IMG/VR virus record: IMGVR_UViG_3300017605_000348
Span: 1 to 43,321 of that record
Length of the DNA stretch: 43,321 nucleotides
Strand: one strand, 5' to 3'
Source of the DNA: a virus
The notes under the pieces are model-generated. The model saw nothing but the letters and a program-made list of their open reading frames with translations, was not told where the DNA came from and did not search any database. The number at the start of each line of letters is the position of its first letter. Position 1 is the first letter of the stretch. Of this stretch, positions 1 to 43,321 are shown in pieces. The translations under genes were made by a program, and so were the position numbers.

Positions 1-6
1 CCGTAG
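1..6 (+). CDS. last codons of the upstream gene (probably portal)
   Basis: The first six bases read a sense codon followed by TAG, and that TAG shares its last base with the GTG start of the protease gene. A one-base stop/start overlap is the usual spacing in this genome. In HK97-type head modules the gene before the protease is the portal, and the right edge of the window holds the beginning of a gene just after the terminase. Both fragments are therefore probably the two ends of one portal gene (inference). Confidence 0.35.
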   Translation, partial: P

Positions 7-719
7 TGGATAAGAAGAGCCTGTCTGTCGAGCTGAAAGATGCCGACGAAGACAAGGGTGAAGTCATCGCCGTCTTCTCGACGTACAACATCAAGGACAA
101 GGACGGCGACGTCACCAAGCCGGGCGCGTTCGAGGATGGTGCGCCGGTCCTGATCAGTGCGTACCAGCACACCTCGTGGGGCAACGCCCTGCCGGTGGGC
201 AAGGGCACGATCTCGGACGGCCGCAAAGAGGCCACGTTCCGCGGTCAGTTCTTCATGGACACCACCGCCGGGCGGGATCACTTCAACGTCGTCAAGAACA
301 CCATCGGGCAACTGGAGTGGAGCTACGGCTTCGACGTCCTGTCTGACTCCGTGGGTGACTTCAAGGGTGAGCGCGTGCGCTTCCTCAAGTCCCTCAAGGT
401 TCACGAGGTGTCCCCGGTACTGATCGGTGCTGGCGAGAACACCCGCACACTGTCGGCTAAGTCTGCCGGCATCCCCTTCACCGACGAGGCCACCGCGGTC
501 CTGACCGCGATCCAGTCTCTGTCGGCCCGCGCCGCGGACGTCGTGACGAAGCGGCTGGAACAGGGCAAGGCACTAGGCGCGGACTCCTCCGCGTTGCTCG
601 AGCAGATCTACGCCGAGGCCGACCGCCTCAAGGCGCTGCTCGTCGCCGAGCCCACACCGGAGAACGAGGACGCGGTGGCACGCGAGTACGCGCGCTTCAT
701 CTCTCTCACTCTCCGCTGA
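6..719 (+). CDS. HK97-type prohead maturation protease
   Basis: A 237-residue protein of the HK97 prohead protease (U35/S78) family. It trims the N-terminal scaffold domain of the capsid protein inside the assembled prohead. The N-terminal half has the family pattern: a beta-rich start, then a D-K-D-G-D-V segment near residues 32-36 and a Y-Q-H motif at 53-55 whose His is the expected catalytic residue. The catalytic Ser probably lies in the W-S-Y-G-F segment near 106-110. It starts at GTG overlapping the TAG of the preceding gene. The reading frame is open to the window edge, so a slightly earlier start cannot be excluded. It directly precedes the capsid gene, as is standard. Confidence 0.9.
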   Translation: MDKKSLSVELKDADEDKGEVIAVFSTYNIKDKDGDVTKPGAFEDGAPVLISAYQHTSWGNALPVGKGTISDGRKEATFRGQFFMDTTAGRDHFNVVKNTIGQLEWSYGFDVLSDSVGDFKGERVRFLKSLKVHEVSPVLIGAGENTRTLSAKSAGIPFTDEATAVLTAIQSLSARAADVVTKRLEQGKALGADSSALLEQIYAEADRLKALLVAEPTPENEDAVAREYARFISLTLR

Positions 720-754
720 TCCCACCCATTTCGCCACAACGGAAGGAAACCCCC

Positions 755-1972
755 GTGGCTTTCAAGAGGCTTGAAGACGTCGACGCCAAGCTGGCGGCCA
801 AACAGAAGGCGCTGCACGCGGTCTTCACCGAGGCCGGCAAGGACATGGACCTGTCAGAGGTCAAGTCCGTCAGCGGTGGCAAGGACGCCGTACTGGACTT
901 CATCCGCTCCGCCAACGAAGAGCTGGATGCTCTGGGCAAGGAGCGGGACGAGTGCCTCGTTCTCCAGAAGGGCGCCGACCGCGTCCGCGACCTGGACACC
1001 GACGAGGGCCCCGGCGAGTCGGACCGCGACCTGAAGGGCCACAAGGCTGAGGTCAAGTCACTCGGTGAGCACTTCACCGCGTCGGCCGCCTACAAGGCGC
1101 GTGACCGTCGCGAGACCGCGCACCTGGACATCGAGGTCAAGACCCTGTTCGAGCGGACCACCGGCTGGACGCCGGAGACCAACCGCACCGGGCGTGTCGT
1201 CGACTACGTGACCCGTCCGCTCCAGCTCACGGACGTGGTTCCGGTGGGCAGCACCAACCAGACTTCCGTGGTCTACATGGAAGAGACGACCTTCACCAAC
1301 GCTGCGACTGAGGTCGCCGAGGGTGGAACGTACCCCGAGGGCGCGCTCGGTCTGACCGAGAAGTCCAGCCCGGTCCAGAAGATCTCGGTCTTCATCCCGG
1401 TCACGGACGAGCAGCTCGAGGACCAGGCCGGCGCGGCGTCCTACGTCGACCGTCGCCTGCGCTTCATGGTCGCTCAGCGGTTGGACTCCCAGCTCCTGGT
1501 CGGTAACGGGACCGCGCCGAACCTGCGGGGCATCCTGAACGTCGTCGGCATCCAGACCCAGGCCCGCGGCACCGACCCCGCGTTCGACGCCATCTTCAAG
1601 GCGCTGACCAAGGTTCGCGTCGTGGGTCGTGCGATCCCGGGTGCTGTCGTCCTGCACTCCACGGACTGGCAGAACATCCGCCTCGCGCGGACCGCTGACG
1701 GTATCTACATCCTGGGCAACCCGGACTCCGCCGGCTCGACGACCATCTTCGGTCAGCCGGTCGTGCAGCAGGAAGTTGGCTCCGCAGGCACCGCCCTCGT
1801 CGGTGACTTCCAGAACTACTCGGAGCTCGCCGTCCGGCGGGGAGTCGACGTGCAGGTCTCCAACTCGCACGGCACCTACTTCATCGAGGGCAAGCAGGCC
1901 GTTCGTGCGGACCTGCGCGCCGCCCTTGTCGTCTACCGCCCGACCGCGTTCTGCACCGTCACGGGTCTGTGA
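755..1972 (+). CDS. major capsid protein, HK97 fold
   Basis: A 405-residue HK97-fold capsid protein. Residues 1 to about 110 are charged and helical and look like a scaffolding (delta) domain that the upstream protease would remove. The remainder carries family features: an E-loop and P-domain region with an E-G-x-Y-P-E-G stretch near 189-195, and a conserved G-N-G-T segment with L-R-G-I-L just after it (about 250-260). It starts at GTG with a purine-rich AAGGAAA site upstream. A strong 12-bp hairpin follows the gene, which may tune its expression against the downstream genes. Confidence 0.93.
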   Translation: MAFKRLEDVDAKLAAKQKALHAVFTEAGKDMDLSEVKSVSGGKDAVLDFIRSANEELDALGKERDECLVLQKGADRVRDLDTDEGPGESDRDLKGHKAEVKSLGEHFTASAAYKARDRRETAHLDIEVKTLFERTTGWTPETNRTGRVVDYVTRPLQLTDVVPVGSTNQTSVVYMEETTFTNAATEVAEGGTYPEGALGLTEKSSPVQKISVFIPVTDEQLEDQAGAASYVDRRLRFMVAQRLDSQLLVGNGTAPNLRGILNVVGIQTQARGTDPAFDAIFKALTKVRVVGRAIPGAVVLHSTDWQNIRLARTADGIYILGNPDSAGSTTIFGQPVVQQEVGSAGTALVGDFQNYSELAVRRGVDVQVSNSHGTYFIEGKQAVRADLRAALVVYRPTAFCTVTGL

Positions 1973-1977
1973 TCCTT

Positions 1978-2017
1978 CCGGGCCGGGGTTTGTCACCTGC
2001 CGACGACCCCGGCCCGG
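1978..2017 (+). terminator. GC hairpin after the capsid gene
   Basis: Bases 1978-1989 and 2006-2017 form a perfect 12-bp stem with a 16-base loop, just after the capsid stop codon. No T-run follows, so it is either a U-less actinobacterial terminator or attenuator, or an RNA-stabilising 3' stem. Its position after the most highly needed product suggests it sets capsid dosage (inference). Confidence 0.6.
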
Positions 2018-2040
2018 TCCCACCGTCCTGAGAGGACACC

Positions 2041-2253
2041 ATGGCTATTCTTGAACCCGGGAACGTGCTGCCTGGCTCCGGCCTCGGCACTCCCCTCCGC
2101 AATGGCGGTGCCCCCGTTGTGAACGTCACCTATCTGGGTGTTGCTGTCGTGGGGTCGCAGTACATCGACGCCACCAACGGTAAGGCCTACATCTGTACGG
2201 CCACCAACGGAACGTCCACGATTGTCTGGACCGTCGTGGGGGCGCAGACCTGA
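2041..2253 (+). CDS. small head-region protein, possible decoration protein
   Basis: A 70-residue protein with mostly beta-prone, small-residue sequence and no charged clusters. It starts at ATG after AGAGGAC (2031-2037). It lies between the capsid gene and the connector genes, where small head decoration or stabilising proteins are often coded in actinophages. I see no motif that assigns it to a family, so the decoration role is inferred from position only. Its stop TGA overlaps the next ATG by one base. Confidence 0.6.
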   Translation: MAILEPGNVLPGSGLGTPLRNGGAPVVNVTYLGVAVVGSQYIDATNGKAYICTATNGTSTIVWTVVGAQT

Positions 2254-2447
2254 TGCCTGACGGTAAGCGCCTGTGGCGCACGGAGAGCGGCGAGCTGGTC
2301 GAAGAAGGTCACGCTGACGCTGTCTCTTTGGCGTATGGCATCGACGACTCACTGTCCGCTGAGGATGCCAAGCTCCTCGCCGCGAAGAAGGTTGCTAAGC
2401 CTGCGGCCAACAAGGGTCGGACCTCAAGCGAGACCAAGGGGCACTAA
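2253..2447 (+). CDS. small hypothetical head-region protein
   Basis: A 64-residue basic protein. Its N-terminal part reads like a short phage head protein with a G-K-R-L-W-R-T start, followed by an acidic helix (about 17-45) and a Lys/Ala-rich tail. It is translationally coupled to the preceding gene by a TGATG overlap and followed two bases later by the connector gene. I do not recognise the family. Confidence 0.6.
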   Translation: MPDGKRLWRTESGELVEEGHADAVSLAYGIDDSLSAEDAKLLAAKKVAKPAANKGRTSSETKGH

Positions 2448-2449
2448 GC

Positions 2450-3076
2450 ATGGCTGCCACCCTCGACGTGCTGACTCTGGCCGAAGCTAAGGCCGCGGTG
2501 AAGCTGACTGAATCTAACGCCAGTGACACGGAGATCGCCCGGTGGACTACCGCCGTGTCCCTCCGGCTGGATGAGTTGGTGGGCCCTGTGGTCCGTCGCA
2601 CGGTCACGGATGAGCTCGACGGGGGTGACGCCTGCGTCTACCTGACAACGTACCCAGTTGCCTCAGTCACGTCGGTCACGGAGTACGACTACACCGGCGT
2701 ACCCACGGTGCTGACTCAGGAGACCAACACAGTCAAGCCAACTGCGGGCTACCGCCTACGCAGGTACTCGGCGAATTCAACCCTGTTCGGTAACGAGGTC
2801 GTCCGGCGGGACTCCGGGTGGGTCACCCAGTTCGTCGAGGGCGACAGCAACGTGGTGGTCGCGTACGCGGCTGGCCGGTTCGTGGACACCGCGTCTGTGG
2901 ATGACCGCTTCAAACAGGCCGCCGCCCTGATGCTCAAGAACGTCTGGCGGTCAGAGATCGTCGCGACCCAGGGTATCGGGGAGTACGACGCACCTCAGAG
3001 CAACTTCCCCATGTACGTGATCAGTAAGGCTGTCAAGGACATGTTCCCTGGCGAGCTACAGGGACACTACCTGTGA
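2450..3076 (+). CDS. head-tail connector protein (gp6/gp15-like adaptor)
   Basis: A 208-residue protein resembling phage head-tail adaptors. It has an N-terminal helical region with L-T-L-A-E-A-K beginning near residue 7 and further helices to about 45, then a beta-rich middle and a C-terminal helix with A-A-A-L-M-L-K-N-V-W (about 156-165). These proteins form the ring that docks on the portal and receives the tail. The gene follows the capsid gene, as expected, and overlaps the next gene by four bases (GTGA). The family is assigned from length, helical pattern and position; no catalytic motif is expected. Confidence 0.75.
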   Translation: MAATLDVLTLAEAKAAVKLTESNASDTEIARWTTAVSLRLDELVGPVVRRTVTDELDGGDACVYLTTYPVASVTSVTEYDYTGVPTVLTQETNTVKPTAGYRLRRYSANSTLFGNEVVRRDSGWVTQFVEGDSNVVVAYAAGRFVDTASVDDRFKQAAALMLKNVWRSEIVATQGIGEYDAPQSNFPMYVISKAVKDMFPGELQGHYL

Positions 3077-3519
3077 GCGGGGCGGGGACAAGCCTCGTCG
3101 AGTTCAAGATCGCTCTCTTCGATCTCCTGGCTGCTCGACCGGGACTCGCTAACGTCAAGGTGAAGTATGGCCTCACTGACGGCGAGATGCCCAAAGAGAC
3201 CATCATCCTCGGCCACGCTGAGACGGACAGGCTTGAGATTCCTACTCTCCGCGCTGGGAAGCTTCACCTTCAAGAGGAATACGACCTCAACATCGCGGTG
3301 CAGGTTTGCTTCACGGGCGGTCAGTCTGAGCGACAAGCCGATGTACGCGCAGTGGAGATATTCGCCGAGCTACAACAGCAACTGGCTGAGATGCCTCAGA
3401 TCGTAGACGCCATCCAGTGGGCACGGCCGGAGTCCTGGCGCCAACTGTCGGTGCCTGCTGGTACGGGGCACGCCTCACTATTCGAGATCAAGGTCCGTGT
3501 GCACGCGCGCATGGAATGA
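3073..3519 (+). CDS. tail terminator / tail completion protein
   Basis: A 148-residue protein with the alternating helix-strand pattern of tail terminator (gpU-like) proteins: an N-terminal helix (V-E-F-K-I-A-L-F-D-L-L), a strand-rich middle, a long helix near 90-115 and a final strand. These proteins cap the tail tube and provide the joining surface to the head. It starts at GTG inside the end of the connector gene. Position between connector and major tail protein supports the call; sequence evidence alone is modest. Confidence 0.6.
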   Translation: MSGAGTSLVEFKIALFDLLAARPGLANVKVKYGLTDGEMPKETIILGHAETDRLEIPTLRAGKLHLQEEYDLNIAVQVCFTGGQSERQADVRAVEIFAELQQQLAEMPQIVDAIQWARPESWRQLSVPAGTGHASLFEIKVRVHARME

Positions 3520-3542
3520 CGTTCACATCAAGGAGAAACCAC

Positions 3543-3737
3543 ATGCGCGTTGTATACAACGGACCGTATGACGTGGTCGAGGTGCCTATTCTCGGCATCG
3601 TCGTGCGTCGTGGGGAGCCGATCGAAGTACGTGACGGGGACGCCGAGTTGTTGTTGCAGCAGGACGTCTGGTCCGAAGTCTCTGACGAAGCCGTCTCCGC
3701 GAAGGCCGCCGCGACCAAGAAGGGTGGGGCCGCCTGA
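3543..3737 (+). CDS. small protein before the major tail protein
   Basis: A 64-residue protein starting at ATG 3543, eight bases after a clear AAGGAG site. A GTG about 126 bases upstream in the same frame lies inside the tail terminator gene and is less likely. The N-terminal half is a small beta domain with a V-V-R-R-G-E segment; the C-terminus is Ala/Lys-rich. Its TGA overlaps the ATG of the major tail gene. Such mini-proteins are common at this position, but the role is unknown. Confidence 0.65.
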   Translation: MRVVYNGPYDVVEVPILGIVVRRGEPIEVRDGDAELLLQQDVWSEVSDEAVSAKAAATKKGGAA

Positions 3738-4705
3738 TGGCCGTTTCCGACAAGGCGCAACTTGGTGCCAAGACTGAGACCACTTACGGCACGGCCGTGG
3801 TTGTCGACAAGTTCTTCGATTACGTGTCGGAGTCCGCTGCCTTCGAGCAGACCCGCATCGAGTCGAGTTCGCTCCGCGCGCAGAGCCGGGTCATCACCAC
3901 TGACAACTGGGCCCTGGGCAAGCAGGCCATCGCGGGTGACTTCGACATGGAGCTACGGCCGAAGGGCCACGCGTTCTGGCTGGCGCACGCGATCGGTGCC
4001 GCTGTGTCCACTCAGCCGGACGCCGCTGGCAACCCGACGGTCTACAAGCACACCATCACGCCGGCCGCGCTGCCCCAGAGCTTCACGCTCCAGTTGGCCA
4101 AGCCGGACATCGCTGACGTTGCCACGCCGTTCACCTACGGCGGGTGCCGGATCAGCGAGTGGGAGCTGTCCTGTGGGATCGACGAGTTCGCCCACCTGAA
4201 GTTCGGCTTCCTCGGGCAGACCGAGGCCACGGCCACCGCGCTAGCAGTCGCGTCGTATCCGACAGGCAACAAACCGTATACCTTCGTCCAGGGGACCGTC
4301 ACGATCGCCGGGTCTGCCGCTGACGTCAAGTCGCTGAGCCTCAAGGGTTCCAACAACTTGACCGACGACCGGTACTTCCTGGGCTCGGCGCTGCGCAAGC
4401 GTCCGGAGGAGAACGCCCTCCGTGAGTACACAGGCACGTTCGACAGCGAGTTCTCCGGGCTGACGCAGTACAACCGGTTCGTGTCGGGCGCTGAGGCCGC
4501 GATCGTGCTGCTGTTCCAGGGCGCGACGATCTCCACCACGTACAAGTACGAGTGCAAGGTCACGCTGAACGTTCGCTTCGACGGCGAGACCCCGAAGGTG
4601 GGGGGCCCGGAGATCGTGGGCCAGCCCATCCCGTTCAAGGTCATCAACGACGGCACGACCTCCATCAAGATCGAGTACCAAAGCACTGACATCACCGCCG
4701 CGTGA
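3737..4705 (+). CDS. major tail (tube) protein
   Basis: A 322-residue protein, beta-rich throughout, with regular Gly/Thr/Ser-rich strands and very few Cys, as in siphovirus tail tube subunits. It would polymerise around the tape measure protein. The order capsid, connectors, terminator, tail tube, chaperones, tape measure is canonical and supports the call. The last 80 residues look like a separate immunoglobulin-like or tube-peripheral lobe. It starts at ATG in a TGATG overlap with the preceding gene. It is longer than the smallest tube proteins, which is common in actinophages. Confidence 0.78.
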   Translation: MAVSDKAQLGAKTETTYGTAVVVDKFFDYVSESAAFEQTRIESSSLRAQSRVITTDNWALGKQAIAGDFDMELRPKGHAFWLAHAIGAAVSTQPDAAGNPTVYKHTITPAALPQSFTLQLAKPDIADVATPFTYGGCRISEWELSCGIDEFAHLKFGFLGQTEATATALAVASYPTGNKPYTFVQGTVTIAGSAADVKSLSLKGSNNLTDDRYFLGSALRKRPEENALREYTGTFDSEFSGLTQYNRFVSGAEAAIVLLFQGATISTTYKYECKVTLNVRFDGETPKVGGPEIVGQPIPFKVINDGTTSIKIEYQSTDITAA

Positions 4706-4717
4706 CAGGAGGTCCGC

Positions 4718-5122
4718 ATGTTGGACGTCAGTCAGACTTCGATATCCGACATGCGGGCCCTCCTCCGGGAGATCAAGAAGCTGGAACCAGGAGTACGTAA
4801 GCGGTTGCAGCGCAAGCTACGCGCGTCCGTGAACAAGACCGCGGAGAAGATCCGGGGTCGGCAGCCGAAAGCCACCGGGAACCTTCGCGGCAAGACCCGA
4901 GCTGGAGCTCGAGCCGGTCAGGCGGAGATCAGGGCCAAGGCCGACTACGCCCGCACGATCGAGCGTGGTGGTCGGCACCTGGTGTTCGGGCGTCCGGACT
5001 CCTGGGTGTACCAGCGTCCCCAGCCCGCCATCTTCCCGACAGTTGTCGAAGACCAGCAGCAGTACATCAACGATGCCAACCGCGCGTTCGATGAAGCAGC
5101 GAAGGAGCTCAAGTTCCTATGA
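4718..5122 (+). CDS. HK97 gp10-like minor tail/neck protein
   Basis: A 134-residue protein beginning with a basic helical region (D-M-R-A-L-L-R-E-I-K-K-L near 11-22) and containing Y-A-R-T-I-E-R-G-G near 75-83, followed by an aromatic-rich segment. This pattern fits the HK97 gp10-like family. An AGGAGG sequence lies four bases before ATG. It is unusual that it sits after the tail tube rather than before it, so the family call is moderate. Its stop overlaps the next ATG by four bases. Confidence 0.55.
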   Translation: MLDVSQTSISDMRALLREIKKLEPGVRKRLQRKLRASVNKTAEKIRGRQPKATGNLRGKTRAGARAGQAEIRAKADYARTIERGGRHLVFGRPDSWVYQRPQPAIFPTVVEDQQQYINDANRAFDEAAKELKFL

Positions 5123-5424
5123 CCGAAGCCAAGGCAGGCCGCACCCCCACGAGGCGCGCGACGGCGAAAACCCAGGACCCGTCCATTGTGGTAGCGGACC
5201 TGGAAGACATGACGTGTGGCGAGATCGAGGAGTTCGAGGAGCGCACGGGCAACCCCGTTAACTTCTACACCGCTAAGGGAACTCCCCAGGGCAAGGCGCT
5301 CCGGGTACTCGGCTGGATCTTCAAGCTCCGTGAGGACCCCGAGTTTACCTACGAAGACGCGGCGAACCTGCGTGTCGGGATCAAGCTGTCAGCCCCGGTC
5401 CCTCCTACCGACGAGAGCGCCTGA
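5119..5424 (+). CDS. tail assembly chaperone, short (G) form
   Basis: A 101-residue protein matching the short tail assembly chaperone of long-tailed phages: a disordered basic N-terminus, then an acidic helix (D-L-E-D-M-T-C-G-E-I-E-E-F near 28-40), then a helical core with A-L-R-V-L-G-W-I-F near 60-68. It lies directly before the tape measure gene. It would coat the unassembled tape measure together with the frameshifted long form described separately. Confidence 0.85.
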   Translation: MTEAKAGRTPTRRATAKTQDPSIVVADLEDMTCGEIEEFEERTGNPVNFYTAKGTPQGKALRVLGWIFKLREDPEFTYEDAANLRVGIKLSAPVPPTDESA

Positions 5425-5549
5425 GGATCCAGGTAGCTCTCACTCGGCACTTCGGCCTGTCCCTTGCGGACGTGCGCTCACTCAAGCAGTGGGAAGTCAG
5501 CGAACTGATTGATCAACGCGCCGAGGAACTCCGCGCACGTAAGGAGTGA
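5119..5549 (+). CDS. tail assembly chaperone, long (GT) form by -1 frameshift
   Basis: The -1 frame is open from 5334 to a TGA at 5547-5549. After the stop of the short form it reads R-I-Q-V-A-L-T-R-H-F-G-L, then an acidic/basic helix with K-Q-W-E-V-S-E-L-I-D and a charged end. This has the helical make-up of a T domain and ends exactly at the tape measure start. A -1 slip making a GT fusion is the established mechanism in such phages. I do not see a perfect X-XXY-YYZ heptamer; candidates are the CCCC run at 5337-5340 and CCCTCCT at 5400-5406. The slip position is not resolved. Confidence 0.7.
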
Positions 5550-5551
5550 CC

Positions 5552-8500
5552 GTGGCTGAGAACCGTCGTGACGTCGTCGTCCGTTTCCTTGCCCAGACAG
5601 GCAGTCTGGAGAAGGGCACCGACGTAGCGCAGGGCAAGCTACGGGGAATCTCCTCGAGCCTCCAGGGCATCGCCGCTCTGGGGGCCGTGGTCGCAGGTGT
5701 CAACTTCTTCAAGCACGCCATCGAAGAAGCGGAAGAGGCCGAGCGGGTAACCCGCAAGACCGAAGCTGTCATCAAGTCCACGGGTGGCACCGCGCGCGTC
5801 TCGGCCAACCACATCGGTGCGTTGGCACAGAAGATGAGCACCCTGGCGGGCGTCGACGACGAGGTCATCCAGCAGGGACAGAACGTCCTACTTACCTTCA
5901 CCCAGATCAAAAACGGTGTTGGCAAGGGTGCGGACATCTTCGACCAGGCGTCTCTCGCCGCCCTGAACATGTCGGCCGCGCTGGACCAGTCCGGCGACTC
6001 TGGCGCTGCTTACCAGGACAACGTCATACGCCTAGGCAAGGCCCTCAACGACCCGATCGCTGGGCTCACCGCGCTGAAGAAGGTTGGAGTCCAGTTCACG
6101 GACTCGCAGAAGGACCAGATCAAGACGATGGTCGAGGCCGGCGATGTGGCCGGTGCGCAGAAGGTCATCCTCTCTGAGCTTCAGACCGAGTTCGGTGGGG
6201 CCGCTGAAGCCAATGCCACGGCCAGCGGAAAGGCTTCTGTCGCGTGGGGAAACTTCGCGGAAGCCATCGGCGAGAAGGTCTACCCCGCCGTCACGGCCGT
6301 CGGCAACTGGCTGACTGATGTTGGTATCCCCAAGCTCGGCGAGTTCGCGGACACCGTTGGCGATCAGGTGGGTCCCGTCCTGCACGAGTTGTGGGAGACG
6401 GGCTCTGACCTTGTGGACATGTGGAAGGGACTGTCCGGCCCGATTCAGGCTGGCGTCCTGGCCCTCGGCGCTTGGGCGCTCATTGGGGGCAAGGTCACGG
6501 GCATCTTCGGATCGATGTCGGGCGGAGCCAGGAACTTTGGCTCCGACGTCAAGACCGCCATGGGTGCCTTCGAGGTCAACCGCCTCACCGGTACGTTCAT
6601 GGCTCTCGAAGAGCGCGTTCCGGTGCTAGGCAAGATGGGCGCCGCGTTCCGCGAGAACGCCTCTCAGGGAATTGCGCTGGGGCGGGCCTATGGTGGCCTG
6701 TCCGGAAACATCAGCGCCCTGGGTTCCGCGGCCAAGGGTATCGGCGCCGCGGGCTTCACGGCCATGAAGAGCGCCGCATCTGGCCTGCTTGGCGTCATGG
6801 GCGGCCCGTGGGGTCTGGCCTTCGCCGCAGGTGCGGTACTCGTTGGCACGATGGTATCCAAGATACAGGCTGCCAAGGCCGAGACTGAGAAGTGGAACAA
6901 CGTCGGGCGCGAGAACGTTCGGATCATGAACGATACGGCCGACGCCACTGCTGGTGTAGTCCGTGCGAAGGTCACCCAGAACGCCGCTGACTCAGGCCTG
7001 ATCGACAAGGCCAACGAGCTCGGCGTCTCCACCTATGACCTAGTCGATGCTCTGACGGGCGAAGAAGGTGCACGGGACCGGGTCAACAAGCTACTCGACC
7101 AGGGCGCGGAGAAACACGACCGTGAGTCCAACTTCCTTTCGCAGGGAGCGGACCTGGTGGCGGGTCAGACAGACATCCTGACCAGCCAGGAGGAGCAACG
7201 TAAATCCTTCAACCAGGCGCTCGACGACACGGCAACTGGGTACCAGAGGGAGATTGACGCTCGGCAGGCGGCGTCCGAAGCGTACAACCTGGAACAGGCG
7301 GGCCTGTACGGCGTCGCTGGGTCCCTTGACTACGCGTCCCTGGCGGAGACTAACTGGCGCACCGTCCTCGCGGGGACCGACTACCAGTACGACGAGAACA
7401 AGACCGGCCTTGAGAACCTCACCGCATCGCTCGCCGCGTACAACACTGAGACCGTCTCGGCAATGGACACGGAGGAGGGCTGGTTCGCAAGCCTCGACCA
7501 GCTCAAGCAGGGTGTCAGAGACACGGGCGCATCGCTGGACATTGCCACCGCGGCAGGTCGTGCTAACCGAGACAACCTCGAGGAACTGTCGACCAAGAGC
7601 AAACAGCTCTACATAGACCAGATCAACGCTGGCGTTTCGACGGATGTGGCTACAGCCTCGTACAGCCGGAACATGCAGCAGGTCTACGACACGGCCGCTG
7701 CGCTCGGCTTCAACAAGAGCCAAGCTGACGCCCTGATCAAGATGTACGGCGGCATTCCCTCGTCCATCGCCACGCAGATCACGGCGCCAGGCTACGACGA
7801 TGTAGCGAGCAAGCTGGCGAACCTCTCCGCACAGCAGTACTTCTTGGCTCACCCCAAGAATGACGGGTCGGCGCCGACGGTCGGTGACATCCGGGCCTAC
7901 AACAAACAGGTCCGGGCGGGCATGGCCGATGGTGGCCAGGTCCGCGGGTTCTCCCCGCATAAGCGTGCCGACAACATCGCCGCCAACCTGACCGCTGGTG
8001 AGGTCGTCCAGTCCAACGCGGCTGGCGACTACTACGGCCGGGACTTCCTGGTGGCGCTGAACGAACGACGCGTTCCCAAGGAGATCCTCCCCGGCTACGC
8101 GTCGGGCGGCCTAGTGGCACCGTTCCCTGTGGACGTCAGCCGCACTTCGATCCCAACCCCACCCGCCGTTTCCGTCGGCGCCCCTGCCGGCGGGCCTGCT
8201 GACGGTTCCGCCTTCGCAGGTGGGCCGGGCATCGCGCAGATGCAGCAGTGGGCGCGGGCGCAGGCAGGTAAGAGGTACCTGTGGGGCGCTGTCGGACCGG
8301 GCTCGTACGACTGCTCCGGCCTAGTCGGCAACCTGTATGCGATGGCCAACGGGCTGTCCATGTACCGAAGGTACTTCACCACGGCCGCCATGGGCGTCGG
8401 AAAATTCGGCATGAAGCCCGGACGTGGTCCCGTCACTGTCTACGTGGGACCGGGCCACACCGCCGCGAACATCGGTGGTATGCACGCGGAAGCATACGGA

Positions 8501-8896
8501 GGCAACGGAACCCCACTGGCCATTGGCCACGTCGGCACCCCGCTGTCTTACTACAACAAGATCATGCACCTCGCCGACGGCGGGCTGGTCAGCCTGAAGA
8601 ACGACCCCCAGGCACGGGCCGCAAGCTTCGCTCAGCGCGGGTGGCCGGAGCCTGGAGTCTACGACAACGGCGGCTGGCTCAACCCGGGGCAGATGGCCAT
8701 CAACAGGGGCACGTCTCCTGAAGCTGTCCTGACCCCGGAAGAGTCCGTGGCACACAAGGCGCTTGGCAAGGCCGCCGCTGCGGGGTCTACCGGGACCACG
8801 GTCCAGAAACACTACCACCTAACGACAATCACCCAGGCCCACCAAGTTGACGTGCCGCTTCAGTTCGCACGTATGGAGTTGATGGAGGGCCTGTGA
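5552..8896 (+). CDS. tape measure protein with C-terminal NlpC/P60 peptidase domain
   Basis: A 1114-residue tail tape measure protein that sets tail length. I chose GTG 5552 because AAGGAG lies five bases upstream; GTG 5546 overlaps that site. Residues 1-250 resemble a TP901-type core with long helices, followed by Gly/Ala-rich hydrophobic stretches (about 290-450) that could insert in the membrane at infection. Near 895-1015 there is an NlpC/P60-like domain: D-C-S-G-L-V with Cys921 and G-H-T-A-A-N with His969, a spacing typical of this Cys/His peptidase family. It would cut peptidoglycan stem peptides during DNA entry. The C-terminus holds E-A-V-L-T-P-E-E near 1052-1059, common at tape measure ends. 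Confidence 0.92.
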   Translation: MAENRRDVVVRFLAQTGSLEKGTDVAQGKLRGISSSLQGIAALGAVVAGVNFFKHAIEEAEEAERVTRKTEAVIKSTGGTARVSANHIGALAQKMSTLAGVDDEVIQQGQNVLLTFTQIKNGVGKGADIFDQASLAALNMSAALDQSGDSGAAYQDNVIRLGKALNDPIAGLTALKKVGVQFTDSQKDQIKTMVEAGDVAGAQKVILSELQTEFGGAAEANATASGKASVAWGNFAEAIGEKVYPAVTAVGNWLTDVGIPKLGEFADTVGDQVGPVLHELWETGSDLVDMWKGLSGPIQAGVLALGAWALIGGKVTGIFGSMSGGARNFGSDVKTAMGAFEVNRLTGTFMALEERVPVLGKMGAAFRENASQGIALGRAYGGLSGNISALGSAAKGIGAAGFTAMKSAASGLLGVMGGPWGLAFAAGAVLVGTMVSKIQAAKAETEKWNNVGRENVRIMNDTADATAGVVRAKVTQNAADSGLIDKANELGVSTYDLVDALTGEEGARDRVNKLLDQGAEKHDRESNFLSQGADLVAGQTDILTSQEEQRKSFNQALDDTATGYQREIDARQAASEAYNLEQAGLYGVAGSLDYASLAETNWRTVLAGTDYQYDENKTGLENLTASLAAYNTETVSAMDTEEGWFASLDQLKQGVRDTGASLDIATAAGRANRDNLEELSTKSKQLYIDQINAGVSTDVATASYSRNMQQVYDTAAALGFNKSQADALIKMYGGIPSSIATQITAPGYDDVASKLANLSAQQYFLAHPKNDGSAPTVGDIRAYNKQVRAGMADGGQVRGFSPHKRADNIAANLTAGEVVQSNAAGDYYGRDFLVALNERRVPKEILPGYASGGLVAPFPVDVSRTSIPTPPAVSVGAPAGGPADGSAFAGGPGIAQMQQWARAQAGKRYLWGAVGPGSYDCSGLVGNLYAMANGLSMYRRYFTTAAMGVGKFGMKPGRGPVTVYVGPGHTAANIGGMHAEAYGGNGTPLAIGHVGTPLSYYNKIMHLADGGLVSLKNDPQARAASFAQRGWPEPGVYDNGGWLNPGQMAINRGTSPEAVLTPEESVAHKALGKAAAAGSTGTTVQKHYHLTTITQAHQVDVPLQFARMELMEGL

Positions 8897-10338
8897 CACG
8901 CACCAACTATGTACTGAACCCCACCTTTAGGGTGGATGGAAGCGCCTGGTCGGTGGGCACAGGCCTACTCACCCCGGTGGCTAACCCTGCGTCCACCCGC
9001 TGGGAACTCACGGCCACGGGCACGATCGCTATCGGTGTCGCCATGGCGTACCCAGCAGTGGTCGTGCCCGGTGTGCCGGGTGAGATTTGGTCGGTGGCCG
9101 CCGAAGTAGAGGTTCCGCTTGGGTCTCCCAGCCTTACCCTTCGGGTGCAGGTCACTGCGTACAACGCTGGCGGGACGTCCCTCGGCTCGCTGCTAGGGAC
9201 CCCCCTCGCGGTTACGGCCGGCGCGGGTCGGGTCCGCCTGGTGGCGCAGGGGCACACGCTCCCCGCCACTGCGGCGGGTGTACGAGTCATCCTCACTCCG
9301 ACGGTGGCCGCCGCGTCCGGCTCGGTGGTGTACCTCTCCAGGGTCCTGATGGAGAAGGCGTCCTCCGTTGGCGAGTACTTCGACGGGGACACCCCGGACA
9401 CACCAGCATGGGATTACGCCTGGCTCGGGACAGCGAACGCATCAGCGTCAACCGTCACCGAGAAGGTTGGTGGTTCCGAGTCAGTCTCCTGGATCGACGC
9501 CGACGGCGGTACGACCGTGCTCCCTGTGGAGTGGAAAGCCCGCGGACGGTTCATGGTTCCGGTCTCCGTCCAGACCGACAAGGTGCCCGGCCAGGCGGGG
9601 CAACGTCCCCGGGAAGTCCGACATGAGGCAAGGGAGTTCCTGCTACCGTTGTTCTGGTCCGTCGACCGGGACGTGACGCTGCGCGACGACATGCGGGACC
9701 TGGTCGACAAGTTCGACCCCCGCAACGCTGACGGTTCCCCGCGGTTCGGCAAGGTCCGTGTCCAGAGCCCGATCGGCGACGTCCGCGAGATTACCTGTCT
9801 GTACTCCGGTGGACTTGAGCTGGATGAGACGGTCGACGACTCCTCTGGGGTCACGTGGCAGAAGATGCCGCTGAGCCTCACGGCGTACGACCCGTACTGG
9901 TACGACTCAGGCCCCACGTCGAAGACGTTCACCCTGACACTAGTGCCGAATTTCTTCCCCATCCTGCCCGTACGCCTGACGGCCTCACAGCTAGTGGTCG
10001 ACGACACTGTCACCAACACCGGCTCCGTCGAGACGTGGCCAGTGTGGACGGTCACCGGGCCCGGCTCGTCGCTGCGGCTTCTCAACGTCACCACCGGGCT
10101 GTCTATCTACCTGCCCAGCTTCTTTCTAGACGTTGGCCAGGTGCTCACCATTGATACCCGGGAGAACGTGAAGAGCGTCACCCTTCAAGACGGTACGTCT
10201 GTCTACAACCTACTGGACTCGACGTCCAACTTCTGGCCGCTTATCAAGGGCACCAACAAGATCCGCCTAGAGCTGTCGGGTATCAGCCCGGCCTCAGCGT
10301 TGTCGGTGTCCTACTACCAGCGGTACCTGTCACCGTGA
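8893..10338 (+). CDS. distal tail (Dit-like) protein with N-terminal carbohydrate-binding-like domain
   Basis: A 481-residue protein at the position of the distal tail protein, directly after the tape measure. Residues 1-165 start with N-P-T-F-R-V-D-G-S-A-W and form a jelly-roll-like domain ending in G-E-Y-F-D-G-D, as in CBM4/9-type modules of phage tail proteins. From about residue 195 it looks like a siphovirus Dit: a long beta-rich region with R-P-R-E-V-R-H-E-A-R-E-F-L-L-P-L-F-W and, later, an S-L-T-A-Y-D-P-Y-W-Y segment. It would form the hub joining tube and baseplate and may touch cell-wall glycans. GTG start overlaps the preceding stop. Confidence 0.75.
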   Translation: MTRTNYVLNPTFRVDGSAWSVGTGLLTPVANPASTRWELTATGTIAIGVAMAYPAVVVPGVPGEIWSVAAEVEVPLGSPSLTLRVQVTAYNAGGTSLGSLLGTPLAVTAGAGRVRLVAQGHTLPATAAGVRVILTPTVAAASGSVVYLSRVLMEKASSVGEYFDGDTPDTPAWDYAWLGTANASASTVTEKVGGSESVSWIDADGGTTVLPVEWKARGRFMVPVSVQTDKVPGQAGQRPREVRHEAREFLLPLFWSVDRDVTLRDDMRDLVDKFDPRNADGSPRFGKVRVQSPIGDVREITCLYSGGLELDETVDDSSGVTWQKMPLSLTAYDPYWYDSGPTSKTFTLTLVPNFFPILPVRLTASQLVVDDTVTNTGSVETWPVWTVTGPGSSLRLLNVTTGLSIYLPSFFLDVGQVLTIDTRENVKSVTLQDGTSVYNLLDSTSNFWPLIKGTNKIRLELSGISPASALSVSYYQRYLSP

Positions 10339-10350
10339 CTGGAGGGCTTC

Positions 10351-11535
10351 GTGGCCAGTGTCTACCCGTGGAAGATCGAAGTCCGTAACTCAGCTCTTGA
10401 GCGGGTAGGCCAGGTCGACGATTACCAGAACCTTGACCTGGCCCTGAAGTTCAACGACATCTCCACCTGGTCGCTGACCATCGACCGACGGCATCGACTG
10501 GCGCAAGAGCTGCTTACCCCAGGCGCCGGGATCATCGTGTCGCGCAACGGGACCACGATCCTGTCTGGCCAGTACACCAACCAGCGGCACAGCAGTCGCG
10601 TCGACGACAACTCCGTCACTATCACTGGGTCGGATGACACGATCCTGTTGAAGCAACGCGAGGGTCACCCCCAGCCGGGCACGCAGCCACCGGGACCATA
10701 TAGCACGACCGCCGAGCACGTCGCGGGTCCCTCCGCAGCGAGCAGTGTCCTGTGTCTGTACGTCGTCTGGAACCTGAACGTTGGGGCCCCAGTTGTCGCA
10801 CGGCGCCAGGTGGCCGGCTACACCGACGCGCCGTACGGAGCTCAGGTCACTGGTCGTGCCCGCTGGCAGCCTCTGTTGAAGCTGTTCCAGGAGCTGGCTG
10901 ATCAGGGCGCGGTGAATGGGATCCCCGTCGGGTTCCGGGTCGTGCAGACCGCGGCGGGGCTGTGGTTCGAGACCTACCGCCCAGTGGACCGTACCGCCAC
11001 GGTGATGTTCAGCCGGGGTCTCCAGAACATGGAGTCGTTCACCTACGAGCGGACGGCCCCTGAGGTCAACTACGTCTACGTCGGTGGGCCCGGAGATGGT
11101 GCCGCGCGCACTATCTACGAGAAGGGCGACGCCACTTCCATCGCGCTCTGGGGTAGGCGTGAGGGTTTCGTTGATGCTACCTCGGCGGCCACTACAGCCG
11201 AGCAGGACGCAGCCGCCACCAAGGAGCTGACGGATAAGCGGGAGCGGAACTCCTTCGCAGTGACCCCGCTCGACACTCCGACGATGGCGTACGGAGTCCA
11301 CTACGGACTGGGCGACCGGGTCTCCGTGGTGCTCGATGTCGTCGGCCCGAATGGTACCGGCCAGACAGGTGACGTACTCACCGAGATCGTTCGTGCGTGC
11401 CAGATCAAGATCACGCCCGACGAAACCAGCATCACTCCCACCGTAGGTACAGACGGCCTGGCCGGCGCCCCGGTGCGGATGTTCCAGCGGATCAAGCAAC
11501 TGGCGGCGCGTGTCGTCGACATAGAGAGGCGGTAG
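10351..11535 (+). CDS. baseplate/minor tail protein, ReqiPepy6 Gp37-like
   Basis: A 394-residue protein resembling the siphovirus Gp37-like family of actinophage tail-tip proteins (Tal-like). Typical features are an N-terminal strand region with an S-T-W-S-L-T-I segment, a T-G-S-D-D segment near 90-94, and a late Y-G-V-H-Y-G-L-G-D-R-V segment near 312-322. It would sit below the Dit hub and help form the tail tip. Start GTG is four bases after GGAGGG. Position after Dit and before the last structural gene fits. Confidence 0.8.
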   Translation: MASVYPWKIEVRNSALERVGQVDDYQNLDLALKFNDISTWSLTIDRRHRLAQELLTPGAGIIVSRNGTTILSGQYTNQRHSSRVDDNSVTITGSDDTILLKQREGHPQPGTQPPGPYSTTAEHVAGPSAASSVLCLYVVWNLNVGAPVVARRQVAGYTDAPYGAQVTGRARWQPLLKLFQELADQGAVNGIPVGFRVVQTAAGLWFETYRPVDRTATVMFSRGLQNMESFTYERTAPEVNYVYVGGPGDGAARTIYEKGDATSIALWGRREGFVDATSAATTAEQDAAATKELTDKRERNSFAVTPLDTPTMAYGVHYGLGDRVSVVLDVVGPNGTGQTGDVLTEIVRACQIKITPDETSITPTVGTDGLAGAPVRMFQRIKQLAARVVDIERR

Positions 11536-11539
11536 CTGT

Positions 11540-12577
11540 ATGGCTATCACTTGCGACGCGTACGCCCCCTTCGACTCAGGCCCAGGCGCTAACGTCACCG
11601 AGTCCGGCTGGCAAGCGATGATGCGCCGCATGGGTAACCCCGGTGTCATCCGCGACAGCCTCAACGGCTGGCTGGTGTACGGGGACTCGACTGGCATGCA
11701 GGTCAAGGTGAAGACCGGTGAGGGCTGGGCCGAAGGCTTCTGGAGCGCGACCTCTACCGAACGCATCCTCCCCATCGCGGCCAACGCCTCGGGCTTCTCC
11801 CGTCGCGACCTGGTTGTGTGGCGGGTAGACCTGACGAACAACAGGACCGAACACGACGTCGTTGCTGGAACCGCCTCCGCCACACCGGTTGAGCCTGCGT
11901 TGACGAGGAACTCGACGATCTACGAGACCCCCCTAGCCGTCATCGACGTACCCAACGGCGCCGCCACGATCGCCTCGACCCAGGTGTACGACGCCAGGTT
12001 CAACGGCGGGCCACCAGCTCCGACGATGCCGGATGACTTCGCGATCTTCGGCGACAAGGTGTCCACCACCCAGCGGGCGATGGTCTCAGGTACCGACGCC
12101 TGCCCGACGACCAACACCTTCTTCACCCTGACCCAGTGCTTGCGCAACGCCACGGTCACGAACATCAGGTACTACCTGGCCACCGCGCGAGTCGGCGGGT
12201 TCTCGGACGCCCGTATTTTCGTGGGCTACACCCGGCACCGCCTGGTTGACACGCTCGGGGGACTCAACCTGACGGACACCACGGGCGCTGGCCTGGTCCA
12301 CAATGACGCGCTGCCCTCCCCGATAACCATCGCCGCGGGCATGTACGTCGCCATCGGCTATCTCACCACCAGTGCCAGCACAGCGCCGGTCTTCGGACGT
12401 AACACCGCGGTCATCAGCTCCGAGATCCTCAACCCGGCGGCCACCACCGGGGATCCACAGGGCCGCTGGTCGACGGTGTACAAGACTGCTCAGTCCACGA
12501 TCAACTCCCCGCTGACGGTCCACCTAGACGGCACCTGGTCCAAGCGGGACCGCAGCTTCTGGTTCGCCCTGGCCTGA
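11540..12577 (+). CDS. minor tail protein, possible receptor-binding protein
   Basis: A 345-residue protein and the last gene of the tail module. Residues 1-150 contain a domain common in actinophage tail fibres: W-x-x-M-M-R-R-M near the start and R-R-D-L-V-V-W-R-V-D near 88-97, with I-A-S-T-Q-V-Y-D-A-R near 142-151. The remaining ~190 residues are beta-rich and end in a hydrophobic W-F-A-L-A, like a trimeric fibre or adhesion head. Receptor binding is inferred from its terminal position. AGAGGCGG precedes ATG. Confidence 0.7.
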   Translation: MAITCDAYAPFDSGPGANVTESGWQAMMRRMGNPGVIRDSLNGWLVYGDSTGMQVKVKTGEGWAEGFWSATSTERILPIAANASGFSRRDLVVWRVDLTNNRTEHDVVAGTASATPVEPALTRNSTIYETPLAVIDVPNGAATIASTQVYDARFNGGPPAPTMPDDFAIFGDKVSTTQRAMVSGTDACPTTNTFFTLTQCLRNATVTNIRYYLATARVGGFSDARIFVGYTRHRLVDTLGGLNLTDTTGAGLVHNDALPSPITIAAGMYVAIGYLTTSASTAPVFGRNTAVISSEILNPAATTGDPQGRWSTVYKTAQSTINSPLTVHLDGTWSKRDRSFWFALA

Positions 12578-12592
12578 CCGGAGACACAGTCC

Positions 12593-13099
12593 ATGACCAA
12601 CAAGGGCAAGCCGGGTCTAGACCCCGCCGGGCGTACGCCCAACCGACGTAAGGGGTCTAGACCTGTGACGACCTACATCCGTTCCGGCCGCGAACCGTTC
12701 GAGGTGACGCTGCTCCTGGTGTGCCTGCTCTACGGCGTCGCCGGACTGGCCTTCTATGACCACATCACCTCGCTTGCGATCCGTCTGTACCCGGAGCCGG
12801 GCGGCCTTGTCTTCCTGGCATCACTGGCGTTCGGCGCCGCGGTCACCCTCTACGGGCTGTTCGGCCGCGACTGGCAGACGTCCACAGGGGTACGCACTGA
12901 GCGCGCCGGTCTGGTGATGTTGCTGGGGATGAGCCTCGCCTTCACGGTCTGGACTCCGTTCGCGCTGGGGCTGCGAGGCATGGGGATCTTGATGTTCCTC
13001 GGCGTTGCTATCGCCGCGCCCGCCATCTGGCGTCTGTGTCAGATCGAGCGGTTCTTCTCGTCACTCGCCCAAGAGGAGACCGAGGAGGACACGACATGA
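12593..13099 (+). CDS. four-helix membrane protein of the lysis region
   Basis: A 168-residue protein with a basic, disordered N-terminus and four predicted transmembrane segments (about 36-55, 74-94, 107-125, 127-146), ending in an acidic tail. It is the first gene of the lysis cassette. ATG 12593 follows GGAG; an alternative GTG at 12665 follows AAGGGG and would start just before the first membrane segment. Two identical 10-bp palindromes lie between these starts. It could be a holin or a holin partner, but no family signature is visible. Confidence 0.7.
   Translation: MTNKGKPGLDPAGRTPNRRKGSRPVTTYIRSGREPFEVTLLLVCLLYGVAGLAFYDHITSLAIRLYPEPGGLVFLASLAFGAAVTLYGLFGRDWQTSTGVRTERAGLVMLLGMSLAFTVWTPFALGLRGMGILMFLGVAIAAPAIWRLCQIERFFSSLAQEETEEDTT
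12614..12663. repeat. duplicated palindrome GGTCTAGACC
   Basis: The perfect 10-bp palindrome GGTCTAGACC occurs at 12614-12623 and again at 12654-12663, 40 bp apart (about four helical turns). Both lie within the first codons of the lysis-region membrane protein, upstream of its alternative GTG start. Paired palindromes at this phase could bind a dimeric regulator on one DNA face. The core CTAG is often rare in bacterial DNA. The role is inference. Confidence 0.5.
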
Positions 13100-13455
13100 C
13101 GTGGTCCGAAATGCTCAGTGCCCTTCTTGGTATCGGAGGTTCTGGTGGCGGCGTTGTCATGCTTGTCCGTGCTCGGTCTGCCAACCGCAAGATCAACGCA
13201 GACTCCGCGGCTGTCCTGTCCGCCTCCAGCACTTCATACGCTGCGGGCCTCACCGAAGACCTCGCTGATCTACGCGCCGAGTTCGATTCGTTTCGTCGCG
13301 AGCAGGGTGTCCGGGACCGCGAGCAGCAAGTCCGTGAGCGCCAGCAGTACCGCCTCCTCTTCAACCACTCCCACTGGGACGACCAGGCGACCCACCAGAT
13401 CCGCAGCCTCGGCGGCGAAATCACCGACCCACCCCCGCTGTACCTGGCCTCGTGA
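13096..13455 (+). CDS. small membrane-anchored coiled-coil protein, lysis region
   Basis: A 119-residue protein starting at ATG 13096, overlapping the previous stop by four bases (ATGA). An N-terminal hydrophobic, Gly-rich segment (about 5-25) is followed by a charged, Arg/Gln-rich helix (45-85) likely to form a coiled coil. This N-in anchor plus cytoplasmic helix layout is seen in phage spanin- or holin-accessory proteins of actinophages. The function is not established. Confidence 0.65.
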   Translation: MTWSEMLSALLGIGGSGGGVVMLVRARSANRKINADSAAVLSASSTSYAAGLTEDLADLRAEFDSFRREQGVRDREQQVRERQQYRLLFNHSHWDDQATHQIRSLGGEITDPPPLYLAS

Positions 13456-13844
13456 TGGCTGACCCGTCGGGGGAACCGACCAGCTACGAGCTTGGTGTCA
13501 AGGCGGGCCAGATAGACCAGGAGCTCGCTAGCCACGGCCGACGACTGGACAGGATCAACGGCTCGATGGAGAAGGTCGCTGACCGCCTTGGCTCCATCGA
13601 CCACCGGGCGGCCGCCATGTCGATGACCCTTCAGCGGCTTGAGGACCAGATGGTGGCGGCCAAGGCAACCGTTGAGGCTACGGCGAAAGCCCTGCGTGAA
13701 GCGGATGAAGCTCGACGCCTTGCCGACGAGACCAAGCGAGTCTCCGCCGAGCAGCGCTGGACTCCCGTGCAGCGGGCGGTTGCCGTGCTCACCGTAGTCC
13801 TGGTAGCGGCTGGCGTCCTCGTCTCGATCCTAGCTCTGACCTAA
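13455..13844 (+). CDS. holin-like protein with C-terminal membrane segment
   Basis: A 129-residue protein starting at ATG 13455, overlapping the preceding TGA by one base. Residues 15-100 form a long amphipathic helix with heptad-like spacing; residues about 106-128 form one strongly hydrophobic segment, and almost nothing follows it. Single-span C-terminal holin candidates with this layout lie next to actinophage endolysins. It directly precedes the amidase gene, so a role in releasing the endolysin is likely but inferred. Confidence 0.65.
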   Translation: MADPSGEPTSYELGVKAGQIDQELASHGRRLDRINGSMEKVADRLGSIDHRAAAMSMTLQRLEDQMVAAKATVEATAKALREADEARRLADETKRVSAEQRWTPVQRAVAVLTVVLVAAGVLVSILALT

Positions 13845-13860
13845 AAGGAGACTGCCCAAG

Positions 13861-14739
13861 ATGGCTCTGAGTTCCAGCCGCAAAGGTACCCGGGTGATCT
13901 GGGTGACCGTGCACACCGCCGAGGGCATCCGCAAGGCCAGTGACCTCAAGGCGTTCTTCGATCGCAGCCAGAACAGCTCGGCGCATGCCGTAGCCGATGA
14001 CACCACCCTGCTTGACAACCTTGTCCCGTACGGCAACGCGGCGTGGACACTGCGCAACGGCAACGCGAAATCCGACAACCTTGAGTTGTGTGGGTTCGCT
14101 TCTTGGTCTCGGGCCGAGTGGACCAACAACCACCAGGGGATGCTCCGTAACGCGGCAGCCTGGATCCGATCCCGCTGCCAGGCGCGCGGCATCCCGATGG
14201 TGAAGCTGTCCCCCGCCGACGTCCGCGCGGGCAAGTCCGGAGTGATCGGCCACGTCGACTACTCCCAGGGGACAGGGGACGGAACGCACTGGGACCCCGG
14301 GCCCGCCTTCCCGTGGGACGTAGTAATGGCCATGGCCAGAGGAGCTGTGAACGACAGTATGGACGTAAACAACCCACATGACGCTGCCCTGATCTTCCGC
14401 GTGTTTGATTTTCTCCAGGCGAACGACAAGCGCACCCAAGGCGCTGGCGCACCCGAGGCCCTGCCGATGGTGACGAACTTGAAGGCTCTCATGGGACGCG
14501 TCGAGGCTCTCGTCAACCACCAGGAGAAGGTGACGTACGGGCCAACGGCGGGGCAGCCAAACAAGCTGTACTCCAAGGTCGAGTCGCTGGGGAGCTCGGT
14601 TCAGTCCCTTTCCGCTGGGGTGACCGAGCTGAGCGCCAAGGTGAACGCGCCAGTGCCCGTCGAGGTTGACTACGACCTGCTCGCGGACAAGGTCGCGGAC
14701 CGACTGGCCGCGGTGCGATTCGAGCACAAGGCGGACTGA
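13861..14739 (+). CDS. endolysin, N-acetylmuramoyl-L-alanine amidase
   Basis: A 292-residue lysin with an N-terminal Amidase_2 (PGRP-type) zinc domain. Visible ligands are His18 (T-V-H-T-A-E), His131 (G-H-V-D-Y-S) and His143 in H-W-D-P-G. It cuts the amide bond between muramic acid and the stem peptide. Residues 165-292 hold a linker and a helical, coiled-coil-like region rather than a recognised cell-wall binding repeat. There is no signal peptide, so release depends on the upstream membrane proteins. AAAGGAG precedes ATG by eight bases. Confidence 0.92.
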   Translation: MALSSSRKGTRVIWVTVHTAEGIRKASDLKAFFDRSQNSSAHAVADDTTLLDNLVPYGNAAWTLRNGNAKSDNLELCGFASWSRAEWTNNHQGMLRNAAAWIRSRCQARGIPMVKLSPADVRAGKSGVIGHVDYSQGTGDGTHWDPGPAFPWDVVMAMARGAVNDSMDVNNPHDAALIFRVFDFLQANDKRTQGAGAPEALPMVTNLKALMGRVEALVNHQEKVTYGPTAGQPNKLYSKVESLGSSVQSLSAGVTELSAKVNAPVPVEVDYDLLADKVADRLAAVRFEHKAD

Positions 14740-15206
14740 TGCCCCGGTTCATCGAGGCCCCGTTGAACGTCCGAAAGGTAGGCGACCGGACCTGGCGGCT
14801 ACTGACGCCGGTCACCTACGTGGGCGACTGCGGTACCTACACCGTGCCCGTCGGCTACGTGACCGACTTCGCTAGCGTGCCCCGGCTGATGTGGACGCTG
14901 TTCCCGCAGTCGGGCCGCTGGGACCAGGCCGCCGTCGTGCACGACTGGCTGATCACGGATCACCTACCATCCCGGAGCCCCGGGCCCACCAGTGCGGGCG
15001 TAGACCACGAGTTCCGGGGCGCACTGAAGGCCGTCAAGGTCGGACTCATCGCACGCTGGTTGATGTGGGCGGGTGTCCGGTGGGCCGCGGTGGCTAACCC
15101 CGTCCGGCGCCCCGGCTGGCTTCGTACGCTGCCTCAGCTCCTCGCCGTGACGGTCGCAGCACTGGCCCCTATCGCACTCGCGGTAACGGCGCTGGTACTT
15201 CTCTGA
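14739..15206 (+). CDS. DUF1353 protein with C-terminal membrane segment
   Basis: A 155-residue protein. Residues 20-90 match the DUF1353 family: V-P-V-G-Y-V-T-D-F-A-S-V-P-R (36-49), then V-V-H-D-W-L near 66-71. The conserved Asp and His residues suggest metal binding; the function is unknown. The last 25 residues are a hydrophobic membrane segment, an addition to the usual domain. It overlaps the endolysin stop by one base and ends the late transcript. Confidence 0.85.
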   Translation: MPRFIEAPLNVRKVGDRTWRLLTPVTYVGDCGTYTVPVGYVTDFASVPRLMWTLFPQSGRWDQAAVVHDWLITDHLPSRSPGPTSAGVDHEFRGALKAVKVGLIARWLMWAGVRWAAVANPVRRPGWLRTLPQLLAVTVAALAPIALAVTALVLL

Positions 15207-15279
15207 CGGTTCGTGCTACTCTCGTGTTCTCCCCCTTCCGGTGGGGGATACGCAAGAATATTGGTTGTGTTTAGGGCAG

Positions 15280-15360
15280 GGCGGGGCTTTCCGTAGGAGC
15301 CAGCGGGTACACACCAGAGCGACTCCCCGCTGGTGACCGCAAGGAGAGTCCCGCCGTTTT
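15280..15360 (+). ncRNA. structured RNA element between lysis genes and terminator
   Basis: Bases 15280-15292 and 15343-15355 form a 13-bp stem (with two G-U pairs), followed at once by G and a TTTT run at 15357-15360. Inside it 15300-15307 and 15326-15333 form a perfect 8-bp hairpin. A smaller hairpin (15230-15248) lies upstream. The 76-base core is not a tRNA because the arms do not match. It is either a Rho-independent terminator with an elaborate stem or the 3' end of a small RNA. A second, stronger terminator lies only 35 bases on, which makes a pure terminator role look redundant. Confidence 0.5.
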
Positions 15361-15391
15361 CCCGATGTCCCCTAGCTACGTCACCGTGACT

Positions 15392-15441
15392 AAACGCCCC
15401 CTACCTCTGACCCCTTAGCGGGTTGGAGGTAGGGGGCGTTT
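15392..15441. terminator. bidirectional terminator
   Basis: A perfect 16-bp stem (15392-15407 with 15426-15441) and an 18-base loop that can itself fold by a short ACCC/GGGT stem. An A-run flanks one side and a T-run the other, so it works in both directions. It separates the rightward late genes from the leftward microgene operon that runs toward it from 15.9 kb. Confidence 0.9.
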
Positions 15442-15466
15442 TGGCGTTAGGTACTAAGAGCTGGCG

Positions 15467-15604
15467 TCAGTCGTCACCCTCGGATGACAGGTAGATCGCT
15501 CCGCGTTCGAAGATCATGACTGGTCCTTTCGTTGGGGTGCGGGTCCGGTGCTTCCCCGGCTGGTGCCTTCCACCCTCTGCGTGGGTGTGGACCTCCTGCG
15601 ACAT
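15467..15604 (-). CDS. microprotein, 45 residues
   Basis: A minus-strand frame starting at ATG 15604 with GGAAGAGG about two bases upstream, ending just before the terminator. The protein has a His-rich N-terminus (H-T-H-A and later G-R-H-Q), a basic middle and an acidic end. An internal ATG at 15517 with AAAGGAC upstream could produce a 16-residue form. It is downstream of the 52-residue gene and would share its transcript. No homologue is recognised and it may not be real. Confidence 0.35.
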   Translation of the reverse strand: MSQEVHTHAEGGRHQPGKHRTRTPTKGPVMIFERGAIYLSSEGDD

Positions 15605-15681
15605 CGGCCTCTTCCACACCGGACCCGCGGGAGCCTCCCGGTCATCCTCCTGGGGGTCGGGGACGACGTGAGGGAGGCGGG

Positions 15682-15840
15682 TCAGTTGCTCGTCGGGCTA
15701 CCGGTGTCGCCGGGGGTGATGTCCTGGTCGCTGAACTCCCGGTTGCTGTCCTTGAGCTCGTCGATCTCCTGCTGGACTCGCCCTCGGTCCTCTTCGGGCA
15801 GCGCGCTCAGGTCGAAGTCTCCGGCACCGGAACTGGTCAT
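15682..15840 (-). CDS. acidic microprotein, 52 residues
   Basis: A 52-residue acidic protein with a central helix (L-P-E-E-D-R-G-R-V-Q-Q-E-I-D-E-L near 14-29) and a disordered tail. It starts at ATG 15840 with a perfect AGGAGG (15845-15850) four bases upstream. A good promoter sits just ahead at 15874-15901. These signals make it a real gene despite its size. Function unknown; its place in the lysogeny-side leftward region suggests expression in the prophage. Confidence 0.7.
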   Translation of the reverse strand: MTSSGAGDFDLSALPEEDRGRVQQEIDELKDSNREFSDQDITPGDTGSPTSN

Positions 15841-15873
15841 CGATCCTCCTGTTGGTTCGTCGACAGAGCAGCT

Positions 15874-15901
15874 AGTGTAGACACTTGGCCCGGAGAGTCA
15901 A
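15874..15901 (-). promoter_or_regulatory. leftward promoter for the microgene operon
   Basis: On the minus strand TTGACT (15896-15901) and TACACT (15874-15879) are separated by 16 bp, close to the housekeeping sigma consensus. Transcription would begin near 15867 and reach the 52-residue gene after a leader of about 26 bases, ending at the bidirectional terminator. Confidence 0.75.
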
Positions 15902-16027
15902 GCTTAAGGAGTGGCCGGGGGAGGTACGGCAGCCACTCCATCCTCGACCCCGGCCACCCTGGACACCCCGAGGCGATCAGGAGTGTCCGCTTCTGTGGAG
16001 GCGCCTGGCGTACTCCTCCACGGTCCA

Positions 16028-16204
16028 TCACGTCGGCCTACCGTACCCCGCCCCTGGCCACGGGTTCCCGGGGGGCTTGGTCTCCAGGTGTGGCTTCTGA
16101 CAGCTCGGCACGTCACCCATCTTCTTGACGTAGACGATCGCCGCTGGCTCCCCGCACGCGCACCTCTCGCCTTGGCGGGGCTTGCGTGTGGGTGCCGATG
16201 TCAT
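16028..16204 (-). CDS. Cys-rich small protein, possible zinc binding
   Basis: A 58-residue basic protein with C-A-C-G at 16-19, a Cys at about 35 and a His three residues further on (S-C-Q-K-P-H), a plausible zinc knuckle. It starts at ATG 16204; no clear ribosome site is visible, but a TAGTAT box lies 14 bases upstream, so a very short leader is possible. Codon use is strongly GC-ending, like real genes here. It lies between the Asp-box gene and the microgene operon, on the same strand as both. No family recognised. Confidence 0.55.
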   Translation of the reverse strand: MTSAPTRKPRQGERCACGEPAAIVYVKKMGDVPSCQKPHLETKPPGNPWPGAGYGRPT

Positions 16205-16271
16205 GCCAGGTCAGGCTAATACTACCCGGGACTACGCGCTAGTAGGTAAACCGGTAACTCCGGTAGGTAGA

Positions 16272-17327
16272 CTACCGCACACTCTCCGCTAGCGTAGTCG
16301 AGTACAGCGCGCTGGTGCCGTCGGCCTGCTCCATCCCAACCACCAGGCGGATCACGCCGGGCAGCACCTCGGACACTGCTGCGTAGGTCATCCCGTTCGC
16401 GGACCCAGCCGGCGCGGCCATGATCTGGGTGCTGTTGTACCAGGTGAGCCCATGGTCCGCGCTGTAGGCGAGCGAGGCGGCCTTGGTGGGCAGCGACCGG
16501 TACACCATGACCAGCAGCCCACTGGACGTGCGGTACGTCGTCGGCCGCCCGGTTGCGTTGGTACGGGCGATGCGGGGGTCGGCCCAGGTAGCGCCACCCA
16601 ACGTTCGGATCGCGATCGAGGTATCGCCCCAGCGGGCGAGTAGGTGCACCGAGGCGCCGTCGACGACGAGGTACGGCTCGGGGGTGGCGTCGGTGGCGGG
16701 GTTGAGGATCCGGTTCGACGTCCAGGTCTGACCGAGGTCGCTGCTCCAGGCCATGTACGCCTTGTACAGAGCCTCACCGGGCTGCCGTGCGTAGTACGCG
16801 GTGCCGAGCCGGCCGTCAGGGAGCTTCACGACCGGCGCCGAGATGGCCGCGAACGGGTAGGTCGGGTCAATCCGCACCGCGGGCCCGCCGTCCCGGGAGA
16901 CCATGGCGCCCTGCGCTGCGTTGGCCGCCGAGCCGGTGAAGTAGGTCAGGTACCGGTGGCCGTCGATGTAGCTGACCGACGGGTCCCGGTAGTCGGTGCC
17001 GCCACTAAGTAGGGTGGCCGGGGAGGACGGGTTGCGGCCGGTGCTGTCGAGGGTGACGGACAAGATGGACCCGTCACGAGCGGTCACGTGGTCCGTGCCC
17101 TGGCGGTAGACCAGCTCTAGCCCCCCGCTAGGTGTCGGCCACATGCCGGGGAAGGCGGCGTGGAGCTGTCCGACCAGGTACCGGGGCGCGGTTGTCATGA
17201 CCACACCGACGGTCGTCGACGGCGGGGCGAGGGGGGCGGCGTCAGCCTGGGTCGCCGTTGAGACGGCCGATGCTGACAGACCGGCCGCTGTAGCTAGTGT
17301 GACGAGTGCCATGGGTAAGAGCTTCAC
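16272..17327 (-). CDS. secreted Asp-box (BNR/sialidase-like) beta-propeller protein
   Basis: A 351-residue exported protein. GTG 17327 is chosen because GGAGG lies five bases upstream and a signal peptide follows: a short positive start, a hydrophobic core (4-28) and a likely cleavage after A-D-A at about 30. The mature part has Asp-box motifs S-x-D-x-G-x-T-W at 195-202 and 289-296 and a weaker one at 144-151, plus Y-R-D-P-S-V at 113-118. This is the six-bladed propeller pattern of sialidases and related glycan-binding proteins. I cannot identify a full catalytic Arg triad, so enzyme activity is open. Placed beside attP and integrase on the opposite strand, it looks like lysogenic-conversion cargo. 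Confidence 0.8.
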   Translation of the reverse strand: MKLLPMALVTLATAAGLSASAVSTATQADAAPLAPPSTTVGVVMTTAPRYLVGQLHAAFPGMWPTPSGGLELVYRQGTDHVTARDGSILSVTLDSTGRNPSSPATLLSGGTDYRDPSVSYIDGHRYLTYFTGSAANAAQGAMVSRDGGPAVRIDPTYPFAAISAPVVKLPDGRLGTAYYARQPGEALYKAYMAWSSDLGQTWTSNRILNPATDATPEPYLVVDGASVHLLARWGDTSIAIRTLGGATWADPRIARTNATGRPTTYRTSSGLLVMVYRSLPTKAASLAYSADHGLTWYNSTQIMAAPAGSANGMTYAAVSEVLPGVIRLVVGMEQADGTSALYSTTLAESVR

Positions 17328-17357
17328 TGGTACCTCCAGGTCTTGTCCAATTGGGCG

Positions 17358-17399
17358 GACACAACCCCCAGATCGCCCAGCCGGTTTGCGGGTTGTGTC
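17358..17399. other. candidate attP of the serine integrase
   Basis: A 42-bp imperfect dyad: perfect 10-bp arms GACACAACCC (17358-17367) and GGGTTGTGTC (17390-17399), with 16 of 21 half-site positions symmetric. The centre is the non-palindromic dinucleotide CA at 17378-17379. Length, dyad symmetry, a non-palindromic centre and position 17 bp before the integrase start all match attP sites of large serine integrases. An operator for the divergent cargo and integrase genes is the alternative. Confidence 0.75.
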
Positions 17400-17402
17400 T
17401 GC

Positions 17403-17408
17403 TACAGT
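17403..17408 (+). promoter_or_regulatory. -10 box for leaderless integrase mRNA
   Basis: TACAGT at 17403-17408 is seven bases before the integrase ATG, so transcription should begin at the A of the start codon. No ribosome site precedes the ATG, which agrees with a leaderless message. I see no good -35 box; the right arm of the attP dyad occupies part of that region, so integrase bound at attP might shut its own promoter (inference). Confidence 0.5.
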
Positions 17409-17415
17409 ACACCCT

Positions 17416-18879
17416 ATGGACCTGCACGCAAGTCCCGTCGTCGTGGCCGACCTGTACCTTCGGCTGAGCGACTTTCGTAAAGACGACAGGGACTCGTTCG
17501 GTGAGCGCGAGGTCAAGCTCCGGGAGGCCGCGGACCGGCTCGGCTGGCAGGTCCGTCGGGTGGTCGTCGAGAACGACGTCGACAAGAAGGGCAACCCCAA
17601 GCCCGCATCGGCGTTCAAGCGGCGGAAGTGTATACTCCCTGACGGCACCGTGGGCGAGCGTGTGTACCAGCCGGGGCTACGCAGCATCCTCGAAGCCATG
17701 ATGGCCGGCACGGTGACCGCGATCCTCGCCGAGGATCTAGACCGCGGCTGGCGCGACCCTCGCGAGCTCGAGGACTTCGTGGACATCGTCGAGGGGAGAC
17801 GCCTCAACGCGCGCTCCCTCAGCGGCTCTCTCACCCTCACCGACGGGGGCACGGACAGCGAGATCACGATGGCCCGTGTCATGGTCGCTATGGCCAACAA
17901 GTCCTCCAGGGACACGTCGCGCCGAGTGAAGGACGGGATGGCCAGGAAGCAGGAGCGCGGAGAGTTCACGGGGGGCCCGAGGGTCTTCGGAGTGGAACCA
18001 GACGGGCGTACTGTCCGGACGTCCGAGCGCCCCTGGCTCGAGGCTGGGGTCGACGAGATCCTCGCCACCGGGAAGCTGTATCGGGTGGCGCGCGACTGGA
18101 ACGCGGCGGGGGTTCGTACTCCGCGGGGGAACGTGTGGGCGCCGGGTAGCGTCAAGTCCGTCATGCTTCGGGCCTCCAACCCACGGCTCTTCCCCGACCT
18201 CCCCTGGGACGCTGTCCACGCCATCCTCGGAGACCCGTCCCGTAAGACTTCGGGTGGAGCCCCGCCCCGGTGGCTGGGTACCTCGCTCTACCGCTGCGGC
18301 GGGTGCCTGCGTGCATCGCTGGCGGTACAGGGTTCGCAGCAGAGGTACTACTGCCAGGTGCCTCGCCGGTGGCCGGGTGCGACAGCTAACGGGGTGGTGC
18401 ACGTGAAGCGGCAGGCAGCACCTCTCGATGCCTACGTGGAGTGGACGGTCGTTTCGTTCCTCGACAAGCATCGGGATCTGTTCCTCTCGCCCCGCGCCGC
18501 TGTGGACCTGAGGTCCCTCCGTGCCGAGGAGCTGGACCTCAAGCAGCGTCTCCGTACCCAGGCGGAGAGGCACGTCCTGGGGAAGATATCCGACGACGAA
18601 CTGGAGGCCGGCTCACGCGCGGGGAACGCCCGCCTTGTCGAGATCCGCGCCGCACTCGCGCACTCAGCGGACGGCGATCCGGTGGGCTCCCTGCTCACGG
18701 CGGACAACATCGCCCACGCGTGGTTCGGCGAGGGCCCGGAACGCGTCGGAGGCTATTCGCTCGAACGGAGACGAGCCATCCTGGAGAGAGTGGCCCAGGT
18801 GACAGTACTGCCCACCGCGTCCAGTCTCCATGGCTTCGACCCTGAGTCGATTGAGATCATCATTCCGCGGCCGGTGTAG
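17416..18879 (+). CDS. int: large serine recombinase (phage integrase)
   Basis: A 487-residue large serine integrase. The N-terminal resolvase domain has Y-L-R-L-S with catalytic Ser18 and the conserved L-A-E-D-L-D-R segment near 105. A recombinase domain follows (about 160-280). A zinc ribbon is seen at Cys294, Cys297 and Cys313, with His329 possibly as fourth ligand, and then a coiled-coil region (about 375-430). It inserts phage DNA at a bacterial attB through a double-strand break with a phosphoserine link. ATG 17416 fits the resolvase start and the -10 box seven bases upstream. The 3' end overlaps the convergent membrane-protein gene by 20 bp. Confidence 0.95.
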   Translation: MDLHASPVVVADLYLRLSDFRKDDRDSFGEREVKLREAADRLGWQVRRVVVENDVDKKGNPKPASAFKRRKCILPDGTVGERVYQPGLRSILEAMMAGTVTAILAEDLDRGWRDPRELEDFVDIVEGRRLNARSLSGSLTLTDGGTDSEITMARVMVAMANKSSRDTSRRVKDGMARKQERGEFTGGPRVFGVEPDGRTVRTSERPWLEAGVDEILATGKLYRVARDWNAAGVRTPRGNVWAPGSVKSVMLRASNPRLFPDLPWDAVHAILGDPSRKTSGGAPPRWLGTSLYRCGGCLRASLAVQGSQQRYYCQVPRRWPGATANGVVHVKRQAAPLDAYVEWTVVSFLDKHRDLFLSPRAAVDLRSLRAEELDLKQRLRTQAERHVLGKISDDELEAGSRAGNARLVEIRAALAHSADGDPVGSLLTADNIAHAWFGEGPERVGGYSLERRRAILERVAQVTVLPTASSLHGFDPESIEIIIPRPV

Positions 18880-19234
18880 GTACCACGCGGAGTCTCGGCG
18901 GGGGAGGAAGCAGGGCACCGGGAGGAACGTACCCAGCCTGGGCGTAGGCGAGATCCTCGAGGTTGTCCTCCAGGCGGCGGAGGGTGCAGCGGAGGTCGGC
19001 TATGTCGTCGGCCGCCTCGTCGTGGAGGTCAAGGTGGACACACATCAGGTGGTAGATCCACATCATCGGGCCACAGATGACTACTACGAGTACGCACAGG
19101 AGCGCGTAGCCGAACAGCCTGTGCCGGTCGCCGGGGGCCTGGGCGATGGCGGCTAGGTAGAAGAGGGACAGCGCGCCGGCACCTGGAACGATGGCGACGA
19201 CGGCCACGAGAGCCTTACGGGTCCGGATGGACAT
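18860..19234 (-). CDS. membrane protein next to the repressor
   Basis: A 124-residue protein with two transmembrane segments (about 8-32 and 40-62), then a charged helix (H-D-E-A-A-D-D-I-A-D-L region, 72-97) and a Pro-rich tail. GAGGGGG lies six bases before ATG. It is downstream of the repressor on the same strand, so it should be made in the lysogen. Membrane proteins at this site often act in superinfection exclusion, but that is inference. It is convergent with integrase and overlaps its end by 20 bp. Confidence 0.7.
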   Translation of the reverse strand: MSIRTRKALVAVVAIVPGAGALSLFYLAAIAQAPGDRHRLFGYALLCVLVVVICGPMMWIYHLMCVHLDLHDEAADDIADLRCTLRRLEDNLEDLAYAQAGYVPPGALLPPPPRLRVVPTPAAE

Positions 19235-19266
19235 GAGTGCCCCCTCAAGGGGAAGTCCCGGTAGGA

Positions 19267-19674
19267 CTATTTGACCATCCTATCACGCTCCGTTGACTCC
19301 TCCCCCTCCATGACGCCGACCTCCCGCCAGAACGCGGCGGGCCCCATGCGCTGCCTGATCACACGGAGCATCGCCGACAGGTCGTCAGTCTCCGGGCGCG
19401 AGCGGGGACCTGGTAGTGGCCGAGCCAGGACGGCGTCGGTGTCCACTACCACAGGCGCGTGGCCCTCGTCGATGGCGCCTATGGAACCTAGCGTCCAGTT
19501 GAGCGCTGCCTCGACGTTGCGGATGCTCCGGGGGTGGGTGCCCTCTCCCCGCTCGATGCGCTTGAACGTCTGCCGCGCCAGCCCCGTCGTCTTCAGCACC
19601 TCGACCTGAGTGAGCTGAAGTTCCTGCATGCGTTCACGGATCCACTCTGCCCGCGACTTCCGCTTCCGTGCCAT
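19267..19674 (-). CDS. XRE-family HTH protein, likely immunity repressor
   Basis: A 135-residue protein with a helix-turn-helix of the Cro/CI (XRE) type at about 19-60: L-T-Q-V-E-V-L-K-T-T-G-L-A-R-Q-T-F-K is the classic pattern. The C-terminal half is charged and has no peptidase motif, so it is not LexA/CI-like self-cleaving. It lies divergent from the early operon with an operator-rich intergenic region, the arrangement of a lysogeny switch. GGAGG is 14 bases before ATG, a long spacing. Confidence 0.85.
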   Translation of the reverse strand: MARKRKSRAEWIRERMQELQLTQVEVLKTTGLARQTFKRIERGEGTHPRSIRNVEAALNWTLGSIGAIDEGHAPVVVDTDAVLARPLPGPRSRPETDDLSAMLRVIRQRMGPAAFWREVGVMEGEESTERDRMVK

Positions 19675-19742
19675 GAGGCGTCACTTTACCTCCTCACGCT
19701 GGGCGGATGCTGCCCCCATCACCCGTATGGTCGAACGCTCTG

Positions 19743-19770
19743 TGTGTAAATGATGTACACACAAGGTCAA
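19743..19770 (-). promoter_or_regulatory. leftward promoter of the repressor
   Basis: On the minus strand TTGACC (19765-19770) and TACACA (19743-19748) are 16 bp apart. The start would be near 19736, about 60 bases before the repressor ATG. An inverted repeat TGTGTGTA/TACACACA (19741-19748 with 19756-19763) covers the -10 and part of the spacer, and could be an extra protein site. Confidence 0.6.
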
Positions 19771-19826
19771 AGTTAGCGCTTTGAGCGACAAAGTTGACCG
19801 TCCAATGTTGACAAGAGCGCTAACTT
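19770..19826. promoter_or_regulatory. paired operator of the lysogeny switch
   Basis: Perfect 11-bp arms AAGTTAGCGCT (19770-19780) and AGCGCTAACTT (19816-19826) flank 35 bp. Each contains the palindrome AGCGCT, and both are followed within a few bases by TTGAGCG. The left arm touches the -35 of the repressor promoter; the right arm sits inside the spacer of the rightward promoter. Repressor bound to both would block early transcription and possibly loop the DNA. The binding protein is inferred. Confidence 0.7.
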
Positions 19827-19837
19827 GAGCGCATGCT
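19808..19837 (+). promoter_or_regulatory. rightward early promoter
   Basis: TTGACA (19808-19813) and CATGCT (19832-19837) are separated by 18 bp. The -35 is perfect and the -10 is weak. The first gene's ATG at 19844 is six bases after the -10, so the transcript is probably leaderless. The right operator arm lies in the spacer, the usual design for repression. Confidence 0.65.
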
Positions 19838-19843
19838 CTGTAC

Positions 19844-20098
19844 ATGGCACCGACACAAACCCTCCCCACCACCACCGAGGAGTACAACGCCTGGTCGGTG
19901 GCCGGGGTAGACCCAGCAGAGATCTTCCTGATCCTCTCCAACATCACGACCAACAACCCCGACACCCACCTACTCGACGCCCCAGCCGCCAAGGACCCCT
20001 GTGGTACTTGCCATGGCCGAGGCCTCCGCTGGACCCGCCGCGACCGCCGCAACGTCGAAACCAGTTGCGTCACCTGCCGCGGAGAAGGCGAACTCTGA
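19844..20098 (+). CDS. small protein with DnaJ-like zinc motif, first early gene
   Basis: An 84-residue protein. The C-terminal half has two C-x-x-C-x-G-x-G motifs (C-G-T-C-H-G-R-G near 53-60 and C-V-T-C-R-G-E-G near 75-82), together one zinc site as in DnaJ central domains. Residues 8-35 are an acidic helical domain. As the first gene under the rightward promoter it might act as a Cro- or antirepressor-type regulator, but there is no HTH. Translation probably starts at the 5' end of the mRNA. Confidence 0.75.
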   Translation: MAPTQTLPTTTEEYNAWSVAGVDPAEIFLILSNITTNNPDTHLLDAPAAKDPCGTCHGRGLRWTRRDRRNVETSCVTCRGEGEL

Positions 20099-20259
20099 TG
20101 ACCCGCGACGGGACGGACTCGATGCCCGTACCCCCCGCCTGGCTGTCGCTGTCTCCGGATAGCGCCCGGCGAGCCTGGGAGATAGGCCAGAGCGCACCGC
20201 CGATGGACGCGGAAACTCGCGCCGCAGTAGCGCTCCTTGTCCGTCCCGTCGCTCTCTAA
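20098..20259 (+). CDS. small hypothetical protein
   Basis: A 53-residue protein coupled to the preceding gene by a TGATG overlap. It has a proline-rich start (M-P-V-P-P-A-W) and a helix rich in Arg and Ala near the end. No recognised family. A small hairpin (CCGTCC/GGACGG, 20265-20281) follows it without a T-run. Confidence 0.55.
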   Translation: MTRDGTDSMPVPPAWLSLSPDSARRAWEIGQSAPPMDAETRAAVALLVRPVAL

Positions 20260-20384
20260 ACTTTCCGTCCACGTAGGACGGCTTCGCGTCACAGCTATCA
20301 GCCTCGCCGGCTCGGACCCGGGATGGACGCTGCCTCGTACCTCATAGCCCGTAAGGGCAGCGCAGCGGGTTGACGCATCGAATA

Positions 20385-20464
20385 TCGCCCGCAAGCTTTA
20401 CCCGCTCGGCTAGGCAGCCGCGTCCGATCTTTGGATGCAACCCGGTTCGATTCCGGCGGGCGGA
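20385..20464 (+). tRNA. degenerate tRNA-like element
   Basis: The 3' half is clearly tRNA-like: T-loop TTCGATT (20446-20452) closed by a 4-bp stem, a 7-base anticodon loop (20426-20432) on a 5-bp stem, and an acceptor stem TCGCCCG/CGGGCGG (20385-20391 with 20457-20463, first pair T-G) followed by A. No CCA is encoded. Oddities: the residue at position 33 is A instead of the invariant U, the predicted anticodon would be UCU, and the D-arm region is about ten bases too long. It may be a decayed tRNA, a regulatory mimic or an integration relic. The 239-bp gap 20260-20498 holds nothing else I can name. Confidence 0.35.
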
Positions 20465-20498
20465 CTACAGCCACAGCACCAAACGAATCGAGCACGCC

Positions 20499-20801
20499 AT
20501 GACCTCAGTCACTCTGTACCACGGACGCACCATCACCATCGAATCAGCCGGCGCCGTTAGTCGCGAGACCAACATGTTCGACGAGTACCCCGCCTCCCGC
20601 AACGAGTTCAAGAGGGTCGTCGTCAACGGTTGCGCTCAGTTCTCCTTCCAAGGTGATGACCGGTTCGTGCTCGCCGAGACCACCCGCTACATCGACGCCG
20701 TGGACGCAGCGGCTGAGCGGGCCCGTCAGAAGGCAGCGGCCGGTGGCTACACATCCGCATCGACGAGCGACTTCGCACCGAGCTGGGACCGGAGGATCTG
20801 A
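20499..20801 (+). CDS. small hypothetical early protein
   Basis: A 100-residue protein. I start it at ATG 20499, downstream of the tRNA-like element, because an upstream start would run through that element. It has a beta-prone N-terminus (S-V-T-L-Y-H-G-R-T-I-T-I) and an Ala/Arg helix near 72-85. No clear ribosome site. Its stop overlaps the next start by one base. Family not recognised. Confidence 0.6.
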   Translation: MTSVTLYHGRTITIESAGAVSRETNMFDEYPASRNEFKRVVVNGCAQFSFQGDDRFVLAETTRYIDAVDAAAERARQKAAAGGYTSASTSDFAPSWDRRI

Positions 20802-20971
20802 TGGAAGACTTCGAGATCCCCGACGTCAGCGGCTACCGGATCGAGAACTGGCCAGCCGACGAGCGCGAGATGTACTGCGGCGTCTACACCTCCGAGCGAC
20901 GAGCCGAGCTGATGGACGAGAAGCTTGCCACCCTGCGTGCCCGTCACGCCCACCTGGCGGCGCAATCATGA
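20801..20971 (+). CDS. small acidic hypothetical protein
   Basis: A 56-residue protein (start ATG 20801 in a TGATG overlap; GGAGG at 20791-20795). The first 30 residues are acidic, with aromatic and Asp/Glu residues; the last 25 form a charged helix. It overlaps the next gene by four bases (ATGA). No family recognised, but the ribosome site and overlaps on both sides support it. Confidence 0.6.
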   Translation: MEDFEIPDVSGYRIENWPADEREMYCGVYTSERRAELMDEKLATLRARHAHLAAQS

Positions 20972-21144
20972 CCTTCTCTAAGCAGGACCACGCCGACTTA
21001 GCGCAAGCCGCTGCGATCCTCAACCAGGTCATGGACCGTCACCCCTCAAGCGACCTCCGCGTGGTGTCCGCGCTCTGCTCCTCCGTCCAGGACATCCGCC
21101 TCGCCGAACGCTACGCCGCCTCCCCCTCGAAGATCGGAAGCTGA
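20968..21144 (+). CDS. small helical hypothetical protein
   Basis: A 58-residue protein starting in an ATGA overlap. It is nearly all helical (D-L-A-Q-A-A-A-I-L-N-Q-V-M region and a second helix with V-Q-D-I-R-L-A-E-R-Y). No motif is recognisable. It belongs to a string of coupled small genes from 20.1 to 24.3 kb. Confidence 0.6.
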   Translation: MTFSKQDHADLAQAAAILNQVMDRHPSSDLRVVSALCSSVQDIRLAERYAASPSKIGS

Positions 21145-21145
21145 C

Positions 21146-21274
21146 ATGTCCAACCGACTCCACGGCCGTCAGCGCAGGGGCGCCGCTCGTATCCAGCGGG
21201 AGCTCAAGCGCGAGGAAGCCGAAGCCCGAAACGCCGCCACCCCGCCCGAGCGACGCAAGGCGTCCAGGCGATGA
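21146..21274 (+). CDS. basic microprotein, 42 residues
   Basis: A very basic 42-residue protein, about one third Arg or Lys, with a single long amphipathic helix and no acidic patch outside R-E-E-A-E-A. It starts one base after the preceding stop and overlaps the next gene by four bases. It may bind nucleic acid by charge; no family is known to me. Confidence 0.5.
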   Translation: MSNRLHGRQRRGAARIQRELKREEAEARNAATPPERRKASRR

Positions 21275-21459
21275 ACGGCGTCACGTACTACTCACAGTGG
21301 CAGCTCCCCGAGCTGATGTGGCGGGTCGACGCCGAGCTGTCCCTCGTTGAGGTCGCTCAGGTAGCGCACCTCGACGACTGGTTCCTGTCCAGGATGGACC
21401 TCCACAACATCGACTACCTACTGGGGCACGGCGACATGGTGGAGGTAGCGGCGCCGTGA
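21271..21459 (+). CDS. small hypothetical protein
   Basis: A 62-residue acidic protein beginning in an ATGA overlap. It has an aromatic N-terminus (Y-Y-S-Q-W-Q-L-P) and a helical centre (E-L-S-L-V-E-V-A-Q-V-A-H-L). It ends with a GTGA overlap to the next gene. Not recognised. Confidence 0.6.
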   Translation: MNGVTYYSQWQLPELMWRVDAELSLVEVAQVAHLDDWFLSRMDLHNIDYLLGHGDMVEVAAP

Positions 21460-21641
21460 GCGCGTATGGAAGTGCGTTCGATCGGGCCGCCTCCCGCTGG
21501 GCCACGCTTGAGAACGAGCACGACAAGCAGCACCCCGACCGTAGTGCGTGCGGGGGCGTTGGCAGGTGCTCCATGAGGTTCGCTGCGGTCACTCTTGAAC
21601 ACGAGATGATTGACGTCCTTGAGGACTGGCGGCAGCGGTGA
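21456..21641 (+). CDS. small hypothetical protein
   Basis: A 61-residue protein starting at GTG in a GTGA overlap. It contains one Cys-poor helical N-terminal half and a C-terminal helix with E-H-E-M-I-D-V-L-E-D-W. Cysteines at 32 and 38 could be incidental. Coupled to both neighbours. Not recognised. Confidence 0.55.
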   Translation: MSAYGSAFDRAASRWATLENEHDKQHPDRSACGGVGRCSMRFAAVTLEHEMIDVLEDWRQR

Positions 21642-21784
21642 TCCCGAAGCGGCTCATCCGGTCCCAGCGGTCCGGCCACTGCGAGAGCGGAGCCGCTGGG
21701 GGGCACGAACGCTGTCGCTACTTCTTCACCAAGCCCGGCAAGGTCTGCTCCTGCACCTGCCACGAGACGAAGGACAAGCCATGA
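21638..21784 (+). CDS. Cys/His-rich microprotein
   Basis: A 48-residue protein (GTG start, GTGA overlap; ATGA overlap at its end). It carries H-C at 13-14, H and C at 23-25, and C-S-C-T-C-H at 37-42. Eight Cys/His residues in 48 suggest a small zinc-binding domain. Its tail E-T-K-D-K-P resembles that of the 53-residue protein at 22798 (E-T-P-K-D-K-P), which also precedes a member of the same paralogous pair. Confidence 0.6.
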   Translation: MIPKRLIRSQRSGHCESGAAGGHERCRYFFTKPGKVCSCTCHETKDKP

Positions 21785-22152
21785 CCGCATTCAGCCGAGA
21801 CCTGCCCAAGTACACCCCGGGCGACAAGCTCCGGGTGACCTACGACTACACGGCGGATGTGTTCGGAAAGGTGAACGTCCCGTCGCGGGACAACCTCCTG
21901 AGCAACCTGACCATCGAGGTGATCGAACGCGCCGACGACCCGAGCAAGGACCTCCTTGGGACAGTACGCCGTGGACCCCTCACCTCGCCCGTCGTCAAGG
22001 GGTATGACAAGAGTGACGACCCCCGCCCTTGGATGTCCGTCCGGTTTGCGATCCGGTACTCGGACGAAGAGGTCACCCGTTGGGAGAAGCTCGCCCCCGT
22101 GGAGGGTACGCCGGCCGCCGAGGTACAGAAGCCATGGAACCCCTTCGAATGA
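21781..22152 (+). CDS. paralogous early protein A (PAAE-QKP family)
   Basis: A 123-residue protein. Its middle and end match the protein coded at 22956-23528: a D-D-P-S-K stretch near 52-56, then G-T-x-R-x-G-P-x-T and V-V-K, and near the C-terminus G-T-P-A-A-E-x-Q-K-P. The two genes are therefore a diverged duplication separated by three small genes. The fold seems beta-rich. No known family or catalytic residues. ATG overlaps the preceding stop. Confidence 0.65.
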   Translation: MTAFSRDLPKYTPGDKLRVTYDYTADVFGKVNVPSRDNLLSNLTIEVIERADDPSKDLLGTVRRGPLTSPVVKGYDKSDDPRPWMSVRFAIRYSDEEVTRWEKLAPVEGTPAAEVQKPWNPFE

Positions 22153-22475
22153 CCGCCCCCGAACCGCCGCCCCGCGCGCTGATCCCCGCCCCGCCCGGTA
22201 GCCGCCTCGCCAAGCTGGCCGCCAGGTACGCCGTACTGAAGCCTGCCGCCGACGACGCAGTCCGGGACCTGCAAGAGGTCAAGGACGCACTCAAGGTCGA
22301 GCTCGTCAACACGGCTCCGGAGGCTGAGGACATCACCCTGCAAGGGGACGTGCCGCTGCGGTTGCGTTGGAAGGGCGGCATGGCGTTCCAGCAGAGGAAG
22401 TTCAAGGAAGCGGACCCGCTCACCTACGCACGATTCACCGAGCCATCAGGGCACTGGGAGTTGAAAGAGTCATGA
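22149..22475 (+). CDS. small protein with helical core and beta end
   Basis: A 108-residue protein starting at ATG 22149 in an ATGA overlap (an ATG 15 bases earlier would lie within the previous gene). Pro-rich N-terminus, long helix (K-L-A-A-R-Y-A-V-L-K-P and D-A-V-R-D-L-Q-E-V-K-D-A-L-K), then a beta-rich end with W-K-G-G-M-A-F. The helix-plus-substrate shape recalls host-nuclease inhibitor or Gam-like small proteins, but the resemblance is weak. Confidence 0.55.
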   Translation: MTAPEPPPRALIPAPPGSRLAKLAARYAVLKPAADDAVRDLQEVKDALKVELVNTAPEAEDITLQGDVPLRLRWKGGMAFQQRKFKEADPLTYARFTEPSGHWELKES

Positions 22476-22801
22476 CCAAGCGCACCCTCGTAGCGGCGGC
22501 CGTCGGGTTCGTCACGGGCTACGGCTACGCCTTCGTGTCTTGCCTGGTGGCCAGCAAGAACCTGGGCAGCGCGTCCTCGCGGTACTGGGACGACTTCCGG
22601 GTGGACATGAAGGACCCGGAGTTCGAGCAGGCGTACACCGAAGAGGCTGCCCGTATCGCCGAGAGCGACGGCGAGGACATGCACGACGTGCTCCCGACGG
22701 ACGACGATCCCTTCCGTGAGATGCCCGAGGAGGAAGCCGAGTACTGGTCCCTAGTCAACCAAGGCTACCGGGAGACGGACGACTACTTCGAGGCTTCGTG
22801 A
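22472..22801 (+). CDS. membrane-anchored acidic protein
   Basis: A 109-residue protein with an N-terminal hydrophobic segment (about 6-27) and a strongly acidic remainder (D-E-clusters near 60-85 and 95-107). It could be anchored with its acidic part in the cytoplasm. It overlaps both neighbours (ATGA and GTGA). Function unknown. Confidence 0.6.
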   Translation: MTKRTLVAAAVGFVTGYGYAFVSCLVASKNLGSASSRYWDDFRVDMKDPEFEQAYTEEAARIAESDGEDMHDVLPTDDDPFREMPEEEAEYWSLVNQGYRETDDYFEAS

Positions 22802-22959
22802 CCGGCTCCCACCCTCACGCCGAGCAGGTCTACGCCGCGCTGAGGGCCCGGGGTTGCGCTCCGCCCCTACCCCGCGAGTACGGCCTGTACCTGGTGTCCG
22901 AGACCCTCCGCGCCGCCGACCACATCCGCCTACTTGAGACACCGAAGGACAAGCCATGA
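22798..22959 (+). CDS. small hypothetical protein
   Basis: A 53-residue helical protein starting at GTG in a GTGA overlap and ending in an ATGA overlap. It contains V-Y-A-A-L-R-A-R-G and E-T-L-R-A-A-D-H-I-R-L-L. The last residues (T-P-K-D-K-P) echo the tail of the 48-residue protein before paralogue A, suggesting that the pair 'small gene plus PAAE-QKP gene' was duplicated together. Confidence 0.55.
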   Translation: MTGSHPHAEQVYAALRARGCAPPLPREYGLYLVSETLRAADHIRLLETPKDKP

Positions 22960-23528
22960 CGAGACTGAAGATAGGTGACACGGTCCGCATCCCCGCAGTG
23001 GAAGAGGGAACGATTGTCGATGAGTACCGGCCCGGCGTCTTCCAGGTCCGCACCCTCGGCCAGTCCGGGGACACCCTGATTTCGGCCGGCGCCCTAAAAC
23101 TGGTCGAGCCCGCAGACGACCCGAGCAAGTACCCCGTAGGCACGCTCCGACTGGGCCCGAACACCGAGTTGGTTGTCAAGTCTGACGTGGACGACTCGCA
23201 GCACTGGCAGACCGTCATGCCGAACACTGCTGCCGTCTACTACCTGGATCACGAAGTCGTCGGGTGGGAGCCTGCCGGTGCTGTGCCGGGTACGCCGGCC
23301 GCCGAGGCGCAGAAGCCCCGCGAGCCGTGGACGGGTGACGGCAGCGAGGAGCCCCCGGCGCACGTGACCATGGTGCGAGACGGGGTGGGTGACATCGCTC
23401 AGCGCGTGGCCGGGCAGTGGGACTGGGTCAAGATCGGTACCAACCTTTACGAAACACAGGCCCATTTGTCGTGGCCATGGGAGACCCTCAAACGCAATCC
23501 GCCCTACACCGAAGTCCTTCCGGAGTGA
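22956..23528 (+). CDS. paralogous early protein B (PAAE-QKP family)
   Basis: A 190-residue protein. It starts with a small beta-barrel-like segment (L-K-I-G-D-T-V-R-I-P, then E-G-T-I-V-D-E-Y), shares D-D-P-S-K, G-T-x-R-x-G-P and G-T-P-A-A-E-x-Q-K-P with paralogue A, and has an extra C-terminal segment (about 125-190) rich in Trp. No enzymatic motif visible. Overlaps the nuclease gene by four bases. Confidence 0.65.
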   Translation: MTRLKIGDTVRIPAVEEGTIVDEYRPGVFQVRTLGQSGDTLISAGALKLVEPADDPSKYPVGTLRLGPNTELVVKSDVDDSQHWQTVMPNTAAVYYLDHEVVGWEPAGAVPGTPAAEAQKPREPWTGDGSEEPPAHVTMVRDGVGDIAQRVAGQWDWVKIGTNLYETQAHLSWPWETLKRNPPYTEVLPE

Positions 23529-24349
23529 CCGACCTAGATTTGGGTGAGGTCATGGCCGCGCGGAAGGCTAGGCCCCTCTCCGGGAACACGGCCTGGGCTT
23601 CCGACTACGCGATCAACACCTTGCGCAGGGTCGTCGTCGAGCACGCCTCCCAGGCGCCCCGTTCGCTACAGCGCCACCTCGGGCCGTCGGAGTTGGGCCA
23701 CGAATGCGATCGTCAGGTCGTCGCGAAGATGGCGAACGTACCGGGTACCAACCACGTGCTCGACCCCTGGGCGTCCATCATGGGCACCGCAATGCACATC
23801 TGGCTCGCCGACGCCTTCTCGGCTGACAACACCCGGTCGGGGGTCGCGCGGTGGCTAACCGAGTTCCGCGTCACACCCAAGCCGCTGAGCAACGACGGCA
23901 CCGGAGACCTCTACGACGTACAGACCCGCTCGGTCGTAGACCACAAGGGGCAGGGAGACACATCCCGCGCCAAGCTCATCAAGTACGGCCCGCCTCTGCA
24001 CTATCGGGTTCAGCTCAAGTTGTATGGGCTGGGCTTCCGCGTGCTCGGACTGCCTGTCGAGCGGATCGTCATCGCCAGCTGGCCGCGCACGAAGTCCAGC
24101 CTCGACGCCCTGTACGTCTGGGAAGCCCCGTTCGAGGAAGATGACGAAGAGCTGGCCTGGGTGTTCAAGAAGACCCCCGAGCGCGAGGCGTTGGCCAAGA
24201 TGGTCGCCGCCGGCCAGCTCACCATCAACCAGGTGAAGGCGACGCCATCGGACGCTGACTGCATCTGGTGCCCGATTTTTCGTCCACAAGCAGTCGATGG
24301 GGGGCCTGGTTGTCCGGGAACGAAGCTACGAAACCCAGGCGCCGCCTGA
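23525..24349 (+). CDS. Cas4/AddB-like PD-(D/E)XK nuclease with iron-sulfur cysteines
   Basis: A 274-residue nuclease of the RecB/Cas4 superfamily. Visible features: G-T-A-M-H with His91, Asp128 (G-D-L-Y-D), and the core D-H-K (Asp139-x-Lys141). Four cysteines match the iron-sulfur 'staple': Cys61 (H-E-C-D-R) plus Cys246, Cys249 and Cys263. Such proteins cut DNA ends or ssDNA and often aid phage recombination. GTG 23525 lies in a GTGA overlap; ATG 23552 is possible. The 3' end overlaps the HNH gene by 82 bp, unusually long here. Confidence 0.8.
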   Translation: MTDLDLGEVMAARKARPLSGNTAWASDYAINTLRRVVVEHASQAPRSLQRHLGPSELGHECDRQVVAKMANVPGTNHVLDPWASIMGTAMHIWLADAFSADNTRSGVARWLTEFRVTPKPLSNDGTGDLYDVQTRSVVDHKGQGDTSRAKLIKYGPPLHYRVQLKLYGLGFRVLGLPVERIVIASWPRTKSSLDALYVWEAPFEEDDEELAWVFKKTPEREALAKMVAAGQLTINQVKATPSDADCIWCPIFRPQAVDGGPGCPGTKLRNPGAA

Positions 24350-24870
24350 CTGCCCTGGAAAGGCTCTTGGCCTCTCTAGTGTTGGAGGAGTCAGGGTGCT
24401 GGCTGTGGAGCGGGCAAACGGACCGCGCGGGGTACGCCCGGTTCAGCGTCCAGGGGAGGCACGTCTACGTCCACCGCTGGTCCTACGAGTACCACCTTGG
24501 CCCGATACCTGAGGGCTTGGTGCTCGACCACCTGTGTAGGACACGGAACTGCGCCAACCCGTACCACCTGGAGCCCGTGACGCAGGCCGAGAACATGGCT
24601 CGCGGTGTCGTCGCTACGAAGACCCACTGCAAGGCGGGACACCCGCTGGTCCAGGTCGAGCACAAGGAAGGCCGTAGGCGGGTGTGCCCGGTCTGCAAGC
24701 GGGCGTCCGCTCGGGCTAGCTATCAGCGCCGTCGGCCCGAAGCCCTGGAGTACCAGCGGCAGTACTACTCCGAGCACCGCGACGAGATCCGGGCCTACCA
24801 GAACGGGCGTCCCCGGAGAACCAGCCGTCCACAAGCGGCTGATGGTGTGACCCCGGATGCCCCGGCATGA
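24268..24870 (+). CDS. HNH endonuclease (HNH_3 type)
   Basis: A 200-residue homing-type HNH nuclease. C-W-L-W (near 44-47) begins a common N-terminal beta domain, and L-D-H-L-C-R-T-R-N-C-A-N-P-Y-H-L is the H-N-H core (near 86-101). A second Cys/His cluster (T-H-C-K-A-G-H and C-P-V-C-K, 118-143) should bind zinc. The end is basic and disordered. The true start is uncertain: GTG 24268 lies inside the nuclease gene, while GTG 24379 would remove part of the expected N-terminus. Possibly an intron-less homing gene inserted here. Confidence 0.85.
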   Translation: MPDFSSTSSRWGAWLSGNEATKPRRRLTALERLLASLVLEESGCWLWSGQTDRAGYARFSVQGRHVYVHRWSYEYHLGPIPEGLVLDHLCRTRNCANPYHLEPVTQAENMARGVVATKTHCKAGHPLVQVEHKEGRRRVCPVCKRASARASYQRRRPEALEYQRQYYSEHRDEIRAYQNGRPRRTSRPQAADGVTPDAPA

Positions 24871-24883
24871 AAGGCGTACGACC

Positions 24884-25060
24884 GTGAGCTTCATCAATGG
24901 CAACATGTCCTGGCTGATGCCCGATGCCGACCTCAGGGATCTACGGGACCGGCTGGAGGCCGTACAAGATCTCACCTATCAGGGGGCAGGGCCGGGGGAC
25001 AACCCGACATCTGTCCAGTGGGACAAGGAGTCCGGGGTCCTCACAATCACCTGGGACTAG
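24884..25060 (+). CDS. small hypothetical protein
   Basis: A 58-residue acidic protein. I choose GTG 24884, with AAAGG about ten bases before; an in-frame ATG 27 bases earlier is possible. Helix near 10-25 (D-A-D-L-R-D-L-R-D-R-L-E-A-V) and a beta end with G-V-L-T-I-T-W. It is followed by a weak terminator. Not recognised. Confidence 0.55.
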   Translation: MSFINGNMSWLMPDADLRDLRDRLEAVQDLTYQGAGPGDNPTSVQWDKESGVLTITWD

Positions 25061-25080
25061 CCCCCGCACCTCAATACGAC

Positions 25081-25112
25081 CCGTCGATCCCCTCATGGAC
25101 GGCGGGCCTTTT
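25081..25112 (+). terminator. weak terminator before the 251-residue gene
   Basis: CCGTC (25081-25085) pairs with GACGG (25098-25102), followed by a GC segment and TTTT at 25109-25112. The stem is short, so read-through is likely. It may separate the small-gene string from the next unit. Confidence 0.4.
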
Positions 25113-25141
25113 CATGTACACACAACGAAACGAGACACACG

Positions 25142-25897
25142 TTGACCACACCGAACATCCAAGACCCGGCCCTGCTTGCCCTTCTCCAGCAGTTCGCTGC
25201 TCAGCAGGGCACCACGCAGGCCGGCAGTACTGACCTTCCGGTTGCCCCGGCCGCACCCGTCGCAGAGCCGGCAGCGTCCGTGAGCATCGACCTCGGCGAC
25301 CTCGTGGGGAACGGTGGCTACGGCCCCGGTCTGTTCAGCCCCGACGACAAGCCGGTCACCACGTTCACGGGCACACTGGCCCAGCCGGTCTTCGCCAAGC
25401 AGGACCTCGACTACGAGACCAAGCAGCCGAAGTTCTACGACGACGGCAAGCCCGTGCCCTTGGTGTTCGTCGGCCTGGACGTGCCAGTCAGCGAGCGTCA
25501 CCCCGACGGCCGCGCTACCTGGTTCGCCCGGGGCAAGGACATCACCGAGCTCAATCGGGCGGCCACCGCGGCTGGTGTTCCCCGCGAGCTGATGAAGACC
25601 GGCTTCGAGGTGGGCGCGACCATCACGGTCAGCTACACCGAGGACCGGAAAAACCCGAGCAGGCCGGCGGCCAACGCGGCGAAGATCCGCAAGGTCACGT
25701 ACGTCCGTCCGAACCAACCAGTGACGTACAGCCACGACAAGGCGCCGAGTGTGGCCTCCCCAGGGGACGACGTCGTCTACACACGGGCTGCTCCGGTCAC
25801 CGCACCCGCGGCCCCGGCGGCAGGTCCGGAGCGGCCCGAGGGACTCACCGACGAGCAGTTCGCGGTGTACCTGAAGGCACTCGGCAAGGCGGCCTGA
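25142..25897 (+). CDS. possible single-stranded DNA-binding (OB-fold) protein
   Basis: A 251-residue protein with a Gln/Ala-rich start, a beta-rich centre (about 50-195) and a Pro/Ala-rich linker before a short C-terminal helix (L-T-D-E-Q-F-A-V-Y-L-K-A-L). Beta core plus disordered tail and helix recalls phage ssDNA-binding proteins, but no acidic tail or classic motif is present, so the call is tentative. It starts at TTG 25142 without a clear ribosome site. It stands alone between two hairpins, as an abundantly needed replication protein might. Confidence 0.5.
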   Translation: MTTPNIQDPALLALLQQFAAQQGTTQAGSTDLPVAPAAPVAEPAASVSIDLGDLVGNGGYGPGLFSPDDKPVTTFTGTLAQPVFAKQDLDYETKQPKFYDDGKPVPLVFVGLDVPVSERHPDGRATWFARGKDITELNRAATAAGVPRELMKTGFEVGATITVSYTEDRKNPSRPAANAAKIRKVTYVRPNQPVTYSHDKAPSVASPGDDVVYTRAAPVTAPAAPAAGPERPEGLTDEQFAVYLKALGKAA

Positions 25898-25910
25898 CCA
25901 ACCCGGCCCT

Positions 25911-25959
25911 AGCGCGAAGGCCCCCGCTGTCCACGTCGGACGGTTGGGGCCTTCGCGCT
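25911..25959 (+). terminator. strong hairpin terminator
   Basis: A perfect 14-bp stem AGCGCGAAGGCCCC (25911-25924) with 25946-25959, and an inner GTCC/GGAC stem in the loop. No T-run, as in many actinobacterial terminators. It ends the preceding gene's transcript and separates it from the methyltransferase. Confidence 0.75.
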
Positions 25960-25986
25960 GTCCACACTACGAGAGAAGGAGTAGCC

Positions 25987-26934
25987 GTGAAGCACGGCTC
26001 ACTGTGTACAGGCTACGGCGGACTCGACATGGCCGCACAGACCATCTTCGGCGGCGGGCTGGCTTGGGTGTCCGACATCGACCCCGGACCGATCGCCCTC
26101 CTGGCCCACCACCACCCCGACGTCCCGAACCTCGGCGACCTCAAGGTCATCAACTGGGCAACCGTCGAGCCCGTTGACATCCTCACGGCCGGCTACCCCT
26201 GCCAGCCCTTCAGCAACGCCGGACTCCGAAAGGGCACCGATGACCCCCGACACCTCTGGCCCTGGATCGCCACCGCCGTTGGCGTACTTCGACCCCGAGT
26301 CGTACTCCTGGAAAACGTCGCCTCCCACCTCCGGAAAGGCTTCGAAGTCGTTCTCGCGGACCTTGCCGCCCTCGGGTACGACGTCGCGTGGTCTGTTGTT
26401 CGCGCTTCCGACGTTGGCGCCCCTCACCAACGGTCCCGCCTCTACGTCGTTGCGACTGCTCAAGACTCCGACCTCGAACCTCGGATCGAACGGGGGACCC
26501 CAGCACCCGGACAAGCGGAAAGCGGGCGGACACGGACCGACGCTGGAGGACGAGGTGTACGCGATGTCCTTGTTCCCGACGCCGAGAGCCTCGGACGGGG
26601 AGAAGGGCGGACCGAACCAGCGGGGGTCGAGCGGGGATCCGATGCTGCCTACGATCGTGAACCGATTGACTGGCAAGAGTTCGAACCCGCCATCCGCCGA
26701 TGGGAACGCCGCCTAGGTCGTCCGACCCCGGCTCCCTCGGTGCTCGGTCCACGCGGTGGCGTGAAGGTGGCCCCGGCGTTCGGAGAATGGCTGATGGGCC
26801 TGCCCGAAGGACACATCACCGGCGTACCCGGACTGTCGATCAACGAGCAACTGAAGCTCGTCGGCAACGGCGTCGTCCCTCAGCAGGCCGAACACGCCAT
26901 CCGGTACCTGGCCGGAGAGCTGGGGTTGTTGTGA
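25987..26934 (+). CDS. DNA (cytosine-5-)methyltransferase
   Basis: A 315-residue C5-type DNA methyltransferase. Motif I is G-Y-G-G-L-D (9-14), motif IV is P-C-Q-P-F with catalytic Cys72, motif VI is E-N-V (109-111), motif VIII is Q-R-S-R-L-Y-V-V, and motif X is G-N-G-V-V-P near 291-296. It methylates C5 of cytosine, probably to evade host restriction. The target recognition region (about 160-235) is short and is coded in DNA that also contains an open second frame (see the overlapping gene). GTG start; AGAAGGA lies seven bases upstream. The next gene starts within its last four bases. Confidence 0.92.
   Translation: MKHGSLCTGYGGLDMAAQTIFGGGLAWVSDIDPGPIALLAHHHPDVPNLGDLKVINWATVEPVDILTAGYPCQPFSNAGLRKGTDDPRHLWPWIATAVGVLRPRVVLLENVASHLRKGFEVVLADLAALGYDVAWSVVRASDVGAPHQRSRLYVVATAQDSDLEPRIERGTPAPGQAESGRTRTDAGGRGVRDVLVPDAESLGRGEGRTEPAGVERGSDAAYDREPIDWQEFEPAIRRWERRLGRPTPAPSVLGPRGGVKVAPAFGEWLMGLPEGHITGVPGLSINEQLKLVGNGVVPQQAEHAIRYLAGELGLL
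26240..26716 (+). CDS. possible overlapping gene inside the cytosine methyltransferase
   Basis: In the +1 frame relative to the methyltransferase an ORF runs to 26716. ATG 26240 has GAAAGGG five bases upstream, giving 158 residues; the frame itself is open from TTG 26174. The product shows features familiar from phage methylase-linked proteins (from memory): Y-F-D-P-E-S-Y-S-W-K-T-S (near 17-28), a T-L-P-x-S-G-T-T stretch, and L-F-P-T-P-R-A-S-D-G-E-K-G-G-P-N near 111-126. Long chance ORFs are common in GC-rich DNA, so the ORF alone proves little; the ribosome site and recognisable motifs raise its odds. Confidence 0.45.
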   Translation: MTPDTSGPGSPPPLAYFDPESYSWKTSPPTSGKASKSFSRTLPPSGTTSRGLLFALPTLAPLTNGPASTSLRLLKTPTSNLGSNGGPQHPDKRKAGGHGPTLEDEVYAMSLFPTPRASDGEKGGPNQRGSSGDPMLPTIVNRLTGKSSNPPSADGNAA

Positions 26935-27377
26935 GGTCAGTACCTATCCACGGGGAGCTGACCGAAGACGGACGCCGGGTCGTGCTCATGGCCGCGGGGA
27001 TGTTCGCCGACGATGTCGAGCGGGTCGGCCGGCAACTCGGCCTGCTCACCCCTACGCCGAAGCCCACCGAGCCCAAGGGCGGCATCAGCTTCCCCGTCTC
27101 CTGGGCGCTGTGCGTTCAGTTGGCCATGACGTTCGGTTCCTCCTGGCACCCCGGCCCCCGGCTCAAGGCGTGGATCCTCGACCAGGTCCAGCGGCGCTCG
27201 TTCGAGTCGGCCCCCCTCACGATCTCGCTGCCCGACGGCTTGGTGCCCCGCCCCTACCAGGTGGACGGCGCCCAGATGATCGCGGTCCAGGGGTCATGCC
27301 TCATCACCGACGAGCCCGGGACCGGCAAGACCATCACCACGATCCTTGGCCTGCTCGAACGGGCCTCAACTTCCTGA
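26931..27377 (+). CDS. SNF2-type helicase, N-terminal part (motif I only)
   Basis: A 148-residue protein starting at GTG in a GTGA overlap with the methyltransferase. It carries R-P-Y-Q-V-D-G-A near 105-112 (Q-motif region) and a P-loop G-T-G-K-T (130-134), then ends soon after L-G-L-L-E-R-A-S. The remaining helicase motifs are absent but appear at the start of the gene at 28131, after the inserted adenine methyltransferase. It is therefore the first piece of a split helicase. Whether the halves assemble is unknown. Confidence 0.8.
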   Translation: MRSVPIHGELTEDGRRVVLMAAGMFADDVERVGRQLGLLTPTPKPTEPKGGISFPVSWALCVQLAMTFGSSWHPGPRLKAWILDQVQRRSFESAPLTISLPDGLVPRPYQVDGAQMIAVQGSCLITDEPGTGKTITTILGLLERASTS

Positions 27378-27393
27378 AGGGACAGAGGCAAAT

Positions 27394-28134
27394 ATGCGCT
27401 ACATGGGCGGCAAGAGCCGACAGGCCAAGCACCTCGCTGAGATCATCAATGCGTACGCCTCGACGGCCACCGCCTACTACGAGCCGTTCCTCGGTGGGGG
27501 CTCGGTGTTCGAGCTGGTGGCCCCGAAGGTTCCCCGCCCCTTCGCGTCCGATGTGCACCCTGACCTGATGCTGATGTGGCAGGCCCTCCTTGACGGCTGG
27601 CAGCCCCCCGAAGCCGTGTCCCGTGAGGAGTACGCAGAGCTGAAGTCGGCTGAGCCGTCGGCGCTTCGTGGCTTCGTCGGGTTTGGTTGTTCGTTCGGCG
27701 GGAAGTGGTTCGGTGGCTACGCCACGTCCCGGGGGGACGACTACTGTGGAGCGGCCCTGCGTGGTGCCCTGCGTAAGACGGCGGCTATGCGCGAGGGAGG
27801 CGCCCGGCTGGCCCTCCGGAGTTACGCGGATATAGACCCCGAGCCGGGCGCCCTCATCTACTGCGACCCTCCGTATGCCGGCACCACGAAGTACACAGGC
27901 ATCGATGCGTTCGACCACGGGGGGTTCTGGGACAGGGTAGTCGACTGGGCCATTGCTGGTGCCACGGTGCTTATCAGCGAGTACGACGCGCCCGCTGGTC
28001 CGGTCTGTGTCTGGCAGAACGCAGCCAAGAAGTCCCTTTCCAAGGGCACCAACACCGCGCCCTCCGTGGAGCGGCTCTACGCCGTCGGGGGCGGAACGTT
28101 CACCCGGGCGCTGTCGGGTCTGGTGGCGGCATGA
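27394..28134 (+). CDS. DNA N6-adenine methyltransferase, D12 class (Dam-like)
   Basis: A 246-residue Dam-type methyltransferase. It has the N-terminal R-Y-M-G-G-K-S motif (2-8), motif I Y-E-P-F-L-G-G-G-S (about 33-41) and motif IV D-P-P-Y at 158-161. It transfers a methyl group to N6 of adenine, possibly GATC-like, though the target is not readable. AGAGG lies six bases before ATG. The gene sits exactly between the two halves of the SNF2 helicase and overlaps the second half by four bases, so it seems to have been inserted into a formerly continuous gene. Confidence 0.9.
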   Translation: MRYMGGKSRQAKHLAEIINAYASTATAYYEPFLGGGSVFELVAPKVPRPFASDVHPDLMLMWQALLDGWQPPEAVSREEYAELKSAEPSALRGFVGFGCSFGGKWFGGYATSRGDDYCGAALRGALRKTAAMREGGARLALRSYADIDPEPGALIYCDPPYAGTTKYTGIDAFDHGGFWDRVVDWAIAGATVLISEYDAPAGPVCVWQNAAKKSLSKGTNTAPSVERLYAVGGGTFTRALSGLVAA

Positions 28135-29474
28135 CCTCCACCTTCCCCGTCGTCGTCATCTGCCCAGCGTCCGTCATGGACCCCTGGGTGCGCGCCTGGC
28201 AGGCCTGGGCCCCGCACCTGCGCACGGTGGCGTGGCGGGGCACTCCGGATCGCAGGCGGCAACTGAGCGGCGCTGCTGACGTGTACGTGGTCAGCTATGA
28301 CACGGCCACCCGCGACATCGGCACCGTCGCCAAGCCCGGCCCGCTGCTCAAGATGGCACCAGCCAGCCTCGTGCTCGACGAGTGCCACCTGATCAAGAAC
28401 CCCAACTCGAAGCGGTCCACCCACGTTCGACGGCTGGCGAGCAAGGCGGGCACCGTGGTCGCGCTGTCCGGTACGCCCATCACCCACAACCCGAGCGACC
28501 TCTGGCCCACCCTGGTAGCGCTCGACGGCGACGCCTGGCCCGCTCGGGAACGCTGGGTCAACCGCTACTGCGAGACCGTGCCCGGAGACTACTCGGACAA
28601 GATCCTTGGGCTCGACCCGGACCGGGAGCCGGAGTTCCGTACCGCGCTGCTCGGCCAACACCGGCGGGTGGCTAAGGCGGACGTGCTAGACCAGTTGCCC
28701 CCCAAGGTGTACAGCACCCGAGAGGTCGAGCTGCCCGCCGGGTACCGCAAGGCGTACGACGACCTTGAGCGGGACATGTTCGCTAGGATGCCAGACGGCC
28801 AGGAGCTCGGCGCCGGTCTGATCCTCACGGTCATGGGGCAACTGTCCCTGATCGCCAGCGCGGCGGCCGACGTCGAGGTCACCTACACGCCAGAGCTGGA
28901 CGAGCAGGGAGTTCCGACAGGGCTCCAGAAGCCGCACTATCACGTCGAACTGAAGGCCCCTAGCTGGAAGGTCGACGCTCTGCTTGAGGTGCTGGAGGAG
29001 CGGCCCGCCAAGCAAACGGTCGTGTTCGCGCCGTCCAAGCAGCTCATCATGCTGGCTGGGCAGGCGGCCACCGCGGCGGGTTACCGGGTCGGCTACATCG
29101 TCGGCGGCCAGTCGCCCAAGGCACGCACGGCCACAGTGGACAGCTTCCAGGCGGGCGGGCTCGACGTCATCTGCGTCACGACCCAAGCCGGGGGAGTGGG
29201 CATCACCCTCACCGCGGCGAGCACGGCCGTCTTCCTTCAGCGGCCTTGGTCCCTTGTGGACGCTCTCCAGGGCGAGGACCGGCTGCACCGGATCGGCGCC
29301 GAGCACCACGAGTGCATCGAGATCATCGACATCGTCGCGTCCAACACGATCGACAGCCGGGTCCGCACCATGCTCCGCGAGAAGGCGGGACAACTGGCCG
29401 ACCTAGTCCAGGACCCCCGGATCGTGGCCGAGCTACTCGGTGGCGAGTCCGTTACCCAGCAGGGGAAGAAATGA
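28131..29474 (+). CDS. SNF2-type helicase, C-terminal part (motifs Ia-VI)
   Basis: A 447-residue protein starting in an ATGA overlap. It begins directly with motif Ia (V-V-V-I-C-P-A-S), then D-E-C-H (83-86, Walker B), S-G-T-P-I (motif III), V-V-F-A-P (motif IV), T-T-Q-A-G-G-V-G-I-T-L-T (motif V) and Q-G-E-D-R-L-H-R-I-G (motif VI). These are SNF2/DEAD-like ATPase motifs; the family acts as translocases or helicases on DNA. Motif I is missing here and lies in the gene at 26931-27377. It needs that part to bind ATP. Confidence 0.9.
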   Translation: MTSTFPVVVICPASVMDPWVRAWQAWAPHLRTVAWRGTPDRRRQLSGAADVYVVSYDTATRDIGTVAKPGPLLKMAPASLVLDECHLIKNPNSKRSTHVRRLASKAGTVVALSGTPITHNPSDLWPTLVALDGDAWPARERWVNRYCETVPGDYSDKILGLDPDREPEFRTALLGQHRRVAKADVLDQLPPKVYSTREVELPAGYRKAYDDLERDMFARMPDGQELGAGLILTVMGQLSLIASAAADVEVTYTPELDEQGVPTGLQKPHYHVELKAPSWKVDALLEVLEERPAKQTVVFAPSKQLIMLAGQAATAAGYRVGYIVGGQSPKARTATVDSFQAGGLDVICVTTQAGGVGITLTAASTAVFLQRPWSLVDALQGEDRLHRIGAEHHECIEIIDIVASNTIDSRVRTMLREKAGQLADLVQDPRIVAELLGGESVTQQGKK

Positions 29475-29851
29475 CGAAGGATCTCGATGTCGTCCGAACC
29501 AATACGGCCGAAGCCCTATGGGGCACTGAAGACACGCTAGGCGTCTTCGACGAGGTGGCCACCGAGCGACTAAATCAGGACAAGAGGTTCGGCGAGCAGA
29601 ACCACCCGGACATCGGTGGTCCGAACGCAGATCGGTTGCGCCAGTACTACAGCCGTAACGCGGACGATCACCGCCACGACAACGACCACCGGGGGGACTG
29701 GCCTCTTGCCTGGGATGGCATCCTCCTCGAAGAGGTCTACGAGGCTCTCGCCGAGTCCGACCCCGCCAAGCTTCGCGCCGAGCTGGTCCAGGTTGCGGCC
29801 GTCGCTGTTGCGTGGATAGAAGCTATCGACCGTAGGACAGAGAAAACCTGA
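29471..29851 (+). CDS. MazG-like NTP pyrophosphohydrolase
   Basis: A 126-residue all-helical protein. Near 83-116 it reads L-L-E-E-V-Y-E-A followed by a second E-L-V-Q-V-A-A-V helix, the E-E-x-x-E plus second helix arrangement of MazG-type enzymes. These hydrolyse (d)NTPs to monophosphate and pyrophosphate. A His/Asp-rich loop lies at 55-72. It may clean the nucleotide pool or remove host alarmones. Coupled to the helicase by an ATGA overlap. Confidence 0.75.
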   Translation: MTKDLDVVRTNTAEALWGTEDTLGVFDEVATERLNQDKRFGEQNHPDIGGPNADRLRQYYSRNADDHRHDNDHRGDWPLAWDGILLEEVYEALAESDPAKLRAELVQVAAVAVAWIEAIDRRTEKT

Positions 29852-29867
29852 TCCCGTAGGAGTAACC

Positions 29868-30908
29868 TTGCTAATCGCGTTAGTACCTGCCCATAACGAA
29901 GCACGCAACATAACCAACGCGATTAGCGGACTGGCGGCACAGTCTGTTGTCCCGGACAAGGTCGTAGTCGTAGCGGACAACTGCACCGACGACACTGCCG
30001 ATATAGCACGAGCCAATGGCGCGCAAGTGTTCGCGACCGTTGACAACACGCACAAGAAAGCGGGGGCGCTTAACCAGGCTCTCGCTTGGCTGCTACCCCA
30101 ACTGGCACTCGACGACGTGGTCCTGGTGCAAGACGCGGACAGCGTCCTAGACGAGGGTTTCATCGCCACCGGGCAGTCCTACCTAGCCAAGGGCTTTGAC
30201 GCTGTCGGCGGGGTGTTCAGGGGCGAGGCGGGGCACGGTCTGCTGGGGATGCTCCAACGCAACGAGTACATGCGCTACGCCCGAGATCTGTCACGCAAGC
30301 CTCACGTGATGGTGCTATCCGGTACGGCCTCCATGTTCACCAGCGCCACACTCCAGGCGGTCAGTCAGGCGCGGCAGAGTGGCGCGTTGCCAACAGGTGA
30401 CGGCGTCTACGACACGTCCGCCTTGACCGAGGACAACGAGCTGACCTTGGCGCTGAAGACGCTGGGTCTCCGGCTCGCGAGTCCGGCCGAGTGTGGCGTG
30501 CGTACGGAACTCATGCCTACGTGGCGCGCGTTGTGGAAGCAAAGAATCCGCTGGCAACGGGGCGCGCTGGAGAACATCAGGCAGTATGGCTTCAACAAAG
30601 TCACCAGACCTTACTTCGCACAGCAACTGGGTATGGCTGTTGGTGTGACCGCGATGGTGCTCTACCTCGGTATGTCGCTGATTACCTTTGTTCTGCTTGA
30701 CCTGCCGCTCACGGCCAGTCCTTTTTGGTCGGTCGTCGGGCTGGTGTTCGTCGTGGAGAGAGTGAGCACGGTCAAAGGGTGGGGGCCTAAAGCTCTGGCC
30801 TTCTTGATGATTGTCGAAATGGTTTACGACCTGTTCCAGATGGGCGTGTTCGTGGCCAGCGTTACGCAGATCATATTCAAGCGTGAGGCTAAGTGGTCTC
30901 ATCTGTAA
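29868..30908 (+). CDS. membrane glycosyltransferase, family 2 (processive type)
   Basis: A 346-residue GT-A glycosyltransferase. D-N-C-T-D-D (37-42), D-A-D (89-91), T-E-D (187-189) and Q-R-I-R-W (225-229) are the motifs of processive GT2 enzymes such as cellulose or hyaluronan synthases. Three hydrophobic segments follow (about 252-280, 286-296, 306-334). It would use a nucleotide sugar at the inner membrane, building or exporting a glycan. TTG 29868 follows GTAGGAG. The codons are visibly less GC-rich than in neighbouring genes, suggesting transfer. It heads a three-gene group with two tiny membrane proteins. Confidence 0.88.
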   Translation: MLIALVPAHNEARNITNAISGLAAQSVVPDKVVVVADNCTDDTADIARANGAQVFATVDNTHKKAGALNQALAWLLPQLALDDVVLVQDADSVLDEGFIATGQSYLAKGFDAVGGVFRGEAGHGLLGMLQRNEYMRYARDLSRKPHVMVLSGTASMFTSATLQAVSQARQSGALPTGDGVYDTSALTEDNELTLALKTLGLRLASPAECGVRTELMPTWRALWKQRIRWQRGALENIRQYGFNKVTRPYFAQQLGMAVGVTAMVLYLGMSLITFVLLDLPLTASPFWSVVGLVFVVERVSTVKGWGPKALAFLMIVEMVYDLFQMGVFVASVTQIIFKREAKWSHL

Positions 30909-30927
30909 ACCAGAGCGGGGTTACGAC

Positions 30928-31077
30928 ATGTATGGAAAGCTCACCACGGGAACCGGCGCCGGCCTGGCATTTACAGGTTTCGAGTCCCTGTGGCTGATCG
31001 TCGCAGGCACGACCCTCGTGTTCGCGGGGTTAGCGGTCATGAAGCTGGTACCTAAGCGCAACAGGAGCAAACGATGA
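30928..31077 (+). CDS. 49-residue LAFTG sorting-signal-like membrane peptide
   Basis: A 49-residue protein made almost only of a sortase-type signal: L-A-F-T-G at 13-17, a hydrophobic stretch (18-39) and the basic tail K-R-N-R-S-K-R. LAXTG is the motif used by class E sortases of Streptomyces-like bacteria. There is no signal peptide or passenger domain before it. It could be a sortase substrate or just a tail-anchored membrane subunit. It sits 19 bases after the glycosyltransferase, so a partnership is likely. Its stop overlaps the next ATG. Confidence 0.7.
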   Translation: MYGKLTTGTGAGLAFTGFESLWLIVAGTTLVFAGLAVMKLVPKRNRSKR

Positions 31078-31187
31078 TAGGCGAGGTTGGCTCAATGCTG
31101 CTCGGAGCAGCCCTGGTCATGAGCGGGTCCTACGCCGGCTGGTACGTCACGCAGTGGGCCAAGGGCTGGCTGGGGAGACGCAAGTGA
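31074..31187 (+). CDS. 37-residue membrane microprotein
   Basis: A 37-residue protein starting in an ATGA overlap. It has one hydrophobic segment (about 6-24), then an aromatic and basic end (W-A-K-G-W-L-G-R-R-K). It completes the glycosyltransferase group and overlaps the RuvC-like gene by four bases. Its role, perhaps as a small subunit of the glycosyltransferase, is inferred only from position and size. Confidence 0.6.
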   Translation: MIGEVGSMLLGAALVMSGSYAGWYVTQWAKGWLGRRK

Positions 31188-31651
31188 TCCGCATACTCGG
31201 CATCGACCCAGGCGGGACTACAGGGGTGATTGTGCTGCACTTCACTTCGCGACGACCGTTCGTCACCGGGCCCTTCCAGTTTGCGCACGGAGCTGACGTG
31301 ATGGAGGTGTTGTCCTCAGAGTTGGTTGGTCCGAAGCTGACCCTCGTCGCCATGGAGCGCTTCGTGGTGTCCCGTCGGGCCGGTCGGTCCAAGACAGCCG
31401 GCGCGGGGGAGCAGGCCCGGAACATCATCGGCGCCGTCACCGCGCTCTGTCAGAAGGCGCGCGTAACCGTCGTGACGAGGTCGGCCAGTCAGGTCAAGCA
31501 CTGGGCCACCGACAAGCGGCTCGAAGCGGCCGGCCTGCTCGCACCTACCCGCGGCCTACCCCACGCCCGGGACGCCGCTCGCCACGCCCTCTACGCCGCC
31601 GTCTGGGATTGCGGGCTACCCGACCCACTGAGCACTAAGGACAGCGCATGA
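31184..31651 (+). CDS. RuvC-like Holliday junction resolvase
   Basis: A 155-residue RNase H-fold protein. Asp8 in G-I-D-P-G-G, Glu58 in M-E-R-F, and Asp130/His134 in H-A-R-D-A-A-R-H form the expected acidic site of RuvC-type resolvases. It would resolve four-way junctions made in replication or recombination, easing packaging. GTG 31184 is chosen since it begins a compact family start and overlaps the previous stop. Confidence 0.82.
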   Translation: MIRILGIDPGGTTGVIVLHFTSRRPFVTGPFQFAHGADVMEVLSSELVGPKLTLVAMERFVVSRRAGRSKTAGAGEQARNIIGAVTALCQKARVTVVTRSASQVKHWATDKRLEAAGLLAPTRGLPHARDAARHALYAAVWDCGLPDPLSTKDSA

Positions 31652-32100
31652 CCGACAACCCCGGGCACTACGCCTGGACGTCCTTGGACAGGGAGTTCGT
31701 CACCAAGGACTCAGGCCAGCGGGAGGAGTTCGACTCCGGCGCCAAGCGGGACACCCAGACGGGCAAGCCCCGCTACGACCTGATCCCGGCCGGACCGCTG
31801 AAGCGCCTCGCCGAGCTGATGGCCAGGGGTGCCGAGAAGTACGACGACAACAACTGGACCAAGGGGATGCCCGCGAGTCGCTTCCTGGCCTCGCTCATGC
31901 GCCACATCGAGGCCTACCGGCTCGGCGACCGAGAAGAGGACCACCTCGCCGGGGTCGTGTTCAACGCCTTCGCCCTCATGTACTTCGAGAGCACCGAGTG
32001 GGACGACATCAACGGCGCCGAGCCGAGCACCGCGGACTGGCCGAACGAGGAGCCCGAAAGCTCTCTAGACCAACTCCGTGGAAAACGAGGGCACTGGTGA
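31648..32100 (+). CDS. DUF5664 protein (dATP/dGTP diphosphohydrolase-like)
   Basis: A 150-residue protein with the DUF5664 core: G-K-P-R-Y-D-L-I-P (38-46), L-M-A-R-G-A-E-K-Y (57-65), N-W (69-70), R-H-I-E-A-Y (84-89) and E-D-H-L-A-G-V-V-F-N-A (95-105). HD-like acidic and His residues suggest a metal-dependent phosphohydrolase acting on purine dNTPs. It may adjust the dNTP pool with the MazG-like and DUF4406 proteins. No PurZ gene is seen, so I do not infer 2-aminoadenine DNA. Confidence 0.8.
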   Translation: MTDNPGHYAWTSLDREFVTKDSGQREEFDSGAKRDTQTGKPRYDLIPAGPLKRLAELMARGAEKYDDNNWTKGMPASRFLASLMRHIEAYRLGDREEDHLAGVVFNAFALMYFESTEWDDINGAEPSTADWPNEEPESSLDQLRGKRGHW

Positions 32101-32423
32101 CCCGCATCTACATCGCCGGCCCGATGACCGGCCTGCCCGAGCACAACTTCCCGGCCTTCCGCGCGGCAGCGGCCCGGCTCGTCGAGTCCGGCTACGAGGT
32201 GACCGACCCGTCCACTCTCGGCGAGCACGACGACTGGTCCTGGGCCGACTACCTCCGCCGCGACCTACCCGAGCTGCTGAAGTGTGACGGCGTGGCGCTG
32301 CTGCCTGGTTGGTTATTCAGCCGGGGAGCTCGCCTCGAGTGGCGAACAGCTCGCCGGGTAGGCATTGCTCGTCATCGCGTACACAGGTGGGTCAGCAACG
32401 CCGCCCGGCAGCTCGCGGCCTAG
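32097..32423 (+). CDS. DUF4406 nucleoside deoxyribosyltransferase-like protein
   Basis: A 108-residue protein starting at GTG in a GTGA overlap. It has the family start I-Y-I-A-G-P-M-T-G-L-P and later D-L-P-E-L-L-K-C-D-G-V-A-L-L-P-G-W. This Rossmann-like fold resembles nucleoside 2-deoxyribosyltransferases; DUF4406 is common in phages. It ends convergently against the minus-strand regulator gene with a few bases of overlap. Confidence 0.82.
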   Translation: MTRIYIAGPMTGLPEHNFPAFRAAAARLVESGYEVTDPSTLGEHDDWSWADYLRRDLPELLKCDGVALLPGWLFSRGARLEWRTARRVGIARHRVHRWVSNAARQLAA

Positions 32424-32773
32424 TCCGTGTTGTGGGCCATGACCAGCGTCCAGAACTCGTAGGTGTCGATGCCCTCGATGGACACCCGACCGTAGGTGCT
32501 GACGATCCGGCGCACGATGGCGTCCACGTCGTAGATGCCCTCACTGGCGTCGGTTGCCTGCCTGACCTGGTCGCGGATGTCGCGGTCGGTGATCACGTCT
32601 GAGCCCTTCAGGTCGGTACGGGCGCCCTTTCCCGGGCGGGTAATCGCCAGCACCTGGTGGGTCGGGTAGCCCCGCACCTGCCGGATGCCGTGGTCGGAGA
32701 GCAGGCGGCGGGCGCTGGCGGGTGTGATCCCGAAGTGCTCGGTGATCTCGTCGATGGTCATCAGTTCGTTCAT
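32420..32773 (-). CDS. HTH DNA-binding protein of the leftward operon
   Basis: A 117-residue protein. Residues 5-50 form a winged-HTH-like region (M-T-I-D-E-I-T-E-H-F-G-I-T-P-A-S-A-R-R-L-L), then a hinge and a charged helical region. It resembles MerR/Xis-type small DNA-binding proteins. ATG 32773 follows GGAGCAGGGACA. It is the third gene in a three-gene leftward unit whose promoter holds a palindrome in its spacer, so it may regulate itself. It could also be a recombination directionality factor, but the integrase type gives no sequence rule to test that. Confidence 0.65.
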   Translation of the reverse strand: MNELMTIDEITEHFGITPASARRLLSDHGIRQVRGYPTHQVLAITRPGKGARTDLKGSDVITDRDIRDQVRQATDASEGIYDVDAIVRRIVSTYGRVSIEGIDTYEFWTLVMAHNTD

Positions 32774-32967
32774 TGTCCCTGCTCCCCGTGGGGTTGCCAC
32801 AGTTCGGGCTGTTCCAGGATCCAGGTAAGCCGGTCACGAAGAAACTCTGTCTTCTCCCGGCCACACCGGAACGACAGCGAGCCCGGCGCCCCGGTGATGC
32901 AGATCTCGACGTCCCCGCCGCCGGGGTAGAGGTCAAGCCTGCTACCCCGGACTATCGGCCCACTCAT
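32770..32967 (-). CDS. small hypothetical protein
   Basis: A 65-residue protein starting at ATG 32967, with its stop overlapping the next gene's start by four bases (ATGA). It has a strand-rich start (R-L-D-L-Y-P-G-G-G-D-V-E-I-C-I) and a helix (T-E-F-L-R-D-R-L-T-W-I-L-E). No recognised family. Coupled to both neighbours. Confidence 0.6.
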   Translation of the reverse strand: MSGPIVRGSRLDLYPGGGDVEICITGAPGSLSFRCGREKTEFLRDRLTWILEQPELWQPHGEQGQ

Positions 32968-33119
32968 TCCGGCAGCACGCCCCACTCGTTGTACCGGCCC
33001 AGCATCTTTACCTGCTCCGGAGTGAACTCGAAGGGCCTCTTCCAGTCGGTTGCGTAGTAAACGTGCCGGGTGTCATAGTCGGTGGTCTTGAGCATCTGGG
33101 CGAACTCGGTGTTTGTCAT
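32964..33119 (-). CDS. small hypothetical protein, first gene of leftward operon
   Basis: A 51-residue protein from ATG 33119, seven bases after a TAGGTT -10 box, so probably read from a leaderless mRNA. Aromatic-rich middle (Y-D-T-R-H-V-Y-Y-A-T-D-W) and a C-terminal helix (T-P-E-Q-V-K-M-L-G). No recognised family. It overlaps the next gene by four bases. Confidence 0.65.
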   Translation of the reverse strand: MTNTEFAQMLKTTDYDTRHVYYATDWKRPFEFTPEQVKMLGRYNEWGVLPE

Positions 33120-33126
33120 AACCCAT

Positions 33127-33155
33127 AACCTACACGCAGTCTGCGTGCAAGTCAA
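33127..33155 (-). promoter_or_regulatory. leftward promoter with a spacer palindrome operator
   Basis: On the minus strand TTGACT (33150-33155) and TAGGTT (33127-33132) are exactly 17 bp apart. The whole spacer holds the perfect palindrome CACGCAG-T-CTGCGTG (33133-33147). A dimeric regulator bound there would block polymerase. The HTH protein two genes downstream is an obvious candidate. The start codon is seven bases from the -10. Confidence 0.8.
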
Positions 33156-33194
33156 CCCCCTCACTTACCAACCCTTCTAGGAGGGGACTTCTGC

Positions 33195-35993
33195 ATGCCT
33201 GAGGCCAGCCCGTCACCCGTCGACCACGCCATCCGCCTCGTCGTGGCCGGGGCCATCGTGTTCCCCGTCCGCATCGATCTCGACGAGAAGGGCAAGAAGA
33301 GGCCCAGCTACCCCGGATCCTGGGACCAATACCAGATGACCGCGGCCACCGCCGGAGAGATAGCTGCAGCCGGGGCCTATGGGGTTGACTGTGGACGGTC
33401 CGGTGTGGTCGTCGTCGACCTGGACCGCAAGGACAACATCGACGGCGTCAAGCTCTGGCACGGCCGCGGGCTGCCCACGAGCCCGTTCGGTGTTCGGTCG
33501 CGATCGAACGGCGAACACCACTACTTCCGTGCGCCGACCGGCGAGCCTGTGGGCAACGCCTGCTTCAAGACCTTGGGCGTTGACGTGCGGGGGCTGGGCG
33601 GTCATGTCTTCGGTCCGGGGTCGACGGTCGTCGGGGGCGGCGCCTACGCCCTGGAGGGCTCTCTGCCGGCCTCGCTCGCTGACCTACCCGAGTACCCGGC
33701 CGACGTCGTAGAGGCGCTCAGGGCCGAGGACAAGGCCAACAAGAGGGCCAAGGCAGCCGAGCGCCGGCCAGAGGCGTTCTCCCCGGCCCCTGCCGGCTCG
33801 GGCACCGTCGAGCAGTGCGAGCACCGCGTTCGCGAACAACTGGCCATCCTCGAAGAGTCGGTCAACGGAGGCTTCAACGACGAGCTGAACAGGCTGTGCT
33901 TCCTCGTCGGGCAGTACTGCCGGGCCATGAACGACTACGACGGCACCACCTGGGATTACGACGAGGTCCGCAACTACGTAGCCCAGCTCTGTCAGGATTC
34001 CGACGTCATCGGGCCGCTCGACGACACCGACTGGGGAACGATCAACTCCAGCGGGGCTCAGTCCGGACTCGACTCCCCCTACAACCCCGGAGGGCCGACT
34101 GAGGCCGAGCTGTCCTGGTCGGACATGATCCAGGTCGAGGCGCCCGCCCCGGCTCCGACAGCTGACCCTCTGCTAGGTATGCCCACGTTCTCCGATGACC
34201 TGGTCCACACGGCGATGGACGACCTACACGCCGCACGTGTGGCGCGCAACCCGCTGTGGGGGGCGCTGCTGCCCAAGGGGTCCCTGCGTGGCGAGCTACC
34301 CCCCGTCCCCGAGTACGTCCTAGATGGACTACTGCGGCGGGGTGAACTCGCGGCCCTGGTCTCCGAGGCCAAGGCGGGGAAGTCCCTGCTCGCGCTGGAC
34401 CTCGTCGTGAGGGCCACCCGGGCGGGTCTCCGCATCCTGTACGCCGACGCGGAGAACGGCTACTACGACATCCGGACTCGGATCGACCAGCTCGGATGTG
34501 ACGACGAGACCGCGGCCAAGATCGAGGAGTCGTACCTGAGCTTCCCCAGCGTCGTCCTGGACACCCCGGAGGGTACACACCAGTTCCTGACCTTCGTAGC
34601 GGACTACGCCCAGGAGATAGGCATGGTGGACGCGGTCGTACTCGACACGGCCAGTCGGTACATATCAGGAATCGAGAACGACTCCAGCCCCTGGCTGGCC
34701 ATGTATCGACTCACCCTCCAGCCGCTCAAGCGCAAGGGTATAGCGGTGCTCCGGCTGGACCACATGGGCAAGGACGTGACGAAGGGTGCCCGGGGTAACA
34801 GTGCCAAGTCGGGAGACGTCGACACGATCTGGGAGCTCAAGGCGGGCGACCCGCCCCCAGGCAGGCTCACTCCCGTCCGGGTCGAACTGACTTGTGCCAT
34901 GCAGCGCTCAGGCAGTCACGCTCGGTACACGGTGCTATCCCGGACCACAGAGGACGGGGTGCTGGTTCACCGTGCTGAGGGGTCACTGGGCGATGGGGTC
35001 ATGCCGACGATGGCCCCGCCCCGGGTGTCCCCGGTAGACGATGTGGTGGCCGTGCTGGACCGCTCGGGGTGCCCTAACCACACCGGCCGACCAGCCGCCC
35101 AGGACTGGCTCCGGGACCGCGGGGTGCCCCTCCCGAAGGCGGGCACGACCGAGTGGGCCGCCGCCATCCGGGAGCGCAAATCGAGGCCCGAACAAGATCC
35201 AGTAGTGGCCCTCGAACAAGATCCAGATGGTGCCGTTTCGGGCACTGACGAGCTGTCCTGGGAGCTGTCCCAGAGATCAACAAAAACCAAGATCAGGACA
35301 GCTGTTCCGGACAGCTCAGGACAGCTCCAGGACAGCCAGGACAGTTTGCCTGTTTGTGCTGGTCAGGCTGTCCCGGGCGCTGTTCCCATGATCGACTGTC
35401 CTGAGGCCACAGGCGCCGTTGTCCCCGCCCTGGGGCTGTCTATAGGACAGCCCAGGCGGGACAGCCTCGAAGATGATCAAGGAAACAGTGCCCCTGCTGG
35501 AAACGAAACCGAGGGGGGTTCGGCGCCTCCCACCAAGATCAAGAAGAGGAGGCTCACAGACGAGGAGAAGGCCGAGCGGAAGCTGGCTCAGACCGAGGCC
35601 CGCCGAGTGGCGTCCGAGGAGAAGCGTCTCGCCGCGGTGGAGGAGGCCAACGGTCCGGCCATCCAGCTACCCGCTCTGGTCGACCGACCCTCCGGCAACG
35701 TGCGGGCGGTGACCCTGGCTGAGGCGGCCTCCCTCATCACTCACGCGGTCACGCGGTCCGGCGCCATGACGGTCGACGTCGAGCACAACGGGTGGCCAGT
35801 CGGTCACCGTGCCCACGTGCTGCGGACCATCCAGCTCGGCGACGCCATTCAGGCGGTCGTGCTCGATGGCACTAACCCGGAGCACCGCGCGGTCGCCCGG
35901 GACGCGTTCGACGCAGCACCCAAGCTGCATGCCCACTCGGCGACAGCCGACCTCGTCCCACTGGCACACGCTGGAGTACTCGATGCGTCTTGA
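33195..35993 (+). CDS. prim-pol primase / RecA-like helicase with split exonuclease tail
   Basis: A 932-residue replication protein. Residues 1-185 form a bifunctional primase-polymerase domain: D-L-D at 75-77, H-H at 108-109 and Asp130 in D-V-R-G are the metal and nucleotide sites. Residues 365-590 are a RecA-like ATPase with A-K-A-G-K-S-L (Lys396) and V-D-A-V-V-L-D. A disordered Gln/Ser-rich linker follows (about 660-770), and then a basic helix. The last ~90 residues hold exonuclease motif I (D-V-E) and a motif-II-like H-S-A-T-A-D-L-V-P-L, but stop before motif III, which opens the next gene. AGGAGG precedes ATG by about ten bases. Confidence 0.88.
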   Translation: MPEASPSPVDHAIRLVVAGAIVFPVRIDLDEKGKKRPSYPGSWDQYQMTAATAGEIAAAGAYGVDCGRSGVVVVDLDRKDNIDGVKLWHGRGLPTSPFGVRSRSNGEHHYFRAPTGEPVGNACFKTLGVDVRGLGGHVFGPGSTVVGGGAYALEGSLPASLADLPEYPADVVEALRAEDKANKRAKAAERRPEAFSPAPAGSGTVEQCEHRVREQLAILEESVNGGFNDELNRLCFLVGQYCRAMNDYDGTTWDYDEVRNYVAQLCQDSDVIGPLDDTDWGTINSSGAQSGLDSPYNPGGPTEAELSWSDMIQVEAPAPAPTADPLLGMPTFSDDLVHTAMDDLHAARVARNPLWGALLPKGSLRGELPPVPEYVLDGLLRRGELAALVSEAKAGKSLLALDLVVRATRAGLRILYADAENGYYDIRTRIDQLGCDDETAAKIEESYLSFPSVVLDTPEGTHQFLTFVADYAQEIGMVDAVVLDTASRYISGIENDSSPWLAMYRLTLQPLKRKGIAVLRLDHMGKDVTKGARGNSAKSGDVDTIWELKAGDPPPGRLTPVRVELTCAMQRSGSHARYTVLSRTTEDGVLVHRAEGSLGDGVMPTMAPPRVSPVDDVVAVLDRSGCPNHTGRPAAQDWLRDRGVPLPKAGTTEWAAAIRERKSRPEQDPVVALEQDPDGAVSGTDELSWELSQRSTKTKIRTAVPDSSGQLQDSQDSLPVCAGQAVPGAVPMIDCPEATGAVVPALGLSIGQPRRDSLEDDQGNSAPAGNETEGGSAPPTKIKKRRLTDEEKAERKLAQTEARRVASEEKRLAAVEEANGPAIQLPALVDRPSGNVRAVTLAEAASLITHAVTRSGAMTVDVEHNGWPVGHRAHVLRTIQLGDAIQAVVLDGTNPEHRAVARDAFDAAPKLHAHSATADLVPLAHAGVLDAS
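35189..35464. repeat. iteron-like repeats in the linker of the primase gene
   Basis: GGACAG or its complement CTGTCC occurs eleven times: GGACAG at 35296, 35309, 35319, 35330, 35339, 35445 and 35459; CTGTCC at 35253, 35265, 35368 and 35396. Five lie 9-13 bp apart, near one helical turn. Just before them the 14-mer CGAACAAGATCCAG is repeated at 35189 and 35213. The stretch is also less GC-rich. It codes only the flexible linker, so the DNA itself may be selected, for example as origin iterons. Confidence 0.6.
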
Positions 35994-37458
35994 CGAAGCC
36001 TGGGAGCGGATGTACGACACCGTGATCCCATCCAAGTTGGCTGACCCGCAGTCAACGGGTAGTGACCCCGGTCTCAAGGCCCTGTCTGGCACGTTGCTCG
36101 GTGAGCTGTCCGTGGCGCCGGCAGCCGACGCGGCCCGCAAGACCCTGTTCCGGGCGGGCCGCTGGAACGAGGACAACGGCTGGGGCCACGTGAGCTACGG
36201 CCACGAGACGATGGTCCGCTACGCCGCGAGCGATGTCCTGGACACCGCGGCACTAGCCCTGGCCCTCCCCTGGCCGGAGCCGGCGCTGCTCGAACGGGAG
36301 CGGCTGGCCCAGCGGATGACCGCCCGGGTGACCAGCCGGGGACTGCTGCTCGACGGACCACACATCGAGGAGTTGCTCGCCAAGCACACCGCGGCCCAGC
36401 GTGAGGCACACACCCGGGTCTGCGCGTTCGGCATCGAGAACCCCGGCTCGGCCCAGCAGGTAGGCAACCGGCTCCGTGAGCTAGGGGCCGCCCTACCGGA
36501 GACCGCGACTGGCAAGCCCTCGGTGGCCTCGGACGTCCTCAAGGAGCTCCGGGCCACCGGGGACGCAGGTGTGCTCTCCGCCGCGGTGCTCGACTATCGC
36601 CACCACGCCAAGGCGGTGAGCGCGTTCCTAGAGCCCTACCTGGAGCTGGTGCGGGAGGGCGACGGGCGGGTCCGGCCCACGGTCTACACGCTGGCCGCCG
36701 ACACCGGGCGGATGTCCTCGGTGCGACCCAACCTGCAACAGGTACCCAAGGTGGGAGGCTTTCGAGCCTGCATCCGGGCCGACCAGGGCTACCGCGGAGT
36801 GGCGGCTGACTTCTCCGGCGTCGAGCTGCGGGTGTTCGCCGCGGTCTCGGGCTGCACCGAGATGGCCCGATACCTCGCTGAGGAGGACGCAGCACCACCC
36901 GGGACCAAGGCCGGACTGCACTGGGCCATCGCCCACGAGGTGTGGGGTCCTGAGGCCACCTACGCCGACCGGGGCAAGGCCAAGAACGGGGTGTTCGCCA
37001 CCTTCTACGGCGCGGCCCCACCGAAGATCGCCAAGACCCTCGGCATCCCCGAGGCCCAGGCCGCCGCCATCCAGGAGATGCTCCGGGCATTGGCTCCGGG
37101 CGCTGCCCAGTGGGCCGAGGGCATCAAGCAGCAGGTCAGGCGCGGAATGAAGCAGTACCGCAGCTACGCGGGCCGGATCATCCACCTGGACGACAGGGAG
37201 CCCCACAAGGCACCGAACTACATCATCCAGGGCTCCGCTCGCGAGTTGCTCGTGGACGCCCTGGTGGCGCTCGCGGACACCCGCTGGGGCACCTGCACCC
37301 TCCTGCCCATCCACGACGAGCTGATCCTCTTTGTCCCCGAGGACGAGGCCGACGAGGCATCCGCCGAGCTGGTTCGGTGCATGGAGACCGAAATGAACGG
37401 CATACCGATCAAGGTCGAGGCGGACCCGCCTTGGATCTCCTGGCCGGACCCGGACTGA
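35983..37458 (+). CDS. polA: DNA polymerase I-like family A polymerase
   Basis: A 491-residue polymerase starting at ATG 35983, overlapping the primase gene by 11 bp in the +1 frame. Residues 1-90 finish an exonuclease domain with motif III Y-A-A-S-D-V-L-D. The polymerase has motif A D-F-S-G-V-E-L-R (Asp276; G replaces the usual Q), motif B R-G-K-A-K-N-G-V-F-A-T-F-Y-G, and motif C I-H-D-E-L (His444, Asp445, Glu446). It copies the phage genome. The exonuclease is complete only if both gene products join, either as partners or by a frameshift. Confidence 0.9.
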   Translation: MRLDEAWERMYDTVIPSKLADPQSTGSDPGLKALSGTLLGELSVAPAADAARKTLFRAGRWNEDNGWGHVSYGHETMVRYAASDVLDTAALALALPWPEPALLERERLAQRMTARVTSRGLLLDGPHIEELLAKHTAAQREAHTRVCAFGIENPGSAQQVGNRLRELGAALPETATGKPSVASDVLKELRATGDAGVLSAAVLDYRHHAKAVSAFLEPYLELVREGDGRVRPTVYTLAADTGRMSSVRPNLQQVPKVGGFRACIRADQGYRGVAADFSGVELRVFAAVSGCTEMARYLAEEDAAPPGTKAGLHWAIAHEVWGPEATYADRGKAKNGVFATFYGAAPPKIAKTLGIPEAQAAAIQEMLRALAPGAAQWAEGIKQQVRRGMKQYRSYAGRIIHLDDREPHKAPNYIIQGSARELLVDALVALADTRWGTCTLLPIHDELILFVPEDEADEASAELVRCMETEMNGIPIKVEADPPWISWPDPD

Positions 37459-37469
37459 TGGGAGGCGAG

Positions 37470-38234
37470 GTGACCAACGACGAATGTGTGATCGACAGCC
37501 GACCCACCGACGGCGCGGTACTGTGTGGAGGGTGCGTGGCCAAGCTCGTGACCCGGCTCGGCTACGTGCCCAGCCTGGTCGAGGAGCTCGAGGTGACCAT
37601 TACCAAGCAGGACCGGGTGGGTGGTCGCGGCGGCGGGGGTGGCCAGTCGTTCGAGCCACCCTCACCCTTCAACGAGCGGGCCAGCGACGTCCGCACCCAG
37701 CTCCGTGACCGACTCAGCTCATGGGCTCGGGCGGTCGCGGAGCACTCCGGCGGGGTCGTGCCCTACACCCCGGACGCGAGGGGCACCGCCGTACTGGCCG
37801 CTAGGTGGCTCGCTGAGCACCCGTGGAGCGTCGCGGGGTATCCGGCGGCCGGGGACCTGTTCGAAGAGGTCTCAGACGATGTGAGGGCCGCTTTCCAGTG
37901 CATCGACAGGCCACCCTTGGCTACGTTCGCCGGTCGCTGCGACTGCGGGGGGCTGCTCTACGCCCGACCGGGGCACGGGCTGGCCGCCTGCCGGACCTGT
38001 GGCCTGACCTACGGCGTCCAGGAGATGCGCGAGTGGATGCTCGGCGAGCTGGAGCACCGCGAGGGCACGGCTACCGAGGTGTCCGCCATCCTCAGCGCGG
38101 TGGGTATCAGGATCAGCTACACGACGATCCACCGCTGGCACGCCCGGGGCTACCTTGGCAGGGTGGACGGCTACCGACCGATCTACCGGGTCGGGGACGT
38201 GGCCGCGGTGGCAACCAGGAAGTCAGCCGCCTGA
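37470..38234 (+). CDS. zinc-ribbon HTH protein
   Basis: A 254-residue protein. GTG 37470 is preferred over ATG 37458 since GGAGG sits four bases before it. The N-terminus has C-V-I-D and C-G-G-C, a probable zinc site with one unusual Asp. A second ribbon C-D-C-G and C-R-T-C-G lies near 153-177, and the C-terminus (about 190-250) is a helix-turn-helix with T-T-I-H-R-W. Similar proteins follow polymerase genes in actinophages and are probably regulators, perhaps of the early-to-late switch. A strong hairpin follows. Confidence 0.75.
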   Translation: MTNDECVIDSRPTDGAVLCGGCVAKLVTRLGYVPSLVEELEVTITKQDRVGGRGGGGGQSFEPPSPFNERASDVRTQLRDRLSSWARAVAEHSGGVVPYTPDARGTAVLAARWLAEHPWSVAGYPAAGDLFEEVSDDVRAAFQCIDRPPLATFAGRCDCGGLLYARPGHGLAACRTCGLTYGVQEMREWMLGELEHREGTATEVSAILSAVGIRISYTTIHRWHARGYLGRVDGYRPIYRVGDVAAVATRKSAA

Positions 38235-38240
38235 ACGGGA

Positions 38241-38279
38241 GGGTAGGGCTTAGGGATCCACCAGACCTAAGCCCTACCC
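38241..38279 (+). terminator. early-operon terminator
   Basis: Perfect 14-bp arms GGGTAGGGCTTAGG (38241-38254) and CCTAAGCCCTACCC (38266-38279) with an 11-base loop and no T-run, seven bases after the last early stop. Two small hairpins follow (38309-38320 and 38322-38335). The gap 38235-38493 is otherwise filled by a promoter and its leader. Confidence 0.8.
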
Positions 38280-38382
38280 CTGGCCGTGCCAGCGAAAGTA
38301 AACGACCACCCCGGACGGGGCCCTGGGTATCCAGGAGCTAACCGAAGATGCCCAGGCGGGAGCCTACATAACGATCAGACTC

Positions 38383-38412
38383 TTGACAAGACCAGGTTTG
38401 TCCACGTAGTAT
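38383..38412 (+). promoter_or_regulatory. rightward promoter before the late region
   Basis: TTGACA (38383-38388) and TAGTAT (38407-38412) with an 18-bp spacer, the best promoter in the window. Transcription would begin near 38419, before a structured leader. All genes from here to the window's right edge, and probably on through the structural genes at its left edge, lie downstream. Confidence 0.8.
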
Positions 38413-38430
38413 CAGATTGGCTGGAGAACT

Positions 38431-38494
38431 GTCCCCCGAGGTGAGTCCGCTACATAGGCTCTCGGGGGACTTCTTCATGTCTGGAGGTCCCCCG
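38431..38494 (+). promoter_or_regulatory. leader with competing hairpins
   Basis: Arm 1 GTCCCCCGAG (38431-38440) pairs with arm 2 CTCGGGGGAC (38461-38470), a perfect 10-bp stem followed by TTCTTC. The last eight bases of arm 2 (38463-38470) can pair equally with arm 3 GTCCCCCG (38487-38494), which begins inside GGAGG and ends on the G of the GTG start. The two folds exclude each other: one resembles a terminator, the other hides the start. This is the design of attenuators and riboswitches. Confidence 0.65.
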
Positions 38495-38739
38495 TGTCAC
38501 TAGCTGACGCACTGAGTACCCCACCATCCCGCCAGCGTGTATCGCGGTGTCGCCTGGGTCAGATCCTCGACTCCGTGCCTACGGCGGACGCTGACGCCCT
38601 CACGGCGGCGCTGCTTGACGAGCGCTTCACCACCGCGGCCATCCATTTGGCACTCCACACCGAGGGACACGCTCTAGCTAGATCAACTGTGTCGGCACAC
38701 AGGAGGGAGGTGTGTTCATGTCACTCTCTGACAGCCTGA
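38494..38739 (+). CDS. small HTH-like DNA-binding protein
   Basis: An 81-residue protein beginning with M-S-L-A-D-A-L. Residues 24-75 resemble a helix-turn-helix: A-D-A-L-T-A-A-L-L-D then F-T-T-A-A-I-H-L-A-L and S-T-V-S-A-H-R-R. Such proteins precede packaging genes in several actinophages and may regulate late genes. GTG start overlaps arm 3 of the leader hairpin. The 3' end overlaps the phosphoesterase gene by 22 bases. Interestingly, both proteins start with similar residues (M-S-L-A-D / M-S-L-S-D). Confidence 0.7.
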   Translation: MSLADALSTPPSRQRVSRCRLGQILDSVPTADADALTAALLDERFTTAAIHLALHTEGHALARSTVSAHRREVCSCHSLTA

Positions 38740-39890
38740 GCACGCCATCTACGCCTGACGCCCGCCGGACCCGTGCTGAGCACCCCGCCACGACCTATGA
38801 GGCCGGCGAGCTGGTGACGGCCGCCATTCCTCTTCGGCGCGTGCCGGAGGAGGCCAAGTGGCGCGAGGAGATCGCCCGGGTGACCGGTGTTGAGGTCCCC
38901 GACCACCGCGAGGTCATCCTTGAGGGTGTCCGCTACTGGGGTAACCCTGACGACCTGAACGTTTACTGCCGCTTCAAGATCCAAGACCGCCCCGGCTCAC
39001 CGTCCGATGTGGACGCGGTCAGGCTGCTGAAAGACCTGCGTGAGGGCAGGCAGCGCTCCAAGGCGATCCACACGGGAGAGACAACCCTGGTGGTGTCCTG
39101 GAACGACTGGCAGACCGGCAAGGCAGCCGGGGGAGGCACCGCCGCTCTAGCTGAGCGACTGGACGGTGCCTACGACGGGGTGACCCAGCGAGCGCGTGAG
39201 CTGAGAAAGATCGGCCGCGACCTGGGTCACCTCGTCATCATTGGGGGCGGGGACATGGTCGAGGGCTGCTCGATCTTCCCAAATCAGGCCTACGAGATCG
39301 ACGGCGACCGACGCACCCAGGTACGCAACACGACGGCCTTCATCCTCGAGGGCATCGATCGGCTAGCTCCGCAGTTCACCAAGGTCACCTTGCTGGTGGT
39401 CGGAGGCAACCACGGTGAGAACCGCATCAATGGCAAACGGACTACGCGCGGCGACAACGACGACTGTGCGGTCTTCGAGCACGCAGCGTTAGCCGTGGCC
39501 CGGGACAAGCGACTGTCGCACGTGGACTTCGTGATCGCCGAGGATGAGCCAGCCAAGACTCTCGACGTACACGGCCACATCCTAGCCACCACGCACGGTC
39601 ATGCTTTCGGCCGCAACGTCTCAGGTGGACCGGAGCCCAAGGCTCTCCGCTGGTACTCCGGCCAAGCAGCCGGACACCAGCCCGCGGGCGACGCGCACGT
39701 CCTGGTCAGCCACCATTTCCACCACCATGCCTCCCGTGATTGGGGTGCGTGCCAGTGGGTGCAGACCCCAGCCATGGACGGTGGCTCGCCCTTCTTCACT
39801 GACTACAGTGGGCAGTCCGCCAAGCCCGGCATGTTGACCTTCGTGATGACACCCGAGCACCGATACGTGGATGCGCAGGTACTGGGATGA
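38718..39890 (+). CDS. calcineurin-like metallophosphoesterase
   Basis: A 390-residue phosphoesterase. Metal-site segments are W-N-D-W-Q-T-G-K (near 130), G-G-G-D-M-V-E-G (near 178), G-G-N-H-G-E-N (near 235), and T-H-G-H-A-F-G plus S-H-H-F-H-H-H in the last third. These fit the dimetal calcineurin fold; the substrate is unknown and could be nucleic acid or a cyclic nucleotide. Residues 1-120 form an extra N-terminal domain. ATG 38718 follows AGGAGGGAGG; a GTG six bases earlier is in frame. Confidence 0.85.
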   Translation: MSLSDSLSTPSTPDARRTRAEHPATTYEAGELVTAAIPLRRVPEEAKWREEIARVTGVEVPDHREVILEGVRYWGNPDDLNVYCRFKIQDRPGSPSDVDAVRLLKDLREGRQRSKAIHTGETTLVVSWNDWQTGKAAGGGTAALAERLDGAYDGVTQRARELRKIGRDLGHLVIIGGGDMVEGCSIFPNQAYEIDGDRRTQVRNTTAFILEGIDRLAPQFTKVTLLVVGGNHGENRINGKRTTRGDNDDCAVFEHAALAVARDKRLSHVDFVIAEDEPAKTLDVHGHILATTHGHAFGRNVSGGPEPKALRWYSGQAAGHQPAGDAHVLVSHHFHHHASRDWGACQWVQTPAMDGGSPFFTDYSGQSAKPGMLTFVMTPEHRYVDAQVLG

Positions 39891-40114
39891 TCATAGAGGT
39901 ACAACTCGACGGCCGTGGCGCGGTGCGTGTCGAGGCTGACTACGCCATATCGGTCAAGCAAACCAAGGGCCTGATCGACCACGCCACCGAGGCGCTGACT
40001 AGATCGGCACCCAGGGCTCGGCCTATTGGCTTCAGCGCTGGATCAAGCCCAGACACAGAGCGTGCACCAGGCCAGGACGGCGACCCCTACGAGTTCGGAC
40101 AGGTGATCAGATGA
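39887..40114 (+). CDS. small hypothetical protein
   Basis: A 75-residue protein starting in an ATGA overlap. The N-terminal 40 residues look like a small alpha/beta unit (I-I-E-V-Q-L-D-G-R-G-A-V-R-V, then a helix); the rest is disordered with a P-G-Q-D-G-D-P region. No family recognised. ATGA overlap to the next gene. Confidence 0.6.
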   Translation: MIIEVQLDGRGAVRVEADYAISVKQTKGLIDHATEALTRSAPRARPIGFSAGSSPDTERAPGQDGDPYEFGQVIR

Positions 40115-40350
40115 GCTTCAGGATCAACAAGGTTCCCCTGTCCAGTGCGGTGCTCGAGCGGCAGATCTCGCTGGCCTGGTCTGAGACCAAGCGCGCTAGA
40201 GAGTTACAGGCTGCTGCTGCTGAGGCATGGCGCAACGAAGAGGCGCACTCACAAGGGATAAGGGCAGCGTGGTTCGAGGACCAGATGAACGCTGCTCTTG
40301 ACGTGCTGTCTCTTCGGTACCCCAGGCTAACGGAAGGATCTACCTCATGA
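40111..40350 (+). CDS. small helical hypothetical protein
   Basis: A 79-residue helical protein with a charged Ala-rich helix (L-E-R-Q-I-S-L-A-W and E-L-Q-A-A-A-A-E-A-W) and a C-terminal helix near 56-70. Overlaps both neighbours by four bases. Not recognised. Confidence 0.6.
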   Translation: MSFRINKVPLSSAVLERQISLAWSETKRARELQAAAAEAWRNEEAHSQGIRAAWFEDQMNAALDVLSLRYPRLTEGSTS

Positions 40351-40598
40351 CTGACGTGCCTGAGACTAACTCATCTGGCTACTACCTCACCTCGCAACCG
40401 CCCGAGCCACCGCGTGTGTTCGTGACCTCGGGGGTGTACAGCGACGGTGCGTACTCATACATGTACGAAGCCAGCGTGTCCATCGTGAGGGAGCGCAGGC
40501 ATGACAGCGCCCATCCGTCTGACCCCTACTCCTTTGCGGGTGTGCACTTCGCTGACCCGCAGGCACGCATGGTAGGGGCACGGACTCTCGAGGGGTAG
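40347..40598 (+). CDS. small hypothetical protein
   Basis: An 83-residue Tyr/Ser/Pro-rich protein of probably beta structure (G-V-Y-S-D-G-A-Y-S-Y-M-Y-E). It starts in an ATGA overlap and precedes the HNH gene by 27 bases. No recognised family. Confidence 0.55.
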   Translation: MTDVPETNSSGYYLTSQPPEPPRVFVTSGVYSDGAYSYMYEASVSIVRERRHDSAHPSDPYSFAGVHFADPQARMVGARTLEG

Positions 40599-40625
40599 GG
40601 GTCAGGCTGAGGGTGGGGGTGCAGG

Positions 40626-41120
40626 ATGGCGGGGCTTACCCCACGTACCTGCCCCACCTGCGGCACACCCTTCACCCCAGCACGCCACCCAGACCAGCGC
40701 TTCTGCTGTCGTGCGTGCAGGGATAGGAAGCTAGGCAGCAAGCCACCCACTGAGGCTGAGCGTGCACGCATCAGGGCCAAGAGCAGGGCACGTGGTACCC
40801 ACCACTCGGGCCGCCCATGGCAGCGCATGCGCATGCTGGTACTGCACCGTGACCGTGACCCAGTGACGGGACAGTGGTGGTGCCGTATGCCCGTATGCCG
40901 GCAGCCCACCCGTGCCATACCCCACACGCCACCCCGTGCCTGGCACCCCGTGTCGGCCAGTGTAGACCTCATCCTCCCGAAGTCTCGCGGCGGAAAAGAT
41001 CATGATTTAAACAATCTTCGCTCAGCTCACTTCGGTTGCAACTCCTCACGAGGGAACCGCAGCTCAGGCGCACAAACGTCCTCACAGGACAGCGTGACGT
41101 CACGTGACTGGCTGGGGTAG
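40626..41120 (+). CDS. HNH endonuclease next to the terminase, altered motif
   Basis: A 164-residue protein. An N-terminal zinc ribbon (C-P-T-C near 9-12 and C-C-R-A-C near 27-31) leads to a C-terminal HNH fold with P-K-S-R-G-G and H-F-G-C-N-S-S-R-G-N. In the first motif the usual D-H-I is D-L-I, so the expected catalytic His is missing. HNH proteins beside terminase assist cos cleavage in several phages, so this position is meaningful. The loss of His may mean a non-cutting scaffold or use of another residue. The end is Ser/Thr-rich. Confidence 0.78.
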   Translation: MAGLTPRTCPTCGTPFTPARHPDQRFCCRACRDRKLGSKPPTEAERARIRAKSRARGTHHSGRPWQRMRMLVLHRDRDPVTGQWWCRMPVCRQPTRAIPHTPPRAWHPVSASVDLILPKSRGGKDHDLNNLRSAHFGCNSSRGNRSSGAQTSSQDSVTSRDWLG

Positions 41121-41397
41121 GGGAGCAGCGTCACGCCACCCAGGGGGAGGGGGGCAGGGGGGTCGCGAAGAACGTGATCATGCACTCGCATCACCCCGGC
41201 CGGTCCCAAATACCCCCGCAAATCTGAATCACAGGAGCGTCACGATGGCCGACAGTCCTGCGTTACGGGCGAAGCGAGCTCGTCGCCACAAGGCGGGGGA
41301 TCACCGTCTGTGCAGGTCAGACACCTGCGATGCGGCTGGTTCGTCGGTGCGTGACGCGGATACGACCGTTACGTCACCCGTGACGCCCAGCGTGACG
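41093..41397. repeat. CGTGACG repeats around the small terminase start
   Basis: CGTGACG or CGTCACG occurs at 41093 and 41098 (together a 12-bp palindrome), 41129, 41238, 41350, 41379 and 41391. The set covers the end of the HNH gene, the 124-bp gap and the first third of the small terminase gene, where it coincides with low-complexity Thr/Ser/Val codons. The gap also has G-runs (41141-41162). Small terminase binding or a cos/pac region is a reasonable guess from location. Confidence 0.5.
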
Positions 41398-41793
41398 ACG
41401 GGCGACACCCGCGGGGCACGGCTCTGGGCCCAGATGGATGAGGGCCGCGGGCTGGCGCCGACCCATGTCGTCCTCCTTGAAGAGGCGTGCCGGCTGGCTG
41501 ACCGGCTCGACCGGCTCGACGAGATGCTCAGTAACCCTGGCCGCGCCTGGCTGAACTTCGAAGTGAGCGAGGACGGCTCCGGGATCACGGTGACCGTCGA
41601 CCGCCTGTTGTCCGAAGCGCGCATGCAGGAGACCACGTACAAGGTGATTGTCGCCGAGCTGCGTCAGGCACTGGAAGACACCGGCTCTGGCCGCCTACCC
41701 GCCGATTCGTCACAGGCATTCAGTGGGGGAGGCGGCAACGTTGTCGGTCTCCGTGCCGCTGTACTTGCGAAGCGAGCGCAAACCGCGGGTTGA
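41245..41793 (+). CDS. small terminase subunit
   Basis: A 182-residue protein with a basic start (L-R-A-K-R-A-R-R-H-K-A-G-D-H), a Thr/Ser/Val-rich linker and a helical C-terminal half (about 65-150) that should form the oligomer ring. It recognises the genome end and hands it to the large subunit. AGGAG lies eight bases before ATG 41245. Its end overlaps the large terminase gene by 53 bp. Confidence 0.75.
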   Translation: MADSPALRAKRARRHKAGDHRLCRSDTCDAAGSSVRDADTTVTSPVTPSVTTGDTRGARLWAQMDEGRGLAPTHVVLLEEACRLADRLDRLDEMLSNPGRAWLNFEVSEDGSGITVTVDRLLSEARMQETTYKVIVAELRQALEDTGSGRLPADSSQAFSGGGGNVVGLRAAVLAKRAQTAG

Positions 41794-43285
41794 GGTACGC
41801 CCGCCGGGTATCGCCGGTTCGTTCGGACCCGAGGCTGTTGAGTTAGGACGCCGAGCGGGCATTGTGGCCGACGGCTGGCAGTCCGACGCGCTGGACCTCT
41901 TGCTGTCCTTCCGCACAGACGGCCAGTGGAGCTGCCGCGAGTACTGCGAGTGGTGCGCCCGTCAGAATGGTAAGGGCGTCATCCTCGAGCTGAGGGTGTT
42001 AGCCGGACTGTTCCTCCTCGGCGAGCAGACCATCCTCTGGTCGGCGCACGAGGTCAAGACCGCCAAGAAGGCCGCGAAGCGCATGCGGACCCTCTTCGGT
42101 CGGCTCGGTACACGGTTCGAGCGGCGTGGGTCCGAGCACTTCTCGATCGAACTCGACGGCGAGCACTACACCGTCAAGGTTGGACAGACCAACGGACAAG
42201 AGAGTTTCGAGATCCTCGAGACCGGCCAAGTGGTGCTGTTCGTCGCACGGTCGAAGGGCTCCGGCCGCGGTATCGACGCGGTGGACCTGAACATCATCGA
42301 CGAGACGTTCGCGTACACGTTCGAGCAGCAGGACGCCATTGGCCCGACGCAGCGTTCCGCGTTGAACCCGCAGACCATCTACACCTCGTCGCCTCCGCTT
42401 GACGGTGTGAGCGGCGAGGTCATGCACAAGCTCCGCAAGCGCGCGGAGTCGGACAGTCCGGGACGCCTGGGCTACCGCGACTTCGGCGCCGCTGGCCGGC
42501 TCGAAGACCTACGCGAGCTGAAGCCCGCCGAGCTGGCCGAGTTCCTGTCCGACGTCGAGCGCTGGGCCAACACAAACCCCGCACTCGGCTCGGCACGGCT
42601 GTCGCTTGAGGACGTACAGAACGACCTCGACTCGATGTCTGAGATTGGCTTCGCCCGGGAGATCCTGGGTATCTGGCCGAAACCCCTTGAGTCAGCGGGG
42701 GGCACGATCGACCGTGACGCCTGGGCAGATCTGTACAAGGGCAAGTCCGAGATGGTCGGCAAGGTCCGCTTCGCTGTGGACGTCGCGCCGGATCGATCCC
42801 GCTCCACCATCTCCGTTGCCGGCCGCCGCGCTGACGGCCGCTTCCACATCGAGGTCATCCGCAACGACGCCGGCACAGGCTGGGTGGTCGCGGACGTCAA
42901 GAAGCTCACCGCGAAGTGGGAGACCGGGCCAGTCCTGCTGGACCCCCGCTCGGCCGCTGGTGGGCTGATCCAAGCCCTGACCGAAGCCGGCGTCGAGGTT
43001 GAGCTGATCACGACCGCTGAGTACGGGCAGGCGACGGGCGCGTTCATCGACTTGGTGGACAACGCCGGCCTGTCGCACCTCGACCAAGCCGCGCTGACGA
43101 CCGCCGTCCTAGGTGGACTGCTGCGGCCTGTGGGCGATGCGTTCGCCTGGGCACGCAAGGACGTCTCCGTGGACATCACTCCCCTAGTCGCCGCAACTCT
43201 CGCGCTGCACGGCGCCGCCGCCACCGAGCCCGAGGCCATAGAGCCCTGGGTCATGACCGAAGACGACTGGGAAGAGGACGACTGA
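41741..43285 (+). CDS. large terminase subunit
   Basis: A 514-residue packaging motor. I choose TTG 41741, which has GGGGGAGG eight bases before it; GTG 41723 and GTG 41753 are alternatives. The ATPase has a Walker A variant R-Q-N-G-K-G (near 77-82) and Walker B N-I-I-D-E (near 184-188). The nuclease domain starts with F-A-V-D-V-A (near 346) and includes L-L-D-P-R-S (near 403-408). It drives DNA into the prohead and cuts it. Its stop overlaps the next ATG by one base. Confidence 0.93.
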   Translation: MSVSVPLYLRSERKPRVEVRPPGIAGSFGPEAVELGRRAGIVADGWQSDALDLLLSFRTDGQWSCREYCEWCARQNGKGVILELRVLAGLFLLGEQTILWSAHEVKTAKKAAKRMRTLFGRLGTRFERRGSEHFSIELDGEHYTVKVGQTNGQESFEILETGQVVLFVARSKGSGRGIDAVDLNIIDETFAYTFEQQDAIGPTQRSALNPQTIYTSSPPLDGVSGEVMHKLRKRAESDSPGRLGYRDFGAAGRLEDLRELKPAELAEFLSDVERWANTNPALGSARLSLEDVQNDLDSMSEIGFAREILGIWPKPLESAGGTIDRDAWADLYKGKSEMVGKVRFAVDVAPDRSRSTISVAGRRADGRFHIEVIRNDAGTGWVVADVKKLTAKWETGPVLLDPRSAAGGLIQALTEAGVEVELITTAEYGQATGAFIDLVDNAGLSHLDQAALTTAVLGGLLRPVGDAFAWARKDVSVDITPLVAATLALHGAAATEPEAIEPWVMTEDDWEEDD

Positions 43286-43321
43286 TGCGCACCAAGCTCC
43301 CCACGCCGTCGCCGGCCACAC
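43285..43321 (+). CDS. start of the next gene, probably portal (cut by window end)
   Basis: ATG 43285 lies in a TGATG overlap with the terminase stop and opens a frame to the window edge (12 codons, basic and Pro-rich). In this module the next gene is the portal. The fragment itself is too short to identify. Confidence 0.5.
   Translation, partial: MRTKLPTPSPAT

Follow-up and report, generated by a model that had tools for sequence, protein, structure and literature searches.

The stretch of DNA analysed here, in the following referred to as the window, is a virus record of 43,321 bases which contains genes for a siphovirus-type tail, a resolvase and a primase-polymerase. Its plus strand harbours, from GTG 25987 to TGA 26934 (25987..26934), a gene encoding a C5-cytosine DNA methyltransferase of 315 amino acids whose reading frame is designated frame 0. 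This assignment is based on the match to PF00145 (E 2.5e-34), which stops at residue 164, and on the presence of motifs I, IV (PCQ), VI (ENV) and VIII (QxRxR). Furthermore, residues 1-309 match phrog_363 (E 3.5e-65), TIGR00675 scores 102.9 bits at a cut-off of 100.65, and a C-terminal HMM of frame 0 covers 26668-26916 with 129 bits. A first-pass annotation made from the sequence of the window had described the catalytic motifs of this frame as intact, and we indeed find PCQPFS at 26197-26214, LENV at 26308-26319 and QRSRLY at 26428-26445. Motifs I to VIII are followed by a non-conserved spacer, an IX-like element (GEWLMGLPEGHIT) and the X-like GNGVVPQQ, motifs IX and X being assigned by pattern. 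Between motifs VIII and IX, frame 0 of the window lacks a conserved target-recognition domain; the spacer located there (26458..26665, plus strand) varies freely and constitutes an out-of-frame reading of the PTP repeat units described below. At 26931-29474, an SNF2-type helicase looks split: a Walker A-like motif is located in its N-terminal part (26931-27377), and the SNF2 and C-terminal helicase portions are encoded at 28131-29474. A D12 adenine methyltransferase gene between them (27346-28134; PF02086, E 5e-14) seems to sit inside the helicase.

Within the cytosine methyltransferase gene, the +1 frame of the same strand contains a nested gene of 158 codons (26240..26716) which is conserved across loci and extends from ATG 26240-26242 to TAG 26714-26716. 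It is preceded, at a distance of five bases, by the Shine-Dalgarno-like sequence GAAAGGG (26228..26234, plus strand), and relatives possess such a site at the same place; coordinates, codon number and ribosome site had been given correctly by the first-pass annotation. The N-terminal domain of the nested protein (26240..26455, plus strand; HMM 88 bits) is of the FAxFDPxSxSWKTS...WPRSGMTRxGxxYELPT type and lies over frame-0 motifs VI-VIII, throughout which the +1 frame is open. It is followed by two PTP units, of which at least one is required for assignment to the nested family and of which related proteins carry one to several according to the pattern LLPTPxAxDxxxGxPxxR...L..V. Unit 1 (26456..26569, plus strand; LLKTPTSNLGSNGGPQHPDKRKAGGHGPTLEDEV) is nearly letter-perfect in +1 across 46 occurrences, while frame 0 varies there and contains stops where the methyltransferase ends early. 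Unit 2 (26570..26668, plus strand; LFPTPRASDGEKGGPNQRGSSGDPMLPTIVNRL) was examined by comparing the window with its sister L008, as described below. The peptides Y-F-D-P-E-S-Y-S-W-K-T-S and L-F-P-T-P-R-A-S-D-G-E-K-G-G-P-N, assigned by the first-pass annotation to phage methylase-linked proteins, are both present and are genuine family motifs, as the nested product of the window matches phrog_1008 with E 9e-17. This profile, labelled DNA methyltransferase, also matches other nested products and mixes nested-protein sequence with the methyltransferase C terminus, its two-frame origin not being stated. No convincing match of the nested product was obtained in PDB, Pfam, NCBIfam or PADLOC.

Part of the first of these peptides carries less weight than had been assumed. 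W-K-T-S largely results when LENV is read in +1, just as P-T-L-A-P-L-T results when DVGAPHQR is. Since both are partly forced by frame-0 motifs they are weak evidence alone, and as mirror images of these motifs we set them aside as stand-alone evidence. The length of the open frame is likewise of limited use. From stop to stop, the +1 stretch of the window measures 241 codons compared to a mean of 143 in 1000 synonymous-codon shuffles (p=0.026); the same length test yields p=0.38 for the +2 frame. The warning that GC-rich DNA readily produces chance ORFs was hence fair with respect to one sequence. Because the ORF of the single window is only mildly unusual and these two peptides mirror motifs of frame 0, we turned to relatives.

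Matches to the +1 product are found in 103 GenBank phage records, 17 viral contigs and 26 Streptomyces-type loci. It is matched in 26 of 297 actinomycete genomes, and a related query in 80 of 395 genomes of the Streptomyces family. In nearly all of 104 non-redundant loci the nested protein is encoded in the +1 frame of the methyltransferase, the two exceptions being L018, where an indel intervenes, and L138, whose frame likewise appears disrupted. To avoid selection through the +1 protein, 80 viral contigs were chosen by the frame-0 protein only. The +1 domain is present in all 80 of these loci, and between DPRHLW and motif VIII none of them has a stop in +1 while every one has in +2. The frequent +1 stops in homologous methyltransferase genes by which overprinting might have been disproved therefore do not occur. 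The GC content of these loci ranges from 0.48 to 0.67 and is mostly near 0.5. When 50 non-redundant loci were shuffled, a +1 stop arose in 97% on average; none is observed in the real sequences. Nested ORFs with shuffle p values of 0-0.01 are moreover found in phages or plasmids of Paenibacillus, Lacticaseibacillus, Acinetobacter, Leptospira, Klebsiella, Salmonella, Pseudomonas and Streptococcus, whose GC content ranges from 0.38 to 0.61. No shuffle excess is seen in two control phages, KP27 and CcrKarma, or in those mycobacteriophages for which ORF length was the only measure. In two Streptococcus phages (L173 1448-1870 and L178 1532-2014; GC 0.38-0.42) the nested +1 ORF is devoid of PTP units and motif IX of frame 0 is canonical; these ORFs may represent a distant branch of the nested family.

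The pattern of substitutions indicates which frame is under selection. Among 18 Streptomyces genes, the synonymous difference in frame 0 amounts to about 0.30 outside the overlap and to 0.13-0.25 over motifs IV-VIII. Within the repeat unit it falls to 0.00-0.04, with a nonsynonymous difference of 0.2-0.33, a pattern opposite to that of an ordinary gene. In an independent set of 52 freshwater-type viral genes, diversity at four-fold sites drops from 0.58 to 0.375 (p 3.7e-5). Unreduced synonymous variation, the other finding named beforehand as speaking against overprinting, is thus not what either data set displays. When the window is compared with L008, 12 of the 16 differences between unit 2 and the C terminus fall on third codon positions of +1, and identity over this segment is 45/48 in +1 and 35/47 in frame 0. 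In a leave-group-out profile test, the +1 N-terminal domain of the window scores 64.8 bits compared to 21.2+-9.3 for shuffled sequences (0/500 reaching the real value), the real domain outscores almost every shuffle in all 33 genes tested, and a control region upstream of the overlap reveals no excess. As the +2 frame over the N-terminal domain also exceeds its null (z 4.1 compared to 4.9 in +1), this test shows constraint on the nucleotides rather than on a particular frame, and we discarded it as frame-specific proof.

A second line of evidence is provided by the start signals. The window exhibits an internal start codon with a Shine-Dalgarno site at the conserved position, AAGG being placed six bases upstream of ATG 26240 as in its own lineage; the sister L008 has no ATG at this position. 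In Streptomyces the nested gene starts with a GTG, located behind GGAGG or AAGG, which is formed by the glycine codon GGT in 19 of 19 genes (72 of 850 glycines elsewhere), these and the following counts being taken from related sequences and hence not representing independent events. An ATG at -16, considered as universal start, proved wrong outside Actinobacteria, as in freshwater viruses the start is located another 36 codons upstream. There, ATG is present in 45 of 46 cases and makes use of the histidine codon CAT in 35 of 36 (117/195 elsewhere), while the Shine-Dalgarno site GAGGT is formed with the glutamate codon GAG in 39 of 39 (84/361 elsewhere); here too the sequences are related to one another. 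Two lineages accordingly maintain different start sites through different rare codons. In Saroj, the GTG start comes immediately after a +1 stop, which excludes frameshifting upstream there. We consider the PTP repeats and the codon choice at the start sites as the decisive evidence. Altogether, comparison across relatives strongly supports that the +1 frame is coding and that several lineages conserve a separate start and ribosome site for it, and thereby the suggestion of the first-pass annotation that both frames are used and that the gene is overprinted.

The arrangement of the two frames differs between relatives. In the layout of the window and of Streptomyces prophages (a), the nested protein terminates after the PTP units, and motifs IX and X reside in frame 0. 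In a second one (b), represented by ArV1, phiBT1, Orcanus and others, frame 0 does not extend beyond motif VIII, and it is the nested protein which continues through IX-X. In a third one (E), that of freshwater and enterobacterial phages, frame 0 has motif X, and an IX-like LNPxWVEWLMGFPxGWTDL or a variant thereof forms the end of the nested protein. Saroj, DLane and Streptomyces prophages possess further PTP units in frame 0 between motifs VIII and IX. The N-terminal domain is constantly encoded in +1, and in every layout which has PTP units these lie between motifs VIII and IX, where a recognition domain would be expected. L008, which is 73% identical to the window in frame 0, carries a different PTP unit as unit 1 in the same +1 frame, which looks like an exchange of modules. 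Two Streptomyces loci contain, downstream of the overlapped pair, a second copy of the N-terminal domain with PTP units (L129 2195-2944, 27.0 bits; L195 about 2140-2857 on the reverse strand of the locus, 48.5 bits), and no methyltransferase frame runs across either of them. These free-standing copies, possibly a second specificity subunit, identify the N-terminal domain as a protein in its own right and not a shadow of frame 0.

Some loci deviate from these layouts. In L018, L019 and L022 an indel relative to their kin fuses the N-terminal methyltransferase motifs with the +1 frame, be it by assembly error, decay or real fusion. In about a dozen actinomycete loci (L132, L139, L142, L182, L189, L192, L196-L198, L204-L208) the first methyltransferase motifs, the remaining motifs and the nested domain are each located in a different frame, so that all three frames of one strand seem to be used. 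In phiBT1 (L004 1694-2744), gp9.1 bears the annotation of a possibly inactive methylase; the C-terminal half which it lacks, comprising PTP units, IX and X, is intact in +1, where it is unannotated.

What does the nested gene encode? Since frame 0 of the window has only a drifting spacer at the site of the recognition domain, we infer that the overprinted gene at 26240-26716, with its own internal start, probably encodes the small (beta) subunit of a two-polypeptide methyltransferase and that this subunit supplies target recognition. Frame 0 would then give rise to a catalytic subunit devoid of a conserved target-recognition domain in the window, to which the nested protein would bind through its N-terminal domain, while its PTP units would supply target recognition. 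These units would be swappable between phages, changing specificity, and because a single mRNA would serve for the nested translation of both subunits, these would stay linked and be expressed together. It is the position of the units, their modularity and precedent which point to a role in DNA recognition. AlphaFold models of the nested proteins from a viral relative and from the window are poor (pLDDT 63 and 60, respectively; pTM 0.22) and reveal no usable fold, so that they lend no support to DNA binding or subunit contact. To the broader notion of a modular PTP-repeat specificity subunit which is nested in methyltransferases of phages and mobile elements from several phyla, with units swapped between phages, we would give an even chance.

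A translated nested gene might instead regulate or inhibit the methyltransferase or counter host defence, which we regard as unlikely, albeit to be taken seriously. The presence of IX- and X-like motifs in frame 0 of the window, which might thus act alone, speaks against a subunit role and suggests that catalysis might need no partner; the Streptococcus relatives, with canonical motif IX in frame 0 and nested proteins lacking PTP units, point the same way. Such a role, however, does not account for PTP units that occupy the recognition-domain position in all layouts having them and can be fused in frame to the methyltransferase, for nested proteins of layout b that carry motifs IX-X, or for the lack of conservation in the frame-0 spacer of the window.

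The two remaining explanations dispense with internal initiation or with the nested protein altogether. Programmed +1 frameshifting, by which the methyltransferase N terminus would be fused to the +1 sequence, finds some support in purine-rich Shine-Dalgarno-like sites ahead of the transition, and the indels of L018, L019 and L022 do fuse the frames; yet rare codons preserving starts and Shine-Dalgarno sites at different positions in two lineages, the +1 stop directly before the GTG start in Saroj and the existence of free-standing copies render it very improbable. A chance ORF, whose +1 similarity would only reflect the conservation of frame 0 in GC-rich DNA, would be in keeping with the mirrored WKTS and PTLAPLT, with the mild length statistic of the window (p=0.026) and with the shuffle excess in +2. 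We give it hardly any credence and reject it for the family, as repeat units are conserved in +1 only, cases of low GC content are known, start codons are maintained, relatives are free of +1 stops and free-standing copies occur.

Long genes nested on the same strand are thought to be rare in bacteria and phages, and annotation pipelines usually drop one of the two frames. The recurrence of such a gene within a very common one, with starts kept by rare codons, offers an easy test bed for the sharing of DNA by two proteins. Should the +1 protein prove to be the recognition subunit, the part which decides on the target would have been left out when many orphan phage methyltransferases were annotated and cloned, and its lack could explain why some, such as phiBT1 gp9.1, were called inactive or possibly inactive. 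If the modular-subunit reading is true, one stretch of DNA encodes a catalytic core and, one base over, an exchangeable reading head. For Paenibacillus phage Tadhana (54/55), Arthrobacter phage ArV1 (067a/067b) and Streptococcus phage pST, both overlapping frames are annotated as methyltransferases in GenBank, these records being annotation only, and our literature search returned no paper on the overlap, on the signals at its start or on how widely it occurs. Beyond the first-pass annotation, the overlap is found in phages of several phyla, is annotated in some records and has a product which looks like a recognition subunit.

M.EcoHK31I is a two-polypeptide C5 methyltransferase of YGGCCR specificity in which the gene of the small polypeptide overlaps that of the large one in another frame. 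Like the system described here it thus has a second small polypeptide beside the catalytic one. A search of plasmids for M.EcoHK31I retrieved no identifiable copy, and the comparison is one of layouts: many viral relatives (L028-L104), with motifs I-VIII and X in frame 0 and an IX-like end of the +1 protein, look alike. In the window, by contrast, frame 0 includes motif IX and the nested protein lacks it, so that the M.EcoHK31I arrangement, in which IX is confined to the small polypeptide and the large one has I-VIII and X, is not present. Natural C5 methyltransferases consisting of two polypeptides comprise M.AquI as well as M.EcoHK31I (PMC3404938). For the latter, the predicted recognition domain was placed in the large subunit (PMC3404938), in contrast to its putative assignment to the small one here. 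The alpha/beta split of M.AquI is resembled by the relatives of layout b (ArV1, phiBT1, Orcanus, L011, L014), in which frame 0 ends after motif VIII and both the variable region and IX-X are found in the second polypeptide. Applied strictly, this split is found in L001, L004, L006, L011 and L014 but not in the window, whose frame 0 runs through X. Unlike in M.AquI, the second gene starts far within the first and encodes an additional N-terminal domain, which lies over motifs VI-VIII. The window is therefore no strict member of the M.AquI or the M.EcoHK31I type, and we file it as a variant of the two-polypeptide C5 methyltransferases.

Follow-up and report, generated by a model that had tools for sequence, protein, structure and literature searches.

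Split phage enzymes are known mainly from insertions of homing endonucleases. According to section 17 of a review (PMC2988022), activity or co-purification has been demonstrated for some of these split enzymes: the nrdA gene of Aeromonas phage Aeh1 is interrupted by mobE to give a "genes-in-pieces" ribonucleotide reductase whose pieces form an active enzyme, gene 60 of T4 is split by mobA, and the gene 43 DNA polymerase is split by seg43 in phage 25 and by an untranslated spacer in 44RR, with the phage 25 halves co-purifying with polymerase activity.

We analyzed a window of 43,321 bases, which is the virus record IMGVR_UViG_3300017605_000348. Besides the locus described here, the window encodes head, tail, lysis, integrase, primase-polymerase, DNA polymerase and terminase genes. 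At this locus an SNF2 ATPase gene is cut through its ATP-site lobe, and different passengers occupy the cut in two phages, neither of them a recognized nuclease. The Aeh1 nrdA gene is like the present one in that a functionally critical region is cut by a complete gene while both pieces are retained; however, its interrupter is an HNH homing endonuclease, whereas here it is a methyltransferase or, in a sister phage, an unrecognized ORF, and enzyme activity has been demonstrated for Aeh1, whereas for the present split ATPase it is a prediction. Gene 43 offers a further parallel, since there too related phages carry different material between the halves, but its slot contains an endonuclease or a non-coding spacer, whereas here it contains two unrelated protein-coding passengers with common junction signals. 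Relative to the known split phage enzymes, what is new is the SNF2 target, the lack of a recognized homing endonuclease, and the conservation of junction signals around unrelated genes; in the open-access literature that we searched, we came across neither a split SNF2 helicase nor a methyltransferase in the role of passenger.

A different kind of interruption was reportedly described by Dassa in 2009: fractured genes with split inteins and a free-standing endonuclease. Like the present gene, these are divided in two, and a further gene separates the parts, but the present halves have little room for an intein and there is no recognized endonuclease.

The features of the locus are as follows.

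25987 to 26934, plus strand: C5-cytosine methyltransferase, the upstream neighbor, exchanged in the sister for a different, shorter C5-type gene
26931 to 27377, plus strand: N half of the predicted SNF2-type ATPase, 148 residues, GTG start, TGA stop
27375 to 27385, plus strand: left junction TGAAGGGACAG, the N-half stop plus a Shine-Dalgarno-like GAAGGGA for the passenger, identical in the sister
27394 to 28134, plus strand: passenger, a complete gene for a predicted D12-class N6-adenine DNA methyltransferase, ATG start, 246 residues
28129 to 28134, plus strand: right junction GCATGA, where the passenger stop overlaps the C-half start, arranged alike in the sister
28131 to 29474, plus strand: C half of the predicted SNF2-type ATPase, 447 residues, ATG start

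The N half, whose GTG start overlaps the stop of the C5 methyltransferase upstream, contains a family-specific N-terminal domain, motif I (the P-loop, GTGKT) and then the next helix, and its C-terminal end is DEPGTGKTITTILGLLERASTS, followed by the TGA stop. The C half starts with the strand of motif Ia (MTSTFPVVVICPASV) and continues via motif II to motif VI. The two halves have a common reading frame in both the window and the sister. The insert between them is almost wholly coding: 16 bases separate the N-half stop from the passenger ORF and none follow it, the methyltransferase stop overlapping the C-half start as ATGA.

Taken together, the two halves contain an SNF2-related domain and a Helicase_C domain. 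In Pfam, the C half matches PF00176 (79.5 bits, profile positions 53-259 of 290) and PF00271 (63.6 bits); the N half matches positions 17-36 of PF00176 at only 13.8 bits, below the cut-off, and scores 203 bits against a profile that we built from its relatives. In PHROG 62, the N half matches positions 668-732 and the C half begins at 741 of 1881. The N-half match lies just ahead of the C-half match in the PHROG, and the two halves are thus successive parts of a single family. The ATP-site signatures are also present, GTGKT in the N half and DECH and QGEDRLHRIG in the C half, which correspond to Walker A, the DEAH-type motif II, and motif VI with its arginines, respectively. The passenger matches PF02086 at 53.3 bits against a cut-off of 22, and its translation contains FLGGG and DPPY, the intact FxGxG and DPPY motifs of methyltransferases. 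Judged from these ORFs and profile matches (PF00176, PF00271, PF02086), the gene is a split SNF2 ATPase, and the claim that a D12 methyltransferase gene divides an SNF2 helicase between motifs I and Ia is borne out. The passenger, to judge from its family, is probably an orphan methyltransferase of the anti-restriction type.

The position of the cut in the protein was located on an AlphaFold2 model of an intact relative, L104 (mean pLDDT 87.8), for which Foldseek returned SNF2-family remodelers, as expected. In this model the motif I helix spans residues 137-152 and the next strand residues 160-164, and by alignment the cut falls at about the end of the helix and the loop before the strand. 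Motif I and the start of the C profile stand 13-26 residues apart in 44 close relatives and 56 residues apart in the 45th (3300015374_000025), where an in-frame addition with a CxC motif contributes to the distance. As its length varies in this way among relatives, the loop after the motif I helix evidently accommodates insertions.

As queries against viral contigs we used the two halves individually as well as an alignment for each, and we counted relatives by distinct sequence over loci L001-L025 and L100-L189. Intact phage SNF2 helicases (PHROG 62, for example the Haloactinopolyspora locus L189) belong to the same family and have an N domain followed by the SNF2 core but, unlike the present gene, they are single ORFs: both profiles lie in one uninterrupted frame in 53/53 distinct relatives, 45 of them close (C-profile score of at least 400 bits). 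Thus the comparison with related phages that had been proposed did turn up the uninterrupted helicase, and by this count the split is the derived state. The survey of the split state covered viral contigs. Among ORFs scoring above 100 bits with the C profile, those lacking the N profile were only the fragments of the sister and L120, which is cut by the start of its contig. Viral-contig scans for further split relatives, with alignments and with single proteins, returned intact relatives and, as the one split case, the sister, besides short matches and matches cut by contig ends, and two junction-shaped DNA patterns likewise matched the sister only. Gordonia phage Phendrix, whose match overlapped a GIY-YIG endonuclease, was rejected as another split case: its helicase is intact, and the endonuclease follows it. 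A first scan of bacterial genome contigs gave no relative and a second turned up a single intact copy, that of Haloactinopolyspora; among 396 genomes of the same phylum, 2 match, both in long open frames, one of them being that Haloactinopolyspora genome.

A midpoint-rooted tree of 33 intact rows and the 2 split ones unites the latter in a single clade (100/100). The clade is drawn inside the intact sequences, with L101 and L104 as its closest neighbors, a placement that has modest support. A search of the window with profiles of both halves found one copy of each half and no intact SNF2 copy. In the sister, no SNF2 copy was found beyond the split one, whose C half runs across contig ends. Relative to its uninterrupted relatives, then, the gene is split by a complete gene with both pieces kept, as in genes-in-pieces arrangements, but no homing endonuclease is recognized in the slot: its occupant is a D12 methyltransferase here and, in the sister, an ORF without a Pfam match above cut-off or a PHROG match. 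For this reason we do not class the locus with the homing-endonuclease form of genes-in-pieces.

The sister, IMGVR_UViG_3300036853_000124, is the sole other split case found in the viral-contig scans, and is syntenic with the window, with about 69-93% identity over many blocks. The cut in its gene falls at identical codons, and both junctions recur, a stop plus ribosome site on the left and ATGA on the right: the N half ends with ERASTS and a stop, followed by the same GAAGGGACAG as in the window, the C half begins at the same GCATGAC junction, and in both phages the ATG of the passenger lies 11 bases after the common GAAGGGA. The slot of the sister, however, contains a 112-residue ORF that is unrelated to the D12 methyltransferase. 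This ORF has no Pfam match above cut-off, no PHROG match, no relatives among the phage and viral-contig collections and no significant match in the window, and the D12 methyltransferase of the window has no significant match in the 46,669-base record of the sister. The GC3 of the 112-residue ORF is 0.67, versus about 0.88-0.90 in the helicase halves; because of this weak coding composition and the lack of relatives in the collections searched, the passenger of the sister may not be a functional gene. The genes upstream of the N half also differ between the two phages, although both are C5-methyltransferase-like and both overlap the N half by 4 bases. Since the same split holds an unrelated passenger in the sister, we conclude that the split is an old one and its passenger exchangeable.

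Both halves are under strong purifying selection. Between the window and the sister, the N half has dS 0.42, dN 0.08 and dN/dS 0.19 (Fisher P 1.6e-9), and the C half has dS 0.51, dN 0.08 and dN/dS 0.15 (Fisher P 6e-35); nine intact pairs, which we chose ourselves and some of which share members, gave dN/dS of 0.24-0.54 in the N part and 0.16-0.38 in the C part. The columns that are invariant in 33 intact relatives are kept in both split phages at 9/9 positions of the N part and 63/64 of the C part. Within the N half, the final 40 codons, at the P-loop end, differ by 14 synonymous versus 4 non-synonymous changes, and the synonymous changes reach the penultimate codon. Because synonymous changes extend up to the end of the N half, the cut would predate most of the divergence between the two phages, with no recent exchange around it; the alternative to an early single cut is a gene split twice at the same codon.

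We consider it likely that the two chains come together as a single ATPase and that the cut acts as a cassette slot with translational coupling, a model in which assembly, ATPase activity and coupling are all predictions. The two-chain ATPase, which the sequence-only reading had raised as a possibility, is favored because the 53 relatives are whole, the window has no complete copy and both halves are under purifying selection. According to this model, an actinophage-like temperate phage encoded its SNF2-type ATPase as one chain, and the gene would have been split, most likely once, in the common ancestor of the window phage and its sister (the only two split phages found). The cut lies in the loop of variable length that separates the helix of motif I from the strand of motif Ia. 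The two chains would still be made and would most likely dock to restore one ATPase, the small chain contributing the P-loop and the large chain motifs Ia-VI. The cut itself would be a gene slot in which the ribosome site after the N-half stop drives whatever ORF is present, and passengers would have been exchanged without loss of either half. Because the passenger TGA overlaps the C-half ATG, translating the passenger probably promotes translation of the C half. For the C half, the Shine-Dalgarno energies are -4.9 and -3.4, values that random sites reach at percentiles 25 to 50; they suit such coupling rather than prove it.

If the chains assemble, they would constitute a natural two-piece SNF2 motor, and the loop after motif I would be a tested split site. 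We suggest more tentatively, as a possibility that we would not ourselves bet on, that the split ATPase is a stable docking slot, with a ribosome site on the left and ATGA on the right, so that an incoming ORF is both expressed and needed for the second half. Were this so, the passenger would be protected against deletion, and exchange of passengers would require neither a nuclease nor any further mobility gene within the slot. A broader question becomes testable as well: Can phages turn a broken core gene into a slot that protects accessory genes, such as those for anti-restriction?

Among the alternatives to a two-chain ATPase, the one that survives best, though we think it improbable, is that the halves no longer assemble, and that the N piece and an SNF2 C piece devoid of motif I have independent roles, such as DNA binding. 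A model of the isolated C half (pLDDT 68.9, 14 sequences) is predicted to retain many core strands and helices; but confidence is low at residues 113-130 and 132-186, though with an alignment shallower than that of the intact L104 model, and both phages preserve the P-loop alongside the ATP-site motifs of the C half.

It is very unlikely that the gene is a decaying pseudogene, a helicase broken by insertion with both pieces drifting. The small number of split cases, two against 53 intact relatives, could be read in this way, but the low dN/dS (0.19 and 0.15), the intact catalytic motifs and the retention of both pieces through a dS of about 0.45 argue against drift.

We give equally little credence to the proposal that the methyltransferase and the helicase halves constitute one dedicated, methylation-coupled machine. 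The genes are adjacent and overlapping, and a second methyltransferase lies immediately upstream; nevertheless, such a methyltransferase-helicase unit, the other possibility raised by the sequence-only reading, is unsupported because the same split in the sister holds the unrelated 112-residue ORF, with no match to the D12 methyltransferase in its record. The fetched flanks of intact relatives had no match to that methyltransferase either. Methyltransferase relatives elsewhere do not interrupt this helicase, and only five of those fetched had any C-half match in their fetched flanks, all of them distant.

Removal of the insert from RNA or protein, as an intron or split intein, to give one chain can be dismissed almost entirely: the halves do share one frame in each of the phages, but the insert has several frame 0 stops, its non-coding part is confined to the 16 bases before the passenger, alignment shows few residues added at either cut end and hence little room for intein parts, and no ribozyme or intein sequence was found at the junctions (Rfam; Pfam scan of the halves; alignment). 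RNA splicing in particular is unlikely because Rfam gave no intron match and nearly all of the insert codes for protein.

Short similar sequences flanking the insert (27364-27374 and 28135-28146) had been offered as a sign of precise insertion, but they are at chance level: the best ungapped 12-mer agrees at 8/12 positions, which 39% of random pairs reach, and the gapped match has a score of 7, which 13% of random pairs attain. The sister lacks a flanking match of this kind, and we rejected direct repeats from a target-site duplication as an explanation. Synonymous divergence between the two phages is uneven, with dS of 0.17 in the first 50 codons of the C half and up to 0.8 elsewhere; because of this unevenness and the low value at the C-half start, recombination may have touched the region on the C-half side.

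The two ends of the contig of the sister phage (IMGVR_UViG_3300036853_000124, loci L001 and L013), which is syntenic with the window, overlap each other by ~250 bases within the C half of the helicase gene, with 1 mismatch in the 252 bases compared. The contig thus reads as if a circular genome had been opened inside the C half.

Genes surrounding the split helicase in the window include the following:

24268-24870, HNH endonuclease gene; the split helicase follows ~2 kb downstream
25987-26934, C5-methyltransferase-like gene, preceding the N half
29868-30908, glycosyltransferase-like gene (PHROG 22973), located in the DNA-metabolism region

The gene at 25987-26934 is also swapped between the window and the sister: the two phages carry dissimilar C5-methyltransferase-like genes, and the 3' end of each overlaps the N half by 4 bases.

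In the relative at locus L117 (3300015374_000025), and also at L007 and L163, the helicase is intact and carries ~40 extra residues in-frame. The addition, which contains a CxC motif and histidines, lies directly ahead of the C-half match (at 4001 in L117), in the same loop as the split point of the window's helicase gene.

Follow-up and report, generated by a model that had tools for sequence, protein, structure and literature searches.

A 3′–5′ exonuclease domain divided between a primase-helicase gene and a family A DNA polymerase gene in a virus related to actinobacterial phages

Two overlapping ORFs and the exonuclease motifs

We analysed a 43,321-nt stretch of DNA from an uncultivated actinobacterial phage (IMG/VR record IMGVR_UViG_3300017605_000348, positions 1 to 43,321), hereafter called the window. 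As listed in Table 1, two ORFs, for chain A and chain B, lie head-to-tail on the plus strand, and the frame of chain B is +1 to that of chain A. An earlier note on this DNA, made without database searches, had described an 11-bp overlap of the two genes in different frames, and this was confirmed (33195–35993 vs. 35983–37458); the stop codon of chain A occupies 35991–35993 and chain B starts at ATG 35983. Pfam searches identified Prim-Pol (residues 15–166) and AAA_25 (residues 368–527) in chain A and DNA_pol_A (residues 137–480) in chain B. We also looked for an independent complete exonuclease in either protein, which the earlier note had counted against its own reading, and detected no such domain in chain A or chain B with Pfam or the PHROG profile. 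The gene at 38712–39890, downstream of the polymerase, matches phrog_284 (annotated exonuclease, E 4e-51); it was considered as the polymerase's own exonuclease and rejected, as it lies outside the polymerase.

Table 1. Features of the primase-helicase/polymerase locus in the window
Feature	Position	Strand	Description
Chain A ORF	33195..35993	+	932 aa; primase (Prim-Pol), helicase (AAA_25, RecA/KaiC-like) and linker, then the exonuclease half with motifs I and II
Helicase–exonuclease linker	35220..35480	+	nine GGACAGC/GCTGTCC copies in 214 bp; border between two mosaic blocks
3′–5′ exonuclease fold, first half	35661..35990	+	placed by alignments and structure model
Candidate restart signal	35973..35985	+	GGAG 35973–35976, 6-nt spacer, ATG 35983–35985
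ORF overlap	35983..35993	+	11 nt, closing with the TGA stop of chain A
Chain B ORF	35983..37458	+	491 aa; second half of exonuclease (motif III), family A DNA polymerase

Alignment with 11 actinophage PolA proteins placed motif I (VDVEHNG, catalytic D 35775 and E 35781) and motif II (SATAD, catalytic D 35949) in chain A and motif III (YAASD, Y 36220 and D 36232) in chain B. The DnaQ/Pol I-type DEDDy catalytic set (DxE, D, YxxxD) is complete, but it is spread over two ORFs, which bears out the initial proposal that motifs I and II close the primase-helicase ORF and that motif III belongs to the PolA ORF. The second part of that proposal, homology spanning the junction, stands as well. Similarity to the 11 actinophage proteins is unbroken across the junction, and on joining the frames the PHROG 17 polymerase match reached back from profile position 753 to 700, while its score rose from 283 to 299 bits (a gain of about 15 bits). 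The joined 598-aa segment gave a predicted model with pLDDT 94.4 and pTM 0.90 that matches phage and bacterial Pol I structures along its full length. The model places the break at residue 109/110, where a loop gives way to helix 110–116, right after the motif II helix. Such a loop position is compatible with assembly of the predicted fold from two chains.

The fused gene in relatives and the mosaic structure of the locus

Our in-group set comprised 77 distinct loci, 73 of which span the junction. The earlier note had advised checking whether relatives have one continuous gene. Results of the comparison showed that the exonuclease-polymerase part is open in one frame in all 73 distinct spanning loci, with no frame change at the junction in any of them. 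In 57 of the 73 the same ORF also contains more than 600 codons of upstream primase-helicase, mostly Prim-Pol with a D5/DUF5906 helicase, for a total of about 1,440–2,000 codons. The closest relative overall, the IMG/VR sequence L014, has one 1,423-codon ORF with Prim-Pol, AAA_25, exonuclease and polymerase. Chain A is 72% identical to its counterpart in L014 and chain B is 71% identical to that in L015, in which the corresponding region runs on unbroken from the upstream half. Since isolate bacterial genomes hold the fused gene as continuous ORFs of 1,568–1,728 codons, we could exclude that it is a product of assembly.

By its exonuclease-polymerase sequence the window belongs to this family of fused primase-helicase-exonuclease-PolA genes of actinobacterial phages and prophages; its domains are not all in one ORF, as the frame is broken at 35983–35993. 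A tree built from the exonuclease-polymerase part joins the window to L015 as its sister and then to L014 (SH-aLRT 99 each), with branch lengths of 0.39 for the window vs. 0.18 for L015. The window is nested within the fused clade, from which it follows that the split is derived. Judged on the sequences compared, the break is both derived and unique to the window among its relatives, and the ancestral form was probably one polypeptide running from primase-helicase through exonuclease to PolA. A single-protein search with chain B retrieved no close relatives, but the alignment query did find them. An exact 27-mer search of the viral collection returned no sequence near-identical to the window. 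In the phage collection, two tblastn exonuclease-polymerase queries gave no match above about 31% identity among the best 15 of 1,119 and the best 12 of 652 records, and every phage PolA gene inspected was separate from the primase.

The locus itself is mosaic. Chain A is L014-like up to about 35600, and its linker is 85–98% identical to that of L014 per 100 nt, vs. mostly 50–70% in the flanks, while the exonuclease-polymerase part is closer to L015 (71%) than to L014 (53%). Prim-Pol with AAA_25 is found in the window and L014, and D5-type helicases in most other relatives. N-terminal modules thus appear, from these comparisons, to have been swapped onto a conserved exonuclease-polymerase. The repeat copies of the linker (window 35252–35465, L014 7181–7393) lie in coding sequence and are both direct and inverted. 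In L014 this repeat linker is almost the same (identity up to 98% per 100 nt), most flanking stretches being 50–70% identical; it may act as an origin-like element or bind protein, or it may mark a site where modules were joined by recombination.

The family showed further variation. In L023 (1121–6506) PolA is unfused, and the upstream ORFs resemble a DnaB-type helicase and a DnaG-type primase, as if replacing the fused primase-helicase. The N-terminal region of the fused ORF in L018 (2031–6485) is unlike the other modules by blastp and may be another primase/helicase type. Long in-frame insertions, intein-like in appearance, were seen in the fused gene of L022 (in the helicase, with a LAGLIDADG match) and of L050, L052, L168 and L169 (in the polymerase). 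In L171, about 390 nt with a frame change (about 6846–7239) interrupt the polymerase domain; they have no Rfam match and may represent an unrecognised intron or split.

The junction and the explanations of the break

In the relatives, 29–31 residues lead from the histidine of motif II to the conserved aspartate-threonine that follows it. With the frames joined, the window has 31, like L015, from which it differs at the junction by a net shift of one base. No homopolymer is present at the site. The ATG with GGAG 6 nt upstream is located exactly at the break; GGAG is a moderate Shine-Dalgarno (SD) motif, and the start region has little structure (folding is equally good or better in 194 of 200 shuffles). 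With ATG 35983 close to TGA 35991 and GGAG 35973 inside the upstream gene, the two ORFs have the arrangement of a translationally coupled pair. To estimate how often such a signal arises by chance, we simulated 11,489 random frame breaks in 56 family members, scoring as signal a start codon with a 4-nt SD match. An ATG with such a match, like the GGAG at spacing 6 in the window, arose no more than 15 nt from the new stop in 1.2% of breaks; the fraction was 2.8% when the zone for the ATG was widened to −60..+30, and some restart signal was present in 12.9% when any of three start codons was allowed in that zone. Synonymous randomisation of the local peptide gave a restart signal in 2.6% of cases, and none was found in 1,345 in-frame 42-nt stretches of the two genes.

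Several other origins of the junction were rejected. An upstream GTG start for chain B (35809) would encode a peptide without similarity to relatives. In-frame readthrough of the TGA ends after 16 residues and cannot join the chains, so only a +1 or −2 shift could fuse them. There was no Rfam match to an intron or structured RNA in the window, L171, L049, L014 or L015, and any extra sequence at the junction amounts to a few bases at most. Neither a homing-endonuclease gene nor an intein is inserted at the junction, though intein-like insertions occur in relatives.

One of the two readings offered by the earlier note was a frameshift producing a fused protein of about 1,420 residues; the programmed +1 (or −2) shift would occur at TCT-TGA-C, perhaps yielding two short forms besides the fusion. 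The predicted size agrees well with the single 1,423-codon ORF of L014, the stop context is GCG-TCT-TGA-C as described, and the frame-joined product aligns and models well over the junction. TGA-C is moreover a weak stop context that the E. coli prfB site shares, along with an SD-like motif upstream. The shift itself fared poorly. All 73 relatives spanning the junction fuse these parts by plain in-frame translation, and a programmed shift is therefore no family trait; a derived break that is found in the window only, and in 0 of 73 relatives, argues against programmed frameshifting. The prfB site has CTT in the P site and its SD 6 nt from the stop, in contrast to TCT and 14 nt in the window, a spacing that suits initiation instead, and the window break lacks conservation. 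Re-pairing from UCU to CUU would involve a first-position mismatch and two wobble pairs, in line with the earlier expectation that it would be poor, and the remaining codons of the zone are no better. Three features expected of a prfB-type site, P-site re-pairing at +1, an SD about 6 nt from the stop and a conserved break, were looked for and not found. Strong downstream structure is also missing (z −1.63). According to PMC12421855, none of 2,658 Actinomycetota genomes has the prfB frameshift motif, and its efficiency in M. smegmatis is only about 6%. A prfB-like +1 shift at FRAMESHIFTING is unlikely, and we regard programmed frameshifting of any such kind as highly improbable. The other early reading, two chains sharing one active site, fits better, given the ATG with GGAG at the break and the loop position in the model, and is retained here as an inferred state.

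More serious competition comes from explanations in which the break has no function. The contig may carry a wrong base count at the junction and the phage an intact fused gene. Relatives are all continuous there, the joined junction has the length seen in L015 and within the family range, and the window is only a net one-base shift away from the unbroken state; when the frame of a conserved domain is broken in a single sequence, the cause is more often an error or an indel mutation (PMC3711429). Yet the site has no homopolymer, and among collinear genes shared with L014 and L015 no other was judged frame-broken. In that comparison of record ORFs the replicase gene was the only interruption attributed to a frame break; the remaining multi-frame flags were ascribed, by judgement, to repeats, paralogues or out-of-frame ORFs. 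It would also be necessary for an error to hit next to an ATG that is in the right frame and has an SD at a suitable distance, as happened in 1.2–2.8% of simulated breaks, and we consider it unlikely. A real but recent damaging frameshift mutation, with the polymerase made from the internal ATG and either exonuclease loss and weak proofreading or a defective genome as the outcome, would accord with a split confined to one sequence and with the window branch being longer than that of L015. On the other hand, the catalytic positions are all retained, and the exonuclease half has diverged from L015 no faster than the polymerase, although a very recent split would look alike. The restart signal goes beyond what chance would be expected to give and constitutes the main argument against both error and damage; the damaging mutation, too, we hold to be rather doubtful.

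With about an even chance of being right, we favour a real, derived, lineage-specific gene fission, in which chain B is made by reinitiation or direct initiation and the exonuclease is reassembled from the two chains. A small net insertion just past the motif II helix would have shifted the remainder of the gene into the +1 frame. The ribosome would then terminate chain A at TGA 35991, and chain B would start at the overlapping ATG 35983 with its own SD, by termination-reinitiation or directly. Chains A and B would associate through the split exonuclease fold, restoring the proofreading site, and this association would keep the helicase-primase and the polymerase together without a covalent link. 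Against the fission count its dependence on a single contig, the window, to which no sequence of the viral collection is near-identical, and the 12.9% of simulated breaks that show some restart signal under the widest criteria. The fission builds on the split, the derived state, the restart signal and the kept catalytic residues, all read from the sequence, and on the loop position taken from the predicted model; it presumes that the contig is correct, that translation of chain B begins at 35983, that the two chains bind each other and that their exonuclease is active. A stricter version, in which the exonuclease is an obligate joint, half on the primase-helicase and half on the polymerase, with proofreading only when both are docked, is put forward tentatively and is itself not likely.

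A more distant relative, L049 (a 210-kb contig), has ORFs at 1656–5327 and 5341–6606, split at the border of exonuclease and polymerase. Here a TGA is followed by GGAG, 7 nt and ATG, the ATG lying 13 nt downstream. This is apparently an independent fission of the same fused gene and suggests that the gene can come apart.

Comparison with known replicases and implications

Primase/helicase-exonuclease-PolA polyproteins are represented by the Pol of Pyrovirus OS3173 (TOSV) and the apicoplast PREX; pyroviruses differ among themselves in having the helicase either fused or as a separate ORF (PMC7689252, PMC6523293). Like the window's family, they have a primase/helicase region, a 3′–5′ exonuclease and a family A polymerase on a single polypeptide. 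The junctions in these polyproteins fall between domains, with PREX being processed by protease, whereas the window is broken inside the exonuclease. The modules of the actinophage family are Prim-Pol with AAA_25 or Prim-Pol with D5/DUF5906, and the likeness to Pyrovirus is one of architecture, with no kinship implied. Cultured actinophages encode the primase/helicase separately from PolA, which holds a whole exonuclease of its own. The PolA proteins of Liebe, GardenState, Quenya, Heather and Samy are homologous exonuclease-polymerases, about 30% identical, whose genes adjoin a primase/helicase gene as in the window; unlike in the window, the genes are separate and each PolA has a complete exonuclease.

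Splitting of phage polymerases is already known, and the window is a variant of it. In the T4-related phages 25 and 44RR gp43 is split (43A/43B), and the chains of phage 25 co-purify and are active (PMC2988022). This too is a phage replicative polymerase gene in two chains, but it belongs to family B, is split by a homing endonuclease gene or intercistronic sequence, and consists of genes without overlap and without an attached primase-helicase. OM43 phages of the MEP401 type have PolA split in two ORFs, conserved among relatives (PMC10580990). Here a family A phage polymerase is in two ORFs, as in the window, yet the split lies within the polymerase domain around a small ORF and leaves the exonuclease whole in the first ORF. 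A limited search of the open-access literature found no report of a polymerase whose exonuclease is cut in two, with one half carried by a primase-helicase.

Across actinobacterial phages and prophages, the relatives form a broad clade whose replicases are single chains of about 1,440–2,000 codons. If real, the break in the window would be a case of an all-in-one replicase coming apart at an unexpected place, and a natural case of a proofreading active site split over two chains of a phage replisome, the helicase-primase and the polymerase. The unbroken genes of L014 and L015 provide a direct comparison for the role of covalent linkage in proofreading and fork coupling.
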